The translations under genes were made by a program, and so were the position numbers. This document shows, piece after piece, positions 1 through 64,000 of a DNA stretch of 64,000 bases. Each line of letters opens with the position of its first letter. The stretch's first letter is position 1. The notes under the pieces were generated by a model, which had not been told where the DNA came from, ran no database searches, and saw only the letters and a program-made list of their open reading frames with translations. The stretch spans positions 375,877-439,876 of the forward strand of contig PCXK01000007.1 of the NCBI GenBank assembly GCA_002787635.1, in the 5' to 3' direction. This DNA comes from Alphaproteobacteria bacterium CG11_big_fil_rev_8_21_14_0_20_39_49 (GTDB taxonomy: Bacteria; Pseudomonadota; Alphaproteobacteria; Rickettsiales; UBA6187).

Positions 1-167
1 GGTAAAAGACTAAGTTTATAGACCACACCGTCTATAACTAAAGTGTGACCTGCATTATGTCCGCCTTGAAAACGAACCACAACATCGGCTCTGTTTGAAA
101 GCCAATCAACTATTTTTCCTTTTCCCTCGTCACCCCATTGCGAACCAACAACTGCAACATTAGTCAT
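1..167 (-). CDS. purA: Adenylosuccinate synthetase, N-terminal fragment
   Basis: Joins IMP and aspartate with GTP to give adenylosuccinate, the first step from IMP to AMP, in the cytoplasm. Only about 55 codons are inside the window; the gene runs off the left edge. The P-loop-like motif [11 protein letters not shown] lies at residues 8-18 and [10 protein letters not shown] at 33-42. Asp13 and His41, the family's catalytic pair, are both present. The ATG at 167 is preceded by a good ribosome binding site (CGGAG, 6-7 nt upstream). With purB and purF elsewhere in the window it indicates an active purine route. Identity is certain despite truncation. Confidence 0.95.
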
Positions 168-291
168 TATATTCTCCGAATTTGTTACGCTTATGTTCTA
201 GATTCGGCAATCTACATAAAAAAACATCACTAATCAAGTACGCTTTTGTACTAGATTGACAATAACTAATAAAAAAATATAATTTAACACT

Positions 292-522
292 ATGAAAGAA
301 TACGAAATAAAACGAGCAGCTACCAGATTAATTCAAAAATACGGAAAGAGAGCCTTGCCGAAAGCCGTTGAAGTTGCTCGTTTTTATTTGGGTGAACGTG
401 ATGATAAGAACGCCAAACGCTGGATAAGCATAGGCTATGAAGTCAAGCATTTGCTTAATATCTATTCTGTAAATGAAATTCTGGCACTTGAAAAAGAAGC
501 ACTTGAGACTGAGGAAGCTTAA
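292..522 (+). CDS. Small helical protein, DUF6961-like, unknown function
   Basis: A 76-residue, charged, apparently all-helical protein with no signal peptide or membrane segment. The pattern is RAA..LI..YG..A...A...A, then an acidic/basic turn (GERDDKNAKRW) and a helix I..E.K.LL. A similar layout is seen in the 70-residue protein at 43347-43559 and in small alphaproteobacterial proteins of the DUF6961 type. It starts divergently from purA, with about 120 nt between the two starts, and no clear Shine-Dalgarno sequence is visible. Function is unknown. The family assignment is an inference from the pattern A..A..L...G..A......A....D......W..I..A...L. Confidence 0.7.
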   Translation: MKEYEIKRAATRLIQKYGKRALPKAVEVARFYLGERDDKNAKRWISIGYEVKHLLNIYSVNEILALEKEALETEEA

Positions 523-567
523 TTAACCTCGGCTATGTAGTAAGAGTTTTGTAAAAACAAACATTCC

Positions 568-675
568 GTCATACTCCGGCTTGACCGGGGTATCCAAGAA
601 TATAAATACTATAATGCACGCACTTTGTGCGTACTTTTTTTATTTCTCTTGGACTCCGGCTTTCGCCGGAATGAC
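568..675. repeat. Palindromic intergenic repeat (CCGGC-type)
   Basis: The ends GTCATACTCCGGC and GCCGGAATGAC are imperfect inverted repeats that enclose about 80 nt, with a second small hairpin GCACGCACTTTGTGCG in the middle. It sits between convergent genes and could act as a two-way terminator. It belongs to the same general class as the other GTCAT...ATGAC palindromes in this window. Confidence 0.7.
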
Positions 676-682
676 AGTTTAA

Positions 683-1420
683 TTAATAAAAATCAGCACC
701 CACTAAATGTTTTCCGCCGTCTAATGCAAGCATTTGTCCCGTCATAGAGGAAGATGACAGTATAAAGTCAATCGCATTGCATATTTCGTCTACATCGGCA
801 CAGGTTTGTAGCGGAGTGGATTTTTTTGCCCTTTCAAAACCCTCTAGCGTTTCTTTGTCGTTGCGGAGGCTGTGTCCCGGACCGATTGCGTTAACCCTGA
901 CGGAAGGAGCAAGTTTTTTCGCCAGTATCTGAGTAGCTCCCCATAAACCGAACTTACTCAAAGTATAAGATAAAAATGTGTCGGGTAAATTCCATACGCA
1001 ATAATCAATCATATTAATTATATTGCCTTTATCACCTCCTAAATTTTGAACGAACTCTTTAGATAATAATATCGGTGCATATAAATTAACATTATTATGA
1101 ACCTGCATATTATAAGACGATATTTCATTTATATTGTCGTTATTGATTATGGACGCATTATTGATAATGCACGAAACTTTACCGAATTTACCGTTATATT
1201 CGGTAAATATATTTTCTAATTGCTTTTCGTCCGATAAATCTGCCCGAACTAAAAAGCACTCAACTCCAAGTTTTGTTATTTCATCGTATGTTTCTTCAGC
1301 TTCGTTTTTTGAGTTGTTATAATGAACTACAACATTCCAGCCACATGATGCCATATGCAAGGATATTGCCTTTCCTATACGTTTTGCTCCGCCTGTAACA
1401 AGTACAACTTTTCGTTCCAT
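683..1420 (-). CDS. FolM / pteridine reductase-like short-chain dehydrogenase
   Basis: A 245-residue NADP-dependent SDR. The cofactor loop is TGGAKRIG (residues 9-16), with the Arg typical of pteridine reductases, and NNAS is at 87-90. The usual catalytic Ser is replaced: the active site reads NMID..., with Asp139, Tyr152 and Lys156. This Asp-x12-Tyr-x3-Lys spacing is that of PTR1/FolM rather than classic SDRs. The segments AKKLAPSVRVNAIGP and LDGGKHL also match FolM. FolM reduces dihydromonapterin or dihydrofolate to the tetrahydro form in the cytoplasm. No folate gene is adjacent (folD is 9 kb away). It is monocistronic and divergent from the antiporter gene. The exact substrate is inferred. 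Confidence 0.85.
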   Translation of the reverse strand: MERKVVLVTGGAKRIGKAISLHMASCGWNVVVHYNNSKNEAEETYDEITKLGVECFLVRADLSDEKQLENIFTEYNGKFGKVSCIINNASIINNDNINEISSYNMQVHNNVNLYAPILLSKEFVQNLGGDKGNIINMIDYCVWNLPDTFLSYTLSKFGLWGATQILAKKLAPSVRVNAIGPGHSLRNDKETLEGFERAKKSTPLQTCADVDEICNAIDFILSSSSMTGQMLALDGGKHLVGADFY

Positions 1421-1534
1421 AATAAATTGCTTATTAGATAATATTCGTGCTATATAATATAGCCTAAATAGTATATAGCAACAAATTGAACTTGCCTTAA
1501 CTATTTTTTAAAACTTTTAGTATTTAATTTACGC

Positions 1535-3256
1535 ATGGAGAATATGGAGCAGCTTGGATATTTACCTCAAATCGTTATCCTTTTATCAGCAGCAATATTG
1601 GTTGTAGCTTTTTTTAAAAAGATTAACCTTAGCCCTGTGCTCGGATATCTTGTAGCGGGTGCTATCATCGGAGAAAACGGCTTTAATTATGTTGATTCAA
1701 AAGACCTGCATATCGTAGCCGAGGTAGGTATCGTATTTTTATTGTTCGCAATAGGTCTTGAGCTTACGATTGACAGAGTTATGGCAATGAGGAAGCATGT
1801 ATTTGGCTTTGGAACGGCTCAGGTTATGTTAACATCGGTTGCTATAGGCTTATTCTGTATGATAATAGGTATGCCGCCTGAAGCCTCAATAATTATAGGC
1901 GGTTCACTGGGGCTTTCTTCAACCGCTATAGTCCTTATGGTGATTGCCGATGCTAATGCACAATCTACGCAGGTGGGCAGGCTGTCACTTGCCACATTGT
2001 TATTGCAAGACCTTGCGGTTGTACCGTTGTTAGTATTAGTGCCTTTACTTGCCGCTAAAGAGGGCAGTGTATTTTTGTCAATGGGTACTGCCACAATAAA
2101 AGCAGCACTTGCACTAGTAATAATCTTCTTCCTTGGTCGTTTAATAATACGTCCGCTATTTAACTCTATCGCCTCTATCAATAGTAGTGAGTTGTTTGTT
2201 GCCGCTACATTATTTGTTATTTTAGGTTCGTCACTTGCTACAAATGCAATGGATTTATCACTTGCAATGGGTGCGTTCATCGCAGGATTGTTAGTTGCCG
2301 AAACACAATATCAAAATCGGGTTGAAGATAATATAATGCCGTTTAAAGGTCTTTTGATGGGGCTGTTCTTCATGACGGTAGGTATGACGATAAATCCTCA
2401 TATAATATATGAAAAACTGTACATTATAATATTTGCCTCGGTCGCTCTTATATTTACAAAAGCGTCTATTATAATCACTTTGGCAAGATTGTTTAAATTT
2501 TCATGGGGAGCTTCAATACATGCCGGATTGCTATTGGCACAAGGCAGTGAGTTTGCATTCATTTTGTTCGGATTGGCATCAAAAGGCGATATAGCCATTA
2601 TTGAGCCTGAAACCTCGCAAATATTATTAACCGTAGTTACGGTTTCAATGGCACTGACTCCCGCACTTTCAAAAATAGGCGAACTTGTCTGCAAAAGAAC
2701 CGATTCGCATATATCTGCTGATGATAATTCGATACCTTCGGCTTCAGACCTAAACAGGCATGTTGTTATTGCAGGCTTCGGAAGGGTAGGGGAAATGGTG
2801 GCAAGGCTTCTTTCGGCACAGAAAATAAACTATGTAGTAATTGAAGCCGATGCAAAAAGGGCTAAGAACGGCAGAGAAAACGGATTTCCCGTTCATCACG
2901 GAGATGCAAGTAAGTTATATGCCTTAAAAGCTGTCGGTATAGAAAGAGCAAAAGCGACTATTATTACAATCGATCAAAGCGTATATTTAAAGAAAACTAT
3001 CAGTATAATACACAAGGCTTATCCTGACATTCCTATCGTTGTACGCTCTGTGGATTTGCGAAATTTAAAGTCACTTGAAAAAGTGGGAGCAACAATTGTT
3101 GTTCCTGAAAAATATGAAGCAGGGCTGCAAATGGCAGGAGCATTGCTAAAAGCTATCGGAATGACCGAATATGAAGTAAGCAGGCTTAAAAATCAGTTCA
3201 GGGCAGGTGATTATAAAAATGCTAAAGAAGTAATGGTGGAGGAGTCTTCGTCTTAG
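1535..3256 (+). CDS. Kef-type CPA2 cation:proton antiporter with RCK domain
   Basis: A 573-residue inner-membrane protein of the monovalent cation:proton antiporter-2 family. About 12 hydrophobic segments fill residues 8-390, including the family signature SPVLGYLVAGAIIGENG near the N-terminus. A cytoplasmic TrkA-N/RCK Rossmann domain starts near residue 405 with HVVIAGFGRVGEMVARLL and would sense nucleotide or glutathione adducts. It probably exports K+ or Na+ in exchange for H+. No ancillary KefF/KefG subunit is nearby. Start: the ATG at 1535 lacks a clear ribosome site; the in-frame ATG at 1544 has GGAG just upstream and is an alternative. KefB, KefC and YbaL types cannot be told apart here. 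Confidence 0.9.
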   Translation: MENMEQLGYLPQIVILLSAAILVVAFFKKINLSPVLGYLVAGAIIGENGFNYVDSKDLHIVAEVGIVFLLFAIGLELTIDRVMAMRKHVFGFGTAQVMLTSVAIGLFCMIIGMPPEASIIIGGSLGLSSTAIVLMVIADANAQSTQVGRLSLATLLLQDLAVVPLLVLVPLLAAKEGSVFLSMGTATIKAALALVIIFFLGRLIIRPLFNSIASINSSELFVAATLFVILGSSLATNAMDLSLAMGAFIAGLLVAETQYQNRVEDNIMPFKGLLMGLFFMTVGMTINPHIIYEKLYIIIFASVALIFTKASIIITLARLFKFSWGASIHAGLLLAQGSEFAFILFGLASKGDIAIIEPETSQILLTVVTVSMALTPALSKIGELVCKRTDSHISADDNSIPSASDLNRHVVIAGFGRVGEMVARLLSAQKINYVVIEADAKRAKNGRENGFPVHHGDASKLYALKAVGIERAKATIITIDQSVYLKKTISIIHKAYPDIPIVVRSVDLRNLKSLEKVGATIVVPEKYEAGLQMAGALLKAIGMTEYEVSRLKNQFRAGDYKNAKEVMVEESSS

Positions 3257-3302
3257 TCAGTCTTTAAATGACATTTTTATTTTTCGTGATATCATAAAAA
3301 AC

Positions 3303-4487
3303 ATGGTTAAAAATATATCTACAGATGTAACAATTATCGGTGCAGGTTTAACCGGCATAACAACTGCAATTGCACTTGCACAAAATAATATTGATGTAGC
3401 TGTAATTGAATATGCCGATATTAAAAAGCTGCAATCCAAAGAATCAGACGGACGGACATGTGCTATATCTCACGGTTCATCAAAAATATTCGATAGGCTA
3501 GGGGTCTGGGAAGAGCTGAAAAAGAAAGCACAGCCAATACTTGATATAAGGGTAAGTGACGGTGAGTCACCTTTGTTCGTCCATTACGACCATAAAGCTG
3601 TAGGTAACAACCCTATGGGTTATATTGTAGAAAACTCGCATATCAGAAATGTATTATTTAAAAAAGCATCTGAATATAAAAATCTAAGGATAATTGACAA
3701 AGCAAAATACGAAGATGTAGAGTTGGAAAAAAACAAAGCTGCAATCACTTTGGATTCTGGGCAAAAAATATCTTCAATGCTAATCATAGCCGCTGACGGA
3801 AAGCAGTCTAATATACGACGGTCGGCAAATATAAAAACTACATCATACGACTATAAACAGACAGGAATAGTTTGTACGGTAAAACATGAAAAACACCATA
3901 ACGCCGTGGCGGTAGAAAAGTTTTTGCCAACGGGGCCTTTCGCTATTTTGCCTATGCATGGCGGTTATCATTCGTCACTGGTATGGACGGAGCCGACAGA
4001 GCTTGCACCCGTTTACATGAAAATGACCGATAGTGAATTTATTGAACAGATAGCGATTAGGTTTGCAGGTTATTTGGGTAAAATTGAGCTTGCAAGTGAC
4101 CGTTTTTCTTATCCTCTTTCGTTAAATATTGCAAAGAGCTACACTTCTACAAGACTTGTCTTGGTAGGTGATGCGGCTCACGGTATACACCCTATTGCAG
4201 GGCAGGGCTTTAACCTTGGGATAAGAGATGTTTCGGTTTTAGAAGACTTAATGGGCAACGCAAAAAAAACCGGGCAGGATATCGGTTCCGATATGGTTTT
4301 AGAAGAATATGCTAAAACCAGAAAATTCGATAGTATATCTCTTATTGCCACAACGGATATTCTTACAAGATTATTTTCTAATAATATAATACCTTTAAAA
4401 CACGCACGCAGAATCGGTCTTGCCACCGTTAATAAGATAACGCCTTTGAAGAAGTTTTTTATGCGTCACGCTATGGGAGATTTTTAA
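3303..4487 (+). CDS. UbiH/UbiF/Coq6-family FAD monooxygenase
   Basis: A 394-residue flavoprotein hydroxylase that adds a hydroxyl to the ring of a ubiquinone precursor. Three family motifs are present in order: the FAD dinucleotide fold IIGAGLTG at residues 11-18, the NAD(P)H/FAD DG motif AADGKQSNIRR near 175, and the second FAD motif GDAAHGIHPIAGQGF near 290. Early RTCAIS is also typical of UbiH/VisC proteins. It follows the antiporter by 46 nt on the same strand. The ring position (C4, C5 or C6) cannot be assigned; many alphaproteobacteria use one broad-specificity UbiL/UbiM-type enzyme. ubiX lies at the other end of the window. Confidence 0.88.
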   Translation: MVKNISTDVTIIGAGLTGITTAIALAQNNIDVAVIEYADIKKLQSKESDGRTCAISHGSSKIFDRLGVWEELKKKAQPILDIRVSDGESPLFVHYDHKAVGNNPMGYIVENSHIRNVLFKKASEYKNLRIIDKAKYEDVELEKNKAAITLDSGQKISSMLIIAADGKQSNIRRSANIKTTSYDYKQTGIVCTVKHEKHHNAVAVEKFLPTGPFAILPMHGGYHSSLVWTEPTELAPVYMKMTDSEFIEQIAIRFAGYLGKIELASDRFSYPLSLNIAKSYTSTRLVLVGDAAHGIHPIAGQGFNLGIRDVSVLEDLMGNAKKTGQDIGSDMVLEEYAKTRKFDSISLIATTDILTRLFSNNIIPLKHARRIGLATVNKITPLKKFFMRHAMGDF

Positions 4488-4527
4488 TATATTGAAAAAC
4501 GAAAACACTACCAAGGATTAATAACTG

Positions 4528-5127
4528 TTAACGTATCCTTCCGGTTCCTAAGAAGTTATCAGGGTTAAGCACTCTATTTATTCTTCTGTCTATAGCGGTA
4601 ATTATTTTCTGCGATGTTGGTTCGGACATTATCCATTGGGGTAAATCATCATCATTATCACTTATTTTTTTAACTTTTGAATCGACTCGCCTTGTATGTT
4701 CGGTATTATTTTCTTCGGTTCTATTGCAATTAAGATAATAACCTATGTCATCTTCATTAAATTTTGATGCTACTCCATGTAAAAGGTGAGTAAGTTCCGG
4801 ACGTGTGTATCCTGTTTTGATATAACCGGAGTCATTGTCAATTGCATTACTGATTAAATCTTGTAATGACGGATTTCTTTCTACAATTTCAAGTGCTAAT
4901 TTAGTTTGCCATGTGCTAAACGATTCATAACTAATTTTTCCATCTTCCCACTTGTCGATTTTAGTAAGAAGTTTTTTTTGAAAATGTTCGGAATCCTTGT
5001 ATTTTGCAGGAAGATTATATTCCTTATGCAAATCCGGTAAATTTACACCCATTTGAGTCATTTTTTCTTTAAATTCTTTTGAAGGTGCACAATAGTGAAT
5101 CGTAGGTCTTGAAGATGAGTTTCCCAT
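4528..5127 (-). CDS. Uncharacterised 199-residue protein, MGNSSSRP N-terminus
   Basis: I do not recognise a family. The protein is soluble and hydrophilic, with a charged central part and a likely helical C-terminus (SQKIITAIDRRINRVL). There is no signal peptide or membrane segment. The N-terminus MGNSSSRPT fits the eukaryotic N-myristoylation pattern (Gly2, small residue at 3, Ser6, no Pro at 7). The start is fixed by position: it lies 3 nt after the apaG stop, with no earlier in-frame start. It is therefore probably cotranscribed with apaG. It converges with the UbiH-type gene, and an AAGGAT/ATCCTT hairpin at 4514-4541 covers the shared end. An effector role is only a hypothesis. Confidence 0.72.
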   Translation of the reverse strand: MGNSSSRPTIHYCAPSKEFKEKMTQMGVNLPDLHKEYNLPAKYKDSEHFQKKLLTKIDKWEDGKISYESFSTWQTKLALEIVERNPSLQDLISNAIDNDSGYIKTGYTRPELTHLLHGVASKFNEDDIGYYLNCNRTEENNTEHTRRVDSKVKKISDNDDDLPQWIMSEPTSQKIITAIDRRINRVLNPDNFLGTGRIR

Positions 5128-5130
5128 AAA

Positions 5131-5523
5131 TTAGTTCGCAATCCTTTGAATGTGAGGACAATCCAGCGAAAACGGTGGAATTTCCACAATTATCATTTCT
5201 CCGTCCATCTTAACCATATCGTAAGATCCCATCATTACGCCTGAGGATTCTGTAAGATGTACGCTGCTTGAATACTCGAATTCCTCGCCCTGCTTTAATA
5301 CGGGTTGCAGACCGATTACGCCGTCTCCGTCTATTTCCTGCATTTGCCCTTTATCGTCTACAAGAACCCAATGCCTTCGAAGCAACTGCACTATGTCCGA
5401 ACTATTGTTTTTGATGCGGATATTATACTCCCAAATGAAGAAGTTATCCATAGGTGACGACTGCTCGTCTTCATATTCGGGAGTAACGGTCACTTCAATA
5501 TTATGGGATATTTGACGATACAT
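5131..5523 (-). CDS. apaG: ApaG domain protein
   Basis: A 130-residue single-domain protein with an FnIII-like beta-sandwich, the usual length for bacterial ApaG. The pattern FIWEYNIRIKNNS, then RRHWVLVDDKGQ, then GVIGLQPVLKQGEEFEYSS and SGVMMGSYDMV is that of the family throughout. ApaG is linked to Co2+/Mg2+ resistance and binds pyrophosphate-type ligands; its exact role is not settled. The stop lies 3 nt before the start of the 199-residue unknown gene, so the two probably form an operon. The upstream region is AT-rich. Confidence 0.95.
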   Translation of the reverse strand: MYRQISHNIEVTVTPEYEDEQSSPMDNFFIWEYNIRIKNNSSDIVQLLRRHWVLVDDKGQMQEIDGDGVIGLQPVLKQGEEFEYSSSVHLTESSGVMMGSYDMVKMDGEMIIVEIPPFSLDCPHIQRIAN

Positions 5524-5637
5524 AATAGCTCATTTTTAGTAATTTTTATGAGCAAGCATAATATACTTTCATAGTCGGAAGTTCTAGGGAAAATTTAATA
5601 AATTTTTGTCATTCATAATAAAAATTTTATATAAAAA

Positions 5638-6102
5638 TTAACCTCTTCCCTTATATGGCAAAACACCTTGTTCGGGTATCCAAACTCCTTGCGGAGGCTC
5701 GCCGGACTGATAAAAGATATCAATAGGTATTCCGCCCCTCGGATACCAGTAACCACCTATTCTAAGCCATTTTGGTTTTGTTTCTTCAATAATACGAAGT
5801 GCGATTGACATGGTGCAGTCTTCGTGGAACGCCCCATGATTTCTATATGATGTTAAGTATAATTTTAACGACTTGCTTTCTATAAGCAGTTTATCGGGTA
5901 CATAATCAATAACTAAGTGTGCAAAATCGGGTTGCCCTGTTATCGGGCATATTGATGTAAATTCAGGGCAGGTAAACCGCACCAGATAATCAATACCTTC
6001 CTTCGGGTTTTTTACCGTTTCAATTATTGCTTCTTCAGGTGACTTGGGTGATTCGGTTTGCGAACCAAGCTGCGAAAGTGAATTATATATAGATTCTGAC
6101 AT
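5638..6102 (-). CDS. queF: NADPH-dependent 7-cyano-7-deazaguanine reductase
   Basis: Reduces preQ0 to preQ1 in queuosine synthesis, in the cytoplasm. At 154 residues it is the short, unimodular (YkvM-like) form. The catalytic Cys52 sits in [12 protein letters not shown] with Asp59, the QueF motif ESKSLK is at 75-80, and FHED (His93, Glu94) binds substrate. The N-terminal 20 residues are Ser/Gln-rich and poorly conserved. It lies on the same strand as a GNAT gene (12 nt away) and queC, so preQ0 synthesis and reduction are encoded close together. Confidence 0.96.
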
Positions 6103-6114
6103 AGATTTAGTATT

Positions 6115-6687
6115 TTAAAATTTTAAATATTCTCGTTGTAAAAGTGACATTATAATAGCATCTTCAAAATTACCGTGTAGAAGTTTTTGCTCCCTTAACA
6201 CCCCTTCTTTTTTAAACCCTGCTTTTCTAAGGACATTTATTGATGCCTTATTGGTTGGAGTAACCGTAGCTTCCACCCTGTGCAAATCCATCTGGCTAAA
6301 TGCAAAGCCCAAAACGGCTTTTACCGCCTGACTCATTATACCGTTACCCCAATATTTTTTATTAAGGTCGTAGCTTATTTCACCCCTGCGGTGGTCACGG
6401 TTCCAGTAGTTAAAACCGCATGAGCCGATAAGCATATCATTATCTTTGCGTGCTATTACCCAATATACACTCCTTCTGTAACGGAATAGGTCAATATTAT
6501 AGTCTATTTCTTCTTTAACACGTGCCATATTTCTCGGTATGCATTCTTCAGGCACATAACGTATAACATCATTGTCCTGCATATATTCATAATATTCTTT
6601 AGCGTCGTTATAGCTAATCTGACGAAGTATCAATTCTTCGTTTATATTTATAATCGGAAATGAATTAAAAACTCTTTCAACGCCCAT
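6115..6687 (-). CDS. GNAT acetyltransferase, RimJ/RimL type
   Basis: A 190-residue acetyl-CoA-dependent N-acetyltransferase. The order is typical of the RimJ/RimL branch: an N-terminal LRQISYNDAKEYYEYM strand-helix, GSCGFNYWNRDHRRGEISY, then the acetyl-CoA loop KKYWGNGIMSQAVKAVL and the C-terminal NKASINVLRKAGFKKEG. The substrate may be a protein N-terminus or a small molecule; this cannot be read from sequence. It sits between queC and queF on the same strand, 12 nt from queF. No link to queuosine is known for this family, so the placement may be incidental. Confidence 0.88.
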   Translation of the reverse strand: MGVERVFNSFPIININEELILRQISYNDAKEYYEYMQDNDVIRYVPEECIPRNMARVKEEIDYNIDLFRYRRSVYWVIARKDNDMLIGSCGFNYWNRDHRRGEISYDLNKKYWGNGIMSQAVKAVLGFAFSQMDLHRVEATVTPTNKASINVLRKAGFKKEGVLREQKLLHGNFEDAIIMSLLQREYLKF

Positions 6688-6754
6688 ATTATGTAGTCTC
6701 TGTTTAATAGTTTTTTTGTTATAATTACGTTAAAAAATGACAAATTGCAAGGAT

Positions 6755-7429
6755 TTAAAGGGACGGGTCGGCTATACCGTTTTGTGCGAAGCCTTTGTTA
6801 CGAAGCCGGCACGAATCGCACTGACCACATGGTCTTCCGTTAATATCGGGGTCATAGCAGCTAATTGTTTTTGAATAGTCAAGACCAAGCTCCATACCTG
6901 TTTTTATAATCTCCGCTTTCGACATATTAATTAGAGGGGCATTTATTTTTATTCGGTTATTAGTGTTAATAGTCGCTGCCGTAGCAAGGTTTGCCATATC
7001 TTCATATGCTTTTAAATATTCGGGGCGGCAATCAGGATAACCGCTATAATCAAGTATATTAGCACCGATAAATATATCATATGCTTTTATTGTTTCCGCA
7101 TATGCAAGGGCATATGAAAGGAAGATTGTATTTCGGGCAGGAACATATGTTACGGGTATATCTTTTGATTCGGTATCCCTGTTTTTGGGGACTTCAATAT
7201 TATCTGTTAGGGCAGAGCCTCCAAATAGACGCAAATCAATTTTTGCTATCTTGTGTTCGGCAACATTTAAATCCTTTGCAAGCTCAATAGCTTTAGCAAG
7301 TTCAATATTATGACGTTGACCATAATCAAATGAAAGGGCATAAACCGCATACAATTCGCTCATTGCGATAGCACAGGTAGTCGCAGAATCCAAGCCTCCG
7401 CTTAGTAATAGAACTGCCTTTTTGCTCAT
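6755..7429 (-). CDS. queC: 7-cyano-7-deazaguanine synthase
   Basis: Converts 7-carboxy-7-deazaguanine plus ammonia to preQ0 with ATP, the step before QueF. The ATP pyrophosphatase P-loop SGGLDS is at residues 10-15. The FDYGQRH motif follows near 34. The C-terminal zinc site has four cysteines, [17 protein letters not shown], near 190-206. Length (224 residues) is normal. queD and queE are not in this window. An isolated palindrome lies upstream between this gene and the thioredoxin-like gene. Confidence 0.96.
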
Positions 7430-7468
7430 AACTAAACTTATTATTTAAAAACTTTTAAAAGTTGACAT

Positions 7469-7535
7469 GTCACTCTGAACTTGTTTCAGGGTCTTTTTAA
7501 AGTAAAGTTAGATGCTGAAATAAATTCAGCATGAC
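7469..7535. repeat. Solo GTCA..GCTGAA palindrome
   Basis: The arms GTCACTCTGAACTTGTTTC and GATGCTGAAATAAATTCAGC/ATGAC are the core seen inside the larger MITE-like elements, but the outer GAGTGTTCAATAAAC ends are absent. It lies between two same-strand genes (queC and the thioredoxin-like gene). Confidence 0.75.
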
Positions 7536-7637
7536 ATAAAAACTAATTATAACGTATCGCAACCGTTAAACGTACAATTCCGTTTTTAAATGTTTTTAAT
7601 AAGTAATAAAACCGCTAAATGCAAGCATATTAGACAT

Positions 7638-8189
7638 TTATTCTTTCCATTTTATCGAACAGCCTATACTAGGGTGTTGTACCCTTGGTCCTTTGTCGAG
7701 CTGTGCAACCTGCATCATTGCGTTGAAAAGATCTCTATCTGCCGAAGGATTATTTTTCATGCCGGAGCTGTCCAGCCTGCCGCGATATTGTAGTTCAAGG
7801 TTACGATTGAACCCAAAAAAATCAGGGGTACATACAGCCCCATATTGCTTAGCAACTGCCTGTGTTTCATCAATTACATATGGAAAGGGAAAGTTTTTTT
7901 GCTGTGCCAGCTTTTTCATGTTGTCGAAACTGTCATCAGGATAGTTTTTCGTATCATTTGACATTATGGCGATGGAATTGATTCCCTGCTCTTTTAATTC
8001 CGCACAATCACGTATTATTTTATCGAGAATCGCCTGAACATAAGGACAATGGTTACAAATGAACATAACCAGAAGACCGTTTTCTCCTTTTGTGTTTTCT
8101 AAAGTGTATATTTTTCCGTCAGTGCCTTTTAATTCAAAATCAGCCGCTGTCCTATTTTCTTCAATTGATGGTGTTTCCAGTGCTACCAT
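7638..8189 (-). CDS. Thioredoxin-fold protein with CxxC (AhpC/TlpA-like)
   Basis: A 183-residue protein of the thioredoxin superfamily. The redox pair is Cys45/Cys48 in FICNHCPYV. The conserved tail with SIGCSIKWK is typical of the CNHCPY subfamily of AhpC/Redoxin proteins. There is no signal peptide, so it is probably a cytoplasmic thiol reductase or peroxidase-like protein; its partner is unknown. The start overlaps the upstream membrane-protein gene by 29 bp. This start is supported by a strong AGGAG at 9 nt inside that gene, which also suggests translational coupling. Confidence 0.88.
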   Translation of the reverse strand: MVALETPSIEENRTAADFELKGTDGKIYTLENTKGENGLLVMFICNHCPYVQAILDKIIRDCAELKEQGINSIAIMSNDTKNYPDDSFDNMKKLAQQKNFPFPYVIDETQAVAKQYGAVCTPDFFGFNRNLELQYRGRLDSSGMKNNPSADRDLFNAMMQVAQLDKGPRVQHPSIGCSIKWKE

Positions 8190-9084
8190 TAATGACTCCT
8201 GTATTTTTATTATATAATTTTTCCAATCTATGCCAAAAAAGCAGTCCTTTCAATGAACAAATCATATTTATGATGAAAAATATCAGTGCTATAGCAACCC
8301 CCAGTTCAGGGTTTAAATTTAAAATGCCCGCACCATATAAGAAGGATAATTCCCTTATACCAACTCCCCCTATAGATATTGGCAGTACGGAAAGTAAAGC
8401 CGATACCGTAAATAAAAAAAGATAGCCGTTTATTAAATTAAACCCTTCATTATCAACGCCAAGGGCAACTATTATAAAATATACCGATAACACTCCTGAG
8501 GCTTGTATTGCCAAAGAATAAGGTATAGCACCCAAAGCGGTTTTATAATTTTCTTTAAGCACTTTATTGACGCAGAAAAAATATACAGGCGTAAGAATAA
8601 TAAGACTAAATGTTATTAACAGGTCACCATATCGGATAATATCCTGTACGTTAGATAATAAAGCAAATATTAAGGATAATATTAATAATATGTATAATCC
8701 GCTTGCCCTGTCCGACAGTAAAAGTCTTACTGATTTTAGTATCGGAAAATTAGCTAGCTTATTTATTGAATATGCTTTGTAACCGTCTCCGCTTATTCCT
8801 CCGGGCAATATAGTGTTAAACAGCATACCGGTGAAATAAAGACCCAAGCTGTAATTATAATTTAGCTGTAAGTTTTCTGATTTGTAGTAATATCTCATGC
8901 GGCTTACACTTACAATTTGAGCTAACATAAAGAATAGGTATGCAATATAAAGCAGAAAAGGATTGATATGCTTTATATATTGTTTGATTTTGGATATATC
9001 GGTTTGATAAAAAACAACACCTAAAGCTGCAATTATAAAAAGAATCTTTACAGCAAGCAGGGCATGTTTTTTATTTATATTCAT
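8161..9084 (-). CDS. LPG-synthase-TM/UPF0104 family membrane protein
   Basis: A 307-residue inner-membrane protein with about eight hydrophobic segments. It matches the lysylphosphatidylglycerol synthase transmembrane family (YbhN/AglD type): FNTILPGGISGDGYKAY in the middle and GGVGIRELSFLYGAG near the C-terminus. It lacks the C-terminal aminoacyl-transferase domain of MprF, so it is not a lysyl-PG synthase itself. Members are often paired with GT2 enzymes and are thought to move or modify lipid-linked substrates. Here a GT2 gene ends 3 nt upstream of its start, and the downstream thioredoxin-like gene overlaps it. Function beyond family is inference. Confidence 0.88.
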   Translation of the reverse strand: MNINKKHALLAVKILFIIAALGVVFYQTDISKIKQYIKHINPFLLYIAYLFFMLAQIVSVSRMRYYYKSENLQLNYNYSLGLYFTGMLFNTILPGGISGDGYKAYSINKLANFPILKSVRLLLSDRASGLYILLILSLIFALLSNVQDIIRYGDLLITFSLIILTPVYFFCVNKVLKENYKTALGAIPYSLAIQASGVLSVYFIIVALGVDNEGFNLINGYLFLFTVSALLSVLPISIGGVGIRELSFLYGAGILNLNPELGVAIALIFFIINMICSLKGLLFWHRLEKLYNKNTGVINGSTGNTIN

Positions 9085-9087
9085 CTA

Positions 9088-10068
9088 CTATGCAGCTTTT
9101 TTCTTTTTTGCGGTTGAAGTGGTTTTTGAATCACTTTTACCCGCAGTGTAAGTGTCCCTTATATTGTACGGTTTTTTATTTTGTGATTCGTAATAAGTAC
9201 GCATTAACAACTCTGATATAAAGCCGGTAGTAATTAACTGCACTCCGGTTATTATAAGTAAAATTCCCACGTAAAATAAAGGTCTTCCACCGATATCTCC
9301 ACCTAATACTTTAATAAAAAGCAGGTATGTTTCGATTAATCCTCCGCCAATTAGCATAAACACACCCAAAGTACCGAAAAGGTGCATAGGTTTTTGTCGC
9401 CACTTAGATAGGAATATCATTAATAGCAGGTCACTAACAACTCTGAAAGTCCTGCCAATTCCATATTTTGACTCACCGAATTTTCTTGCGTGGTGTTTGA
9501 TTTCAACTTCGGCTATCTTAGCTCCTTCCATGTGACCCAACACCGGAATGAATCTATGCAATTCACCGTATAATTCTATTTGCTTGGCTATTGATGTGCG
9601 GAACACCTTTAAAGTGCAGCCATAATCGGTTATATCCACTTTAGTAAATGCCCTGATTAGCATATTTGCTATTTTGCTTGGTATTTTACGCAAGAAACGC
9701 CCGTCCTGCCTGTTTGCCCTGATTCCGGCTACTATATCCAGCCCTTCTTTTTCAAGTTTTTCAATCATCATAGGAATATCGGAGGGGTCATTTTGTAAAT
9801 CTCCGTCCAGCGTTGCTATCAGCTCACCCTTTGCGGCATCTATACCGGCAGCCATTGCCGAAGTTTGCCCAAAATTCCTCTGAAACTGAACCAGCCTTAC
9901 ATTTTTAGTTGCAGTTTCATTTATTATTTTGCAGGTATCATCATGTGAACCGTCATCTACGAAAATAACTTCATGTTCAACGTCTTTTAAAGCTTCTTTT
10001 AAAGCCTCAATCATTGGAACTATATTGTCTTCTTCATTATAAACAGGGACAACTACCGATAAATGCAT
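9088..10068 (-). CDS. GT2 polyprenyl-phosphate glycosyltransferase (DPM1/ArnC-like)
   Basis: A 326-residue membrane-bound glycosyltransferase of family 2. The GT-A domain shows VVVPVYNEEDNI at the start, FVDDGSHDDT, and the nucleotide-sugar site TLDGDLQNDPSDIP near residue 85. GESKYGIGR then leads into two C-terminal membrane segments (about 230-300). The C-terminus is Lys-rich. The family moves a sugar from a nucleotide onto a polyprenyl phosphate at the cytoplasmic face of the inner membrane. It forms an apparent operon with the LPG-TM protein and the thioredoxin-like gene. The sugar is unknown. Confidence 0.92.
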   Translation of the reverse strand: MHLSVVVPVYNEEDNIVPMIEALKEALKDVEHEVIFVDDGSHDDTCKIINETATKNVRLVQFQRNFGQTSAMAAGIDAAKGELIATLDGDLQNDPSDIPMMIEKLEKEGLDIVAGIRANRQDGRFLRKIPSKIANMLIRAFTKVDITDYGCTLKVFRTSIAKQIELYGELHRFIPVLGHMEGAKIAEVEIKHHARKFGESKYGIGRTFRVVSDLLLMIFLSKWRQKPMHLFGTLGVFMLIGGGLIETYLLFIKVLGGDIGGRPLFYVGILLIITGVQLITTGFISELLMRTYYESQNKKPYNIRDTYTAGKSDSKTTSTAKKKKAA

Positions 10069-10155
10069 TTATTACTACCTATAAATTTTGACAAGAATAT
10101 AATATACAGTGTATGAAGATAAGTTCAAGTGAGTTGAAAATATTATAGTGATTTT

Positions 10156-10338
10156 ATGACTGAAAAAGAAATAGATAACAAATTACTGGAAATTTTACGT
10201 TGCCCCGTAACCAAGGGAAAGTTGCAGTATGATGCCAAAAATAACGAACTGGTTAGTAAAGAAGCTATGCTTGCCTATCCTATCCGCAACGGCATTCCGA
10301 TAATGTTGGAATCAGAGGCAAGGAAGATAAAAAAATAA
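10156..10338 (+). CDS. Trm112/UPF0434 family protein
   Basis: A 60-residue protein that matches the bacterial Trm112-like (YcaR) family across its length: [14 protein letters not shown], then [21 protein letters not shown]. The family is a small zinc-ribbon-like fold related to the activator subunit of tRNA and protein methyltransferases. Only one Cys (in RCPVT) remains here, which is common in bacteria. Role in bacteria is not well defined. It is a single-gene unit between convergent folD and divergent GT2. Confidence 0.92.
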
Positions 10339-10397
10339 ACGAAATTTTACGTTTTATGGGGTAGGTTCGGACTTCTCTTATCCATAGTTTTGGTTAA

Positions 10398-11282
10398 TTA
10401 CATTAAACGAGGAATTGAATTTTGTTTTAATGTAACTTCAAGCGTGTTCCTTAGTAGACATGCTATGGTCATGGGACCGACACCGCCGGGAACCGGAGTG
10501 ATATAACCTGCTATTTTTGATACTTCATTAAAATTAACATCTCCTACAAGCTTATATTTACCGTCACTTGCTTCAACTCTGTTGATACCGACATCAATAA
10601 CGGTAGCACCATGTTTTATCCACGCACCGCGTACTATCCCTTCAACACCGACGGCAGCTATAACTATGTCCGCCCTCCTGCATTCAGCCTCTAAATTTTT
10701 GGTGCGTGAGTGAGTCATGGTAACTGTGCAGTTTTCTTTTAATAGAAGTCGTGCCATTGGCTTTCCGACTATATTAGAACGCCCTATAATAACGGCATGC
10801 AACCCTGTTAAATCACCCAATGTATCTTTAAGCATTAATATACACCCTAGCGGTGTACATGGTACGGTAGCATCTTGTCCGGTTGCCAGTCGCCCTGCGT
10901 TTATAACATGAAAACCGTCAACATCTTTTTCAGAATCGATAGAGTTAATAACCGCGTTTTCTTCAATATGCGATGGGAGTGGCAACTGAACCAGAATTCC
11001 ATTTACTTTTGGGTCTTTATTCAGTTCTTCAATTTTTTTTACCAATTCTTCCTGCGAAACGCTTGAAGGCAACTTGAATTCAAAAGAGTTCATGCCGACT
11101 TCGACAGTTTGCTTGCCTTTGTTACGGACATATACCTGACTTGCCGGATCCTCGCCTACTAAAACAACGGCTAACCCCGGTGTGATATTGTGTTGTTCTT
11201 TTAGCTGCGATACTTGTTCTTTTACTTGCGACCTGATTTCTTCTGCGAAGGCTTTCCCGTCTATAATTTTTGCCTGACTCAT
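10398..11282 (-). CDS. folD: Methylenetetrahydrofolate dehydrogenase/cyclohydrolase
   Basis: Bifunctional cytoplasmic enzyme that interconverts 5,10-methylene-THF and 10-formyl-THF, supplying formyl groups for purines and initiator tRNA. The 294 residues include the catalytic YVRNKGK segment, the QLPLP signature, the NADP site [11 protein letters not shown] and the C-terminal [10 protein letters not shown] motif. A strong AAGGGA ribosome site precedes the ATG. It is the first gene of a minus-strand stretch after the ferredoxin reductase, with about 80 nt between, so cotranscription is uncertain. Confidence 0.98.
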
Positions 11283-11361
11283 TTTTCCCTTTGTAGTTTG
11301 TTTATCTATGCCGGCTATATTAATATTTTTTAACCTTTTTTACAAGGGTTCACTTCCATAA

Positions 11362-12366
11362 TTACGCCGGAACTCCTGCCGTAGTTGAATATTCAAAGTG
11401 GACTACCTCATCAGGGTAGACAATGCCGCGAGCCTTATGGCACGCCATAGCGGCTTCCGCAAATCCGTTTAATATCAGCTTCATTTTATTGTCATAGGTG
11501 GCTATATCGCCAATTGCAAATATGCCGTCCTGATTGGTCTGTAGCGTTGTGGGATTAACCGATATATGTTTTTTATCAATATTAAGTCCCCAGTTAGCAA
11601 TAGGTCCAAGCTCCATAGCCAGACCGAAGAAAGGTAGTAAAATATCGGCTTTTAACTCTTTTTCCTCACCCTTTAGCGTTTTAACAATAACCGACTCAAG
11701 CTTTCCGTTGTTTCCTTTTAAAGAATCCAGTTGATAAGGGACTACCATATTAACACGACCCTCATCAGCTAATTTTTCCAGTTTATCCTGACTATCGGGA
11801 AGGCAACGGAATTTTGGACGACGATGTACTACCGAGACGGATTTTGCTATATCAACCAAAGACAAAACCCAGTCAACGGCAGAATCTCCTCCGCCAGCGA
11901 TGACTACATTCTTATCACGCATTTCCTCTTTTTTGCCAACCATATAGAAAACACTTTTGCCCTCATATTCTTCTATATCGGCAAGGGGAGGGCGGTTAGG
12001 ACCAAATGCACCGCAGCCCGCCGCAATTATTATTACCTTACATTGTATTTGCGTGCCTTTACTTGTTGTAACCAGCCAGCCGTCATTATTTTTTGTAACT
12101 TCATTCACTGTTTGCGACAGGTGATATTCAGGTTTGAACGGTGATGCCTGTTTTTCAAGGTTTTTTATTAAATCCTCCGCCAATATAGACGGGTGGGCAG
12201 GGATATCATAAATCGGCTTTTCAGGGTATAATGCCGTACATTGACCGCCTATAAAATCCAGAGAATCAATTACATGGCATTTCATTTTCATCATGCCTGC
12301 TTCAAAAACTGCAAACAGCCCTACGGGTCCGGCTCCAATTATCGTTATATCGGTATTATGAATCAT
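11362..12366 (-). CDS. Type 2 ferredoxin/flavodoxin-NADP+ reductase
   Basis: A 334-residue thioredoxin-reductase-like flavoprotein that passes electrons between NADPH and ferredoxin. Motifs: FAD fold IIGAGPVGLFAVFEAG at residues 9-24, FIGGQCTALYPEKPIYDIP typical of the YumC/Adr type, NADP fold IAGGGDSAVDW, and FAIGDIATYD near the end. The CxxC redox site of true thioredoxin reductases is absent, which supports the FNR call. The start lies inside the end of the thioesterase gene (11-bp overlap), with an AAGGAAAG ribosome site. The physiological partner is probably a ferredoxin of Fe-S assembly; that is inference. Confidence 0.93.
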   Translation of the reverse strand: MIHNTDITIIGAGPVGLFAVFEAGMMKMKCHVIDSLDFIGGQCTALYPEKPIYDIPAHPSILAEDLIKNLEKQASPFKPEYHLSQTVNEVTKNNDGWLVTTSKGTQIQCKVIIIAAGCGAFGPNRPPLADIEEYEGKSVFYMVGKKEEMRDKNVVIAGGGDSAVDWVLSLVDIAKSVSVVHRRPKFRCLPDSQDKLEKLADEGRVNMVVPYQLDSLKGNNGKLESVIVKTLKGEEKELKADILLPFFGLAMELGPIANWGLNIDKKHISVNPTTLQTNQDGIFAIGDIATYDNKMKLILNGFAEAAMACHKARGIVYPDEVVHFEYSTTAGVPA

Positions 12367-12790
12367 TTTCTTTCCTTTTCGGTATTACTGCCAGTGTCAA
12401 CCTCGACACACATATATTGTTTTGTTCATTGGTAATTTTTATATCCCATACTTGCGTGGTCCTTCCTATGTGAATCGCTGAAGCTTTGCCTTTTACAACA
12501 CCTTCGCTAACACTCTTTATGTGATTAGCGTTAATTTCCAACCCCACACACATAAAACCTTCATCACAGGACAAATTACCCGCAACGCTTCCCAAACTCT
12601 CGGCTAAAACCACGGAAGCACCGCCATGTAAGATTCCATAAGGCTGAATTGTTCTTTTGTCAACAGGCATAGTGCCGCAAATATAGTCATCACCGACTTC
12701 GGTTATCTTTATTCCCAAATGTTCAACCATTGTTCCTATAGAATATCGGTTGATTTGCTCGGGAGAATATTGCCTTTTCCAGATTATCAT
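12356..12790 (-). CDS. Hotdog-fold thioesterase, PaaI/YdiI type
   Basis: A 144-residue acyl-CoA thioesterase of the 4HBT/PaaI superfamily. The signature GILHGGASVVLAESLGS gives the catalytic region, with the family's His-Gly-Gly. The pattern GTMPVDKRTIQPYG and the C-terminal TRLTLAV-type strand fit the YdiI/MenI group. The physiological thioester is unknown; these enzymes are often promiscuous house-cleaning hydrolases. It starts 4 nt after the ftsK stop and overlaps the ferredoxin reductase, so ftsK, this gene and the reductase look cotranscribed. Confidence 0.9.
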   Translation of the reverse strand: MIIWKRQYSPEQINRYSIGTMVEHLGIKITEVGDDYICGTMPVDKRTIQPYGILHGGASVVLAESLGSVAGNLSCDEGFMCVGLEINANHIKSVSEGVVKGKASAIHIGRTTQVWDIKITNEQNNICVSRLTLAVIPKRKENDS

Positions 12791-12794
12791 AAAA

Positions 12795-15035
12795 TTACGC
12801 TGCTAATACCTGTCTTTTACCCGAATGGTTAGCTTCGCTTATTATTCCTTCGCTTTCCATCTTATCTATTAAATTGGCTGCCCTGTTATACCCAATCTTC
12901 AACTGACGCTGAATATAACTGGTAGAAGCCTTTTTATCCCTTAACACTATTGCTACCGCCTGATCGTATAAATCATCACCGCTATTTGCACCTGCCGCTT
13001 CATCTGATGATTCATCGTCCCTTGTTATATCGGTCACATATGAAGGCTTGCCCTGAGCTTTTAAGTGCTTTACAACGTCATCAACTTCCTTATCATCGAC
13101 AAAAGGTCCGTGAACACGGGTAATACGGCTACCGCCTGCCATATATAACATGTCACCCATGCCAAGCAACTGCTCCGCTCCCATCTCGCCTAATATAGTA
13201 CGGCTATCAATCCTTGAAGTCACCTGAAAACTGATACGGGTAGGGAAGTTCGCTTTAATAACACCTGTAATAACATCAACCGAAGGTCTTTGAGTTGCCA
13301 TTACCATATGAATACCTGCGGCACGTGCCATCTGTGCCAGCCTTTGTATTGAAGATTCGATATCCTTACCTGCCGTAAGCATCAAATCCGCCATCTCATC
13401 AACTATAACAACGATAAAAGGCAGCTTAGTCATAGCCAATGGCTGCTTTTCAAATGTAGGTTCGCCTGTTTCGGGGTCAAAACCTGTCTGTACAGTGCGT
13501 TCAAGCTGCTTTCCTTTGGCGACTGCCTCTTCTATTTTCTTGTTATAGCCAGTTATATTTCTTACACCTACATTGGACATTAATCTGTATCGCTCTTCCA
13601 TTTCACGAACTGCCCATTTTAGTGCAACAACAGCCTTTTTAGGCTCGGTCACCACAGGCGAAAGCAAATGCGGAATGCCTTCATATACAGATAATTCCAG
13701 CATTTTAGGGTCAATCATGATGAACTTGCATTCATCGGGGGTTAGTCTGTAAAGATATGATAATATCATGGCGTTTACCGCTACCGACTTACCCGAACCA
13801 GTTGTACCTGCAATCAGCAGGTGGGGCATTCTGGAAAGATCTGCCATAACAGGCTCACCGCCAATATCCTTACCCAGTGCTATAGGCAGCTTGATACGCT
13901 CATCACGATATTCTTCACATTCCATTAACTCACGCAAATATACCGTTTCACGGTCGGCGTTAGGCAACTCTATACCTAATATGTTCTTGCCCGGAACAAC
14001 CGATATCCTTGTCGATACGGCACTCATGGAGCGGGCGATATCGTCAGCCAGACCTATAACCCTTGATGACTTAGTGCCGGGCGAAGGCTCCAACTCATAT
14101 AAAGTTACTACGGGACCGGGGCGAACTTTTACTATATTGCCTTTTACGCCGAAATCTTCCAATACTTTCTTCAATAGTTTGGCGTTTTGTTCTAAGGATT
14201 TTTGATTAACGTTTCTTCCGCCTTTATCGGGTGCTTCGGTAAGCAAATCAAAATCAGGCAATTCAAATTCACCCGGATCTAATCGTAGAGTTTTTTGTTT
14301 TACTACTTTTTTCTTCCTTTTCTTTTCCTTCTTCTCTTTAACTTCCACAATATAATCTTCATAATCTTCGGAAGTATCTTCAAAACTACTAATATCAAGT
14401 GCAACAGGTTCTTTCTTCATCGACTTTCTGCCAAGATTAACAATCATAAGAATAAATGACGCCGTCAGGTATTTAAGCTTACTTGCAATATAATAAACAA
14501 TTCCAAAGGTTTTTCTTATCTCGGATAGCCTTATCCCGAACGCAAAATAAGAACAGGTGGCGGCGATAAACGCAAATAAAGATATATAGCCGTATATAGT
14601 AAGTATTTCTTCGGATTTGCTAACTAAGTCTCCGAAAAAACCGCCCAGCCCTACATAAAAAGGCCATGTTTCAGGTGCGTTTAGCTTTACTATCAAAGCA
14701 CTTACGGAAAGTAGTGAAACAAATAAGAATATATTGGTAAACCAGAGGTTAAATCTCTGAGTTTTGAATATAAGCCTTAAAGCAACCGTAATACATGCCA
14801 TGGGAATTAAAAATGCCGACAGTCCGAAAAACTGATATAGCGGATCGGCTATATAAGCTCCTGCCGTCCCGAAAATATTTTGTACACCGTTGCCGGAGGC
14901 ACGGTTAAAAGAAGGATCCGAAGCACTAAAGCTTGCTAAAGAGCCAATTAGGAATACCCCTAGAACAAAATATAACAAGGTAGTAATTAACCTTGAATTA
15001 TTACTGAAAAATTCTTGTACCGCTTTTCTAATCAT
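12795..15035 (-). CDS. ftsK: DNA translocase FtsK
   Basis: Septum-anchored motor that pumps the terminus region into daughter cells and activates XerCD recombination. At 746 residues it is a short-linker form. Four or five membrane segments fill residues 15-185. A short, highly charged linker (KEKKEKKRKKK) follows. The motor domain has Walker A IAGTTGSGKSVAVNAMI, Walker B FIVVIVDEMADLM and the MATQRPSVDVITG segment. The C-terminal winged-helix gamma domain (about 675-746) reads KOPS-type sites. It is divergent from yraN. Confidence 0.97.
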   Translation of the reverse strand: MIRKAVQEFFSNNSRLITTLLYFVLGVFLIGSLASFSASDPSFNRASGNGVQNIFGTAGAYIADPLYQFFGLSAFLIPMACITVALRLIFKTQRFNLWFTNIFLFVSLLSVSALIVKLNAPETWPFYVGLGGFFGDLVSKSEEILTIYGYISLFAFIAATCSYFAFGIRLSEIRKTFGIVYYIASKLKYLTASFILMIVNLGRKSMKKEPVALDISSFEDTSEDYEDYIVEVKEKKEKKRKKKVVKQKTLRLDPGEFELPDFDLLTEAPDKGGRNVNQKSLEQNAKLLKKVLEDFGVKGNIVKVRPGPVVTLYELEPSPGTKSSRVIGLADDIARSMSAVSTRISVVPGKNILGIELPNADRETVYLRELMECEEYRDERIKLPIALGKDIGGEPVMADLSRMPHLLIAGTTGSGKSVAVNAMILSYLYRLTPDECKFIMIDPKMLELSVYEGIPHLLSPVVTEPKKAVVALKWAVREMEERYRLMSNVGVRNITGYNKKIEEAVAKGKQLERTVQTGFDPETGEPTFEKQPLAMTKLPFIVVIVDEMADLMLTAGKDIESSIQRLAQMARAAGIHMVMATQRPSVDVITGVIKANFPTRISFQVTSRIDSRTILGEMGAEQLLGMGDMLYMAGGSRITRVHGPFVDDKEVDDVVKHLKAQGKPSYVTDITRDDESSDEAAGANSGDDLYDQAVAIVLRDKKASTSYIQRQLKIGYNRAANLIDKMESEGIISEANHSGKRQVLAA

Positions 15036-15148
15036 TTACATAACTATTAGAATATTTGAAAAAATGTTTTATTAGCCACATAATAGTGTAAATATTAGTC
15101 TTATTAAAGAAAATTTTAATAGCTGAAAAATTAACGCCCTTATTAAGC

Positions 15149-15508
15149 ATGAACAAAACCAAATCATATAAATTCGGCTTGCTTGCCGAAACAATAGCGG
15201 TGATATATTTAAGGCTATGTTTTTATTCTATAATATCCCGCAGGCATAAAACAAAACTAGGTGAGGTTGATATAATTGCAAGACGTGGCAACAATCTTGT
15301 ATTTATTGAAGTAAAAGCCCGCAAGAAAAAGGATAATGCCTACATAGCATTTACAAAGCACCAGCAAAACAGAATAACCCGAGCGGCACATCTATTTATA
15401 GCCAAAAATCCCCGATACTTGCAAACCAATATAAGGTTTGACCTGATATTAGTTTGTCCGTTATTTTTTATAAAGCACATAAAAAATGCTTGGGGTTATT
15501 ATAAATAG
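15149..15508 (+). CDS. YraN/UPF0102 family endonuclease-like protein
   Basis: A 119-residue member of the UPF0102 (YraN) family, which has a Holliday-junction-resolvase-like PD-(D/E)xK nuclease fold. The core is seen: GEVDIIARRGNNLVFIEVKAR, giving the Glu, Asp and Glu-x-Lys catalytic set. The N-terminal helix with GLLAETIAV.YL is typical (usually G..AE..A..YL). Physiological role is unclear. The TAG stop is separated by one nucleotide from the TAA stop of the convergent lipoprotein gene, so there is no room for an independent terminator. Confidence 0.92.
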   Translation: MNKTKSYKFGLLAETIAVIYLRLCFYSIISRRHKTKLGEVDIIARRGNNLVFIEVKARKKKDNAYIAFTKHQQNRITRAAHLFIAKNPRYLQTNIRFDLILVCPLFFIKHIKNAWGYYK

Positions 15509-15509
15509 C

Positions 15510-15920
15510 TTACCTTGCAAGGCTTCTATAATACGGAACTTCATCCTGTGGCGGGTAATATTGTAGCCCGCCAAGTTCCTCTCCTAGTTCTTCCATCTTT
15601 TCGGCTCTTTCCTCGCAGCGAAGAATTTGGTATATCCTGTCCAGATAATCCACTCTTGCCTCGGCAGCGTCTATTGCCTCTCCTGCGTCCATATAAGTAG
15701 ATATATAACCTAGCGGCATCAAAACATTTTTTAGCTTAGGTCCGCGATTCTTGTATGCCACATTGCGATAAAACTCAGCTTCGTTCATCTCAAGCAAAAT
15801 CTCCTGACATGAAAGCTTCTTATCTTTTTTTTGAAGTGATGCTATTTTTTTTGATTCCTTACCCGAACATGACAGTAAAACCGATGCAAGGGCAATAAGG
15901 CACAATGCTTTATTAACCAT
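15510..15920 (-). CDS. Small predicted lipoprotein
   Basis: A 136-residue protein with a signal peptide and lipobox LLSC (Cys18), so it is probably lipid-anchored in the periplasm. The mature part is short, charged and helical, with a second and third Cys (LSCQEI and ILRCEE) that may pair, and a Tyr/Pro-rich tail. I do not recognise a family. The region with YRNVAYKNRGPKLKNVLMPLGYISTYMDAGEA resembles small alphaproteobacterial cell-envelope proteins of unknown role. A good GGAGGTT-type ribosome site precedes the ATG. Confidence 0.8.
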   Translation of the reverse strand: MVNKALCLIALASVLLSCSGKESKKIASLQKKDKKLSCQEILLEMNEAEFYRNVAYKNRGPKLKNVLMPLGYISTYMDAGEAIDAAEARVDYLDRIYQILRCEERAEKMEELGEELGGLQYYPPQDEVPYYRSLAR

Positions 15921-16021
15921 TTTAACCTCCTAGTGATGTTGATTATTCTTCCCTAAGAGAGATTATTCTATAAAATAGTTTAAAAATGGTTAACAAGTCG
16001 TTATTATTAATGCTTTTTTAG

Positions 16022-16183
16022 CTAGGCAGTTTTTTTGAGAGTGAAAGTTTTGCCGCAATACGGACAGTCAATCTGCCCTTTTTGTCCAATTTCCAAATAC
16101 ACTTTAGGGTGTCCTAAAGAGCCTTTTCCACCATCGCAGCTTACCTTCTTTTTATCAACTTTTACAGTTTCAACCGGCTTCAT
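16022..16183 (-). CDS. NDUFS6-like zinc-finger protein (zf-CHCC)
   Basis: A 53-residue protein, easily missed because it is so short. It reads CDGG...LGHPKVYLEI....IDCPYCGKTF, which is the zf-CHCC pattern with Cys16, His25, Cys40 and Cys43. This family is the bacterial counterpart of the complex I accessory subunit NDUFS6 and is widespread in Alphaproteobacteria. The ATG at 16183 follows AGAGG by 6 nt, and the stop is TAG. It is a likely zinc-binding accessory of NADH dehydrogenase assembly or a free zinc-finger protein. It stands alone, followed downstream by the lipoprotein gene. Confidence 0.9.
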   Translation of the reverse strand: MKPVETVKVDKKKVSCDGGKGSLGHPKVYLEIGQKGQIDCPYCGKTFTLKKTA

Positions 16184-16285
16184 TTTTTCCTCTTAAATAA
16201 CAGAACAAATACATTATGATAGCTATATAAAACAAAAAAATGTTTTTGTCAGTTTAAATCATTAAAACACATAAAGATTACCTAT

Positions 16286-16435
16286 GGGGAGTGGTTCAAT
16301 AAACATAGTTTTTTGCAAATTGCACTGAAATCTTTAATTTTATGTCATGCTGAACTTGTTTCAGCATCTCCAACATGACAAAGAAGATACTGAAATAAAT
16401 TCAGTATGACAAAATCTATCTATATTGAACACTCT
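16286..16435 (+). mobile_element. MITE-like element, family 1, copy 1
   Basis: About 150 bp with terminal inverted repeats GGGAGTGGTTCAATAAACATAG and CTATCTATATTGAACACTC. Inside is a second palindrome, GTCATGCTGAACTTGTTTC to AAATAAATTCAGTATGAC. The 9-bp direct repeat TTACCTATG flanks both sides, the mark of a target-site duplication. The element carries no ORF, so movement would need a transposase from elsewhere. Orientation is taken as plus because the GCACTGAA segment lies on the left. Confidence 0.85.
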
Positions 16436-16500
16436 TACCTATGAAATATTAGTTTTCACTTGCTAGCCTGTTACCCCTCATGTATGCTCCTAGGGCTGTA

Positions 16501-16638
16501 TAGTATTTTAAGTTTTCAAGAGTTAGAGTTGTCATCCCCGACTTGTTCGGGGATCTGTATAAATTTAAATGAGATTCCCCTATAATTTTCTACGAAAATT
16601 CGGGGGACGACAGCATTGTTGAAAAGTTAAAATACTGT
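16501..16638. repeat. Palindromic repeat, family 2, copy 1
   Basis: Outer inverted repeats AGTATTTTAAGTTTTCAA and TTGAAAAGTTAAAATACT enclose an inner pair, GTCATCCCCGACTTGTTCGG and TTCGGGGGACGAC. The left arm is itself a hairpin (CCCCGACTTGTTCGGGG). Related copies are at 42224-42360 and 52632-52743. No convincing target duplication is seen. Confidence 0.8.
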
Positions 16639-16655
16639 ATTTATAAATAAGAATT

Positions 16656-16730
16656 ATGTCATGGGTGAATTTATTTAAGCATCTGAACCTGATGTTTAAA
16701 AATTTCGAATCAAATTCGACAGTGACAAAA
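16656..16730. repeat. Degenerate GTCA palindrome upstream of gyrA
   Basis: GTCATGGGTGAATTTATTTA...CAGTGAC looks like a worn copy of the core palindrome of family 1 (GTCATGCTGAATTTATTTCA). The outer ends are missing. It ends only about 25 nt before the gyrA start codon, so it may be part of the gyrA 5' leader. Confidence 0.55.
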
Positions 16731-16754
16731 TAAAACACATAGAGGTTATTAAAG

Positions 16755-19568
16755 TTGAGCCAGAATAACGTTAGAGAAAGTTTAGAAATAAAACCTGTTA
16801 CTATTGAGCATGAAATGCGGGAGTCATATCTTGATTACGCAATGAGTGTTATAGTAAGCCGTGCGATACCTGATGCTTGTGACGGACTAAAACCTGTTCA
16901 CAGGCGTATATTGTTCGCAATGAATGAAAGCGGGTGCGACTATAACAAGCCTTACAGAAAATCAGCCCGTATAGTCGGTGAGGTGATGGGTAAATACCAC
17001 CCGCACGGCGATGCTGCCATTTATCAGTCAATGGTGCGTATGGCTCAGGACTTCTCGTTGAGAGTTCCGCTAATTGACGGTCAGGGTAACTTCGGTTCTA
17101 TGGACGGCGACTCTGCGGCGGCTATGCGTTATACCGAATCCCGTATGGCAAAAGTAGCACACACACTACTTGTAGATATCGATAAAGATACGGTTAATTT
17201 TCAGGATAACTACGACGGCTCGGAAAGAGAGCCGGTTACATTACCCGCACGCTTCCCCAATCTGCTTGTAAACGGGGGAGGGGGTATTGCAGTAGGTATG
17301 GCAACAAATATTCCTCCGCACAATCTTGGCGAGGTCATTGACGGGTGTCTTGCGTATATAGATAATAACGATATCACTGATGAAGAATTAATGCAGATAA
17401 TACCCGGTCCCGACTTCCCTACAGGCGGTATTATACTTGGTCGTTCAGGTTCACGCAATGCCCTGAAAACGGGGCGTGGTTCTATAATTGTACGTGGACG
17501 TGCCGAAATAATCGATCTTTCAAAAGGTAAGCAGGCTATTATCATCTCGGAAGTGCCTTATCAGGTTAACAAGGCTTTGATGCTTGAAAGAATAGGCGAA
17601 CTAGTTCGGGATAAAAAAATAGAAGGCATCTCCGAAATGCGTGACGAGTCCGACAAGCATGGCGTGAGGGTCGTTATCGAAACTAAAAAAGACGCAAACG
17701 CAGATGTAATACTGAATCAGTTATATAGCTATACTCAGCTTCAGACTTCGTTTGGAGTAAATCAACTGGCACTGGATAGAGGTCGCCCTCGTCTGATGAA
17801 TACTAAGGAAGTTTTAGTTGCGTTTACACGCTTCAGGGAAGAGATTATCACTCGTAGGACATCGTTCTTGTTGAATAAAGCCCGTGATAGGGCACATGTG
17901 TTGATAGGCTTGTCAATGGCGGTGGCAAATATTGATGAAGTCATTCGACTTATAAGAAACGCTCCCGACCCTGCTGTTGCAAAACAGCAGCTATTAGAAC
18001 GTGCGTGGTCTGCCGATAATGTTCAGGCATTAATAGACCTTGTGGACGATTTTAATAATAAAATTATTGACGGTAAATGCTATTTCACTGAAGTTCAGGC
18101 AAGAGCTATTTTAGATATGAAACTTGCCCGCTTAACAGGCTTGGAGCAGGAAAAAATTAATGGTGAGCTAACGGAACTTGCCGAGCAAATTAAAGATTAT
18201 CTTGATATATTACGCTCCCGTGACAGGGTCATCGGTATAATGAAGAGTGAATTGAGCGAAATTAAAGAAGAATTCGCAACTCCTCGCAAAACAGATTTCG
18301 AAGATAGCGAGTTTGAAGCTGATATTGAAGACTTGATACCTGTTGAAGATATGGTAGTTACCGTAACTCACGGAGGCTATATAAAAAGAGTTCCTTTATC
18401 TACTTATCGCTCCCAAAAACGTGGCGGAAAAGGGCGTTCGGGAATGAATATGAAGGAAGAAGATGCTACGGTTAACGTATTTGTTACAAATACTCATACG
18501 CCGGTATTATTTTTCAGCACCACCGGCAAAGTTTACAAGCTAAAAGTTTATAAGCTGCCTTTAGGCGGTGCAAACTCTAAAGGACGTGCTTTAGTTAACA
18601 TTTTCCCGATGGAAAAAGACGAGACTATCAACGTGGTCATGCCGATGCCTGATAATGAGGACGATTGGGATAATCTTAGTATTATGTTTGCAACAAATCG
18701 TGGAACTGTAAGAAGAAATGATTTGTCAGATTTCAAGCGTGTTCAGGCAAACGGAAAAATAGCCATGAAACTTGAAGATGATGACAGGCTGATAAGTGTT
18801 AAGACGTGCGATGAAAATCAGCATGTTCTTTTGGCAACTGCAAACGGTAAGTGTATCCGTTTCCCTGCTACGGCGGTGCGTGAGTTCAAAAGCCGTGCAT
18901 CGGCAGGAGTACGAGGCATAAGAATGGAAAAAGGCAATGAAGTCGTATCCATGGATATACTGGACGGAACCGAATGTAATGACATTAATATCCGCTCGGA
19001 ATATCTTAAAATTCCTGCACAAACTCGTTCGGAGCTTAGTGCCTTGATAGTTGAAAAGGAATATTACCATGATGATGAGGCAAAACTTGCTGAAATTAAT
19101 GATTCGATGATAAAAATCCTTGACGGGATAGAAAGTGAGCTTGACCATGATACTATTAAACTATGGGCGAAACATGAGCAATTCATAATAACGGTTACGG
19201 AAAACGGTTACGGAAAGCGTAGTTCGGCTTATGAATATCGTGTAACTAACCGTGGTGGAAGCGGCATTGTAAATATTATCACTTCAGAGCGTAACGGCAA
19301 GGTGGCTGCCAGCTTCCATATAGAAGATAATGACCAGCTATTATTAATCACGGAAGGCGGACAGTTAATCCGCTGCCCTGTTCATGATATCAGGATTGCA
19401 GGACGTAATACGCAAGGTGTTACTATCTTTAAAACGTCAAAGGGGCAGAAGGTAACTTCCGTTGCCAGAATTGCAATTGAAGAAGAAAAAGAAGATGTAG
19501 AATCTATCTTAATTGAAGAAACGGATTCTAACGATGAAGTTGAAATACAAGATAATAACGAGGATTAA
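16755..19568 (+). CDS. gyrA: DNA gyrase subunit A
   Basis: Cuts and rejoins DNA in the A2B2 gyrase that adds negative supercoils. 937 residues. The catalytic tyrosine is Tyr126 (AAAMRYTES). In the quinolone-resistance region YHPHGDAAIYQ, the positions equal to E. coli Ser83 and Asp87 are Ala87 and Gln91. The C-terminal domain has six beta-pinwheel blades with the GyrA box QKRGGKG near residue 555, and ends in an acidic tail. The start is TTG at 16755, with AGAGG about 9 nt upstream; the next Met codons would remove conserved residues. coaD follows after 9 nt. Confidence 0.98.
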   Translation: MSQNNVRESLEIKPVTIEHEMRESYLDYAMSVIVSRAIPDACDGLKPVHRRILFAMNESGCDYNKPYRKSARIVGEVMGKYHPHGDAAIYQSMVRMAQDFSLRVPLIDGQGNFGSMDGDSAAAMRYTESRMAKVAHTLLVDIDKDTVNFQDNYDGSEREPVTLPARFPNLLVNGGGGIAVGMATNIPPHNLGEVIDGCLAYIDNNDITDEELMQIIPGPDFPTGGIILGRSGSRNALKTGRGSIIVRGRAEIIDLSKGKQAIIISEVPYQVNKALMLERIGELVRDKKIEGISEMRDESDKHGVRVVIETKKDANADVILNQLYSYTQLQTSFGVNQLALDRGRPRLMNTKEVLVAFTRFREEIITRRTSFLLNKARDRAHVLIGLSMAVANIDEVIRLIRNAPDPAVAKQQLLERAWSADNVQALIDLVDDFNNKIIDGKCYFTEVQARAILDMKLARLTGLEQEKINGELTELAEQIKDYLDILRSRDRVIGIMKSELSEIKEEFATPRKTDFEDSEFEADIEDLIPVEDMVVTVTHGGYIKRVPLSTYRSQKRGGKGRSGMNMKEEDATVNVFVTNTHTPVLFFSTTGKVYKLKVYKLPLGGANSKGRALVNIFPMEKDETINVVMPMPDNEDDWDNLSIMFATNRGTVRRNDLSDFKRVQANGKIAMKLEDDDRLISVKTCDENQHVLLATANGKCIRFPATAVREFKSRASAGVRGIRMEKGNEVVSMDILDGTECNDINIRSEYLKIPAQTRSELSALIVEKEYYHDDEAKLAEINDSMIKILDGIESELDHDTIKLWAKHEQFIITVTENGYGKRSSAYEYRVTNRGGSGIVNIITSERNGKVAASFHIEDNDQLLLITEGGQLIRCPVHDIRIAGRNTQGVTIFKTSKGQKVTSVARIAIEEEKEDVESILIEETDSNDEVEIQDNNED

Positions 19569-19577
19569 GCCTTCCAA

Positions 19578-20066
19578 ATGCCTAACAGAACAGCGGTATA
19601 TCCCGGCACTTTCGACCCGATAACATTAGGTCACAAAGATATAATTAAACGTGCGGTTAAAATTGTCGATAAGCTTATTATCGCAGTTGCGGTCGATACG
19701 GCTAAAACCCCGATTTTCTCTTTGGATGAAAGGGTGGAAATGGTAAAAGCTGACGTAGCCGATATTAGTTCGAATATTGAAGTTGTCGGCTTCGAAGGAT
19801 TGCTTGTTAACTTTGCACGGGATAATGGGGCAGGGATTATCATAAGGGGACTAAGAGCGGTTTCAGACTTTGAATATGAGTTCCAGATGTCCGGCATGAA
19901 CTCTAAAATGAACCCCGATATCCAGACCGTATTCCTGCCTGCATCGGAATCAACCCACTTCATAGCCTCAAGGTTTGTAAAAGAAATCGTCAGGCTTGGC
20001 GGAGATGTTGACGAGTTGGTGTCCGAGAATGTAAAAAATAATTTAACTAACTATTATAATACGTAA
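19578..20066 (+). CDS. coaD: Phosphopantetheine adenylyltransferase
   Basis: Makes dephospho-CoA from 4'-phosphopantetheine and ATP, the fourth step of CoA synthesis. 162 residues, normal length. The nucleotidyltransferase motif YPGTFDPITLGHKDII includes the TxGH site (His18). The second motif is ESTHFIASRFVKEI, here with SxFIASR in place of the usual ISSSxVRE. It lies 9 nt after gyrA and so is probably cotranscribed. A GAGG near the end of gyrA may serve as the ribosome site. Confidence 0.97.
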   Translation: MPNRTAVYPGTFDPITLGHKDIIKRAVKIVDKLIIAVAVDTAKTPIFSLDERVEMVKADVADISSNIEVVGFEGLLVNFARDNGAGIIIRGLRAVSDFEYEFQMSGMNSKMNPDIQTVFLPASESTHFIASRFVKEIVRLGGDVDELVSENVKNNLTNYYNT

Positions 20067-20082
20067 TAAAAGTCGCATGGTT

Positions 20083-20105
20083 TTCTTTTAACTAGAAAAT
20101 ACTAT
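20083..20105 (+). repeat. Half-site related to the 29.4-kb palindrome
   Basis: TTTTCTTTTAACTAGAAAAT followed by ACTATAG is nearly the same as the right end of the palindrome at 29366-29526 (TTTTCTCTTCATTAGAAAAT followed by ACTATAA). The matching left end is not found here, so this is a solitary or eroded end. Confidence 0.55.
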
Positions 20106-20108
20106 AGA

Positions 20109-20300
20109 AACCTCTGCAAAAGGTTGCAAAGTTCAAATTTGAGTTCTTTTTATTCCCTCTCTCGCTGGAAGGGGAGGGGGGGGTATACGTGCGTGTATAA
20201 CAAGCACTTGCGAGTTTCTTACCCCTCACAAAAACACTTTCGTGTTTTTAACTCTCCCTCAAGGGGAGAGTAGTTTTTTTGACTTTTGCAGTATCCTCTT
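20109..20300. repeat. Complex palindromic region between convergent genes
   Basis: Contains several hairpins in a row: a CCCTCTCTCG.../GGGGAGGG stem near 20155-20180, AAAACACTTTCGTGTTTT at 20231-20248, and CTCTCCC/GGGAGAG at 20252-20270. The outer parts CTGCAAAAGGTTGCAAA and GACTTTTGCAG are roughly inverted. It is probably another repeat family, placed between coaD and the convergent unknown gene. Confidence 0.6.
20252..20280 (+). terminator. Rho-independent terminator after gyrA-coaD
   Basis: A 7-bp GC-rich stem CTCTCCC/GGGAGAG with a short loop is followed by TAGTTTTTTT. It lies about 190 nt after the coaD stop, on the correct strand, and is the only strong plus-strand terminator in this gap. 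Confidence 0.65.
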
Positions 20301-20325
20301 GCGACTTACGTAGAGGTCTTGCATC

Positions 20326-21108
20326 TTACAAACCTTGTTGTGAGCCTGCGGAGCGTTTTTGATTTTGATAGTCATCTGCCCATTTCTTTTTTGAATCACC
20401 ATCTTTATAGTTAGCTAAATCCTTTCTAACGGCATTATCTATAATCTCTTCTACCAAAGGCGGCGACCAGTGATTAACGTCACGAGCTATAGTTCTATAT
20501 GTAACCGTCTGATCTTGAGTGTCAATTGTTTTAGAGAGTGCCTGTATTACCCTATATTCACTTCCTAGATATAAGACATCCGTTAATTCTCTAGCATCTT
20601 TCATCTGAGATCTGACCGAGTCCTGTTTTTCCGAAAGTGAGCTTTTTAAAGAATCTGCACTAGCACCTGAATCTCGGATTATGTCCAATATAGGCGTGTT
20701 CTCATCTATCCCTTTGCTTTGTAAAGAGCTTCTTCTTCTATTTAATGCCTCGTAAGCATTGGATATCATTATTTGATCTTTTGACATAACTCCGTCCCTA
20801 TCTCCTTGAAAATCAAGATAGCCGAGCTTGGGTTCATCGCCTGAAAAATCATCTTTCAATTTGTTGATTAAAGTATCACATTCTTCACCTTGTTCTTTGA
20901 AACGTGATGACATTCTATCATTCTTCTGAAATTGCCCGAAATTTTTTCCATAAGCCCTTGCAAGCTCATTGTTACTAATCCTTCTTGAATCCAAAAACTC
21001 CATAAAGTAATCGGGATCTAAATTTTTGTTTTCAAGAACTGTTTTTAACGGAGTCGCTCCATTTCGTCTTAGTTCCGAATCACGCATTTGTAAAATCATT
21101 ATATCCAT
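20326..21108 (-). CDS. Uncharacterised 260-residue helical protein
   Basis: I do not recognise a family. It is a soluble, highly charged and mainly helical protein without signal peptide or membrane segments. Ser/Lys/Asp-rich stretches (residues 125-170: SLQSKGIDENTPI... SLSEKQDSVRSQMKD) suggest coiled-coil character. The C-terminal 30 residues are polar and probably disordered. The ATG at 21108 has a good AAGGAAG site. It lies 18 nt after dapE on the same strand, so it may be expressed from the dapD-dapE operon. It could be a lineage-specific or secreted protein; there is no direct evidence for either. Confidence 0.72.
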   Translation of the reverse strand: MDIMILQMRDSELRRNGATPLKTVLENKNLDPDYFMEFLDSRRISNNELARAYGKNFGQFQKNDRMSSRFKEQGEECDTLINKLKDDFSGDEPKLGYLDFQGDRDGVMSKDQIMISNAYEALNRRRSSLQSKGIDENTPILDIIRDSGASADSLKSSLSEKQDSVRSQMKDARELTDVLYLGSEYRVIQALSKTIDTQDQTVTYRTIARDVNHWSPPLVEEIIDNAVRKDLANYKDGDSKKKWADDYQNQKRSAGSQQGL

Positions 21109-21126
21109 AATAAACTTCCTTATAAT

Positions 21127-22272
21127 TTAATAACTTTCTAAAAATTTGAGATAAACATCTTTTAACTTATAAATATCATCTACTGCAATACACTCATCAA
21201 CCTTATGAGCCGTTTTATTCATAAGACCGAATTCAACAACCGAGCAATAATCCTTAATAAAACGTGCGTCCGAAGTTCCTCCGGTGGTACTAAGTTCGGG
21301 CTTCATTCCGGTAACTTCCTCAACGGCTTTGGCTAAAGCGTCACTTAAATCACCCGGCTGCGTTAAAAAAGCCTCTCCTGAAACTCTCGATTCCAGTTTA
21401 TATTTTGCGTCACCTTCCTTGCATAATGAATCGCAAACACCCTCAACCCACTTAACCAGCTTGTCGGAAGTGTGTTCATCATTAAAACGGATATTAAATT
21501 TAGCTTTTGCCATCGCGGGAATAACATTTGTCGCATCATTGGCAACATCAATAGTAGTGACCTCAAGATTTGACGGCTGGAAAAATTCCGTTCCTGCGTC
21601 TAACACGCTTTCATTCAAAGCGTGGAGAATACCGATTATTTTTGTAACAGGATTATCGGCTAGATGAGGGTATGCGACATGTCCCTGTTTGCCCCAAAGC
21701 GAAAGGGTAAACCCAACCGAACCACGACGACCTATTTTTATCATCTCCCCAAGTTTTTCAGGATTGGTAGGCTCACCAACGATGCAGTAATCTATTTTCT
21801 CGCCTTGTTTTTCTAATTGTTGAAGCATTTTTTTAGTGCCGTTTACGGCAATTCCTTCTTCATCACCTGTAATTAGCAGGCTAATGGATATTTTAGGATT
21901 GTTATTCTTCAGATATTCGGAAACAGCAGCTACAAAACATGCTATAGCACATTTCATATCTACCGTACCACGACCATATAAAATACCGTCACGTATTTCA
22001 GGTTTAAACGGATCGGATGTCCAGTCATCACGATTGCCCGGAGGCACAACATCAGTATGACCGGCAAAACAAACATTAGGGGCGATATCCCCCAAGCGTG
22101 CGTAGAGGTTGTCGGTATCTTCAAAGCCCTCTTGTGAAAACGGCATACGCCTGCATTGAAAACCAAGACCTTCCAAGGCTTCCTGAAGCACGTCTAAAGC
22201 TCCCGCATCAACAGGGGTAATACTCGGACATTCGATTAATTTATTTGACAGTTCTAAAGCATCTATAGTCAT
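21127..22272 (-). CDS. dapE: Succinyl-diaminopimelate desuccinylase
   Basis: Removes succinate from N-succinyl-LL-2,6-diaminopimelate, leading to mDAP for peptidoglycan and lysine. 381 residues of the M20 metallopeptidase family. Zinc-site motifs are AGHTDVVPPG (His and Asp), GRGTVDMKC and ITGDEEG (the Glu-Glu pair). GGTSDARF and NKTAHKVDE supply the later ligands. It begins 3 nt after the dapD stop and forms an operon with it. The presence of the pathway implies that the cell makes its own peptidoglycan precursor. Confidence 0.97.
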   Translation of the reverse strand: MTIDALELSNKLIECPSITPVDAGALDVLQEALEGLGFQCRRMPFSQEGFEDTDNLYARLGDIAPNVCFAGHTDVVPPGNRDDWTSDPFKPEIRDGILYGRGTVDMKCAIACFVAAVSEYLKNNNPKISISLLITGDEEGIAVNGTKKMLQQLEKQGEKIDYCIVGEPTNPEKLGEMIKIGRRGSVGFTLSLWGKQGHVAYPHLADNPVTKIIGILHALNESVLDAGTEFFQPSNLEVTTIDVANDATNVIPAMAKAKFNIRFNDEHTSDKLVKWVEGVCDSLCKEGDAKYKLESRVSGEAFLTQPGDLSDALAKAVEEVTGMKPELSTTGGTSDARFIKDYCSVVEFGLMNKTAHKVDECIAVDDIYKLKDVYLKFLESY

Positions 22273-22275
22273 GGC

Positions 22276-23133
22276 TTATGCCGCATCTGAACGCAATAGC
22301 TCGTTGATAGAAGTTTTAGAACGTGTTTTTTCATCAACACGTTTAACTATAACGGCAGCATATAACGAAGGTTTCAAAGAGCCGTCATCACGCTCTGTAC
22401 CCGGTATATTACCCGGAACAACGACCGAATATGCCGGAACTCTGCCTTGAAAAACCTCTCCCGTATCACGGTCAACTATCTTTGTAGAAGCACCTATATA
22501 AACTCCCATAGATATAACCGAGCCTTCCTCAACAATAACGCCTTCGGCTATCTCGCTTCTTGCACCGATAAAGCAGTTATCCTCAATAATCACAGGATTA
22601 GCCTGCAACGGCTCTAAAACACCGCCTATTCCCGCACCACCTGATATATGGCAGTTCTTGCCTATCTGCGCACAGCTTCCCACTGTTGCCCAAGTATCAA
22701 CCATTGTGCCTTTGTCAATATAAGCACCAAGGTTAACAAAGCTTGGCATAAGAACAACATCGGGTGCTACATACGAGGCGTGTCTTACAAAACACCCCGG
22801 CACTGCACGGAAGCCCGCTGTTTTAAAATCATCTTCACTCCAGCCGGTAAATTTTGAAGGAACTTTATCATACCAGTTACATTTTTCATCAGCTAAAGAA
22901 GGACCGCCTTCCATCAATTGCATACCGTTTAGGCGGAATGAAAGTAATATAGCCTTTTTCACCCACTGGTTAACCGTCCATTTATTGCCGTTTTTTTCGG
23001 CAACACGTATTTTTCCCGCATCAAGATTGTTTAATGTTATTGCCACGGCATCTCTAATTTCACCGGTAGTAGTCGTGGAAACTTTGCTCTTGTTTTCCCA
23101 AGCGTTTTCAATAATATTCTGTGTACTTTGCAT
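22276..23133 (-). CDS. dapD: Tetrahydrodipicolinate N-succinyltransferase
   Basis: Transfers succinyl from succinyl-CoA to tetrahydrodipicolinate, the step that commits the pathway to the succinylase branch. 285 residues. An N-terminal helical domain is followed by a left-handed beta-helix of hexapeptide repeats ([20 protein letters not shown], then [15 protein letters not shown]), as in trimeric acyltransferases. A strong AGGAG precedes the ATG. It is the first gene of the dapD-dapE unit, and its promoter lies in the AT-rich gap before the divergent zinc-ribbon gene. Confidence 0.98.
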
Positions 23134-23304
23134 AACTACTCCTGATGTTTAGTTTTTAATTTGCTGTAATATAGTGAATAATATCAGTATGTCTAGTGCA
23201 GCTTATAAAATTACCCACGGATATTAAAAAAAAGTTGCTTTTTACAGGTAATAAACCTAAAAATATAACTCAAAGTTGAACCAATATACAGATGTAACAA
23301 ATAT

Positions 23305-23961
23305 ATGATTGTAGGTTGCCCTAATTGTTCCGCACGTTTTATTGTAAAAGCTCAGGCCATAGGAGAAAACGGTCGTAAAGTAAAGTGTGCCAGATGCAAG
23401 CATACATGGTTTCAAAAGCCTGATCTGGAAGTGTTGGAAGCGGCAAAGCAATCTAATGCGGTTGAAGAACCTGAGGAAGTAGAGCCGGTTCCCAATGGTG
23501 CGAACGTACCTGCCGTAGCAAAGAAAAGAGTAAGTTTCGCTTTAAAGCTTGCCGCCATGGTATCGTTTATATTTTTTGTGCTAACCATGAGTATTGTCAA
23601 TGCAAACAATATTCTTCCGAGTATGGCGGGTTATTACTCGTTGTTCGGTATATACGATACAACGGATATAGCATTATATGATATCAAAGTGGAAAAAGTT
23701 GAATCTGGTAATTATAGCGATGTGGTTATAAGCGGAAAGATTGTTAATGAATCCGAACAGCAAAAAAAGCTTCCGGCTTTGCGTATGACCATATTTAGCG
23801 ATGCCGGTGAAAAATTAAAGACCGTAACTTTAGAACCTCAAGGCAGCTTAATGGCTCCCGGTGAAAAAATAGATTTTACAGATACAATTCCAAGAATGCC
23901 CGATAGTGCTTCTAAGGTTGTGATGGATCTGGGAAACGGTCTTGATTTAGCATCAAGGTAG
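23305..23961 (+). CDS. MJ0042-type zinc-ribbon and DUF3426 membrane protein
   Basis: A 218-residue protein with an N-terminal zinc ribbon: CPNC at 5-8 and CARC at 28-31 (the MJ0042 finger). A single membrane segment spans about 74-96 (LAAMVSFIFFVLTMSIV), and a periplasmic domain with the DUF3426 pattern follows (YDIKVEKVE... VVISGKIVNESEQQK..PALRMTIF). It is common in Alphaproteobacteria, often near ftsE/ftsX, but those are not here. Its role is unknown. Its 3' end overlaps the convergent TlpA-like gene by 50 bp. Confidence 0.88.
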   Translation: MIVGCPNCSARFIVKAQAIGENGRKVKCARCKHTWFQKPDLEVLEAAKQSNAVEEPEEVEPVPNGANVPAVAKKRVSFALKLAAMVSFIFFVLTMSIVNANNILPSMAGYYSLFGIYDTTDIALYDIKVEKVESGNYSDVVISGKIVNESEQQKKLPALRMTIFSDAGEKLKTVTLEPQGSLMAPGEKIDFTDTIPRMPDSASKVVMDLGNGLDLASR

Positions 23962-24547
23962 AGCTTTTCAGTTCTGCAAACAAATTCAATACATCTCCTG
24001 CCCTCCAGTTAGGTTTCATATATCCGACCGCATTTCCCGATTCATTAACTAATATATAAGTCGGAACGCCGTGAACACCTAATTTAGCATATAATTCTCT
24101 GTCACCTGTAATAAAAGGCTCCGTTTTCTTAATGCCTTGGTAAAATTTATTGATACTTTCGGGTGATTCGATATTTTTAGTAAGGGGTACTATTACATAT
24201 CCTAACTGCTCAATGGATTTTGCTAATCGGGACATTGCGGGAATCTCGTCTTTACAGTACCCGCACCAAGGAGCCCAGAAAGCCAATATTATATTGTTTC
24301 CTTTTAAATTTCCAAAGCTATATCGCTTGCCGTCCAATGATTCGAAAACGTTTTGTGAGATATCAACCGGATTTTTATAAAAAACTATCTGGTGCTTACG
24401 CATCAACAGGCTTGGACCTGTATAAAATTTGAATATCTGGATAAATATCAAAAAGGTAAATACGAATATCATCACCCTCTTGAGCATACTCGGAGGGGGT
24501 GACTCACTTTTTTTCTTTTTTTCTAATTTTATAACTTTATCAGACAT
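23912..24547 (-). CDS. TlpA/DsbE-like membrane-anchored thioredoxin
   Basis: A 211-residue protein with a Lys-rich cytoplasmic tail, one membrane anchor (about 22-43) and a periplasmic thioredoxin domain. The active site is WAPWCGYCKDE (Cys95/Cys98), with the cis-Pro in GVHGVPTYIL. It resembles the TlpA/ResA/DsbE group that keeps periplasmic cysteines reduced, for instance for cytochrome assembly. No cytochrome maturation genes are adjacent. It starts 11 nt after rmuC and has an AGAGGA site. The last 17 codons overlap the convergent zinc-ribbon gene. Confidence 0.92.
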   Translation of the reverse strand: MSDKVIKLEKKKKSESPPPSMLKRVMIFVFTFLIFIQIFKFYTGPSLLMRKHQIVFYKNPVDISQNVFESLDGKRYSFGNLKGNNIILAFWAPWCGYCKDEIPAMSRLAKSIEQLGYVIVPLTKNIESPESINKFYQGIKKTEPFITGDRELYAKLGVHGVPTYILVNESGNAVGYMKPNWRAGDVLNLFAELKSSTLMLNQDRFPDPSQP

Positions 24548-24558
24548 TTTTCCTCTAA

Positions 24559-26034
24559 TTATTTAACAACTTCTAAACTTTTAACTTCTCCCTCATACTC
24601 ATTATTTTCCTCGCTATAATCTCCGTCAATAGATTTATAATCAATAGCGGTTATTTTATACTGGGATAGAGGAGGGATACCCTTTAATTTAGGCACATCT
24701 ACACCAAGCTTACATATTTTGTTGGCTTTTGACATGAAAGACCTGTTAAAAGAACCTGAAAACCTGTCATAATTGTCGATAGCACTTTTTAGCCCTTTGC
24801 CGAGTTTATTAGCATGTTCGTTTAGTGTGGCGACATTGCTAAGCAGGTCTTTAACCTGATTTATGATTATCTTTGCATTTTCTTCCTGCCTTGCACCGGA
24901 AATTATCATAGAGGCACGCAGTAACTCGTTTAGCAGTCCTGTAGGTCCTACCGGACATATTCCCTGACTCCACGCTTTTTCAATAAATTGAGGGTCTGCT
25001 TTACGTAATTTTTCCAATGCGGTTTCAGTGGGTAAAAACATGTAAACTCTGGCAAGGGACTTGCCTGCCTCATCTTCAATCGCTTTGGAATATTCCTTAC
25101 TTGCCAATCCTTTTAGATTTTCGTTCATTGAACGTTTTAGCCCTGCATATATTTCTTTTTCTTTAGATGCGTCTATATTTTCCTCACCTAATTCGGCAAA
25201 GAATTTTGATGCCTTGCTATCAATTACCATAACATTATTATCCGGCAAAAACACTACCGCATCAGGACGCAATCCTCTGCCCTCCGAAGAGCTTACACTA
25301 TACTGCATGTGATAATCCTGCCCTTTTATAAGGCTTGAATTCCTGAATATATTTTCAAGCGTTATCTCGCCCAGACTTCCCGCACCCGATGGAGAAAGTA
25401 AAGCCCTATGTACTACTTCTGATTTTTTAACGCCTTCTTGCAAACTATTAACAGATTCAACAAGATATTTATGTTGTTCCTGTAAATTTTCAGTTGTTTG
25501 TTTTATTAGTTTTTCATTTTCTTTTTTAGCGTTTTCAGCTTCCCTTTTATGGTCGTCAAGGAGTTTACTTGATATCTTATTAGCCACTTCCAGCGTTGAG
25601 GATTGAAGGTTTCTTGTATGTTCTTCCTTCATTTTCTCCCAGTTTTTCATTTCGTCCTCAATGCCCTTAATCCGCTGTAATGCCAGCTCCTGCTTACGCA
25701 TATATTCGTTCTTAGCTTCAATTGCCGCTTCTTTTTCACGAGCGGCTTTTTCCAGATTTGCTTTAGTGTTTGACAATTCTTCGCTTAATGACTGCATTCT
25801 TGTTTCGGCTTCTGTTTTGGCTATCAACAACTTATTATGCTCGGCTTCAAGCTTGCTGTTTTTTTCCTTAAGTTCGTTAATGTCCTGAGAAGCTATGGCA
25901 TGATTTATTTTTAACTCTTCAAACTTATTTACAATAAGTTTATTGCGGCTTGAAGATAAGAGGTAAAAATAAAGAAGTGCTAAAGAAGTGATAAAAAATA
26001 TAGCTACAAATGAGCTTAGAATAATTACTGTCAT
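24559..26034 (-). CDS. rmuC: DNA recombination protein RmuC
   Basis: A 491-residue protein that limits recombination between inverted or short repeats; the family carries a nuclease-like fold. It has an N-terminal membrane anchor (residues 4-27), a long coiled coil (about 35-205), then the RmuC domain with RPDAVVFLPDNNVMVIDSKA, which provides the Asp and D-x-K of a PD-(D/E)xK centre. VYMFLPTETA and QGICPVGPTGLL are family motifs. The C-terminus is acidic. It lies upstream of the TlpA-like gene in one unit and is divergent from glmU. Its role in inverted-repeat stability is of interest in a genome with so many palindromes. Confidence 0.95.
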   Translation of the reverse strand: MTVIILSSFVAIFFITSLALLYFYLLSSSRNKLIVNKFEELKINHAIASQDINELKEKNSKLEAEHNKLLIAKTEAETRMQSLSEELSNTKANLEKAAREKEAAIEAKNEYMRKQELALQRIKGIEDEMKNWEKMKEEHTRNLQSSTLEVANKISSKLLDDHKREAENAKKENEKLIKQTTENLQEQHKYLVESVNSLQEGVKKSEVVHRALLSPSGAGSLGEITLENIFRNSSLIKGQDYHMQYSVSSSEGRGLRPDAVVFLPDNNVMVIDSKASKFFAELGEENIDASKEKEIYAGLKRSMNENLKGLASKEYSKAIEDEAGKSLARVYMFLPTETALEKLRKADPQFIEKAWSQGICPVGPTGLLNELLRASMIISGARQEENAKIIINQVKDLLSNVATLNEHANKLGKGLKSAIDNYDRFSGSFNRSFMSKANKICKLGVDVPKLKGIPPLSQYKITAIDYKSIDGDYSEENNEYEGEVKSLEVVK

Positions 26035-26116
26035 ATATTAAAATCCCTCTGGCAATGTTCGGTATTATGGTATAAGTTACCTTAAAAAAATATAAATTGA
26101 AACAGGGAATGTCAAA

Positions 26117-27448
26117 GTGTCGGAAAAACAAATCGCAATAATTATATTAGCAGCAGGCAAGGGAACCCGTATGAAGTCGGCTTTACCTAAAGTGCTTCAT
26201 ACCATATGCGGCAAGCCTATGATAGAGCATGTTTTAGACGTGGCAAGGGTTCTTGAGCCTGCAAGAATCGTTACCGTGTTAAGTGAAAATATGAAGCAAG
26301 TTGAGCAATCAATTAAAAACGTTAGCGAAGTAGTATATCAAACTCAGCAGTTAGGTACGGCAGATGCTGTAAAACCTGCCTTAGAAAAATTAAAGGACTT
26401 CAACGGAAAGATACTGATTTTATATGCAGATACTCCCCTTATAGAAGATGATACTCTTGAGGAAATGTTATATCTGCTTGATGAATCCGATGTTGTGGTG
26501 CTTGGCTTTGTGCCTTCATACCCTAGTGACTACGGAAGGCTTGTTTTAAATGAAGCCGGAGAGCTGGAAAAAATCGTTGAAGCAAAAGACGCTACGGAAG
26601 ATGAGCTTGATATCGAACTTTGCAATTCAGGTGTTATTGCCGTAAAAAGCGATACCATAAAAAGCCTTATCGGTAAAATTAGCAATAACAACGCCAAAGG
26701 TGAATATTATCTTACCGATATTATTGAACTGGTAAATAAAAGTAACAAAAAATGTTTGCATGTCCAATGCCCTGAGTCTGAAGTTTTGGGTATAAACAAC
26801 AGGATACAATTAAGCGAAGCAGAATTTTTAATGCAGAATATGCTGCGTAATTATGCAATGATGAACGGTGCAACTTTGATTGACCCTGAGTCGGTTTATT
26901 TTAGCTACGACACTAAAATCGGTAAAGACGTATTGATACAGCCGAATGTATGGTTCGGCAAAGGAGTTGTTATTGATGATAACGTCCAGATAAGAGGGTT
27001 TAGCCATATTGAAGATGCCAAAATAGCGTCAGGTTCAATAATAGGTCCTTTTGCGAGAATAAGACCGGGTACTGAAATTGAAAACAACGCAAGAATCGGT
27101 AATTTTGTCGAAATAAAAAAATCAAAAATAGGTAAGGGGGCTAAAATCAGCCACCTAACATATATCGGTGATAGCGAAATAGGCGAAGAAGCCAATATCG
27201 GAGCCGGAACGGTTACATGCAATTATGACGGCGAAAATAAATATAAAACAAAAATAGGTGCAAAAGCATTCATAGGCTCAAATACTGCAATTGTCGCCCC
27301 TGTAACAGTTGGAGATGAAGCATTCATCGGAGCCGGAAGCACCATAACCAAAGACGTGGCAGGCGGTTCACTTGCAGTTGCCAGAGGTCGCCAGATTAAT
27401 AAAGAAAACTGGGCTGCATATAAAAATAACAAGAAAAAAGTATCATAA
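26117..27448 (+). CDS. glmU: Bifunctional GlmU (uridyltransferase/acetyltransferase)
   Basis: Acetylates glucosamine-1-phosphate and couples it to UTP, giving UDP-GlcNAc for peptidoglycan and LPS. 443 residues. The N-terminal pyrophosphorylase has LAAGKGTRMKSALPKVLH, and the C-terminal left-handed beta-helix starts near residue 240. The segment NIGAGTVTCNYDGENKYKT is the acetyl-CoA/active-site loop. The start is GTG at 26117, with AGGGA 9 nt upstream. The C-terminal tail is shorter than in E. coli. prmA starts one nucleotide after the stop. Confidence 0.98.
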   Translation: MSEKQIAIIILAAGKGTRMKSALPKVLHTICGKPMIEHVLDVARVLEPARIVTVLSENMKQVEQSIKNVSEVVYQTQQLGTADAVKPALEKLKDFNGKILILYADTPLIEDDTLEEMLYLLDESDVVVLGFVPSYPSDYGRLVLNEAGELEKIVEAKDATEDELDIELCNSGVIAVKSDTIKSLIGKISNNNAKGEYYLTDIIELVNKSNKKCLHVQCPESEVLGINNRIQLSEAEFLMQNMLRNYAMMNGATLIDPESVYFSYDTKIGKDVLIQPNVWFGKGVVIDDNVQIRGFSHIEDAKIASGSIIGPFARIRPGTEIENNARIGNFVEIKKSKIGKGAKISHLTYIGDSEIGEEANIGAGTVTCNYDGENKYKTKIGAKAFIGSNTAIVAPVTVGDEAFIGAGSTITKDVAGGSLAVARGRQINKENWAAYKNNKKKVS

Positions 27449-27449
27449 T

Positions 27450-28325
27450 ATGATTCAAGAAAAATTATGGGTAACCGAGATAGAGTTACCCAAAGATAAT
27501 ATTGATTTTTTCATGGACGGCTTGGAAGAATCGGCAGATTCTATGTCATGCTTTGAAAATGAAGCAGATGAAAATTTATGGAAACTGCAAATTTATAATC
27601 AGGATAAGCCCAACACCGATACTTTAAGTAAAGCATTAAAAGAGCTTTCCAAGCAATTGAATATCAACAATCCTGCGTTTGTTATAAGCGAGATTGAGCA
27701 AACTGACTGGGTAAGTGAATCTCAAAAAAACTTTGAATCTGTAGATGCAGGTAAATTTTTTGTATATCCTTCATGGAGAAAGGATGAAGTACCAAAAGAT
27801 AAAATAGCAATTGAAATAGATCCAAAACGAGCATTTGGAACCGGCGGTCACGAAACCACAAAAGGTTGTCTGCTTGCACTGCAGGAGCTTCAGGGAAGTT
27901 TCAGTAAAGTGCTTGATATGGGGTGTGGTTCGGGGATATTGGCTATCGGAGCTGCGAAGCTTTGGAGGGAAGCTAAAGTTATAGCGGTTGATAACGACCC
28001 TATTTGCGTTGAAACCTCAATAGAAAACGCAAATATAAATGATGTTGCCGACAATGTCAGCGTTGCATATAGTGACGGTTATGACTCGAATCTAGTGCAT
28101 GAAAACGGAGCATATGAGGTTATCATATCAAACATTCTTGCGATTCCTTTAATAGAATTTGCTCCAAAAGCAAAACAATATATAGCGTCAGGCGGTTATA
28201 TAATATTAGCAGGGCTTAATAATAATCAGGCAGATGACGTTATTGAAGCTCATGAAAAATCGGGATTCCAATTCATTTCTAAAAAAGAATACGGAAACTG
28301 GACAATTCTGGTTATGCGAGGATAG
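27450..28325 (+). CDS. prmA: Ribosomal protein L11 methyltransferase
   Basis: A SAM-dependent enzyme that trimethylates L11. 291 residues from the ATG at 27450, which is 1 nt after the glmU stop. A longer reading frame begins inside glmU but would add residues unlike PrmA. The N-terminal substrate-recognition domain (about 1-95) precedes the methyltransferase domain, with the SAM loop DMGCGSGILAIGA and the SNILAIPL motif in place of NPPY. It also has KRAFGTGGHETT. It is cotranscribed with glmU. No terminator is evident between it and the convergent lipase-like gene. Confidence 0.95.
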   Translation: MIQEKLWVTEIELPKDNIDFFMDGLEESADSMSCFENEADENLWKLQIYNQDKPNTDTLSKALKELSKQLNINNPAFVISEIEQTDWVSESQKNFESVDAGKFFVYPSWRKDEVPKDKIAIEIDPKRAFGTGGHETTKGCLLALQELQGSFSKVLDMGCGSGILAIGAAKLWREAKVIAVDNDPICVETSIENANINDVADNVSVAYSDGYDSNLVHENGAYEVIISNILAIPLIEFAPKAKQYIASGGYIILAGLNNNQADDVIEAHEKSGFQFISKKEYGNWTILVMRG

Positions 28326-28333
28326 TTGATAAT

Positions 28334-29335
28334 CTACCTACACAAACTAGCCTGACTGCCATTACGGCTTAAAATGCTCGGCAGGCTTTCAAGGCTGTCA
28401 CTTAAAGTAATGTTTTTTGCAGTGTTCCTATCAATATGAGAGTCAACTATCCATAATAACATATGAGCCATAACAGGAGTTGAAATTGCATTTTTTGCCG
28501 CACTTATAAATGTTCCGTTTGCTATATTCTCATTTGCAGGCGGCGGTAATGTTTCGGTATGTCCTAAAGTCTTACCTGCATTGTACATCTTTGGTAAAAA
28601 CGAACTTTTGCAAACATAGGTGGCTATATTTTCATCTTCTTTGGGTTCAAAGCCTGTGAATTTAGCTCCGAACGGCTCATATAAACGAAGCTGAATATCA
28701 GACCGTATGCCTTTTTCTTTTAAAATGTTGTAAGCTTTTATCGCATGCGGAGTACCTGCCGAATGAGCTGAAACCACAATAACCCTAGGCACTTTGTCAG
28801 TTCCGTAGGCTTCTTGGTATTTGTTCATTGTTTTATCAAGAAATTCTTTGGTTTCTTTTTCATAAGCCATTGGTCTTCCCGTTAAGAACATGGCGGTAGT
28901 GCGAGGGATATCACTATATTGCTTAGTTCCTCCGAACGCAATTCTAAGAGAAGAAGGTAGCGAAGCTGAAGAACCCCCGTCCTTTGGAAAAACAAGGTAT
29001 GAACGAGCATGAAAACCATGCATATTAACATTTTCTAAGGTGCGTAACTCATAATTTGAACCTTCCGTAGTTATTAAATTAAAATCTTCCTTGCTTCCTC
29101 TATCTGTCGCATCAATATACAGCCCCTTGGGACGCAATTGATTCAGCTTACCGGCACGACTATCGGGAAATGAAGATAAACCTACTCCGTCAATAATTAT
29201 CCCGTCATCTCTTTCTTTGGAAGACAGGCAGCTAAAAGTCATATGACTCCCTAATAAAACTTGGTTATTTGAAATCTTATTAAGGCTATTTATTCTGTAT
29301 AATCCGTGTTGTCGCAAAATATTAAAATTTCTCAT
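28334..29335 (-). CDS. Lipase-3-like hydrolase, paralogue A
   Basis: A 333-residue protein. The core looks like a class 3 lipase: LRIAFGGT (residues 130-137) corresponds to the family's AFRGT, and the nucleophile elbow is VVSAHSAGT with Ser192. The LYEPFGAKF segment sits where lipases have FG.P..GN. The elbow has Ala190 where most lipases have Gly. There is no obvious signal peptide. It is a paralogue of the gene at 29560-30597, with strong matches in IIDGVGL, SYELKTLE, HAKSY, GHSAG and YEPFGAKF blocks. The substrate is unknown. These could be secreted or host-directed phospholipases, but no secretion signal is seen. Confidence 0.75.
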   Translation of the reverse strand: MRNFNILRQHGLYRINSLNKISNNQVLLGSHMTFSCLSSKERDDGIIIDGVGLSSFPDSRAGKLNQLRPKGLYIDATDRGSKEDFNLITTEGSNYELRTLENVNMHGFHARSYLVFPKDGGSSASLPSSLRIAFGGTKQYSDIPRTTAMFLTGRPMAYEKETKEFLDKTMNKYQEAYGTDKVPRVIVVSAHSAGTPHAIKAYNILKEKGIRSDIQLRLYEPFGAKFTGFEPKEDENIATYVCKSSFLPKMYNAGKTLGHTETLPPPANENIANGTFISAAKNAISTPVMAHMLLWIVDSHIDRNTAKNITLSDSLESLPSILSRNGSQASLCR

Positions 29336-29365
29336 TTTGTTATGACCTTCTCTTACAGGTTATAG

Positions 29366-29526
29366 TATAGTATTTTCTAATTGGAACAGAACTATGATTT
29401 GTCACCCCGTTGTTATAACGGGGTCCGGTGCTGTGTTTCAAGCCCTTCCAGACCCCGTCATGCGACGGGGTGACAAGTGACATAATAAAAGTTACATAGT
29501 TTTCTCTTCATTAGAAAATACTATAA
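29366..29526. repeat. Palindromic element between the lipase-like paralogues
   Basis: Outer inverted repeats TATAGTATTTTCTAAT and ATTAGAAAATACTATA enclose an inner perfect-looking pair, GTCACCCCGTTG...ACGGGGTC and GACCCCGT...CGACGGGGTGAC. The structure is a repeat within a repeat, as in families 1 and 2. It lies between the two paralogous genes. The right half is shared with 20083-20105. Confidence 0.75.
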
Positions 29527-29559
29527 ATTCAAATTTAGCCATTACCGAATTTACTATAA

Positions 29560-30597
29560 CTAAAGTCTTGAAAACATGCCGGTTGAATAATTTTTAGCAA
29601 GTTGAGAACTTATCACGCCTTCAGCAAATTTAGCTATCCCGTTTGTTGACTGGGATTTTCTCACAGGCTCTAGTTCCACTTCTTCTTTCTCGTCAGATTT
29701 TAAACCTGATTCTATTATGGAATCTATGCCGTGTCCTTTTATAGAGGCTGCCATAGCCCTACCTAAAATCCCCCATTGCGACATACTTATAGCCTTACCT
29801 GCCGCAACTTGTTTTTGTAAATCCGATTCGGGTAAAGCTTTAACTTCACCGATAGTATCGCCATCATATAAAAAGTATTTTAAAAAACTATTGTGACCTG
29901 TGTAGCTGACGGCTTCTTTTTGATCCTCCTGTTTCATTTTTGAAAACTTAGCTCCGAACGGCTCGTATAAATGAAGATGCACGTCCGATTCTATCCCTTT
30001 TTCCTTTAATATCTCAAATGCCTTATTGGCTTGAGTTGCTCCGGCTGAATGTCCTGAAATAACTATGTTTTCAGGCAAACCGCTATCAGGGTTGGATTGC
30101 CGATAGGTTTCTAATGTATTATCTATAAATTCCCTTAAATTTTTTTCATAGTGTAACGGAAGCTTGGTAACGTGCATTGCAAATGTTCTTCCCCAATCCT
30201 GCTCCCTTGTGCCGCCAAAGGCTATACGCAATGAATCGCTGCCTTTTTTTTCTTTTGAGCTTATCGGTTTCTGATTTACTACATAAGACTTGGCATGAAG
30301 GCCTATCTTATCTACTTGTTCTAGTGTCTTTAATTCGTAACTGTTGCCGGTAGTTTTTATCCTATAATCCGTCTTGTCACCTCTTTTTATGGAAGAAATA
30401 TCCAATCCTTTTTCTTTTAATTCTTCAAAGGTTTTTTTATTAAAATCGGTAACACCAGTAGTGGTGGCCAGACCGACTCCGTCTAAAATGACATTATCCT
30501 TCTGCCTAGAAGGCAAGATGCCGATGGAAGGACGTTTCTTACTAATACTTGAGCTTAGAATAAAAGCCGCATTTATTGCTTGTGATGCATATTTCAT
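29560..30597 (-). CDS. Lipase-3-like hydrolase, paralogue B
   Basis: A 345-residue paralogue of the preceding gene. It keeps a canonical elbow, GHSAG (Ser184), and LRIAFGGT (residues 123-130), as in class 3 lipases. DGVGL (residues 39-43) and a conserved N-terminal block up to about residue 110 have no obvious match in ordinary lipases. Copy A carries an Ala for Gly change next to the nucleophile; copy B does not. The first 15 residues are hydrophobic (IAFIL-type) but lack a clear cleavage site. Tandem duplication is probably recent within this lineage, since only these two copies are in the window. Confidence 0.75.
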   Translation of the reverse strand: MKYASQAINAAFILSSSISKKRPSIGILPSRQKDNVILDGVGLATTTGVTDFNKKTFEELKEKGLDISSIKRGDKTDYRIKTTGNSYELKTLEQVDKIGLHAKSYVVNQKPISSKEKKGSDSLRIAFGGTREQDWGRTFAMHVTKLPLHYEKNLREFIDNTLETYRQSNPDSGLPENIVISGHSAGATQANKAFEILKEKGIESDVHLHLYEPFGAKFSKMKQEDQKEAVSYTGHNSFLKYFLYDGDTIGEVKALPESDLQKQVAAGKAISMSQWGILGRAMAASIKGHGIDSIIESGLKSDEKEEVELEPVRKSQSTNGIAKFAEGVISSQLAKNYSTGMFSRL

Positions 30598-30999
30598 ATT
30601 TTACCCCCAAAATAATCGTTGCTTACTAGTGAACGTAGATGCTTTGTAGTAAAAGTTGCAACTAACTGCATGATATAGTTGCTTTTTGTTTTGAAGTTGT
30701 CAAATGATTTTTGAAAATCGCACCTTAATAAAAAAACTACATTACAATTACCGACACCAAAAATTAATATATGGCTTTTCTATACTTAGTTTACCCACCG
30801 TGATTTTTTATTTTTTTCATGCCACGGCATCGACAGGCGAATCGACTCTATTACATAATAGATTCGTTGATTTAATCAGCGAATGACAAAAATAACTTAC
30901 ATACTATAGATTGTTATTAAAATAGGGAAATCCTTGCCTCATAAGTTTATATATTGGATTTGGTTGGCTATAAGAACGATATGTTAATTATCAATAAAT
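30598..30999. other. 402-nt intergenic region with one palindrome
   Basis: Between rfbB and lipase paralogue B. The one structured part is a palindrome at about 30837-30889: CGAATCGACTCTATT, then AATAGATTCG, ending GCGAATGACA, which is of the same style as the other GTCAT/ATGAC repeats. A 60-codon frame (30704-30886) across it looks non-coding. No tRNA or other RNA gene is evident. Confidence 0.6.
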
Positions 31000-32025
31000 T
31001 TAGGCAAGTTTTTTTCTTATAACCTGAGCTTGCCACTTTGTATTTCTTAGATACCACTGAACCGTTTCTTTTAAGCCGTCCTCAAATTCGTATTTTCTAG
31101 TAAATTCGAGTTCATTCACCGCTTTAGAATCATCAATGGCATATCTTCGGTCGTGACCTGCTCTGTCTTTTACAAACTTTATTTGTTCTTCATAACTGCC
31201 TCTTGGTTTTGGGGCTAGGTCATCAAGGACATGGCATAGTTTCGTTACCAGATCAATGTTGGATTTTTCAGCATTGCCTCCAAAGCAGTATGTCTGTCCC
31301 ACGGTTCCCTTTGTTAATGCAAGATGAACTCCGTTACAATGGTCGCTGACATGTATCCAGTCCCTGATATTCTCCCCATCACCGTATATCGGCATATTCT
31401 CACCGCTTAATGCACATGATATCATATATGGTATAAGCTTTTCAGGAAATTGCCTCGGACCGTAATTATTACTACAATTGGTAACAATGGTCGGCAAGCC
31501 ATAAGTTCTGTGCCATGCAAGTGTCATATGGTCACCTGCTGCCTTACTTGATGAATATGGCGAGCTTGGGTTGTAATTGCTATTTTCATTAAATTTACGG
31601 TCTTCTTTTAATTCCAGTTCGCCGTAAACTTCATCTGTGGAAATTTGTATATAGCGGAAATTTTCTTTTTTCTCGCCCTTTAATTTACTCTGGTATCTTC
31701 TGCTTTCTTCAAGCAAGGTGTAGGTTCCGTTAATATTTGTCTGAATAAATATATCGGCGGAGGCTATGGAATTATCAACATGTGATTCGGCAGCAAAATT
31801 GACCACCGAATCAATCTTTTTTTCATTTAGTATTTTATCAACTATCCTTCTATCGCAAATGTTACCTTCAATAAACTCATAATTTTTTTGGATATGCTCA
31901 AGATTTTCAATATGACCGGCATAGGTAAGAGCGTCTAATACGGTTACATCGTAGCCTCTTTCGAGGCATTGCTCAACGAATGTACTACCTATAAATCCCG
32001 CTCCGCCGGTTATTAGGATATTCAC
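31000..32025 (-). CDS. rfbB: dTDP-glucose 4,6-dehydratase
   Basis: Makes dTDP-4-keto-6-deoxyglucose, the branch point to dTDP-rhamnose and other deoxysugars of LPS. 341 residues, an extended SDR. NAD site GGAGFIG is at 7-13; the catalytic triad is Thr130-Asp131-Glu132 plus Tyr157 and Lys161 (YSSSK). NNYGPRQFPEKLIP and YGDGENIRDW are family signatures. It overlaps the M16 peptidase gene by 4 bp. The usual partners rfbA, rfbC and rfbD are not next to it; they may lie elsewhere. Confidence 0.95.
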   Translation of the reverse strand: MNILITGGAGFIGSTFVEQCLERGYDVTVLDALTYAGHIENLEHIQKNYEFIEGNICDRRIVDKILNEKKIDSVVNFAAESHVDNSIASADIFIQTNINGTYTLLEESRRYQSKLKGEKKENFRYIQISTDEVYGELELKEDRKFNENSNYNPSSPYSSSKAAGDHMTLAWHRTYGLPTIVTNCSNNYGPRQFPEKLIPYMISCALSGENMPIYGDGENIRDWIHVSDHCNGVHLALTKGTVGQTYCFGGNAEKSNIDLVTKLCHVLDDLAPKPRGSYEEQIKFVKDRAGHDRRYAIDDSKAVNELEFTRKYEFEDGLKETVQWYLRNTKWQAQVIRKKLA

Positions 32026-33293
32026 GCAGCTAACCTTCCGTTTATGTCGTTGTAACTTTCAAGTTTATCAAGTTTACCGATAGCCGCTATAGTAGGCTTC
32101 GAAGATGTTATGATTTTCTCCAGCACTTCCTTAACGTCCGTTACGGTTGTGCTATTCATTTTATCTAAAATTTCCTGATTGCTTATATATCTGTTATAGC
32201 AAATCAGCCTGCGACCAAGTGCGTCCGCACGATTATTGCAGCTTTCCTGAGCCATAAGCAGTCCTGCTTTTGCCTGAGCCTTCGATTTCTTTAGCTCTGC
32301 TTCGCTTATATCGGAAGTTGCTTTTTTCATCTCATCGCAAACGGCGTTTATCAGTTCGTTTATTTTTTCAGGACTTGTTGCCGAATAAACCGTGAATGTT
32401 CCTGAGTCAAGATAGCTTGAATTAAAAGAACTTACGCTATATGCAAGCCCTCTATTTTCCCTTATTTCCTGAAATAACCTTGATGACATTCCGCCACCTA
32501 AGATACATGATAATAACTGTACTTTGTAAACATCTTCATCAAGATATGATATTCCTTTAAAACCGAATGTAAGATGCACCTGCTCCAAATCACGTTCTTC
32601 CCTATGCTCGCCTCCCGAATAGTTAGCCGTTTCTTTTTCGGAACGCTTTCCTTTAGGAATATTAGATAAATTTTTCTTTGCAAATTCTACTACGGTTTGA
32701 TGCTCTATATTACCTGCAACCGACAAAACAAGGTTTGCACCGTGGTAATGTTCCGATACATATCCGGTTAAATCATCTCTTGAGAAATTCGCAACCAGTT
32801 TTGAAGGTCCTAAAATAGACCTGCCGAGCGGTTGATTAGAAAATGCGGTAGCCTGATACAGGTCGAAGATAATATCATCGGGAGCATCGTTAGTCATTGC
32901 TATTTCCTGCAATACGACATTCCTTTCCCTTTCTATCTCCTTTTGTTCAAATATTGAATTTTGAATTATATCGGCAAGAAGATCCGCCGCCTCGTTAAAA
33001 TTCTCCTTAAGCACTTTAGCGTAATATACGGTATGTTCACGGCTGGTGAAAGCGTTAAGCTGACCGCCTATATTGTCGAAGTCTTCGGCTATCTGTTTTG
33101 CAGTTCTGGTTTTTGTACCTTTGAATGCCATATGTTCCAGAAAGTGGGATATACCGTTTTGTTCAGGTCGTTCATAACGGCTGCCTACGCCGGTCCATAT
33201 TTCTATAGTAACGGCTTCAGTTTCATTCATCTTCTGGCTGATTATTCTTAGACCGTTATCTAATGTAGTTATATCTACTTGCTCTTTTTTCAT
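32022..33293 (-). CDS. M16 zinc peptidase, mitochondrial-processing-peptidase-like
   Basis: A 423-residue M16B metallopeptidase. The inverted zinc motif HFLEH (His50, Glu53, His54) and the third ligand Glu130, spaced exactly 76 residues after the last His (H-x2-EH-x76-E), are all present, so it should be active. GGMSSRLFQEIRE is the glycine-rich family loop. Alphaproteobacterial members are the relatives of the mitochondrial processing peptidase beta subunit. No signal peptide is seen. A strong AAGGAG precedes the ATG. It overlaps rfbB (ATGA-type 4-bp overlap), so the two are translationally coupled. Confidence 0.93.
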   Translation of the reverse strand: MKKEQVDITTLDNGLRIISQKMNETEAVTIEIWTGVGSRYERPEQNGISHFLEHMAFKGTKTRTAKQIAEDFDNIGGQLNAFTSREHTVYYAKVLKENFNEAADLLADIIQNSIFEQKEIERERNVVLQEIAMTNDAPDDIIFDLYQATAFSNQPLGRSILGPSKLVANFSRDDLTGYVSEHYHGANLVLSVAGNIEHQTVVEFAKKNLSNIPKGKRSEKETANYSGGEHREERDLEQVHLTFGFKGISYLDEDVYKVQLLSCILGGGMSSRLFQEIRENRGLAYSVSSFNSSYLDSGTFTVYSATSPEKINELINAVCDEMKKATSDISEAELKKSKAQAKAGLLMAQESCNNRADALGRRLICYNRYISNQEILDKMNSTTVTDVKEVLEKIITSSKPTIAAIGKLDKLESYNDINGRLAA

Positions 33294-33424
33294 TTGGCTC
33301 CTTGGTAACTTTAATTTATAGAAGATAAATAATTAAACCCGAATTAACGTTAATTCAAGTTGATTTTATATTTAACGTCTTGTAGGCTTTCGCCGATTAT
33401 TAATTAGTATCGGTGAGAAGGCTT

Positions 33425-33907
33425 ATGGCAGGTTCAATAAACAAAGTTATTTTGATAGGAAATTTAGGAAACGATCCTGAAATCAGGAGTACGCAGGACG
33501 GAAGGGAACTGGCAAATCTTAGCATTGCTACAACCGAGTCATGGAAAGATAAAAATACAGGCGAACGCAAGGATAAGACGGAATGGCATCGTGTGGTTAT
33601 CTTTTCTCCGGGTCTTGTAAATGTAGCTAAAAGTTATTTGAAAAAAGGTTCTAAGGTTTATCTTGAGGGAGCTTTGCAGACACGTAAGTGGCAGGATCAG
33701 GGAGGTAATGATAAATATAGCACCGAAGTGGTTTTGCAAGGTTTTGGTTCGTCACTTGTTATGCTTGATGGCAAAAATAGCAGTGGCGGTGGCGGATATT
33801 CTAATGATTCATCAGGTTACAGCAATAATAATTACGCAAGCAATAACTCTACGGCTCAAAAAGAAGATTTTGCCGTTGAGGAGCTTGACGACGAGATACC
33901 TTTTTAA
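33425..33907 (+). CDS. ssb: Single-stranded DNA-binding protein
   Basis: Coats single-stranded DNA in replication, repair and recombination. 160 residues from the ATG at 33425; an upstream GTG at 33413 is in frame but [15 protein letters not shown] is the usual family start, and GAGAAGG lies just before it. The OB-fold occupies about 5-112, followed by a short Gly/Ser/Asn-rich linker. The C-terminal tip DDEIPF is the canonical partner-binding tail. A strong terminator follows. Confidence 0.97.
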
Positions 33908-33935
33908 CTTTGTAGTGTATAGAAATATAATCTTT

Positions 33936-33974
33936 AAAGCAACACAGGCAGGAATGCCTGTGTTGCTTTTTTGC
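33936..33974 (+). terminator. Rho-independent terminator of ssb
   Basis: A 13-bp perfect stem, AGCAACACAGGCA and TGCCTGTGTTGCT, with a GGAA loop and a run of six T. It lies about 30 nt after the ssb stop. Confidence 0.95.
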
Positions 33975-34233
33975 AACTTGATTTCGGGTAAATTTTTCAT
34001 AAACGCAAGCCCATAAAATATAAGTTGAAAATTAAATAAATTAATAATATTAATGCATTTCGTTTGAATGCAGTGTTTTTATGTGTTTGGTCATTGTGGT
34101 AATAACGCTACGCATAGTTGGAGTGTTTAAACCTTTTAATGACGGTTGCACCAAGTAAGGTTCAGTATTTTTGGATAGGTATTCTTCAAATAATAGAATT
34201 TAATAATATTTCTCGTAGGGAGTGGTTGTCGGT
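33975..34233. other. AT-rich leader of the two-partner secretion locus
   Basis: About 260 nt between the ssb terminator and the exoprotein gene. I see no ORF or repeat. The ribosome site TAGGGAG is at 34216-34222. Any promoter for the secretion locus must lie here; I could not assign -35/-10 boxes with confidence. Confidence 0.6.
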
Positions 34234-37200
34234 ATGGAAGCTTTAAGGAACGAATTTAGATGGAGAATGGTAAAGCGTAAAAAGCAGGTGGTTAATCTGT
34301 GTGCGGCTTTTGGTTTTGTTCTTTGTTTTGCAGGTGTAAATAATTCATTTGCTGATGCGGTTTCATCAAATGCGTTGCCGACTGATCCTGTTACGGTAGA
34401 AGGAAGTGCGGATCATACATATACGGACAACAGCCTTAATGTGGGAATGAACACTTCTTTTGTAAAAGACACATATAGCTCGTTCAATATCGGTAGGGAT
34501 GCACAGGTTAATATTTCAGGCGGTAATACATATGTTGCCAAAGTCCTTGAAGGCGGTGGTTTAAGCCATATATACGGACAGCTTAACGCAGCCGGTATAA
34601 ACGTATTTCTACAGAATAGTTCGGGAATTACTTTCCACGGCTCATCACAGGTTAATGTGGGTTCATTACTTGCGACTACTGCCGGTGATATTGATTTTAA
34701 TGAAAACGGCTTTGAATTATCTGATTTTGGTGATGCATCGGTAATTAACGATGGTGATATCAGGGTTTCAGATGGCGGTTTTGCTATATTAGCCGCACCT
34801 TATGTTGAAAATAACGGATTTATACAGGCTGACCTCGGAAAAATAGTTTTAGCCTCAACTACTGCAATGACAGTTGACTTGCGTGGTGACGGATTGATAA
34901 CCTATGGCGTTACAGACGAAAGTTTATCTAAAGCAGGTGTAACAAATACAGGCACTTTACAGGCAAAGTCAGGTGTTGTTCATATTTCTGCTGCGGTAGC
35001 CTCCGATGTAATCGAAAGCGTTGTAAATCTTGACGGCGTTATAGATGCCGATTCATTCGGTGAGGGGGAAGACGGTGGAACCGTATTAATATCATCTACG
35101 GGCGATATTAACCTTAATGATGTTACTATTTCTGCCGATGGCGGAAAAAACGGTAATGGAGGTTCTGTAGATACATGGGCTGACGGTGTTAATAATTTTA
35201 GTTCAGATGCGTTCATTAGTGCCAAAGGCGGTGTTGAATCAGGAAACGGCGGCACGATAGAAATAAGCGGAACTAATATATTATTAGACGGTGATGTTGA
35301 TGCTTCCGCTGCAAACGGTGAGGGCGGTGAATTTATAATCGACCCGCTTGCACTGACGATTAAAGACGGTAATGGTCCATCTAATTTTATTAACCCTCTT
35401 ATCAATACAGTCTATGAAGAAAGAGTAGAGTTTTGGTCGGGTCTGGGCATTGCCGTTACTTTGGAAGCCGATTACCTTATAACACTGGAGAATTTGACAG
35501 ATGGTGTTTTAGAAGGTGGTTCGGGTGATATTACGTTAAGAACTCTGAAAAATGCAGGAGGTGTATTCTTCCTTGATAAAAATGATAAAATATCAACAAC
35601 TTCCGGTGATATTAACATAGAAGCAGGATTGCTCGGTATTGATATAGGTCATTTGGAAACGGGAAGAGGTTTGATTGGTGATGCAGGTGACATAAACCTG
35701 ACTACCTCAGTGGCGACTTTTTCAAAAGGCGGTAACATTAATACCAAATCTATTACCGTAGGCGGTGCGACCTTAACAAATAGTACGGATTCGACAGGTG
35801 AAGTAAATATCAATGCTCACGGTAACGTCAATATTGACGGTCAGATAAATCTTTCAGTAGCAACTTTTGGCGATGATTCTAATGCTAATTCTGCTGTTAA
35901 TATATATTCAAAAAATGGTGATATTAAAATTTTAGACGATGTAAATCTTACATCTTTTGCATCAGGTGTTAATTCTGATGCGGTAACGAAATTAAATATT
36001 TTAGCAGCTAAAGGTGATGTTATTGTTGATAACATCAATGTAGATACTGAAATTTTATCTATGAGCCTTACTTCTATTAATGGAAACTTACAATTTAATA
36101 ACGTTGATATATTAGCGTCTAATGTTAATGATGCGAACAAAGAAGTGAACTTTTCTTCTATTAATGGAAATATTATCGGTGGCAACATACAATCCGATGC
36201 AGGAATACACATTACCACTGCCGACACAAGTTTGTTAGGGTTAAAAGGTAATGTTGATTTAGGCAATATCGGCACTAAAGATTCAAACAAAACTATTGCT
36301 ATAAATGCAGACGGTAATGTTAATACGGGCGTATTGGAAGGAAATGCGGCTATAATAGCTAGCGATGATGTAACTACATCTAATATATTCAGCGGTTCAG
36401 GTGTATCAATAGAGGGAAATAATGTTGAAACGGGTAATATTAACGGTGATGTTGATATAACTGCCGGAAATAACATTACTACAAAAAATATTAAGGGTGC
36501 GACCGATGTGTTTATAGATGCGGGTAATGATGTTACCACAGGCAATATTAACAGCACTAACGACACATACATTGAAGCGGATAATAATGTTGTTACAAAA
36601 AACATTATTACAGGTGATGATCTGGATATAATTGCTAGTAATGATGTTACTACAGCCAATATAGTTAGTGATGATGATGTTTACATTGATGCTTTGGGCA
36701 ATGTTTTAACTAAGAACATTATCAGCGGTGATGACATATTTATAGCTGCGTCAGGCAATGTTACTACAAATAACATTTTTGCTTTAAATTTTGGTGCAGG
36801 CAAAGGATTTGACGTAACTTCAGAAGTTGAAATATATTCATTAGGAGATGTAAACGTTAACGGCAATGTTTTTGCAGGTTCCGCTGCAACCGGATTCGGT
36901 AATGCCGATACATTAATTAGCATTGTTGCAAATAAAGTTGCCGTAAGCGGTAATGTTACGGCTGTTTCTAACTCTGCCTTTGGTGATTCTGAGGCTATTA
37001 TTTCCGTAATCGGTTTGAATGATTCGGTTGATATTGGCGGAAACGTATCAAATATTGCTAACAGCTTCGGAGGTGATGCAGGTTCAACTATACTAGTTGC
37101 TGCAAATAACGATGTTTCTATAGGTGATAATTTAACTTCTTCTGCCACAACGGTTATCGGTGATTCTTCCGCATTCGGTATTATAGCGTCCAAAAACGGA

Positions 37201-38103
37201 GAGGTCGGTATAGGTGGTAATTTAGTTACAAATTCCGTTACAATTAACGGCGATTCTACGGCAGCTTTAAATGTTAAAGGTGAAAACGGGGTTTTCATCG
37301 GAGGCGATATTTCCTCAACTTCAAATACTATTAACGGTGACGCTTCTTCGTCAATTAATGTTGAAGCCGGTGATAGTAGTGCGGACGTTGATATAATAGG
37401 TGCTATTGCTGCAAGGGCGTTTTCAACTAATCAGAACGCTGATGCTGATGTCACCATAACAGCAGGTAGAGATATTTTGTTATCGGCCTTAGTTCCCGAC
37501 CCTTTGGCGGAAGCTAATGGTGCGTTAGTACAGCAAAGGTTTACAGGAACTGATAGTGCCGCTACAGGCAATGCCTCTTTGACATTAGATGCTGATGGCT
37601 CTGTTAGATTCTTTGATGCTAATAATTTTGATCAGAACGCAATACATAAAGAAACCGGAACTCCTTATGACCAAAACGGCTTTGATATAAACGGTTATGA
37701 TATAAACGGATTTGATGTAAACGGTTTCAATCAATTCGGTTTTGATATTAACGGCATACATCGTGATACCGGAACACCTTTTGCCCCTGACGGATATGAC
37801 CAAAACGGCTTTGATATAGCAGGTTTTGACCGAAATGGATTCGATATAAACGGATTTGATGCAAATGGCTTTGATATTGCAGGCATACATCGTGATACGG
37901 GAATTATTTTTGATCCTAACGGTTTTGATGTAAACGGTAATCCTGCTCCGGGGCAGATTGATACTCTGGTTGCTCAATTAGAGGGTAGTGACGACGGTCA
38001 GGACAATACAGCAGGCGGTAATTCGGGCTTAAGTAGCTTAGAGCCTGCCGGTGGCGGTTCGGACGAGTGTGAGTTCATGAACTGTGAAGAACCTAACAGT
38101 TAA
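34234..38103 (+). CDS. TpsA-type filamentous exoprotein with C-terminal cysteine pair
   Basis: A 1,289-residue secreted beta-helix protein of the filamentous haemagglutinin/TPS family. In order: an extended signal peptide with hydrophobic core and FADA cleavage region (to about 40); the TPS secretion domain (about 55-240) with GQLNAAGINVFLQNSSGITF (NPNGI-like) and GSLLATTAGD; a long beta-helix with near-repeated units such as NVTTKNI.GDD..I.A; a repeat block of NGFD pentapeptides (about 1129-1240); and an acidic tail ending DECEFMNCEEPNS. The only cysteines outside the signal peptide are these two, as in cysteine-hook adhesins. Start: ATG 34234 with AGGGAG 11 nt upstream; GTG at 34222 would overlap that site. 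tpsB follows after 26 nt. Confidence 0.92.
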   Translation: MEALRNEFRWRMVKRKKQVVNLCAAFGFVLCFAGVNNSFADAVSSNALPTDPVTVEGSADHTYTDNSLNVGMNTSFVKDTYSSFNIGRDAQVNISGGNTYVAKVLEGGGLSHIYGQLNAAGINVFLQNSSGITFHGSSQVNVGSLLATTAGDIDFNENGFELSDFGDASVINDGDIRVSDGGFAILAAPYVENNGFIQADLGKIVLASTTAMTVDLRGDGLITYGVTDESLSKAGVTNTGTLQAKSGVVHISAAVASDVIESVVNLDGVIDADSFGEGEDGGTVLISSTGDINLNDVTISADGGKNGNGGSVDTWADGVNNFSSDAFISAKGGVESGNGGTIEISGTNILLDGDVDASAANGEGGEFIIDPLALTIKDGNGPSNFINPLINTVYEERVEFWSGLGIAVTLEADYLITLENLTDGVLEGGSGDITLRTLKNAGGVFFLDKNDKISTTSGDINIEAGLLGIDIGHLETGRGLIGDAGDINLTTSVATFSKGGNINTKSITVGGATLTNSTDSTGEVNINAHGNVNIDGQINLSVATFGDDSNANSAVNIYSKNGDIKILDDVNLTSFASGVNSDAVTKLNILAAKGDVIVDNINVDTEILSMSLTSINGNLQFNNVDILASNVNDANKEVNFSSINGNIIGGNIQSDAGIHITTADTSLLGLKGNVDLGNIGTKDSNKTIAINADGNVNTGVLEGNAAIIASDDVTTSNIFSGSGVSIEGNNVETGNINGDVDITAGNNITTKNIKGATDVFIDAGNDVTTGNINSTNDTYIEADNNVVTKNIITGDDLDIIASNDVTTANIVSDDDVYIDALGNVLTKNIISGDDIFIAASGNVTTNNIFALNFGAGKGFDVTSEVEIYSLGDVNVNGNVFAGSAATGFGNADTLISIVANKVAVSGNVTAVSNSAFGDSEAIISVIGLNDSVDIGGNVSNIANSFGGDAGSTILVAANNDVSIGDNLTSSATTVIGDSSAFGIIASKNGEVGIGGNLVTNSVTINGDSTAALNVKGENGVFIGGDISSTSNTINGDASSSINVEAGDSSADVDIIGAIAARAFSTNQNADADVTITAGRDILLSALVPDPLAEANGALVQQRFTGTDSAATGNASLTLDADGSVRFFDANNFDQNAIHKETGTPYDQNGFDINGYDINGFDVNGFNQFGFDINGIHRDTGTPFAPDGYDQNGFDIAGFDRNGFDINGFDANGFDIAGIHRDTGIIFDPNGFDVNGNPAPGQIDTLVAQLEGSDDGQDNTAGGNSGLSSLEPAGGGSDECEFMNCEEPNS
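37618..37950 (+). repeat. NGFD pentapeptide repeat block in the exoprotein
   Basis: About 110 residues with a 5-residue period, [D/N]xNGF or xNGFD. Three landmarks, HKETG, HRDTG and HRDTG, split it into units of 38 and 43 residues, which differ by exactly one pentapeptide. At DNA level the units are degenerate copies of GATNTAAACGGNTTTGAT. It lies just before the cysteine-bearing tail. Confidence 0.85.
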
Positions 38104-38129
38104 TTATAATTTGATAAGAGGAATGCGTT

Positions 38130-39812
38130 GTGTCTAACAATAAATTAAATATTACGGTTTTATGTGCAAGTCTGTCGCTGGTTACTACCTCAGCATTGGC
38201 ACAAGTAGAACGTTTCCCGGGGCTTATCGATAAACAAGTGCCTGATGTTAGCGTTCCTGATTCATATTCATTGGATAAAGAGCCGAGCAAGCCTTTAGAA
38301 GATTCTCCGGTTCTGGAAAGAATTAAAGATGCTAATAAAGTGTTGGCAACTTTAAATTCGGTTTCTTTTGAGGGTAATATGGTTATCGGTGATGCCCGGT
38401 TACAGGAAATCGCACAAAGATATATCGGTAAGAAGTTTACCAACGGTGACTTGGCGGAGCTAAAGTTTGATATTAAAAAAGCGTTTTATGACAGAGGATA
38501 TATACTTGTTAGAGTTGTTACAAAACCTCAGAATTTTGCTTCGGGTAATTTAACCGTATCAATCTATGAGGCTAAAGTAGGCGATGTGGTGATTCCTGCA
38601 ACCGGTGCTATTAAATCATGGCTGGCAAAGCGTATTGCGGCACGTGTTAAAGCCGGTGATATCGTTGTTGAAAGTGTATTAGAGTCGATGATAAGCGATG
38701 TTAATGACTTATCGGGAATCGATGCAAGTGTGAATTTAAGACCGGGTAAGGCATTTAGCACAACCGACCTTAACCTTGTTGTAAATGAAGCAAATGAAGA
38801 TATTAACAGCATTAGTATTGATAATTACGGCAGTGAATTGACAGGCGAAATTGTAACCTCTGCTCACCTTGAAAAAAGTAATTTATTCAATTTTGGCGAG
38901 AAGCTTAACCTTGATGTTCAAGTCTCTGAAGATGACTTATGGAGCGTTGGGGCAGGGGCTGTTACGCCAATCGGCATAAGCAACATAAAGCTTGAAACCT
39001 CTTATATACATAGTGAAAACCAAATCGGCGGCAGGCTGGAAGGCTTGAATGCTAGTGGTGAAACCGATGCTTATAAAGTCGCTTTTTCAAGCAAGTTGTT
39101 AAATACAAGAAAACATCAGACTGTTGTAAGATTCGGTTATGAAGACAGAACGCACGAATCCTTCCTTTCTGATATCAGGGATACTAAAGATAACTTAAGA
39201 AAGTTATTTGCTGAGGCTTCTTATTTATTCAGAGGATTTTCAAGCGTTTTCTATGCTACGGCAAAGTTATCAAAAGGGTTGGATATATTCGGAGCCAGTG
39301 AACAAGGAGATATTACCGCAAGCCGTTTGGCAGGTGACCCTGAGGCTTGGATATTTGAGCCTACAATATTAATAAATTCACGTCCATTTAGTGATAACGG
39401 AACTATAAAAGCCATATTCAGAGGTCAGGTTGCGTCTAATACCCTGCTATCTTCCGATCTGTTTACAGTCGGAGGATACGGCAATATTAGAGGATTTAAC
39501 GTAGCACAGGAAGCCGCTGAGGCAGGTTATAGCTTTAATATCGAATATAACCACGTTATTCCTACTCCTTTGGATAAGATTGAGTTTAAGGCGGGACCTT
39601 TCATCGATGGCGGAGCTATTTATAACCGTGTTAGGGGAACTTTGCAGGATAGCCATTTTTATAGTGCCGGTATAGGTGTTGAGGCGAGAGCTAAAGTTGT
39701 GCCTGTAGGTGATACTGTGGTTCGCTTTGACTGGGCTCACCCGATAGGAAATTACCGTTCAAATCAGGTTTCCAGTGATACTATATATTTAAGGCTAAAA
39801 CAGGAATTCTAG
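38130..39812 (+). CDS. TpsB outer-membrane transporter (ShlB/FhaC/HecB family)
   Basis: A 560-residue outer-membrane beta-barrel that exports the TpsA partner. The signal peptide ends near ALA-QVE (about residue 25). A linker with Pro residues is followed by two POTRA domains (about 65-225): FEGNMVIGDARLQEIAQ and YDRGYILVRVVTKPQN. The 16-strand barrel ends in Phe (LRLKQEF), as expected for BAM recognition. The conserved FhaC-type VRGF of loop 6 appears as NIRGF (near 453). The start is GTG at 38130 after AAGAGGAA. It is 26 nt from the exoprotein stop and so in the same operon. Confidence 0.95.
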   Translation: MSNNKLNITVLCASLSLVTTSALAQVERFPGLIDKQVPDVSVPDSYSLDKEPSKPLEDSPVLERIKDANKVLATLNSVSFEGNMVIGDARLQEIAQRYIGKKFTNGDLAELKFDIKKAFYDRGYILVRVVTKPQNFASGNLTVSIYEAKVGDVVIPATGAIKSWLAKRIAARVKAGDIVVESVLESMISDVNDLSGIDASVNLRPGKAFSTTDLNLVVNEANEDINSISIDNYGSELTGEIVTSAHLEKSNLFNFGEKLNLDVQVSEDDLWSVGAGAVTPIGISNIKLETSYIHSENQIGGRLEGLNASGETDAYKVAFSSKLLNTRKHQTVVRFGYEDRTHESFLSDIRDTKDNLRKLFAEASYLFRGFSSVFYATAKLSKGLDIFGASEQGDITASRLAGDPEAWIFEPTILINSRPFSDNGTIKAIFRGQVASNTLLSSDLFTVGGYGNIRGFNVAQEAAEAGYSFNIEYNHVIPTPLDKIEFKAGPFIDGGAIYNRVRGTLQDSHFYSAGIGVEARAKVVPVGDTVVRFDWAHPIGNYRSNQVSSDTIYLRLKQEF

Positions 39813-40420
39813 ATTCTGTGTTTCCACCAGTTTTTTTCATTAATTGAAAAAATCGGTTTATAGTGTCTTATTTCATGGGCTTGCAACACTTTTGGCACTT
39901 CGTTATCAAGGAGGTATTGCTTTCCTTCGATATATACTACTAAAACAGAGTGTATGATGTTTTTGAAGGTGTCATTTAGAACAACAATTCTCATGTCATC
40001 GCTCTTGAATCCCAGTTTCTTTAATAAAGTAAATTTGGCGATTGCATAATCTTCGCAATCGCCTCCTTCTTCAAAGAATTGTGTCGGGGTTGCCCAATAA
40101 TCCCCCTGACCCCATCTTTCTAAATCCGTTATATATCTGACGCTATTTACCAATCTGTTGACTTTTTTTATCACGGTAAATTTATCATCGTTGACGGTAT
40201 CTTTTTCTAAATATTCGGTGATTTCATTTATTAGGCACTTTTTGTTTTTGACACAATAGAACTCTTCTTCTTGAAATCGTTCAAGCATATCTATCCACTT
40301 GGGGAACTCATTTATATTGCGGCTCTTCCTTTCTGACGAACCAAACAGTTCGGCATACGCAACGTTAGTAAATAATAAACCTAATCCAAAAAGAGCCGCA
40401 GTGATTTTAGCCTTAAACAT
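39809..40420 (-). CDS. LapG-like periplasmic transglutaminase-type cysteine protease
   Basis: A 203-residue BTLCP (bacterial transglutaminase-like cysteine protease) protein. The start is ATG at 40420 with AGAGGA 5 nt upstream; a frame from 40447 has no support. A signal peptide ends AYA-EL (residue 23). The catalytic triad is Cys122 (EGGDCEDYAIAKF), His157 (IIHSVL) and Asp172 (LLDNE). In Pseudomonas the same family member, LapG, cuts the adhesin LapA and the TPS adhesin CdrA in the periplasm. Here it overlaps the end of tpsB by 4 bp on the opposite strand. No LapD-type c-di-GMP receptor is in the window. The linkage to the exoprotein is inference from context. Confidence 0.9.
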   Translation of the reverse strand: MFKAKITAALFGLGLLFTNVAYAELFGSSERKSRNINEFPKWIDMLERFQEEEFYCVKNKKCLINEITEYLEKDTVNDDKFTVIKKVNRLVNSVRYITDLERWGQGDYWATPTQFFEEGGDCEDYAIAKFTLLKKLGFKSDDMRIVVLNDTFKNIIHSVLVVYIEGKQYLLDNEVPKVLQAHEIRHYKPIFSINEKNWWKHRI

Positions 40421-40597
40421 AAAATCCTCTGCATGCCCCAGAGTCAATTATGATTATACCATTTATTTATTAACCGATGCTTAATTTATTATGATATGGG
40501 TAACTTTTGCTTTGAAATTATCAAAGAAGCAGATTTATTCATCTATGAGTAAGAGTTATTCTTAATAACTTGTGATGAGTTTTTTAAAAAAGAAAAT

Positions 40598-40674
40598 TGG
40601 TAGCGGGACAGGGACTTGAACCCCGGACCTAAGGATTATGATTCCTCCGCTCTAACCACCTGAGCTATCCCGCC
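40598..40674 (-). tRNA. tRNA-Met (CAT), elongator
   Basis: A full cloverleaf of 77 nt with encoded CCA. Acceptor stem GGCGGGA pairs with TCCCGCT, the D-stem is GCTC/GAGC, the anticodon loop is ATCATAA (anticodon CAT), and the T-loop is TTCAAGT. The anticodon stem GAGGA/TCCTT lacks the three G-C pairs of initiators, and the acceptor has G1.U72 rather than a C1/A72 mismatch. The sequence resembles the alphaproteobacterial elongator tRNA-Met; a lysidine-modified tRNA-Ile is less likely but not excluded. Confidence 0.93.
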
Positions 40675-40762
40675 ACAAAAAAATTGAGGCACTTATTTAG
40701 CCTGAAATTTACAAAATGTCTAGAAGTTTATTTGTAAAATTAGGGTAGTATTCAATTCCGGT

Positions 40763-40860
40763 GAGATTACCCTATAATTTGCTTCGCAAATTCGGGTAAT
40801 GACGTAATGTATAGTAATTGACTATACTCGTCATCCTATGGCTTGACCATAGGATCCAAG
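40763..40860. repeat. Two adjacent palindromic half-elements after purB
   Basis: Left: ATTACCCTATAATTTGCTTC...AATTCGGGTAATGAC at 40766-40803, which is the right half of family 2. Right: GTCATCCTATGGCTTGACCA...AGGATCCAAG at 40830-40860, an independent hairpin. They lie just after the purB stop and could end transcription. Confidence 0.7.
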
Positions 40861-40874
40861 CGATTTATAACTTC

Positions 40875-42182
40875 TTAACCAAAAACCCGTTCAAATATAG
40901 TATCGACGTTTTTGGTGTGAAATTTCAGGTCAAATAATTCTTCTAATTTGTTATTAGATAGCTTTGCCGTTACTTCGTTGTCGGATTTTAGTTCGGTTAG
41001 GAAGTCTTTTCCTTCTTCCCAGACTTTCATGGCATTGCGTTGCACGAGCTTATATGAGTCCTCACGGCTTACACCTTCTTGTGTAAGAGCTAAAAGTACA
41101 CGTTGCGAAAATACCAGTCCGCCAAGCTGATTAAGGTTTTTTAACATATTTTCAGGATATACGACAAGGTTTTCAACCACATTAGTAAGGCGGGCAAGTG
41201 CAAAGTCAAGTGTTATGGTTGCATCGGGGGCTATGGCACGTTCAACTGATGAGTGCGATATATCACGTTCATGCCAAAGGGCTACATTTTCAAGTGCGGG
41301 ATTTACATAACCCCTTATAATACGGGCTAATCCGGTTAAGTTCTCGGTTAAAACAGGATTGCGTTTATGAGGCATTGCCGAGCTGCCTTTTTGCCCTTTT
41401 GAAAAGAATTCTTCTGCCTCTAAAACCTCCGTACGCTGCAAATGGCGTACTTCAACGGCTATATTTTCAATTGAACCGGCTATCACACCCAATGTGGCAA
41501 AAAACATTGCGTGCCTGTCCCTCGGTATTACCTGAGTGGATATAGGCTCAGATGATAGCCCTAGTTTTTCCGCCACATAATCCTGAATAGTAGGTTGTAT
41601 GTGGGCAAATGTACCTACGGCACCGGATATGGCACATGTGGCAATTTCTTCACGTGCATTTGCAAGCCTTGTGCGGTTGCGTTCCATTTCTTTGTAAAAA
41701 CGTGCGAATTTTAAACCCATTGTAACGGGTTCCGCATGGATTCCGTGGCTACGCCCCATGCAAATCATGTCTTTTGTCTCATAGGCTCGTTTTTTAAGTG
41801 CCGCAAGCAGTTTGTCCATATCGTCAAGTAATATGTCGGCGGCTTGCTTTAACTGCACCGAAAGACAGGTGTCCAACACGTCCGAACTGGTCATTCCCTG
41901 ATGCACAAAACGGCTGCTTTGTCCTATATAACTTGCCAAATGGGTTAGAAACGCTATTACGTCATGTTTTGTAACCGCTTCAATATCATCAATGGCTTTT
42001 ACGTCTTTTTCCGTCCACTCTTTAGGGGCGTTATTCCATATGTTTTGAGCGTCTTCTTTAGGAATCACCCCTTCATTTGCAAGTGCATCACAAGCGTGAG
42101 CCTCGATTTCAAACCATATTTTAAATTTGTTTTCAGGTTTCCAGATGTTAACCATTTGGGGACGTGAATAACGTGGAATCAT
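40875..42182 (-). CDS. purB: Adenylosuccinate lyase
   Basis: Cleaves SAICAR and adenylosuccinate with release of fumarate, serving two steps of purine synthesis. 435 residues of the fumarase/aspartase superfamily. Signatures: TSSDVLDTCLSVQLKQA, the catalytic GRSHGIHAEPVTMGLK (His) and the superfamily signature GSSAMPHKRNPV. It is a single-gene unit between repeats on both sides. With purA and purF in the window, the enzymes are present but dispersed. Confidence 0.98.
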   Translation of the reverse strand: MIPRYSRPQMVNIWKPENKFKIWFEIEAHACDALANEGVIPKEDAQNIWNNAPKEWTEKDVKAIDDIEAVTKHDVIAFLTHLASYIGQSSRFVHQGMTSSDVLDTCLSVQLKQAADILLDDMDKLLAALKKRAYETKDMICMGRSHGIHAEPVTMGLKFARFYKEMERNRTRLANAREEIATCAISGAVGTFAHIQPTIQDYVAEKLGLSSEPISTQVIPRDRHAMFFATLGVIAGSIENIAVEVRHLQRTEVLEAEEFFSKGQKGSSAMPHKRNPVLTENLTGLARIIRGYVNPALENVALWHERDISHSSVERAIAPDATITLDFALARLTNVVENLVVYPENMLKNLNQLGGLVFSQRVLLALTQEGVSREDSYKLVQRNAMKVWEEGKDFLTELKSDNEVTAKLSNNKLEELFDLKFHTKNVDTIFERVFG

Positions 42183-42223
42183 GTTCTGCCTATAATTTTT
42201 TTATTAAAACTTTCGGTTAAATG

Positions 42224-42360
42224 TAATATTTTTACTTTTCAAGAGTTATAATTGTCATCCCCGACTTGTTCGGGGATCTTTTTCCATTTACAGAAGATCG
42301 CCCTATAATTTGCTTCACAAATTCGGGCGATGACAATATTGTTAAAAAGTGTAAGTACCA
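42224..42360. repeat. Palindromic repeat, family 2, copy 2
   Basis: Inner arms GTCATCCCCGACTTGTTCGG and TTCGGGCGATGAC, with the right arm also holding a small CCCTATAATTTGCTTCACAA hairpin. Outer arms TTTTTACTTTTCAAGAG and TTGTTAAAAAGTGTAAG are imperfect. It lies upstream of purB. Confidence 0.8.
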
Positions 42361-42397
42361 TATACAAATAGTAAGGAAATGCAAGAAGCTAAAGAAG

Positions 42398-42486
42398 AGA
42401 TTGGCAATGACCCGGATAAGCAAACTTGTGGCTGCTTCATTTCTGACCTGACCAATTTGGGTAAGCAATCCGCCCACGCCAATCTC
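42398..42486. repeat. Palindrome with GAGATTGGC ends
   Basis: GAGATTGGC at 42398-42406 and its inverse GCCAATCTC at 42478-42486 frame an 89-nt stretch in which CGGAT/ATCCG also pair. It immediately follows the family 2 element. It is a single copy in this window. Confidence 0.5.
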
Positions 42487-42511
42487 CAAATAGTTTTTAA
42501 TTTATTATGCC

Positions 42512-42973
42512 TTATCTTGCAAGACCTTTATTTTGCTGTGATTCTTTCTTGCACTGACTTTCTAATTCGGGATAATCTCTTTTTAACTTTTTCATGTCTT
42601 TGTTAACTTGTTTGGTATCAATAGCTGAATTACAGGCTTCATATGCCTGAAAAGACTCCATATACAGCTCTTTTATTAGTTGGTATTTGCTAAGGGATCC
42701 GGTTGATTCAAGTGCGGGAGTCTCTAAAACGGCAGTGTAATATGCCAAATGACCGTAAGTCTTTAAAGCAGGCTTGTTAAGAGGGTTTTTAGCATCTTGA
42801 TTCAAATTATCGTTTCTATCTCTGAATCGGTTGTTGAAATCAAAGTATAAGGTTTGTATTTCTTCGATACTATCCTGACTTACACCGTCTGTGCACATTT
42901 CTTCTTCAAAGGTTCTAATTGCCTTATTAGCCTTAGTAAGAGTTTTTTTATCAAATGTTTTAGATTTTGCCAT
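42512..42973 (-). CDS. Uncharacterised 153-residue helical protein
   Basis: I do not recognise a family. It is small, soluble and helical with many Lys, Glu and Asn, three cysteines (EEEMCTDG, YEACNS, ESQCKK) and no signal peptide. Start is uncertain: the frame extends to 43036, but that leader lacks a ribosome site and the protein-like composition begins at MAKSKTFDKK (ATG at 42973). ATG at 42982 is a further option. It has its own surroundings: repeats downstream and the 43061-43100 hairpin upstream. It is not clearly part of an operon. Confidence 0.62.
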   Translation of the reverse strand: MAKSKTFDKKTLTKANKAIRTFEEEMCTDGVSQDSIEEIQTLYFDFNNRFRDRNDNLNQDAKNPLNKPALKTYGHLAYYTAVLETPALESTGSLSKYQLIKELYMESFQAYEACNSAIDTKQVNKDMKKLKRDYPELESQCKKESQQNKGLAR

Positions 42974-43060
42974 ATTAATCATTCTTAATAAGTGTTTAAA
43001 AGTAATTAATATATTAACCGTTACTAATTGTGTCAATTATTTAGTGTTATGAGAGAAATT

Positions 43061-43100
43061 AAAAAAAGCCCCGTAATCTACATGAGAAAGGGGCTTTTTA
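43061..43100. terminator. Bidirectional-type hairpin with A/T tracts
   Basis: AAAAAAAGCCCC and GGGGCTTTTT pair with a 17-nt loop and have A and T runs on the two sides. It sits upstream of the minus-strand 153-residue gene and upstream of the plus-strand 70-residue gene, so no gene obviously ends here. A second weaker hairpin, GTTAGGGC...GACCCTAAC, follows at about 43103-43141. Confidence 0.7.
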
Positions 43101-43346
43101 GTTTGTTAGGGCTGTTAACATCTACCTGAAGGACCCTAACCGGACTCTAGGAAGTTTGAATCAATATGTTTAATTTAGCATTAATGTATTAACAAATTGT
43201 TAACGTGTTATTTTTTTAAAATAATTTTGACTTTTTAAATTCAGGTGATACTAATTAAGTTAATTGTTAATAGATGCTAATTTGTATGGCTCTGCAATTT
43301 CAGGTTGTGGTTCTGTTGTTTATTAGCGGTATTCTTGGAGGGGTAA
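43101..43346. other. Intergenic region with possible small RNA
   Basis: Between the hairpin and the 70-residue gene. The GTTAGGGC...GACCCTAAC stem lies at the left; the rest is AT-rich with no ORF. It could be the tail of an unrecognised small RNA that ends at the 43061-43100 hairpin, but I could not match it to a known RNA. Confidence 0.35.
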
Positions 43347-43559
43347 ATGAGCGATACGGTAGATGTATTTAGAATAGCACGTCTTTTACTGGAAGAACAC
43401 GGTGTTTTTGCCGCTGATGAAATAAAAGAAAAAATAAAAGCCTACACGGACGCAGGCGATTATAATGCTACTAAAATATGGTATGAGATTGAAGATGCCC
43501 TCAACGAAATAGAAAAATCCTCCGCAAGAGAAACTGAATCTGAAGGTGTTATCAGTTAA
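43347..43559 (+). CDS. Small helical protein, similar to the 292-522 product
   Basis: A 70-residue acidic protein with a very strong ribosome site (GGAGGGG, 3-4 nt before the ATG). The layout R.AR.LLEEHG..A.......AYTDAGDYNATKIWYEIEDAL matches small alphaproteobacterial proteins in which helix 2 is followed by GD.......W..I..A. It looks related in pattern to the 76-residue protein at 292-522, though identity is low. No signal peptide. Function is unknown. polA follows after 65 nt on the same strand. Confidence 0.72.
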   Translation: MSDTVDVFRIARLLLEEHGVFAADEIKEKIKAYTDAGDYNATKIWYEIEDALNEIEKSSARETESEGVIS

Positions 43560-43624
43560 TATCTGGACTAAAAAAATACAGCTCTTATACTCTTAATAAT
43601 CAAAAACAAAATAGTGTATTAATT

Positions 43625-46375
43625 ATGAGAGCATTAGATAATATGTCCGAAATTTCTAAAAAAAGTTCAAAAAAACTTATATTAATAGATGGTTACGGCT
43701 TTGTTTTCAGGGCGTATCACGCTTTGGCACGAGCTAATATGAAAAGACCTGACGGAACACCTGTCGGTGCTGTCTATGCTTTTACTAATATGCTGATAAA
43801 AACCATAAAAAACCATGAAACGGATTATATCGCAGTAGTGTTTGATTCGGGTGAAAAAACCTTCAGGAATGATATTTACAAGGAATATAAGGCGAACAGA
43901 CCGCCCGCACCTGAAGACCTGATACCGCAATTTCCGCTTGTCAGAGAGGCGGCTAAGGCACTTAATCTGGCAATTGTTGAAAAGGTCGGCTATGAAGCCG
44001 ATGATCTGATAGCTACATATGTTAAAATTGCCAAAGAACAAGGTTATGAAGTTATAATTATATCCTCCGACAAAGACCTTATGCAGTTGATAGGTGACGG
44101 TGTGCAGATGTACGACTCTTTAAAGTCCAAGATAATTGATGAGCAGCAGGTTTTAGAAAAATTCGGCGTTAAGCCCGATAAGGTTCTGGACGTTTTGTCG
44201 TTAATGGGGGATTCGTCCGATAATGTACCCGGTGTTCCCGGAATAGGTCCTAAAACAGCTTCCGAGCTTATAAACAGGTTCGGCACTTTAGAAAACGTGT
44301 TAGAATCTACTTCGGAAATAACGCAGAAAAAACGTAAGGAAACCCTTGAAGCCAGTAAACAACAGGCTCTATTGTCCAAAGAGCTTATAACATTATGCTA
44401 TGATGTGCCGTTGGAATCTGAAATTGAGGATTTTGTCGTTAAAGATATAAATAATGAAAATTTGTTGATTTTCTTGCGTGAACAGGGATTTAAGTCCCTA
44501 ATTGCAAAATTCGATAAAGACGGGATTGACGGCAATAATACTGCCGGTAATGATAATTTAGGCAAAAAAACATCTTCCGAACTGCTCAAGAATATAAAAG
44601 ATATAAGCAAATGGCTAAATAAACAGGGTGAAATAAGGTGTTTATCTATTGATGTTATAAATGATGAAAAAACAGGGAATTTATTAGGAATAAGCCTATG
44701 TGTGGAAGAAAAAGCCTGTTTTTTCAGGTTTGAAGAGGATAAACAGCCTTCACAAACAAGTTTGTTCGGTGATGATAACGAGAATAAAGCCGACAAAATT
44801 GGAATTAACGAGGTTATTAAAGAAGTTAAAACTTATTTAGAAGATAAATCAATACTAAAAGTGGGGCATAGCTTAAAGAGATTTATCCAAGAGGCAAAGG
44901 AATGCAAAGTTGAAGTGCGGCCGTTTGATGATGTTATGGTTATGTCGTCAACTTTGGAGGGCGGCTTACACAAGCATGACATAAAAAATATGATTATAAG
45001 AAATTGTCCTGAAATTGAAGATGATTTTATTGATATTAAAATATCATCGGATATGGAAGATGATAAAATAATGCACCGTTCCTGCCTTATATCGGGTGCG
45101 TTACTGCATCTTCATAAAACACTAAAAGTAAAGCTGTTTAAAGAAAAGCAGCTAACTGCATATCATAGGATTGAAAAGCCTTTAATAAATGTTTTGGGGC
45201 AAATGGAAAGTAAGGGCATTAGGGTAGATGTTAATGTTTTGAATAAACTTTCCGGTGAGTTTGCTAAACAGGCGGCAGAATTGGAATTGGAAATACATAA
45301 AATAGCAGGCTGTGAGTTCAACATAGGTTCGCCAAAGCAGTTAGGCGAGGTTCTGTTTGAACAAATGGGACTAAGTACGGGTAAGAAGTCCAAAAAAAGC
45401 GGAGCTTACTCTACCGATGTTCAGGTTTTGCAAGCCCTTGCGGCAGAAGGGCATGATATAGCCGATAAAGTATTGCAATGGCGGCATATTAGTAAGATGA
45501 AAAGCACATATACCGACTCATTGCCCAAGCAGGTTAAGAAAGACGGCAGAGTGCATACAACATTTGAGATGGCAGCTACCAGCACAGGCAGGCTTAGTTC
45601 TCGTGACCCTAATTTGCAGAATATCCCCATAAGGACTGAGGACGGCAGTAAAATAAGGCGTGCATTTATAGCAAAAGACGGGTGCAAGCTTATTTCCGCC
45701 GACTACTCGCAAATAGAGCTGCGTTTATTGGCACATATGGCGGATATGCCTGTTTTGCAGGACGCTTTTAATAATAATCTTGATATACATGCCGCTACAG
45801 CAAGCCAGATGTTCAAGGTTGACTTAAAAGATGTCGATAGTGATTTAAGGCGTAAGGCAAAGACGATTAATTTCGGTATTATATATGGCATTAGTGCGTT
45901 CGGTTTGTCGCAAAGGCTTGGAATCCCAAGGGGTGAGGCAGCGGAATATATTAAACAGTATTTCGAACAATATCCGGGCATTGAAGCGTATATGAAAAAA
46001 ACCGTTGAATTTGCAAGAGAACACAGCTACGTAGAGACAATATGGGGACGAAAATGCTTTGTAAACGGTATAAACGATAAGAATCCGGCACTAAGGCAGT
46101 TTTCCGAGCGTGCCGCTATTAATGCCCCGTTGCAAGGCTCTGCTGCCGATATTATAAAAAAAGCAATGGTTCGCCTTAATGATGAAATTGCGGAGAAAAA
46201 TTATAACGCAAGTATTTTGCTACAGGTACATGACGAGTTACTTATAGAGGTAGCAGAAAATGAAGCTGAAAAAATAGCCAAGCTTACGAAAGATATAATG
46301 GAAAATGCGGTTAGTATCTCCGTTCCGGCTTTAGTGGATGTAAATATCGGTAATAACTGGAATGAAATCCATTAA
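43625..46375 (+). CDS. polA: DNA polymerase I, proofreading site degenerate
   Basis: Repair and Okazaki-fragment polymerase, 916 residues. The 5'-3' exonuclease domain (about 15-300) keeps VVFDSGEKTFR, YEADDLIAT and MGDSSDNVPG. The polymerase domain has motif A DYSQIELRLLAH, motif B RRKAKTINFGIIYG and motif C VHDELL, all intact. The middle domain is present, but its 3'-5' exonuclease residues are not: the first motif reads LSIDVIND in place of DTE, the second GHSLKRFIQE in place of N..YD, and the third lacks the Tyr/Asp. Proofreading is thus probably lost. The start at 43625 has no clear ribosome site; ATG at 43643 is an alternative. Confidence 0.97.
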   Translation: MRALDNMSEISKKSSKKLILIDGYGFVFRAYHALARANMKRPDGTPVGAVYAFTNMLIKTIKNHETDYIAVVFDSGEKTFRNDIYKEYKANRPPAPEDLIPQFPLVREAAKALNLAIVEKVGYEADDLIATYVKIAKEQGYEVIIISSDKDLMQLIGDGVQMYDSLKSKIIDEQQVLEKFGVKPDKVLDVLSLMGDSSDNVPGVPGIGPKTASELINRFGTLENVLESTSEITQKKRKETLEASKQQALLSKELITLCYDVPLESEIEDFVVKDINNENLLIFLREQGFKSLIAKFDKDGIDGNNTAGNDNLGKKTSSELLKNIKDISKWLNKQGEIRCLSIDVINDEKTGNLLGISLCVEEKACFFRFEEDKQPSQTSLFGDDNENKADKIGINEVIKEVKTYLEDKSILKVGHSLKRFIQEAKECKVEVRPFDDVMVMSSTLEGGLHKHDIKNMIIRNCPEIEDDFIDIKISSDMEDDKIMHRSCLISGALLHLHKTLKVKLFKEKQLTAYHRIEKPLINVLGQMESKGIRVDVNVLNKLSGEFAKQAAELELEIHKIAGCEFNIGSPKQLGEVLFEQMGLSTGKKSKKSGAYSTDVQVLQALAAEGHDIADKVLQWRHISKMKSTYTDSLPKQVKKDGRVHTTFEMAATSTGRLSSRDPNLQNIPIRTEDGSKIRRAFIAKDGCKLISADYSQIELRLLAHMADMPVLQDAFNNNLDIHAATASQMFKVDLKDVDSDLRRKAKTINFGIIYGISAFGLSQRLGIPRGEAAEYIKQYFEQYPGIEAYMKKTVEFAREHSYVETIWGRKCFVNGINDKNPALRQFSERAAINAPLQGSAADIIKKAMVRLNDEIAEKNYNASILLQVHDELLIEVAENEAEKIAKLTKDIMENAVSISVPALVDVNIGNNWNEIH

Positions 46376-46584
46376 TACCATTTTTTACGGCAGATATTTA
46401 CTATAAGCAAAATGATAAAAAACTTTATCAGGAACAATATAATCTGGCTGACGAACTCCCTGCTTGTCATTTCCAAGTCGCCCCATTCAAAGCCGCTTGA
46501 GAAAAGTATGTATAGGCTATGCACGAAAAAAACAAATGTCGTGCCGAGTATTAGTAGTATGAATGTTTTTTTTATTATGTTCAT
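46372..46584 (-). CDS. Small two-helix membrane protein
   Basis: A 70-residue protein with two membrane segments (about 8-28 and 47-64), ending in the basic CRKKWY. No family is recognised. It converges on polA and overlaps its stop by 4 bp. The ATG has a modest TCCGGCT context. The reading frame is plausible but short, and the composition could arise by chance in AT-rich DNA. Confidence 0.45.
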   Translation of the reverse strand: MNIIKKTFILLILGTTFVFFVHSLYILFSSGFEWGDLEMTSREFVSQIILFLIKFFIILLIVNICRKKWY

Positions 46585-46653
46585 AGCCGGATTTATATTT
46601 ATAAATTAAACCTATAAAATAAAAACAATATTTAAAATAGCAAATATTTTTAT

Positions 46654-46802
46654 GGGATTGTTCAATAAATATAGATTTTGCAAAAACCGCACTGAATTCT
46701 TTAATTTTTTGTCATGCTGAATTTATTTCAGCATCTACTTTGTCATGGTAGAGATGCTGAAATAAATTCAGCATGACAAAATCTATGTTTGTTGAACACT
46801 CC
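46654..46802 (+). mobile_element. MITE-like element, family 1, copy 2
   Basis: TIRs GGGATTGTTCAATAAATATAG and CTATGTTTGTTGAACACTCC. The inner palindrome is almost perfect: GTCATGCTGAATTTATTTCA and TGAAATAAATTCAGCATGAC. TTTTTAT flanks both sides (TATTTTTAT left, AGTTTTTAT right). The CCGCACTGAATTCTTTAATT segment is on the left, the same orientation as copy 1. It fills most of the gap between the small membrane protein and rpsF. Confidence 0.85.
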
Positions 46803-46951
46803 AGTTTTTATTGTATTACTATATTACTAACTGTAATTTTTTTATATAAAATGTCGATTTTTAGTAAATCTATGCTTGCATATTGAGTAAAAGTATGTAT
46901 TTTGCTACTTCGCTTAATTTTAAGCCAACGTATTTTTTGGAGAGAATAAGA

Positions 46952-47311
46952 ATGCCTCTATATGAGAATACTTTTATTGTAAGACAAGACATGTCTACAC
47001 AGGAAGTAGATAAATTAACGGAATCGTTTTCTAAAGTCGTGAGCGATAATAAAGGTAAGATAGTTAAAAAAGAGTATTGGGGTTTGCGTAACCTAGCTTA
47101 TAAAGTGAATAAAAATAAAAAAGGTCACTACGTGCTGTTGTCGGTCGATGCAGAGTCTTCGGCTGTGGACGAGTTGCAAAGGCAGCTTAAGCTGAGTGAG
47201 GATGTTATCCGTAACCTTACGGTGAAAGTTGATGAGATTTCTAAGGATCCCTCTCCGTTGATGGGTAAGAAATCTTTTGCTAAGAAACCAATTAAAAGAG
47301 AGAGTGAATAA
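46952..47311 (+). CDS. rpsF: Ribosomal protein bS6
   Basis: Small-subunit protein that binds with bS18 at the platform. 119 residues from the ATG at 46952, preceded by GGAGAG; a frame from 46883 adds a leader not found in bS6. The pattern [41 protein letters not shown] in parts, then the basic Lys-rich tail, is canonical. The stop TAA overlaps the rpsR start by one nucleotide (TAATG), so translation is coupled. Confidence 0.97.
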
Positions 47312-47565
47312 TGTCTGAAGCTGCAGGTAACGTTCCTTTGGTAAGAAATGTGTTTTTCCGTCGTGTGAGAGGATGTCCTCTTTCAGGTGAAGATGCACCG
47401 AAAATAGATTATAAAGATATTGAGCTTTTGCAAAGATATATCTCTGAGCGTGGTAGGATTACCCCAAGCCGTATATCATCGATTTCTCTGAAAAAACAAA
47501 GAGAATTGGCAAAAGCAATTAAACGTGCAAGACAATTGGCATTGTTGCCGTACGTTGCACAATAA
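47311..47565 (+). CDS. rpsR: Ribosomal protein bS18
   Basis: Binds bS6 and 16S rRNA. 84 residues. The core [19 protein letters not shown] and the C-terminal [17 protein letters not shown] are conserved. The N-terminus contains one Cys (RGCPLSG), a feature of zinc-lacking or partial bS18 forms. It starts inside the rpsF stop and is followed by rplI after 19 nt. Confidence 0.98.
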
Positions 47566-47584
47566 TTAATTTAGAGGAATTAAC

Positions 47585-48184
47585 ATGGAAGTAATCCTTT
47601 TAGAGCCTGTCAATAAGCTCGGTAATGCAGGTGACATTGTTGAAGTAAAAAACGGTTATGCTAGAAATTTCCTTATACCGCAAGGAAAAGTGCTGCGTGC
47701 GAACAATGAAAATAAAGCTGAATTCGAAGCCAGAAGAGCTGAAATAGAAAAGCAAAATAAAGTTAAACAAGACGCTGCCGAAAAAGAGCAAGCCAAGATT
47801 AACAATAAGTTTATCGTAGTTGTAAGGCAAGCGGGTGAAGACGGTCGTCTTTTTGGTTCTGTAAACGCAAAAGATATCGCTGATGTGTTGCAAGCCTCTT
47901 ATGGTGTAGAAGTAAAAAGAAACCAGATAAATCTGAATAAGCCTATTAAATATCTTGGTATATTCGCTGAAGAAGTGGTTATACACGGTAATGTTATAGC
48001 AAAAGTTAATATTAATGTTGCCAGAAGTGAAGATGAAGCAAAAGATGCGGAAAAAGAATTCCTGAATCCTGCTAAAAACGACGAGTCTAAAGCAAGTGCC
48101 GGAAAAGCTGAGAGAAAAGGCAAAAAAGACGAGTCTTCCGATAAAGATGAAGCGTTAGCTGAAGAGCCTAAGTCTGAAGAGTAA
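47585..48184 (+). CDS. rplI: Ribosomal protein bL9
   Basis: Large-subunit stalk-like protein that reaches to the neighbouring ribosome. 199 residues, longer than the usual 150 because of a Lys/Glu/Ser-rich C-terminal tail (about 160-199) that is probably disordered. The N-terminal domain MEVILLEPVNKLGNAGDIVEVKNGYARNFLIP matches in full over its first 32 residues, and the long helix and C-domain follow. A good GAGGAAT precedes the ATG. A terminator follows the stop. Confidence 0.97.
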   Translation: MEVILLEPVNKLGNAGDIVEVKNGYARNFLIPQGKVLRANNENKAEFEARRAEIEKQNKVKQDAAEKEQAKINNKFIVVVRQAGEDGRLFGSVNAKDIADVLQASYGVEVKRNQINLNKPIKYLGIFAEEVVIHGNVIAKVNINVARSEDEAKDAEKEFLNPAKNDESKASAGKAERKGKKDESSDKDEALAEEPKSEE

Positions 48185-48205
48185 GATGCTTATAAAATAA
48201 ATATT

Positions 48206-48238
48206 AAAAGGTCGGGCATAGGCTCGACCTTTTTTTAT
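48206..48238 (+). terminator. Terminator of rpsF-rpsR-rplI
   Basis: AAAGGTCG...CTCGACCTTT stem with a run of seven T. The T-run is also the left flank of MITE copy 3, so that element inserted exactly at the terminator tail. Confidence 0.85.
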
Positions 48239-48239
48239 G

Positions 48240-48386
48240 GAGTGTTCAATAAACATAGTTTTTGTCATACTGAATTTATTTCAGTATCTTCTTTGTAAGG
48301 CAAGAGATGCTGAAATAAATTCAGCATGACAAAAAATTAAAGGTTTCAGTACAATTTTTACAAAAACTATATTTATTGAACCCTCC
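48240..48386 (-). mobile_element. MITE-like element, family 1, copy 3
   Basis: TIRs GAGTGTTCAATAAACATAG and CTATATTTATTGAACCCTCC. The inner palindrome is GTCATACTGAATTTATTTCA and TGAAATAAATTCAGCATGAC. A 9-10 bp direct repeat, TTTTTTATG(G), lies at both ends (48231-48239 and right after 48386). The GTTTCAGTACAATTTTTAC segment is on the right, so it is inverted relative to copies 1 and 2. It separates rplI from dnaB. Confidence 0.88.
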
Positions 48387-48430
48387 TTTTTTATGGATAT
48401 TTGCAAAAATAATATCTATAAGTATATGTT

Positions 48431-49921
48431 ATGAAGGTGCGTGAAGAAATCAAAACCAAAGATGAAACAGAGTCGATACAATATCGACAACCACCGCATA
48501 ATACCCAAGCGGAGCAGGCGTTGCTCGGTGCTATCATAACAAATAACGATGCGATAAACAGGGTGGGGGAATATTTACGTCCCGAACATTTTTATGAGCC
48601 TGTACATCAGAGAATATATGATGCTATTTTAAAATTCATAGACAGGGGAACAATTGCCAGCCCTGTTACATTAAAGAATCATTTCGACAAAGATGAGGCG
48701 TTGGTAGATGTGGGCGGTGCCGAATATTTAGTACGCCTTGCAGGAATGTCCGTAGCTATAATTAACTTAGAGGCTTATGGAAAAATTATTTATGACCTTG
48801 CAGTCAGGCGTAATCTAATAGAAATCGGTGCGGATATTGTAAATGACGCATATGATGAAAATATAGAAAGGCAGGCTAAAGACCAGATTGAGGCGGCAGA
48901 GCATAAACTTTTTAATCTTGCCAGCGAAGGCACGGGAGAATCAGGCTTTCAGGCTTTAAAAGTCTCGCTAATTGAGGCTATCAACAAAGCCGATGCCGCA
49001 TATAAAAGGACGGAAAGTTTAAGTGGAACAAGCACAGGTTTTATTGACTTGGATTCACTGCTTGGCGGCCTGGCTAATTCGGATTTGTTAATACTTGCCG
49101 GACGACCTTCAATGGGTAAAACTGCGTTCGCTATAAATATGGCGGTAAATGCGGCTAAGTATTTATTAGAAAATCATACTGACGAAGAAACATCGGCACC
49201 TTCTATCGGCTTCTTCTCGCTGGAGATGTCATCGGAGCAACTGGCAGCCAGAATGATAGCTATGGAATCGGGTGTGGATTCATCAAAAATGCGTACCGGT
49301 AATTTAACTGATGATGAGTTTGCAAGACTGGTTCAGGGGAATAAAAAACTACATAAGCTACCGTTCTTTATGGACGATACGCCGGCTTTGTCGATATCTG
49401 CATTAAGAACGAGGGCTAGGAGGTTGAAGCGTAAGCATAATCTTGGCTTGTTGATAGTGGATTATTTGCAGCTTCTAAAAGGCAGTGCAAAATCATCTGA
49501 AGGTAACAGAGTTCAGGAAGTTTCGGAAATAACTCAAGGTTTAAAAGCGGTGGCTAAGGAGTTGAATATACCTGTGATTGCGTTGTCGCAGTTGTCACGT
49601 GCCGTTGAGCAGAGGGAGGATAAGCGTCCTCAGTTGTCGGATTTGCGTGAATCGGGAAGTATTGAGCAAGATGCGGATATTGTAATGTTTATTTACCGTG
49701 AAGCATATTACGAAGAAAGAAAGAAGCCGTCAGATAGCGAAACTGAAAAAATGTCTCAGTGGCAAGCAAAAATGGAGGCTTGTCAGAATGTTACGGAAAT
49801 AATAATTGCCAAACAGCGTCATGGACCTATCGGTACAGCGAGGCTATTTTTCAACGCTAATACCACGAAGTTTGAAGACTTGGCCGAAAATTACTCCGCA
49901 TCTGATTCTTATGTGGGGTAG
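48431..49921 (+). CDS. dnaB: Replicative DNA helicase
   Basis: Hexameric 5'-3' helicase at the fork. 496 residues. The N-terminal primase-interacting domain (about 20-125) has PPHNTQAEQALLGAIITNN. The RecA-like domain shows Walker A LAGRPSMGKTAFA near 222, Walker B LLIVDYLQLL and the arginine-finger region IALSQLSRAVEQREDKRP. There is no intein. An extra Glu/Ser-rich insert around residues 245-260 (NHTDEETSAP) is common in alphaproteobacteria. alr starts 3 nt after the stop. Confidence 0.98.
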   Translation: MKVREEIKTKDETESIQYRQPPHNTQAEQALLGAIITNNDAINRVGEYLRPEHFYEPVHQRIYDAILKFIDRGTIASPVTLKNHFDKDEALVDVGGAEYLVRLAGMSVAIINLEAYGKIIYDLAVRRNLIEIGADIVNDAYDENIERQAKDQIEAAEHKLFNLASEGTGESGFQALKVSLIEAINKADAAYKRTESLSGTSTGFIDLDSLLGGLANSDLLILAGRPSMGKTAFAINMAVNAAKYLLENHTDEETSAPSIGFFSLEMSSEQLAARMIAMESGVDSSKMRTGNLTDDEFARLVQGNKKLHKLPFFMDDTPALSISALRTRARRLKRKHNLGLLIVDYLQLLKGSAKSSEGNRVQEVSEITQGLKAVAKELNIPVIALSQLSRAVEQREDKRPQLSDLRESGSIEQDADIVMFIYREAYYEERKKPSDSETEKMSQWQAKMEACQNVTEIIIAKQRHGPIGTARLFFNANTTKFEDLAENYSASDSYVG

Positions 49922-49923
49922 TT

Positions 49924-51000
49924 GTGTCGGTTTTATATTCTGGTTCTACTCTAAAGATTAATCTCAAGGCTATCGCCGATAACTATTTTATTTTAAAAGC
50001 CAAAGCAGGCGGTAGGGAGATAGCCGCTGTTGTAAAGGCTAATGCTTATGGGCTTGGTGTTGAAAAAGTTGCACCCGTTCTCAAGGAGGCGGGTTGTAAG
50101 CTGTTTTTTGTGGCAAATCTTGATGAGGCATTGGAACTCAGGGAAATACTTCCCTCCAGTGATATAGCCGTATTAAACGGGGTTATAAAAGGGCAGGGCA
50201 AATTCTTTGCTGAAAATAATATAATTCCTGTTCTTAATTCTATGGAACAAATTGATTTATGGTCTAAAACCTTTAATCAAAAGCCCTCAATGATACATGT
50301 TGATTCGGGAATGAACAGGCTGGGGATACCGATTGATGAATATGAAAAAGTTATAAATAGCGGTAAACTCGAAAAATTAAATGTTAAGCTGATATTGAGT
50401 CACTTAGCCTGTGCGGATGAGAAGAAAAACACTAAAAATGTCGAACAGTTGAATATTGTCAGAAAAGTAGCTGAGTTAACTCCTAATTTTAAAATTAGCT
50501 TCGCTAATTCATCGGGCATATTTTTAGGTAAAGACTATCATTTTGATATAGTAAGACCCGGTATAGCACTTTATGGGGGAAACCCGATTCCCAATAGTTT
50601 GAACCCCATGAAAAACGTTGTGGAAATTACCGCTAATATATTGCAGATACGTAATATTGACAGTGAGGAAACTGTCGGCTATGGTGCAACCTACATATTA
50701 GATAAAGGTTCAAAAATAGCCACATTGCCCATCGGCTATGCGGACGGTTATTTTAGGGTATTCGGTAATAGATCCTATTGTGCAATAAACGGAAAAAAAG
50801 TTCCGGTTGTAGGTCGTGTATCAATGGACTTGATTACTATTGATATTACCTCTATTAAAGACGAGATTAACATTGGCGACGAAGTGGAAATTCTGGGAGC
50901 TAATGTAAAATTGGACGAATTGGTGGAACTTGCGGAAACCATTGACTATGAAGTGCTGACATCACTTGGAAGCCGTTACAGGAGGATTTACACAAATTGA
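49924..51000 (+). CDS. alr: Alanine racemase
   Basis: PLP enzyme that makes D-alanine for peptidoglycan. 358 residues. The PLP lysine lies in AVVKANAYGLG; the Tyr region SMDLITIDIT (RVSMD) is the C-terminal catalytic part. The start is GTG at 49924, only 3 nt after dnaB, with no better Met. Its stop overlaps the TTG start of mlaE. The gene order dnaB-alr-mlaEF is seen in other alphaproteobacteria. Confidence 0.97.
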   Translation: MSVLYSGSTLKINLKAIADNYFILKAKAGGREIAAVVKANAYGLGVEKVAPVLKEAGCKLFFVANLDEALELREILPSSDIAVLNGVIKGQGKFFAENNIIPVLNSMEQIDLWSKTFNQKPSMIHVDSGMNRLGIPIDEYEKVINSGKLEKLNVKLILSHLACADEKKNTKNVEQLNIVRKVAELTPNFKISFANSSGIFLGKDYHFDIVRPGIALYGGNPIPNSLNPMKNVVEITANILQIRNIDSEETVGYGATYILDKGSKIATLPIGYADGYFRVFGNRSYCAINGKKVPVVGRVSMDLITIDITSIKDEINIGDEVEILGANVKLDELVELAETIDYEVLTSLGSRYRRIYTN

Positions 51001-51782
51001 GGTTTTTTGTGAATATTTTACAAATAATAGGACGAATCTTTCTTGATTTTCTTGAGGCTATCGGTGATGTAGTAGTGTTTGCTATACGTACGATATTTCA
51101 TATAATTACGCCCCCATACTACCCTAAGGTTCTTTTGAAATATATAGTTATAATAGGTTATTATTCTTTGCCTGTAGTGGGTCTTACGGCGATATTCACC
51201 GGAGCGGTTCTTGCATTGCAAAGTTATACGGGCTTTTCCCGTATGAATGCTGAAGATTCTATAGCTACGGTAGTTGTGATAGCAATTACAAGGGAGCTTG
51301 GTCCTGTACTTGCGGGGCTTATGGTGGCAGGGCGTGTGGGTGCGGCTACTGCTGCGGAAATCGGGACTATGAAGGTGACAGAACAGATAGACGCACTGGT
51401 TACTTTGTCCACAAATCCATTTAAATATCTTATCGCTCCAAGGGTGCTTGCAGGCGTGATAACATTGCCGTGTCTGGTGTTAATTGCCGATATAATCGGT
51501 GTGTTCGGAGGTTATCTGATAGGCGTAAATAAGCTTGATTTTTCATCAGGTAATTATTTGAGAAGTACATTCTCGATATTAGAGCAAAAAGATGTTATAA
51601 CAGGTCTTATAAAAGCGTCTATTTTCGGTTTTATAATAACTTTGATGGGGTGTTATCACGGCTATAACTCAAGAGGCGGTGCAAACGGAGTAGGAGTTGC
51701 CACGACTAATGCAGTTGTTACGGCTTCAATGCTTATATTGTTTTCTAACTACTTTGCTACGGAGTTTTTCTTTACAAAATGA
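50997..51782 (+). CDS. mlaE: MlaE lipid ABC transporter permease
   Basis: Inner-membrane permease of the Mla phospholipid transport system, 261 residues with about five or six hydrophobic segments. The family motif EQIDALVTLSTNPFKYLIAP is intact, with PRVLAGV just after it. The start is TTG at 50997 (TTGA overlap with the alr stop); the alternative Met lies well downstream. It overlaps mlaF by 4 bp (ATGA). The substrate-binding MlaD is not in this window; mlaC and mlaB are also absent. Confidence 0.95.
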   Translation: MRFFVNILQIIGRIFLDFLEAIGDVVVFAIRTIFHIITPPYYPKVLLKYIVIIGYYSLPVVGLTAIFTGAVLALQSYTGFSRMNAEDSIATVVVIAITRELGPVLAGLMVAGRVGAATAAEIGTMKVTEQIDALVTLSTNPFKYLIAPRVLAGVITLPCLVLIADIIGVFGGYLIGVNKLDFSSGNYLRSTFSILEQKDVITGLIKASIFGFIITLMGCYHGYNSRGGANGVGVATTNAVVTASMLILFSNYFATEFFFTK

Positions 51783-52627
51783 TAAACAAAATGAACCCCG
51801 TACTTAAAGCTATAAAAGGTTATATGCGTCCCAAGAAGACGCAATCACGCACCCCTTCCGATGTGAAAATAAGACTTCGTAACGTCCATAAAAACTTCGG
51901 TGAAAAGAAGGTTTTGCGTGGAGTTGACCTTGATATCCATAAAGGTGAATCATTAGTGGTAATAGGCGGTTCGGGAAGTGGAAAGTCGGTTCTGATAAAA
52001 AACATTATGGGACTGATGGAGCCGACAAGAGGAAGTATAAAAATAGACGGGCAGGAAGTGGCAAATTTCAGTTCAAGGGAACGAGCCGTTATGATGGAGC
52101 GTTTCGGCATGCTATTTCAAGGCGGTGCGTTGTTTGACAGTATTCCGGTGTGGAAAAATATATCATTTGCCATGATGCAATCAAAAAAAGTTAATAATGC
52201 CGAGGCTTACGATCTGGCTGTGGAAAAACTAAATAATGTAGGTCTTGGAGGGGAAGTTGCGAAATTGTTTCCTTCGGAGTTATCGGGCGGTATGCAAAAA
52301 CGTGTAGCACTGGCAAGGGCTATAGTACATAATCCTGAGGTGATTTTCTTTGATGAGCCGACTACGGGTCTTGACCCTATAATGGCAGATGTGATTAACG
52401 ACCTTATAATAAAATGTTCCTCCGAACTTGGTGCGACAACGTTTACTATTACGCATGATATGCATTCGGCTAAAAAAATAGCCGATAAAGTAGCTATGAT
52501 ATATGAAGGAAAAATCATCTGGCATGATAGTGTTAAGAACCTTAACTCATGTGATAATGAATATGTGCAGCAATTTATTAACGGTCGTGCAAAAGGACCT
52601 ATAAAAATGAAGCTTCAGGATCATTAG
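51779..52627 (+). CDS. mlaF: MlaF lipid ABC transporter ATPase
   Basis: ATPase of the Mla system, 282 residues. Walker A GGSGSGKSVLIKNIMG, the Q-loop region MLFQGGALFDSI, the signature LSGGMQKRVALARAI, Walker B VIFFDEPTTGLDP and the H-loop ITHDMH are all present. An N-terminal extension of about 28 Lys/Arg-rich residues precedes the ATPase domain. It forms one unit with mlaE (4-bp overlap). A family 2 repeat follows. Confidence 0.96.
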   Translation: MINKMNPVLKAIKGYMRPKKTQSRTPSDVKIRLRNVHKNFGEKKVLRGVDLDIHKGESLVVIGGSGSGKSVLIKNIMGLMEPTRGSIKIDGQEVANFSSRERAVMMERFGMLFQGGALFDSIPVWKNISFAMMQSKKVNNAEAYDLAVEKLNNVGLGGEVAKLFPSELSGGMQKRVALARAIVHNPEVIFFDEPTTGLDPIMADVINDLIIKCSSELGATTFTITHDMHSAKKIADKVAMIYEGKIIWHDSVKNLNSCDNEYVQQFINGRAKGPIKMKLQDH

Positions 52628-52631
52628 CTTA

Positions 52632-52743
52632 TAGTTTTTTAACTTTTCAGTAGTTAGAATTGTTATCCCCGACTTGTTCTGGGATTTTCTACAAATTAAA
52701 ATGAGATCCCCCTATAATTTCTATGAAAATTCGGGGGATGACG
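52632..52743. repeat. Palindromic repeat, family 2, copy 3
   Basis: GTTATCCCCGACTTGTTCTG and TTCGGGGGATGAC arms, with CCCCCTATAATTTCTATGAA inside the right half. The outer arm TTTTTTAACTTTTCA is seen on the left only. It separates mlaF from radA. Confidence 0.78.
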
Positions 52744-52814
52744 GGGTGCGTAAATTAAATTCAAATTTACTATATATAGATATAGAAAAAATTTAAAATA
52801 TTTAAGTTAGCTAA

Positions 52815-54182
52815 ATGGCAAAAAGTAATACATCATTTATCTGTCAGGAGTGTGGTACAGTCCATAAAAAATGGTCGGGCATGTGTTCGGGCTGCAATGC
52901 TTGGGATTCTATAGTTGAGGAGGTAAATGAAGGTTATTCTTCATTGTCAATGAAGAAAGCCGGACAGAAGATAGAATTTGTACCTTTGTCGGGAAAGGCT
53001 AAAGATGTTGATCGCGGGAGTACGGGTATTTCCGAATTAGACAGGGTCTTAGGCGGCGGTCTTGTTAGCGGAGCCGCTATTTTAATAGGTGGCGATCCCG
53101 GAATCGGTAAGTCTACATTAGTATTACAAACCGTTTCATCTATTTCACTATCGGGTGTGAAAACAGCCTACATTACCGGTGAGGAATCTGTCGATCAGGT
53201 AAGATTAAGAGCAAGGAGGCTGGGGCTTAACGAATCGCCCGTAAACCTTATGTCGGCAACTAATGTTAAAGATATAATCGCAAGCATTAATTCATCTGAA
53301 AAACCCGATGTGGTTGTTATTGATTCTATCCAGACAATGTTTATAGAAGAAATGGGTTCTGCTCCCGGAACGGTATCGCAGGTTCGTTCTTCCGCACATG
53401 AGCTTATCAGCTTTGCCAAGAAAAAGAATATTACCATGCTGATAGTAGGTCATGTGACTAAAGAAGGGCAGATAGCCGGACCTAAGGTGTTGGAGCATAT
53501 GGTTGATACCGTCCTTTATTTTGAAGGGGAGAGGGGGCATCAGTTCCGTATATTGAGGGCTATAAAAAACCGTTTTGGTGCGGCAAATGAAATCGGTGTT
53601 TTTGAAATGTGCGAGAAAGGGCTTGTTGAAGTACCGAACCCTTCTGCACTGTTTTTGTCTTCAATAGGTGGTAAGATGAGCGGTTCTACCGTATTTGCCG
53701 GAATGGAAGGAACAAGACCCGTGTTGCTGGAAATACAGGCGTTGGTGGCTTCCACCCCTGTGCCTACTCCAAGAAGGGCAGTTGTTGGCTGGGACTCGAA
53801 CCGTCTTGCTATGATAATTGCCGTTTTACAGACGAGGTACGGCATTTTTCTGGCGGATAAAGAAATATACCTGAATGTTGCAGGCGGTTTAAAAATAAAC
53901 GAACCTGCCGCCGATTTGGCTGTTGCGATTGCTTTGATATCATCATTTGTTAATAAACCTTTGCCATATGAATGCGTTATCTTTGGTGAACTCGGTTTAT
54001 CAGGTGAAGTCAGAATGGTAGGGCAGTCGGATATAAGACTCAAAGAGTCGAAAAAGTTAGGTTTTGCAAGTGCTATTGTGCCTTATGGAGTTAAAAATCA
54101 AAATAACTCCTTTATTTTAAAGCAAATCAGGCATATAAGAGAGCTTGCGAGTTTTTTTGAACAAGAAAAGCAAATTGCATAA
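52815..54182 (+). CDS. radA: DNA repair protein RadA
   Basis: RecA-like branch-migration helicase, 455 residues. The N-terminal zinc finger is CQECGTVHKKWSGMCSGC (residues 10-27), then Walker A GGDPGIGKSTLV near 93, the RadA-specific IKNRFGAANEIGVFEM (KNRFG) motif, and a C-terminal Lon-protease-like domain without its catalytic Ser. It is the first gene of the radA-cvpA-purF run. Confidence 0.97.
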   Translation: MAKSNTSFICQECGTVHKKWSGMCSGCNAWDSIVEEVNEGYSSLSMKKAGQKIEFVPLSGKAKDVDRGSTGISELDRVLGGGLVSGAAILIGGDPGIGKSTLVLQTVSSISLSGVKTAYITGEESVDQVRLRARRLGLNESPVNLMSATNVKDIIASINSSEKPDVVVIDSIQTMFIEEMGSAPGTVSQVRSSAHELISFAKKKNITMLIVGHVTKEGQIAGPKVLEHMVDTVLYFEGERGHQFRILRAIKNRFGAANEIGVFEMCEKGLVEVPNPSALFLSSIGGKMSGSTVFAGMEGTRPVLLEIQALVASTPVPTPRRAVVGWDSNRLAMIIAVLQTRYGIFLADKEIYLNVAGGLKINEPAADLAVAIALISSFVNKPLPYECVIFGELGLSGEVRMVGQSDIRLKESKKLGFASAIVPYGVKNQNNSFILKQIRHIRELASFFEQEKQIA

Positions 54183-54191
54183 GATATTTAT

Positions 54192-55157
54192 ATGGAACTT
54201 TCAGATTTAAACTGGTTTGACATAACGATAATCACAATAGTGTTTGTGTCGTCGCTACTTGCCTTTTTTCGCGGATTTATCAAAGCGTTATTTTCATTGA
54301 TAACGTGGCTGGGATCTGCTGCTATAGCAATCTATTTTGCCCCTTTCTTTGAAGATTATCTCAAAAATTTCATTGCAAACGAAACGGTAACGAAAGTTGC
54401 ATCTATTCTAATTATATTCTTAGTGGTCTTTACCATACTTGCTATCATTAACTCTAAAATACTTTTTTTGATACGCTCTTATCGAAAAAGTTTCTTTGAT
54501 AAAACATTGGGACTGGCTTTCGGATTTGCCAGAGGTGTTTTAATCGTCTGCCTTGCATTTTTCTGCATGAAAACAGTGTCGGAAATGATAGAGTATGGAG
54601 GGGTAGAAAAAGGAGGCACAAAAAGATATGGTCCGGGGTTCCTCGTTGATGCAAAAACATATAATGTTCTTAACTATTCAACTGAAATCATTTTGGCAAC
54701 GTTGCCTGACGGTTTACAGGGATATATGGTTGAGCGTGTTTCCGAAGTAAAAGACAGGGTTATAAAATCTATGGCGGACGGCGGTACGAAAGACGCAGTT
54801 CCAAGAGCATTAAATAAAGACGAAATGAAAGTAATGGCAAAGATAAAGTCAGCCATACCTGAAAAAGCTTATGAGAAGATAAAGACTAAATATGAAGCTA
54901 AAGGTGACGACCTTTCCGAGTTAGATAAAATGTCTATTTTCAGGGATATTTTGAATACCTACAGCGAGTCTTTGGCAAATGGGGAGATATCGGAAGAGGA
55001 CGCTGTATTGGCGGAAGACTTTGATATGCTGAAAAATATTCTAAATGGCACTAAAATTGAAAATAAAGAGTTGCCACAAGAGGAAGGAACAGGGTATAAG
55101 CGGCTAAATATTAAGCAGTTAGACCGTCTTATTGATACTGTGAATGAAGGTGAGTAG
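54192..55157 (+). CDS. CvpA-family membrane protein
   Basis: A 321-residue inner-membrane protein. Four hydrophobic segments fill residues 10-120, matching the CvpA family (FRGFIKALFSLITWLGS..IA); the name comes from colicin V production and the true role is unknown. The C-terminal 200 residues are an extra charged cytoplasmic or periplasmic tail of helical nature, longer than E. coli CvpA (about 160 residues). It lies between radA (9 nt) and purF (6 nt), the usual alphaproteobacterial order. Confidence 0.9.
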   Translation: MELSDLNWFDITIITIVFVSSLLAFFRGFIKALFSLITWLGSAAIAIYFAPFFEDYLKNFIANETVTKVASILIIFLVVFTILAIINSKILFLIRSYRKSFFDKTLGLAFGFARGVLIVCLAFFCMKTVSEMIEYGGVEKGGTKRYGPGFLVDAKTYNVLNYSTEIILATLPDGLQGYMVERVSEVKDRVIKSMADGGTKDAVPRALNKDEMKVMAKIKSAIPEKAYEKIKTKYEAKGDDLSELDKMSIFRDILNTYSESLANGEISEEDAVLAEDFDMLKNILNGTKIENKELPQEEGTGYKRLNIKQLDRLIDTVNEGE

Positions 55158-55163
55158 GGTTTT

Positions 55164-56612
55164 ATGATAGATGACTATATAAATGGGGACTCATTAAATG
55201 AAGAATGCGGGGTTTTCGGTATATATTCTAATCCTGACGCAGCGGCTCATACGGCACTTGGGTTACATGCCTTACAGCATAGAGGGCAAGAGGCGGCAGG
55301 AATAATATCTTTTAATCAGGGGCAGTTTTTCAGTCATAAAGCCATAGGCAAAGTAGGCGATAATTTCAGTTCAAAAGAGGTTATTGACGAATTAAAAGGC
55401 GATATTGCAATAGGTCATGTCAGATACTCTACATCAGGGGGAAAGCAGGCAAGAAATATACAGCCGGTTTTTGCCGAGTTCAGTTTCGGTGGAATGGCAA
55501 TAGCACATAACGGCAACCTTACTAACGCACTTACCTTGCGTAAAGAGCTGATACAAAGCGGTGCAATATTCCAATCAACTATGGATACGGAAATATTTAT
55601 CCATTTAATCGCTAATAGTACCATGTCGAAAGCCTTAGACCGTCTGACGGAGGTGTTAAGCAGGGTTGAGGGTGCTTATTCTTTAGTTGCCATGACGCAG
55701 AAAAAATTAATAGGCGCACGTGATCCGCTGGGGGTCAGACCGTTATCTTTAGGACGTTTAGGCGACTCATATATAATAGCCTCCGAAACATGTGCATTCG
55801 ATATAATCGGAGCTAAGTTCGAACGGGATATTGAACCGGGCGAAATTGTAGTTATTGACAAAGACGGCTTGCACTCCACAAAACCTTTCGGTGATAAAAA
55901 ATCCCGTTTCTGCATTTTTGAATATGTCTATTTTTCCAGACCGGACAGTGTAGTTGAAGGAAGAAACGTTTATAACGTCAGGAAAAACATAGGAAGACAG
56001 CTGGCTAAAGAAAGTTCCGTTAAGGCGGATTTGGTAGTACCCGTGCCTGATTCGGGAGTTCCTGCGGCAATCGGATATGCTGAGGAAGCGGGGCTTCCGT
56101 TTGAACTGGGTATTATAAGGAATCATTATATCGGGCGTACATTTATCGAGCCTACCGATCAGGTGAGAAATCTTGGCGTTAAGCTGAAGCACAATGCTAA
56201 TTCCGAAGTTTTAAAAGGCAAAGAAGTCGTACTTATTGATGATAGTATCGTAAGGGGGACTACTTCCAAAAAAATCGCATCTATGATTCGTGAGGCGGGA
56301 GCGACGAAAATACATATGAGAATAGCCAGCCCTCCGACAATCGGTCCTTGCTATTACGGAGTCGATACTCCGGAAAAAGAAAAGCTTATAGCGGCTAATA
56401 ATTCGGTTGAGAAGATTGCCGAAATAATAGGTGTTGATTCTCTAAAGTTCGTATCTGTTGACGGTTTGTATAGAGCTAGCGGTTATGATGCCAGAAATAA
56501 CGAGTGTCCGCAATTTTGTGATGCATGTTTTACAGATGATTACCCTATTCAGGTTGCCGATTTAGGTGAAACTTCACAGTTGCCACTATTTCAGGATACA
56601 AGAAAGGCATAA
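55164..56612 (+). CDS. purF: Amidophosphoribosyltransferase
   Basis: First committed step of purine synthesis: PRPP plus glutamine to phosphoribosylamine. 482 residues. The catalytic N-terminal Cys is residue 15 (NEECGVFGIY), so a short propeptide must be removed, as in the B. subtilis type. The Ntn glutaminase domain contains HVRYST and HNGNL. The PRTase domain has the PRPP loop VVLIDDSIVRGTTSK. The four-cysteine Fe-S cluster of the B. subtilis class appears as CIFEY, CPQFCDACF-type residues. It is 6 nt from cvpA and 1 nt from the SDR gene. Confidence 0.97.
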   Translation: MIDDYINGDSLNEECGVFGIYSNPDAAAHTALGLHALQHRGQEAAGIISFNQGQFFSHKAIGKVGDNFSSKEVIDELKGDIAIGHVRYSTSGGKQARNIQPVFAEFSFGGMAIAHNGNLTNALTLRKELIQSGAIFQSTMDTEIFIHLIANSTMSKALDRLTEVLSRVEGAYSLVAMTQKKLIGARDPLGVRPLSLGRLGDSYIIASETCAFDIIGAKFERDIEPGEIVVIDKDGLHSTKPFGDKKSRFCIFEYVYFSRPDSVVEGRNVYNVRKNIGRQLAKESSVKADLVVPVPDSGVPAAIGYAEEAGLPFELGIIRNHYIGRTFIEPTDQVRNLGVKLKHNANSEVLKGKEVVLIDDSIVRGTTSKKIASMIREAGATKIHMRIASPPTIGPCYYGVDTPEKEKLIAANNSVEKIAEIIGVDSLKFVSVDGLYRASGYDARNNECPQFCDACFTDDYPIQVADLGETSQLPLFQDTRKA

Positions 56613-56613
56613 A

Positions 56614-57321
56614 ATGACAAAACGATTAGATGGCAAAATTGCACTAGTTACGGGTGCTTCCCGAGGAATAGGAGCGGCAGTCGCTATAAAATACGCAGAA
56701 GAAGGGGCGCATGTAATCATTGCCGCAAGAACTGCGACAGCTTTAGAATCGGTTGATGATGAAATAAAAAAAATTAACGGTAACTGCACTATTGTGCCGG
56801 TCGATTTAACCGAACATCAAAAAATAGACCAGTTAGGAGCGTTAATATATGAGCGTTTCGGGAAACTGGATATTATCGTAAGTAACGCTGCACAGTTGGG
56901 ACATTTAAGCCCTTTACATCAAATCGATACCAAGGTTTGGGAAAAAATCATAGCGTTAAATATGACTGTAAATTATCGAATATTACGAAGCATGGATCCG
57001 TTATTAAGGATGTCGGATTCCGGTAGGGGAATATTTGTAACTTCGGCAGTTGTACAAAATGACTCTCCTTACTGGGGTGCTTATGCGGTAAGTAAGGCAG
57101 GATTGGAAAAACTGGTAAAAACATATGCTATGGAAGTAAGGCAGTCTAATATAAGGGTAAACTTAGTTGATCCCGGGCAGGTGGATACAAAGATGCTTGC
57201 CGAAGCCATGCCCGGACTTGATATGTCGAATATAGCAAAGCCGAGCCAGATTACGGAAATATTTGTTCAGCTTGCCGAAAGTTCGTTTGATAAGAACGGT
57301 GAAATATTTCAGGCACAATAA
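56614..57321 (+). CDS. Short-chain dehydrogenase/reductase
   Basis: A 235-residue NAD(P)-dependent classical SDR. TGASRGIG at about 13-20, NNA-type SNAAQ and the catalytic set Ser..YAVSK (Tyr and Lys) are present. The start at 56614 lies 1 nt after the purF stop; a frame from 56566 would overlap purF. Substrate is unknown. Its link with purF is conserved in alphaproteobacteria, where a SDR often follows purF. The C-terminal Ser-Phe-Asp-rich end is normal length. Confidence 0.9.
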   Translation: MTKRLDGKIALVTGASRGIGAAVAIKYAEEGAHVIIAARTATALESVDDEIKKINGNCTIVPVDLTEHQKIDQLGALIYERFGKLDIIVSNAAQLGHLSPLHQIDTKVWEKIIALNMTVNYRILRSMDPLLRMSDSGRGIFVTSAVVQNDSPYWGAYAVSKAGLEKLVKTYAMEVRQSNIRVNLVDPGQVDTKMLAEAMPGLDMSNIAKPSQITEIFVQLAESSFDKNGEIFQAQ

Positions 57322-57662
57322 TTTCTAATGTTATGGGATTTAGCCACTTATAGCGTTAACTTGTGTTTGTGTCGATTTGAGGGAGTGTTCAATAAACATA
57401 GATTTTGTCATGCTGAATTTATTTAAGCATGACAAAAATTCAATATTTCAGTGCAATTTTTACAAAAGCTATGTTTATTGAACACTCCCCGATTTGAAGC
57501 AATCAATAATTGTTTGTTTTTATAAATAATTAAGTATATTAAACTTAAAATGAATGACCTCATAAAATGTGGTTAGGCTGATGATTTTTGTTGTGCTGAA
57601 TTTATTCGGGCAGTCTAAGCATAGCAATAGAGGCGTAAAATTAAATTAAAAAGGTTTGTTTA
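57322..57662. other. 341-nt intergenic region with MITE copy 4
   Basis: Holds the fourth family 1 element (57381-57490) and then AT-rich DNA up to argS. A worn remnant of the core (GCTGAATTTATTCGGGCAG) is visible near 57595-57615. No ORF or RNA gene is evident. Confidence 0.7.
57381..57490 (-). mobile_element. MITE-like element, family 1, copy 4 (internally deleted)
   Basis: TIRs GGGAGTGTTCAATAAACATAG and CTATGTTTATTGAACACTCC, the best-matched ends in the window. The inner palindrome is shortened to GTCATGCTGAATTTATTTAA plus GCATGAC, so the element is about 110 bp instead of 150. CGATTTGA flanks both sides. TTTCAGTGCAATTTTTAC lies on the right, the same orientation as copy 3. Confidence 0.88.
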
Positions 57663-59414
57663 GTGAATATATTCAAGACATTGCAAGTTGAAATAGAAGG
57701 GATTTTAAATCAGTTGATTTCAGAAGGTGTTATTCCTTCGGGTGTTTCTTTTGCGGCAGTTACCGCCGAGCCTCCACGAGATGCAAGTCATGGCGATGTT
57801 GCCACGAATGCCGCTATGGTAATTGCTAAAGCTGCGGAAAAGAAGCCTGTTGAACTGGCACAGGCTATTTCTAAAAAACTTGAACTTGTGAATATGGTAG
57901 ATTCGGTAAGTACCGCAGGTCCCGGATTTATAAATATCAAATTAAAGCCGTATATTTGGCAGGACGTAGTTCTTGGCATTATTGAAGAAGGTATCGGTTA
58001 CGGCAATTCCAATATGGGTAAAAACGAAAAAGTTAATATTGAATATGTTTCAGCCAACCCGACAGGACCTATGCATATAGGGCATTCAAGAGGTGCGGTT
58101 TATGGTGATGCACTTGCATTGTTGTTATTAAAAGCCGGATATAATGTTACAAAAGAATATTACATAAACGATGCAGGTTCGCAAATAGATGTATTGGCAA
58201 AATCGGCATATCTAAGATACAGGGAGGCTTTGGGTGAGGATATCGGCGAAATTCCCGAAGGGTTATATCCGGGTGAATATCTGAAAGTTGTAGGTGAATC
58301 ACTGGCTCAGGAATATGAAAAAGACCTGATTGCTAAAAAAGAAGATAAATGGTTGCCGATAGTTAGGGAATTTGCCGTAAATACAATGATATCCCTTATT
58401 AAAAACGATCTGGCGGAACTTGGAATAACCCACGATGTATTTACTTCTGAAAAAGCCATACAGGATAGCGGAAAAGTTGAAAAAGGTTTGAAACTATTAG
58501 AAGAAAAAGGGCTTATATATAAAGGTATCCTTGAGGCTCCCAAAGGTAAACAGCCTGATGACTGGGAGCCTAGAGAGCAAACATTGTTTAAGTCAACGCA
58601 ATTTGGTGATGATATTGACAGGGCAATAAAGAAATCTGACGGAAGCTATACTTATTTTGCCGCTGATATCGCCTATCATCTGGATAAGTATGAACGTGGT
58701 TTCAATAAGATGGTGATAGTGCTGGGTGCAGACCACGGCGGTTATGTAAAGAGGCTAAAATCCGTTGTGAAAGCCATTAGTGACGGCAATGCGGAAATTG
58801 ATGTTAAAATTTCACAGCTTGTTAATTTTATGGATGGCGGCAAGCCTGTTAAAATGTCTAAGAGGGCAGGGACGTTTACTACCGTGCGTGATGTACTAGA
58901 TGAAGTGGGTAAGGACGTAATACGTTTTATCATGCTTACACGTAAAAATGATGCCGTATTGGATTTTGATTTAAAACTTGTTAAAGAACAATCTAAAGAT
59001 AACCCTGTTTTTTATGTGCAGTATGCATGTGCAAGGGCTAACTCGGTTATCAGGAACGCAAATGAGGAATGTCCTGAAGCTGTAGAGATGGCAAAGGAAA
59101 TAAACAGGGATATGCTGGCAAAACTTGATTCACAAGAGGAGATAGCTTTAATAAGAATAATGGCACAATGGCCGAGGATTGTTGAGGCGGCCGCATCTGC
59201 AAATGAACCGCATAGAGTAGCTTTTTATCTACAGGAGCTTGCGTCACATTTCCATGCCTTGTGGAATAAGGGTAAAGATGATGAGGTTTTGAGATTTATT
59301 TTAAAAAATAACCCTGAAGTTACGGCTGCAAGATTGATTTTATTAAAATCTATGATTAATGTAATAAGTTCCGGTTTGTTTATTTTTAACATTGAACCAG
59401 TTAGAGAAATGTAG
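57663..59414 (+). CDS. argS: Arginyl-tRNA synthetase
   Basis: Charges tRNA-Arg, class I synthetase, 583 residues. The N-terminal additional domain is followed by the HIGH motif ([14 protein letters not shown]), then a KMSK motif (VKMSKRAGT) and the DALR-type C-terminal anticodon-binding domain (about 460-583). The start is GTG at 57663 with AAAGG close before; no ATG lies near. It leads the alphaproteobacterial argS-SPOR-nagZ group. Confidence 0.97.
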
Positions 59415-59416
59415 TT

Positions 59417-60364
59417 ATGGAATTTAATAGGGAAAAGCTAAAAGAGGAACTGCTAAAGAGCTTTGATGATAATCCGAAGCAACCTTCCGCTGCGGGCAAG
59501 AAGCCTGAAATCGATTTGGAATCCGAACCTGGAATACCGGTAAAAATATTACTTCCTTTTGTGGTTATAGTGGCGATAGTAGGGGGAGTTTATGCTTGGA
59601 AAAGCGGAAAGTTGTCTTTTGATTCTAGTTGGAGTGGTGAGGCTGTCGTAATCAAGGCGGACACAACCCCTATAAGGGTAAAACCTGAAGAACCCGGCGG
59701 TATGTATATCGCTAACCGTGATAAGCTGATATATGATACTATTTCAGATAAAGACGATAACTCTCTGCCAAAGGTAGTAAAAATACTGCCAAGGCATGAA
59801 GAGCCTGTCGAGCGTGAGGATATAGCCGAGAAAGCCGAGGAGCTGTTTGCAAGCTTGCCGTCAAAAATAGTTGAGGATAAGCCTGAAGAAATGGTGGAGA
59901 AAACAGCCGCTGCTGAAAATGAAAAGGTTGAAAGTCCTGATGTCATAAAAAAACAAGAGCTTTTATCATCTGATGTTAATGTGGTTGAAGCAGATGTAAT
60001 AGAACCTGCCGAAGAAGTGAGGGGCGTTTTAGAATCAATTACGGTTGATGATATAAAAAATGTGCCTACACCTTCTATCAGGTCAAGGGGAGTGGTCGAG
60101 CCGAAAAAGTCAAATAACGGCATTATCATACAGCTTGGCTCTTTTAGAACCGAGGGGGATGTTGAAAAAAACTGGCAAGTTATAAAAAAGAAACACGGCT
60201 CACTTTTGGGTGAGCTACAGTTAAATACGCAAAAGGCCGATTTGGGTGATAAAGGTATATTCTACCGTTTAAGGGTCGGAAGTCTTAATAATGAGTCTGA
60301 TGCCAGAACATTATGTAAAAAGCTCATAGAACAAAAGCAGGGGTGTTTCGTTGTTAAAAAGTAA
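59417..60364 (+). CDS. SPOR-domain membrane protein
   Basis: A 315-residue bitopic inner-membrane protein. A short cytoplasmic part is followed by one membrane segment (about 35-56, ILLPFVVIVAIVGGVYAW), an acidic Glu/Pro/Val-rich linker (about 90-220) and a C-terminal SPOR domain (about 235-315: IIIQLGSFRTEGDVEKNW, then YRLRVGSLNNESDARTLC). SPOR domains bind denuded glycan at the division septum. It starts 2 nt after argS and overlaps nagZ by 14 bp. Confidence 0.92.
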   Translation: MEFNREKLKEELLKSFDDNPKQPSAAGKKPEIDLESEPGIPVKILLPFVVIVAIVGGVYAWKSGKLSFDSSWSGEAVVIKADTTPIRVKPEEPGGMYIANRDKLIYDTISDKDDNSLPKVVKILPRHEEPVEREDIAEKAEELFASLPSKIVEDKPEEMVEKTAAAENEKVESPDVIKKQELLSSDVNVVEADVIEPAEEVRGVLESITVDDIKNVPTPSIRSRGVVEPKKSNNGIIIQLGSFRTEGDVEKNWQVIKKKHGSLLGELQLNTQKADLGDKGIFYRLRVGSLNNESDARTLCKKLIEQKQGCFVVKK

Positions 60365-61355
60365 TGCTGTTATATTCGGAATAGAAGGACAGGAAGTCTC
60401 TTCTAGGGAAAAAGATTTTTTTAAAAATGTAAAGCCGATAGGTTTTATATTATTTGCCCGTAATGTTGATAATCCTGAACAGGTAAAAGCGTTAGTTGGG
60501 GATTTAAAGTCTGTTGTAGGCTGGGATTGTCCGGTACTGATAGACCAAGAGGGGGGGAGGGTATCCAGACTCAAGCCTCCGCACTGGAGAAACTCCCCGC
60601 CAATGAGCGTTTTTGCCCAACTTGCTAAAACGGATATTAAAAAAGCGGAGCAAGCCTCTTATCTAAACTCACGTATTATAGGTAAGGAATTGTTCGATCT
60701 GGGGATTAATGTCGATTGTGCGCCTGTATGTGACCTGTTATTTGATGATGCCCATAATATTATAGGCGACAGGAGCTTCGGCTCTGATGTTGAAATTGTA
60801 ACAAGGCTTGCAAGAAAGTCTGCACAGGGGTTTTTAGATAGCGGTATTTTGCCTGTAATTAAACATATTCCGGGGCATGGAAGGGCGTTGTCCGACAGCC
60901 ACCTTGAGCTTCCTGTAGTAGATGCATCGCCGGAAGAGTTGTATGAATCTGATTTTAAAGTGTTTAAAAATCTGTGCAACATGCCTTGGGCAATGACTGC
61001 ACATATATTATATAAAGCCATTGATGATAAGAAGCCTGCCACCTTGTCCCAGAATTTAATTAATATTATTCGAAACGAAATAGGGTTTAAAGGTTTTCTG
61101 ATATCTGACGATTTGTCTATGGAGGCTTTGCAGGGAAGTTTTGCCTCCAGAACAAGGGAATCTCTAAATGCCGGTTGTGATGCGGTGTTGCACTGTAACG
61201 GGAAAATGGACGAAATGGTTGAAATTGCCGATAATGTGGGTGAGCTTTCAGGAATGGCTAAAAAACGCCTTGAAGATAGTATGCATCTTATATCATCTTG
61301 CAGTAACGATTATTCTAATGAAGAAGAGCAATATAAAGAATTATTTGCATGCTAA
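60351..61355 (+). CDS. nagZ: Beta-N-acetylhexosaminidase
   Basis: GH3 cytoplasmic enzyme that removes GlcNAc from recycled muropeptides. 334 residues. KHIPGHGRALSDSHLELP holds the His-Asp acid/base dyad, and LISDDLSMEAL holds the nucleophile Asp. The start is TTG at 60351 with AGGGG upstream; the next Met would cut the first strand. It overlaps the SPOR gene by 14 bp. Next genes are gapR-like; the usual scpA-scpB do not follow. Confidence 0.95.
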   Translation: MLKSNAVIFGIEGQEVSSREKDFFKNVKPIGFILFARNVDNPEQVKALVGDLKSVVGWDCPVLIDQEGGRVSRLKPPHWRNSPPMSVFAQLAKTDIKKAEQASYLNSRIIGKELFDLGINVDCAPVCDLLFDDAHNIIGDRSFGSDVEIVTRLARKSAQGFLDSGILPVIKHIPGHGRALSDSHLELPVVDASPEELYESDFKVFKNLCNMPWAMTAHILYKAIDDKKPATLSQNLINIIRNEIGFKGFLISDDLSMEALQGSFASRTRESLNAGCDAVLHCNGKMDEMVEIADNVGELSGMAKKRLEDSMHLISSCSNDYSNEEEQYKELFAC

Positions 61356-61435
61356 TAACTTATTTTAGTTTTACAATGCGTTTAAAATGTTTATCTTCTT
61401 TTGGTTATTAAAATTAAATATATAAGGAGTCATGT

Positions 61436-61741
61436 ATGTCATCTTTCTATGGAGGTCTATCGGCTGAACATCTTAGACAGTTTGTTGAGCGTCTTGAGCG
61501 TTTGGAAGAAGAGAAAAAGAATATAGCGGAGGATTTAAAAGAAGTTTTTGCTGAGGCTAAAAGTGCGGGTTTTGATGTAAAGATAATACGCCAAATTCTG
61601 AAAATAAGAAAAATCGAGGCAAATGAATTAGAAGAACAGGAATATTTGCTAGATACCTATAAGCGTGCGTTGGGTATGCTTCCTGAACTGGACGAAGATC
61701 CGGCACCAAAAGAGGTTGAGGCACAAGAGCAGGCTGCATAA
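61436..61741 (+). CDS. gapR: GapR-like DUF2312 nucleoid protein
   Basis: A 101-residue helical protein that matches the DUF2312/GapR family, which in Caulobacter binds overtwisted DNA ahead of the fork. The core SAEHLRQFVERLERLEEEKK, EVFAEAKSAGFDVKIIRQIL is canonical. The C-terminus has a Glu/Pro/Ala-rich tail, longer than usual. Strong AAGGAG precedes the ATG. It is a marker of Alphaproteobacteria. A terminator follows at once. Confidence 0.95.
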   Translation: MSSFYGGLSAEHLRQFVERLERLEEEKKNIAEDLKEVFAEAKSAGFDVKIIRQILKIRKIEANELEEQEYLLDTYKRALGMLPELDEDPAPKEVEAQEQAA

Positions 61742-61746
61742 TAAAA

Positions 61747-61772
61747 AAGGGGAGTTTTTAACTCCCCTTAAA
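61747..61772. terminator. Terminator between gapR and the DUF465 gene
   Basis: A 9-bp stem AAGGGGAGT/ACTCCCCTT with a TTTTA loop and A-rich and T-rich sides, so it can act in both directions. It lies just after the gapR stop and before the end of the convergent gene. Confidence 0.85.
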
Positions 61773-61799
61773 TTAACATTTGTAGATTGCAGAAAATTC

Positions 61800-61988
61800 T
61801 CACGCAGCTTTCTTAAAATCACCTACATTTCTTCGAAGTAGCTTGATTTCATCTTTGAGCAATAACTTCTGCTTCTTTATTCTTGATATTTCCGTTGTCG
61901 GTAGGTGATGTATATAAGCGTTGTGTAATTCCTCTTCTAATTGCTTATGTTTTTCATTTAGTGTCTTTATATGAGTAGTAATTGACAT
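61800..61988 (-). CDS. DUF465/YdcH family small protein
   Basis: A 62-residue helical-hairpin protein: MSITTHIKTLNEKHKQLEEE, then HLPTTEISRIKKQKLLLKDE. This is the DUF465 family (PF04325), short coiled coils of unknown function. The ATG at 61988 has a perfect AAGGAGG 6 nt upstream; a frame extending to 62072 would add an unrelated leader. It is a monocistronic gene opposite gapR. Confidence 0.88.
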   Translation of the reverse strand: MSITTHIKTLNEKHKQLEEELHNAYIHHLPTTEISRIKKQKLLLKDEIKLLRRNVGDFKKAA

Positions 61989-62142
61989 TAATACCTCCTT
62001 GATTGTTAATTGATTAACTAACGGATAAAAAGGATAACATAATTCTTTCCGGATTAAAATAATAAATGACATTTTTTTCTTAAAAAAATATAAATTACAT
62101 GCATTTAATCTTCGTTATTTTTGTAAAAATGGAATTGTTATT

Positions 62143-62709
62143 ATGGATAAAAAAATTATAATTGCTATAAGTGGTGCATCAGGTGCTATTTACGGAATAA
62201 GGCTACTTGAAGCACTTAAGCAAACCAATATAGAAACTCATCTTATAATAAGTAAGGCTGCGAGAATTACTATCGCTCAGGAAACTAAATATAAACTATC
62301 CGATGTTGAGAAGCTTGCCGATAAGAATTATAACATAGAAGATATCGGTGCTGCCATATCCAGCGGTTCATTTAATACTATGGGTATGATTGTAGTGCCA
62401 TGCTCAATAAAAACCATGTCAGAGATATGCACCGGAGTTACCTCAAACCTGATAAGCAGGGCTGCCGATGTAATATTAAAAGAAAGACGCAAGCTTGTAC
62501 TTGCGATCAGGGAAACGCCTTTTCATTTGGGGCATCTGCGTACAATGACCGACTTAACTGAAATGGGAGCTATTATAGTTCCGCCCCTACCTGCTTTTTA
62601 TCCTAAGCCGGAGACCGTTGAAGAAATAGTAGATCATAGTGTCGGGAGGCTATTGGATATTTTTAATATTGAAAATAATCTGGTAAAAAGATGGGGTGGA
62701 TTAAGGTAA
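62143..62709 (+). CDS. ubiX: Flavin prenyltransferase
   Basis: Makes prenylated FMN, the cofactor of UbiD decarboxylase in ubiquinone synthesis. 188 residues. SGASGAIYGIRLLEAL at the N-terminus, PCSIKTMSEICTG with the prenyl/FMN-site residues, and RETPFHLGHLRTM are the family signatures. ubiD is not adjacent. It links to the UbiH-type gene at the other end of the window only by pathway. Confidence 0.96.
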   Translation: MDKKIIIAISGASGAIYGIRLLEALKQTNIETHLIISKAARITIAQETKYKLSDVEKLADKNYNIEDIGAAISSGSFNTMGMIVVPCSIKTMSEICTGVTSNLISRAADVILKERRKLVLAIRETPFHLGHLRTMTDLTEMGAIIVPPLPAFYPKPETVEEIVDHSVGRLLDIFNIENNLVKRWGGLR

Positions 62710-62980
62710 ATTGTAATAAGAGTTCTTATATATTACCTTTGGTAGAATTTTTAATAATTTTATTTAAAATATGCATATAATATACTGCAATTTAAAATTG
62801 AAAATAGTTCTTGATATTATTAGTTAAATTTAATTGTTATAAGTCCCGAAATGGCACGCCTGATACTAAAATGATACAAAAGTTGCCTGATTTTGCATTT
62901 TATCCTTGCTATTTGTATGTTTTTTGTGTATAAACCTGTCCAAACTTTAAAAAATTAACTATAATGTTGGGGTTAGTATC
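62710..62980. other. AT-rich leader of the DUF4347 gene
   Basis: 271 nt with no ORF or repeat that I can see. A TATAAT-like box (62960-62965) lies only about 16 nt before the TTG start, so it is more likely chance than promoter. The ribosome site is weak (TTGGGG). Confidence 0.4.
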
Positions 62981-64000
62981 TTGAGCACGAATAAAAAAGT
63001 ATTTTTTCCATTGGAAGATAGAATTGTATTAGATGCGGCAGCTTTGGCAGTAGCAACTGATAACTTAAACGATGATAATCATAGCGTAAATGATTACTCA
63101 AATAGCGATACGAATGATAACGATACTAACCAAAATCCGCTGGATAGTATTGTAGAAGGCGTAGCTCCTTTAGCAAATAACCGAGTTGTTATAGTTGATG
63201 AAAGGTCGGATCCCGACAACGAAATCCGTAATTACTTAGAGCAAAATAACGTTACCGTACATACTATTAAGGCAGATCAGGACGGTGTTAAAGAAATCTC
63301 GTCCATACTTGGGAAATACCAAACAGTCGAAACTTTAGATATAATATCGCATGGTGATGAAGGTGAAATGCACCTTGGTAATGCCATATTAGATAACTCC
63401 ACAATCGATCAGTATTATCAGGAACTGCAAAACTGGTCTAAAAGCTTTACCGACACAGCGGACATAATGATATATGCCTGCGATGTAGCTTCAGGTGTAG
63501 ACGGTGTTCACTTTGTAGAGCGTATTTCGCAAATTACCGGCACAGATATTGCGTCATCTGATGATGTAACAGGAAAGTCCGGTGATTGGACGTTGGAGTA
63601 TTTTATAGGTAATGTGGATTCCGGTCTTATAATCGATTCAAACGCTGATATTGATGTTGACCTAAAAAGCAAAAGTAAAGACGGTGGCAGCAAGAACAAA
63701 GCTCCTGAGGTAGAGGATATTAAAGTTAAGACTGCTGCCGATACAAATATATCCATTGCCCTTGAAGGCAGTGATGATAAAGCTGAAAGCCAGTTGACCT
63801 TCTCATTTATTGAGTTGCCTAATTCAGGTCAAGGTAAATTCGTATTAAACGGTAGTACGATACAGCTAGGTGATGAAATTTCGTATGATGACAGAGATGA
63901 TATAATATTTGACCCTGCTGCAAATTTTGACGGAAAGGCAAAAGCTAAATATGTAGCTACCGATGACGATGGAGCTAAAAGTAAGTATGGCAAGATATAT
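62981..64000 (+). CDS. Large DUF4347 surface/secreted protein, 5' part
   Basis: 340 codons are visible with no stop, so the protein continues past the window. The N-terminus reads PLEDRIVLDAAAL (residues 10-22), a variant of the LEPR-x-LL motif that opens large secreted alphaproteobacterial and cyanobacterial adhesins. A DUF4347 domain follows (about 65-215: VVIVDERSDP, ISHGDEGEMHLG, MIYACDVASG). Then come cadherin/Ig-like repeat segments rich in Asp and Gly (from about 230: NKAPEVEDIKVKT, DDDGAKSKYGKIY), of the tandem-Ig type. No signal peptide is seen, which suits type I secretion. Start is TTG at 62981; an overlapping ATG at 62964 is out of frame. Confidence 0.85.
   Translation, partial: MSTNKKVFFPLEDRIVLDAAALAVATDNLNDDNHSVNDYSNSDTNDNDTNQNPLDSIVEGVAPLANNRVVIVDERSDPDNEIRNYLEQNNVTVHTIKADQDGVKEISSILGKYQTVETLDIISHGDEGEMHLGNAILDNSTIDQYYQELQNWSKSFTDTADIMIYACDVASGVDGVHFVERISQITGTDIASSDDVTGKSGDWTLEYFIGNVDSGLIIDSNADIDVDLKSKSKDGGSKNKAPEVEDIKVKTAADTNISIALEGSDDKAESQLTFSFIELPNSGQGKFVLNGSTIQLGDEISYDDRDDIIFDPAANFDGKAKAKYVATDDDGAKSKYGKIY

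Follow-up and report, generated by a model that had tools for sequence, protein, structure and literature searches.

The stretch of DNA analysed (the window, 64,000 nucleotides) contains two genes arranged head to tail on the minus strand and flanked by prmA and an rfbB-like gene, the names of the neighbours being taken from the reading of the ORFs. Gene B (29560-30597, minus strand) is an ORF of 345 aa with the nucleophile elbow SGHSAG, whose product resembles the hydrolases of lipase class 3. Gene A (28334-29335, minus strand), a paralogue of B located downstream of it, is an ORF of 333 aa with the elbow SAHSAG. Between the two genes lies an inverted-repeat, MITE-like element of about 160 bp (29366..29525, no strand assigned), which stands outside the lipase system. 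Tandem paralogues had been claimed in the original prediction, and both ORFs were indeed found to be open and intact; a single comparison of A with B showed 38% identity over 304 aa (E=2e-59). Identity peaks in a core comprising B residues 119-218 (55/99, 56%), amounts to 42% in the N-terminal block (approximately B residues 35-118) and drops to 17/76 (22%) in B residues 219-300, in the C-terminal half. The longest runs common to both proteins include SLRIAFGGT, ILKEKGI and LYEPFGAKF. The motifs of the prediction were recovered likewise, with LRIAFGGT in both proteins, SAHSAG in A and SGHSAG in B. The shared N-terminal block is also present, but the quoted motifs YELKTLE and HAKSY occur in B only, A having YELRTLE and HARSY. 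Gene A extends over 333 codons without a stop or frameshift and, as judged by eye, has its own plausible ribosome-binding site upstream. GC3 of the pair was 0.32 and 0.34, compared with 0.31-0.38 in 13 housekeeping genes, and codon use was host-like. Because composition and codon use resemble those of the neighbouring genes, nothing in them points to a recent acquisition of the pair from elsewhere. N-terminal hydropathy, the only check on a signal peptide, gave best 19-residue means of 0.45 (A) and 0.72 (B).

Neither protein scored over the Pfam cut-off; B showed sub-threshold matches to Abhydrolase_3 (E 0.07) and Lipase_3 (E 0.21), and A showed none. Against PF01764 (lipase class 3), B reached 11.9 bits at a gathering cut-off of 22, and A gave no match. 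No NCBIfam model was over the cut-off for A or B, and in PHROGs B matched an esterase/lipase family with E 0.011. A reference profile was built from 30 PF01764 loci of the same bacterial order (L015-L044), from which L039 was dropped for an in-frame stop, so that 29 sequences were aligned. Comparison with these 29 class-3 lipases by hhalign yielded a score of 58.3 for B (probability 94%) and 43.0 for A (78%). B and A thereby ranked first and second among the 48 frames of at least 200 aa in the window, the best of the other 46 scoring 25.9, and the maxima of the shuffle control (200 shuffles each) were 27.5 and 26.6. The profile-profile check that had been proposed for both proteins thus returned class-3 lipase homology, with scores far above those of the shuffles. 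In the alignments, IAFGGT...D is paired with the RGT...D strand of class 3, and the elbow with GHSxG. Matches to PF01764 were present in 96/262 genomes of the order and over the cut-off in 74/262, and the genome carrying A and B had no PF01764 match at E<=0.001. When solved structures were searched by sequence, B found one chain at E 0.45 and the A+B profile found none.

AlphaFold predictions from two-row alignments gave poor models, with mean pLDDT of 44.3 and 43.9 and pTM of 0.49 and 0.48. They were confident only in approximately B residues 150-200 and the equivalent part of A, and pLDDT was below 50 in the regions of the candidate acid and His. No Foldseek match at E<=0.001 was obtained for either low-confidence model; the top row for A was the Rhizomucor lipase 4tgl (E 0.0045) and the second row for B a Pseudomonas lipase (E 0.008). 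With VIA-align, each of the two low-confidence models (pLDDT 44) recovered lipase or esterase entries of this fold type in rows 1-31 of 50 (Z 10.1-6.3), the lists repeating the same few proteins so that the number of independent matches is below 31. After row 31, Z fell off, with B dropping to 4.5 and A to 5.2; among the entries that follow the lipases in the list of A are EDS1-PAD4 (Z 5.2) and, at Z 4.6, a Legionella protein. Seven of the 31 rows of B were entries that we take to be family I.3 lipases (MIS38, Serratia LipA), and its other rows presumably are fungal, plant or M37 class-3 enzymes. The N-terminal block falls at the first strands of class-3 lipases in the VIA-align ranges, a part in which the model is weak. 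Homology, similarity at the level of the fold and alignment of the motifs were thus observed. On the grounds of the controlled hhalign scores and the VIA-align rows, the lipase-3-like reading of the original prediction is supported at fold level, and the sequence-profile homology of A and B to class-3 lipases appears well supported at that level.

The FGGT motif of B (residues 127-130; 30208..30219, minus strand) was aligned by hhalign to FRGT...D of the references and is followed by Asp134-Trp135. In A, the A-B alignment and hhalign place FGGT at residues 134-137 (28925..28936, minus strand), followed by Asp142-Ile143. We take FGGT to be the 'RGT' strand motif of class 3, with its oxyanion role. 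Class-3 lipases carry a Trp after the Asp (DW), with which Trp135 of B agrees; A has Ile143 in its place. The predicted nucleophile of B is Ser184 in GHSAG (30046..30048, minus strand), which fell on the reference Ser in 29/29 sequences and also in hhalign. The predicted nucleophile of A is Ser192 in AHSAG (28760..28762, minus strand), which fell on the reference Ser in 29/29 when A was co-aligned with B; when A was aligned alone, MAFFT set its nucleophile in the wrong place, but hhalign placed Ser192 correctly. The first position of the elbow is Gly in 29/29 references and in B, and Ala in A. As an indication of lost activity this substitution is weak, since AXSXG lipases are described as a known active group (PMC9408867), and elbow Ala as a sufficient sign of lost activity in A was rejected for that reason.

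The predicted catalytic His of B is His289 (29731..29733, minus strand), which hhalign of B alone placed on the His of the reference HxxxxY; His291 of A (28463..28465, minus strand) is aligned to it. The candidate acid depended on the alignment. When B was aligned alone, Asp247 (29857..29859, minus strand; register 1) fell on the reference Asp in 27/29 sequences whichever of three MAFFT modes was used, and hhalign with MAC realignment concurred. The Ser-to-Asp spacing of the references, measured in 27/29, is +53 to +66, and Asp247 of B lies at +63. When A and B were aligned together, Ser237 (B) and Ser245 (A) fell on the reference Asp in 27/29 (MAFFT), and hhalign of the pair pointed to the same place. 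The acid register suggested by these alignments is therefore uncertain, and in the A+B register B too would be without an Asp. A has no acid in either register, as its residues there are Lys255 (28571..28573, minus strand; aligned with Asp247 of B in the A-B alignment) or Ser245. The absence of an Asp at both candidate positions indicates that A might be losing or changing its activity. The earlier suggestion that one copy might be losing activity can thus be retained on account of the acid, and not on account of the elbow, for which Ala is an insufficient argument (PMC9408867). Where A and B differ, the class-3 residues sit in B, i.e. the elbow Gly, the Trp after Asp134 and Asp247.

Taken as a whole, the reading that we consider rather probable is that A and B are anciently duplicated class-3-fold hydrolases, with B as a triad enzyme and A as an altered sister. 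An ancient duplication of a class-3-fold alpha/beta hydrolase would have given rise to both proteins, which would by now be too divergent for Pfam. B most likely cleaves an acyl ester, in a lipid or phospholipid, by means of a putative Ser184-Asp247-His289 triad, and the end of the FGGT strand would help to build the oxyanion hole. A keeps Ser192 and His291 but lacks an Asp where the canonical acid would stand, and is therefore probably a sister whose catalysis has been weakened, altered or lost. The change from G to A in its elbow would be tolerated and would not be the cause of any loss. It is also conceivable, although rather unlikely, that the acid has been relocated to Glu212 (B) and Glu220 (A) and that both proteins are active with a Ser-Glu-His triad. 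These residues lie just behind the strand that comes after the nucleophile helix, in LYEPFGAKF, which comprises residues 210-218 of B (29944..29970, minus strand), in place of the class-3 TFG(A/S)PR segment, and in the A-B alignment is found in identical form at residues 218-226 of A (28658..28684, minus strand). Hydrolases whose acid follows beta-strand 6 are known, and that arrangement is described as equivalent in function (PMC10913051). A and B alike retain Ser and His, LYEPFGAKF is among the longest identical runs of a pair that is only 38% identical, and in neither copy do the A+B alignments show an acid where the canonical one would stand. The alignment of B alone, however, sets Asp247 against the canonical acid, and model pLDDT at LYEPFGAKF is below 50. 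The segment moreover occupies the structural site of TFG(A/S)PR, so that its conservation could derive from a structural role.

The element between the genes is an inverted repeat with perfect inner arms (12/12) and 31-nt outer arms that are 81% complementary, and its folding gave z=-4.56. Its core reads TGTCACCCCG/CGGGGTGACA, and its ends carry TATAGTATTTTCTAAT in both orientations. A copy at 93% over 167 bases was found at G000:C7:190258-190424 (L008), and the genome contains 19 full or partial matches, the copy at the locus included. The palindrome reported between the genes is thus a real inverted repeat, but it is a dispersed element with a 93% copy elsewhere and is unrelated to the lipases; as a regulator or terminator of the pair it was rejected, since these 19 matches mark it as a dispersed element. 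The repeat fills most of the 224-bp gap and stops approximately 30 bases before the start of A. Its removal would leave a gap of about 64 bases between the genes, and B and A may therefore once have shared one transcript. From this it could be argued that A is a decaying duplicate heading for loss, which the inserted repeat has severed from the B transcript, and the fact that A has lost three residues typical of class 3 (the Gly of the elbow, the Trp of DW and the acid) would agree with decay, as would the 22% identity to B in the C-terminal half. We consider this unlikely: the reading frame of A is unbroken, its codon use is normal, a plausible ribosome-binding site in front of it could be recognised by eye, and long perfect motifs have survived a duplication old enough for 38% identity.

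A search with one sequence among 88 relatives detected the pair in 1/88, i.e. in its own genome only. The two-row profile gave matches in 2/343 genomes of the order, 2/385 of the class and 1/398 of the phylum, the genome itself being included each time and the samples overlapping. The candidates L004 (E 0.0095) and L006 (E 0.0073) were rejected as elbow coincidences, as they sit in FabD-like genes (by ORF reading). In genome_contigs, none of 590 stretches was confirmed, and nine stretches carrying the YEPFGAK pattern were discarded by tblastn (best E 0.026) and by their context. None of the 349 and 5 stretches from viral_contigs was confirmed, and no match was obtained in plasmids (A and B queries) or phages (B query). 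Among the genomes searched, the A/B family is confined to a single one. The original prediction had named a wide occurrence of homologues in free-living bacteria as an observation that would speak against it, and in the collections searched no homologue was found outside the genome itself. Within the family of the organism, prmA was found in 3/5 genomes, its own included. In G004, one of the two other prmA genomes, the neighbours of prmA (15 kb) were unrelated. Three tandem type-IV-pilin-like genes, with the prepilin N-terminus GFTLVE recognised by eye, lie near prmA in that genome (L014:788-3111).

The genome carries two separate virB8-virB9 islets (L009 and L010, on G000:C15 and G000:C9), and such pairs are described as a hallmark of the rvh T4SS of Rickettsiales (PMC2653234, PMC11077975). 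It also contains 17 Ank_2 stretches, 15 of them over the cut-off. The nucleotide translocase Tlc (PF03219) was found in 31/105 genomes of the order and in 0/5 genomes of the family (G000-G004, own included), and Tlc and nucleotide synthesis have been reported to be inversely related in Rickettsiales (PMC10847448). Given the two islets and the absence of Tlc, the organism fits best as a nucleotide-autonomous member of Rickettsiales. Since an intracellular, an extracellular or a free-living life are all possible, a host-directed action of A and B cannot be assumed; bacterial killing has been discussed as a possible early role of the rvh T4SS (PMC9352585, PMC11077975). The window further contains a purF-like gene, named from ORF reading, and a two-partner secretion pair (34222-39812) consisting of a TPS-domain exoprotein of 1293 aa and a ShlB/FhaC-type transporter with POTRA_2. 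Repeats of the type N-G-[FY]-D-[IV]-N-G could be seen by eye near the C-terminus of the exoprotein. FhaBC-type two-partner secretion is regarded as likely ancestral in Rickettsiales (PMC10847448). Three minus-strand ORFs of the window (4528-5127, 20326-21108 and 42512-43036; 199, 260 and 174 aa) had no Pfam match at E<=0.001 and are possible orphans.

A division of roles is also conceivable, in which catalysis rests with B while A, itself inactive as an enzyme, would regulate B, act as its chaperone or compete with it. A is without an Asp at both candidate positions and yet intact, with host-like codons and 56% identity in the core; the two virB8-virB9 islets bear the rvh hallmark, and unrelated lipolytic rvh substrates, the patatins, are described as recurrent and lineage-specific in Rickettsiales (PMC11077975). 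However, the net charge of the C-terminal 30 residues is only +1 (A) and +2 (B), the pair and the T4SS islets lie on different contigs, and reading of the ORF list revealed no evident immunity gene adjoining A and B, so that we hold an inactive partner to be quite improbable. The literature searched yielded no paper on a class-3 lipase effector of rickettsiae and one that names Lipase3 in passing, and the word 'lipase' has 0 occurrences in the main text of PMC11077975. That A and B are not lipases at all, and that elbow and FGGT are a chance resemblance in an unrelated orphan family, would be in line with the absence of any curated family over threshold and with the fact that lone elbow matches arise by chance, as in the FabD-like L004 and L006 (by ORF reading), but is very unlikely in view of the controlled hhalign profile scores and of two separately predicted models that both rank class-3 lipases consistently.

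A and B are a real, very divergent class-3-lipase-like pair, of a kind that is already known and of a family that is new. They show that a lipase-like family can escape a standard domain search in a genome of the Rickettsiales type. As B has a plausible complete triad and A has none, they form a clean pair for testing the loss or relocation of the acid in class 3. If they were secreted, they would add to the order a type of lipolytic protein distinct from the patatins known there; otherwise they would be an ordinary, very divergent lipase-like duplicate.

The rickettsial patatins Pat1 and Pat2 have a patatin fold and active site, unlike a class-3 lipase. They are described as lineage-specific lipolytic enzymes, some of which are rvh T4SS substrates (PMC11077975). 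The AXSXG lipases (families I.4/I.5, e.g. AHSMG) have Ala in the first elbow position, as does A (PMC9408867), but they are a different lipase family, and their likeness to A is limited to that one residue. The comparison group for A and B is lipase class 3 (PF01764), with the Rhizomucor/Thermomyces-type enzymes, the Malassezia mono/diacylglycerol lipases and plant PLA1. In common with class 3, A and B have the GT-D strand motif, the elbow (GHSxG in B), the strand that follows it and the spacing of the Ser, Asp and His candidates; unlike class 3, they have FGGT for FRGT and LYEPFGAKF for TFG(A/S)PR, and the position of the acid is uncertain, the acid being absent in A. The class-3 lipases of the same order (L015-L044) share the elbow and the predicted fold with A and B and keep the canonical GHSxG and DxVP, A and B having diverged much further.
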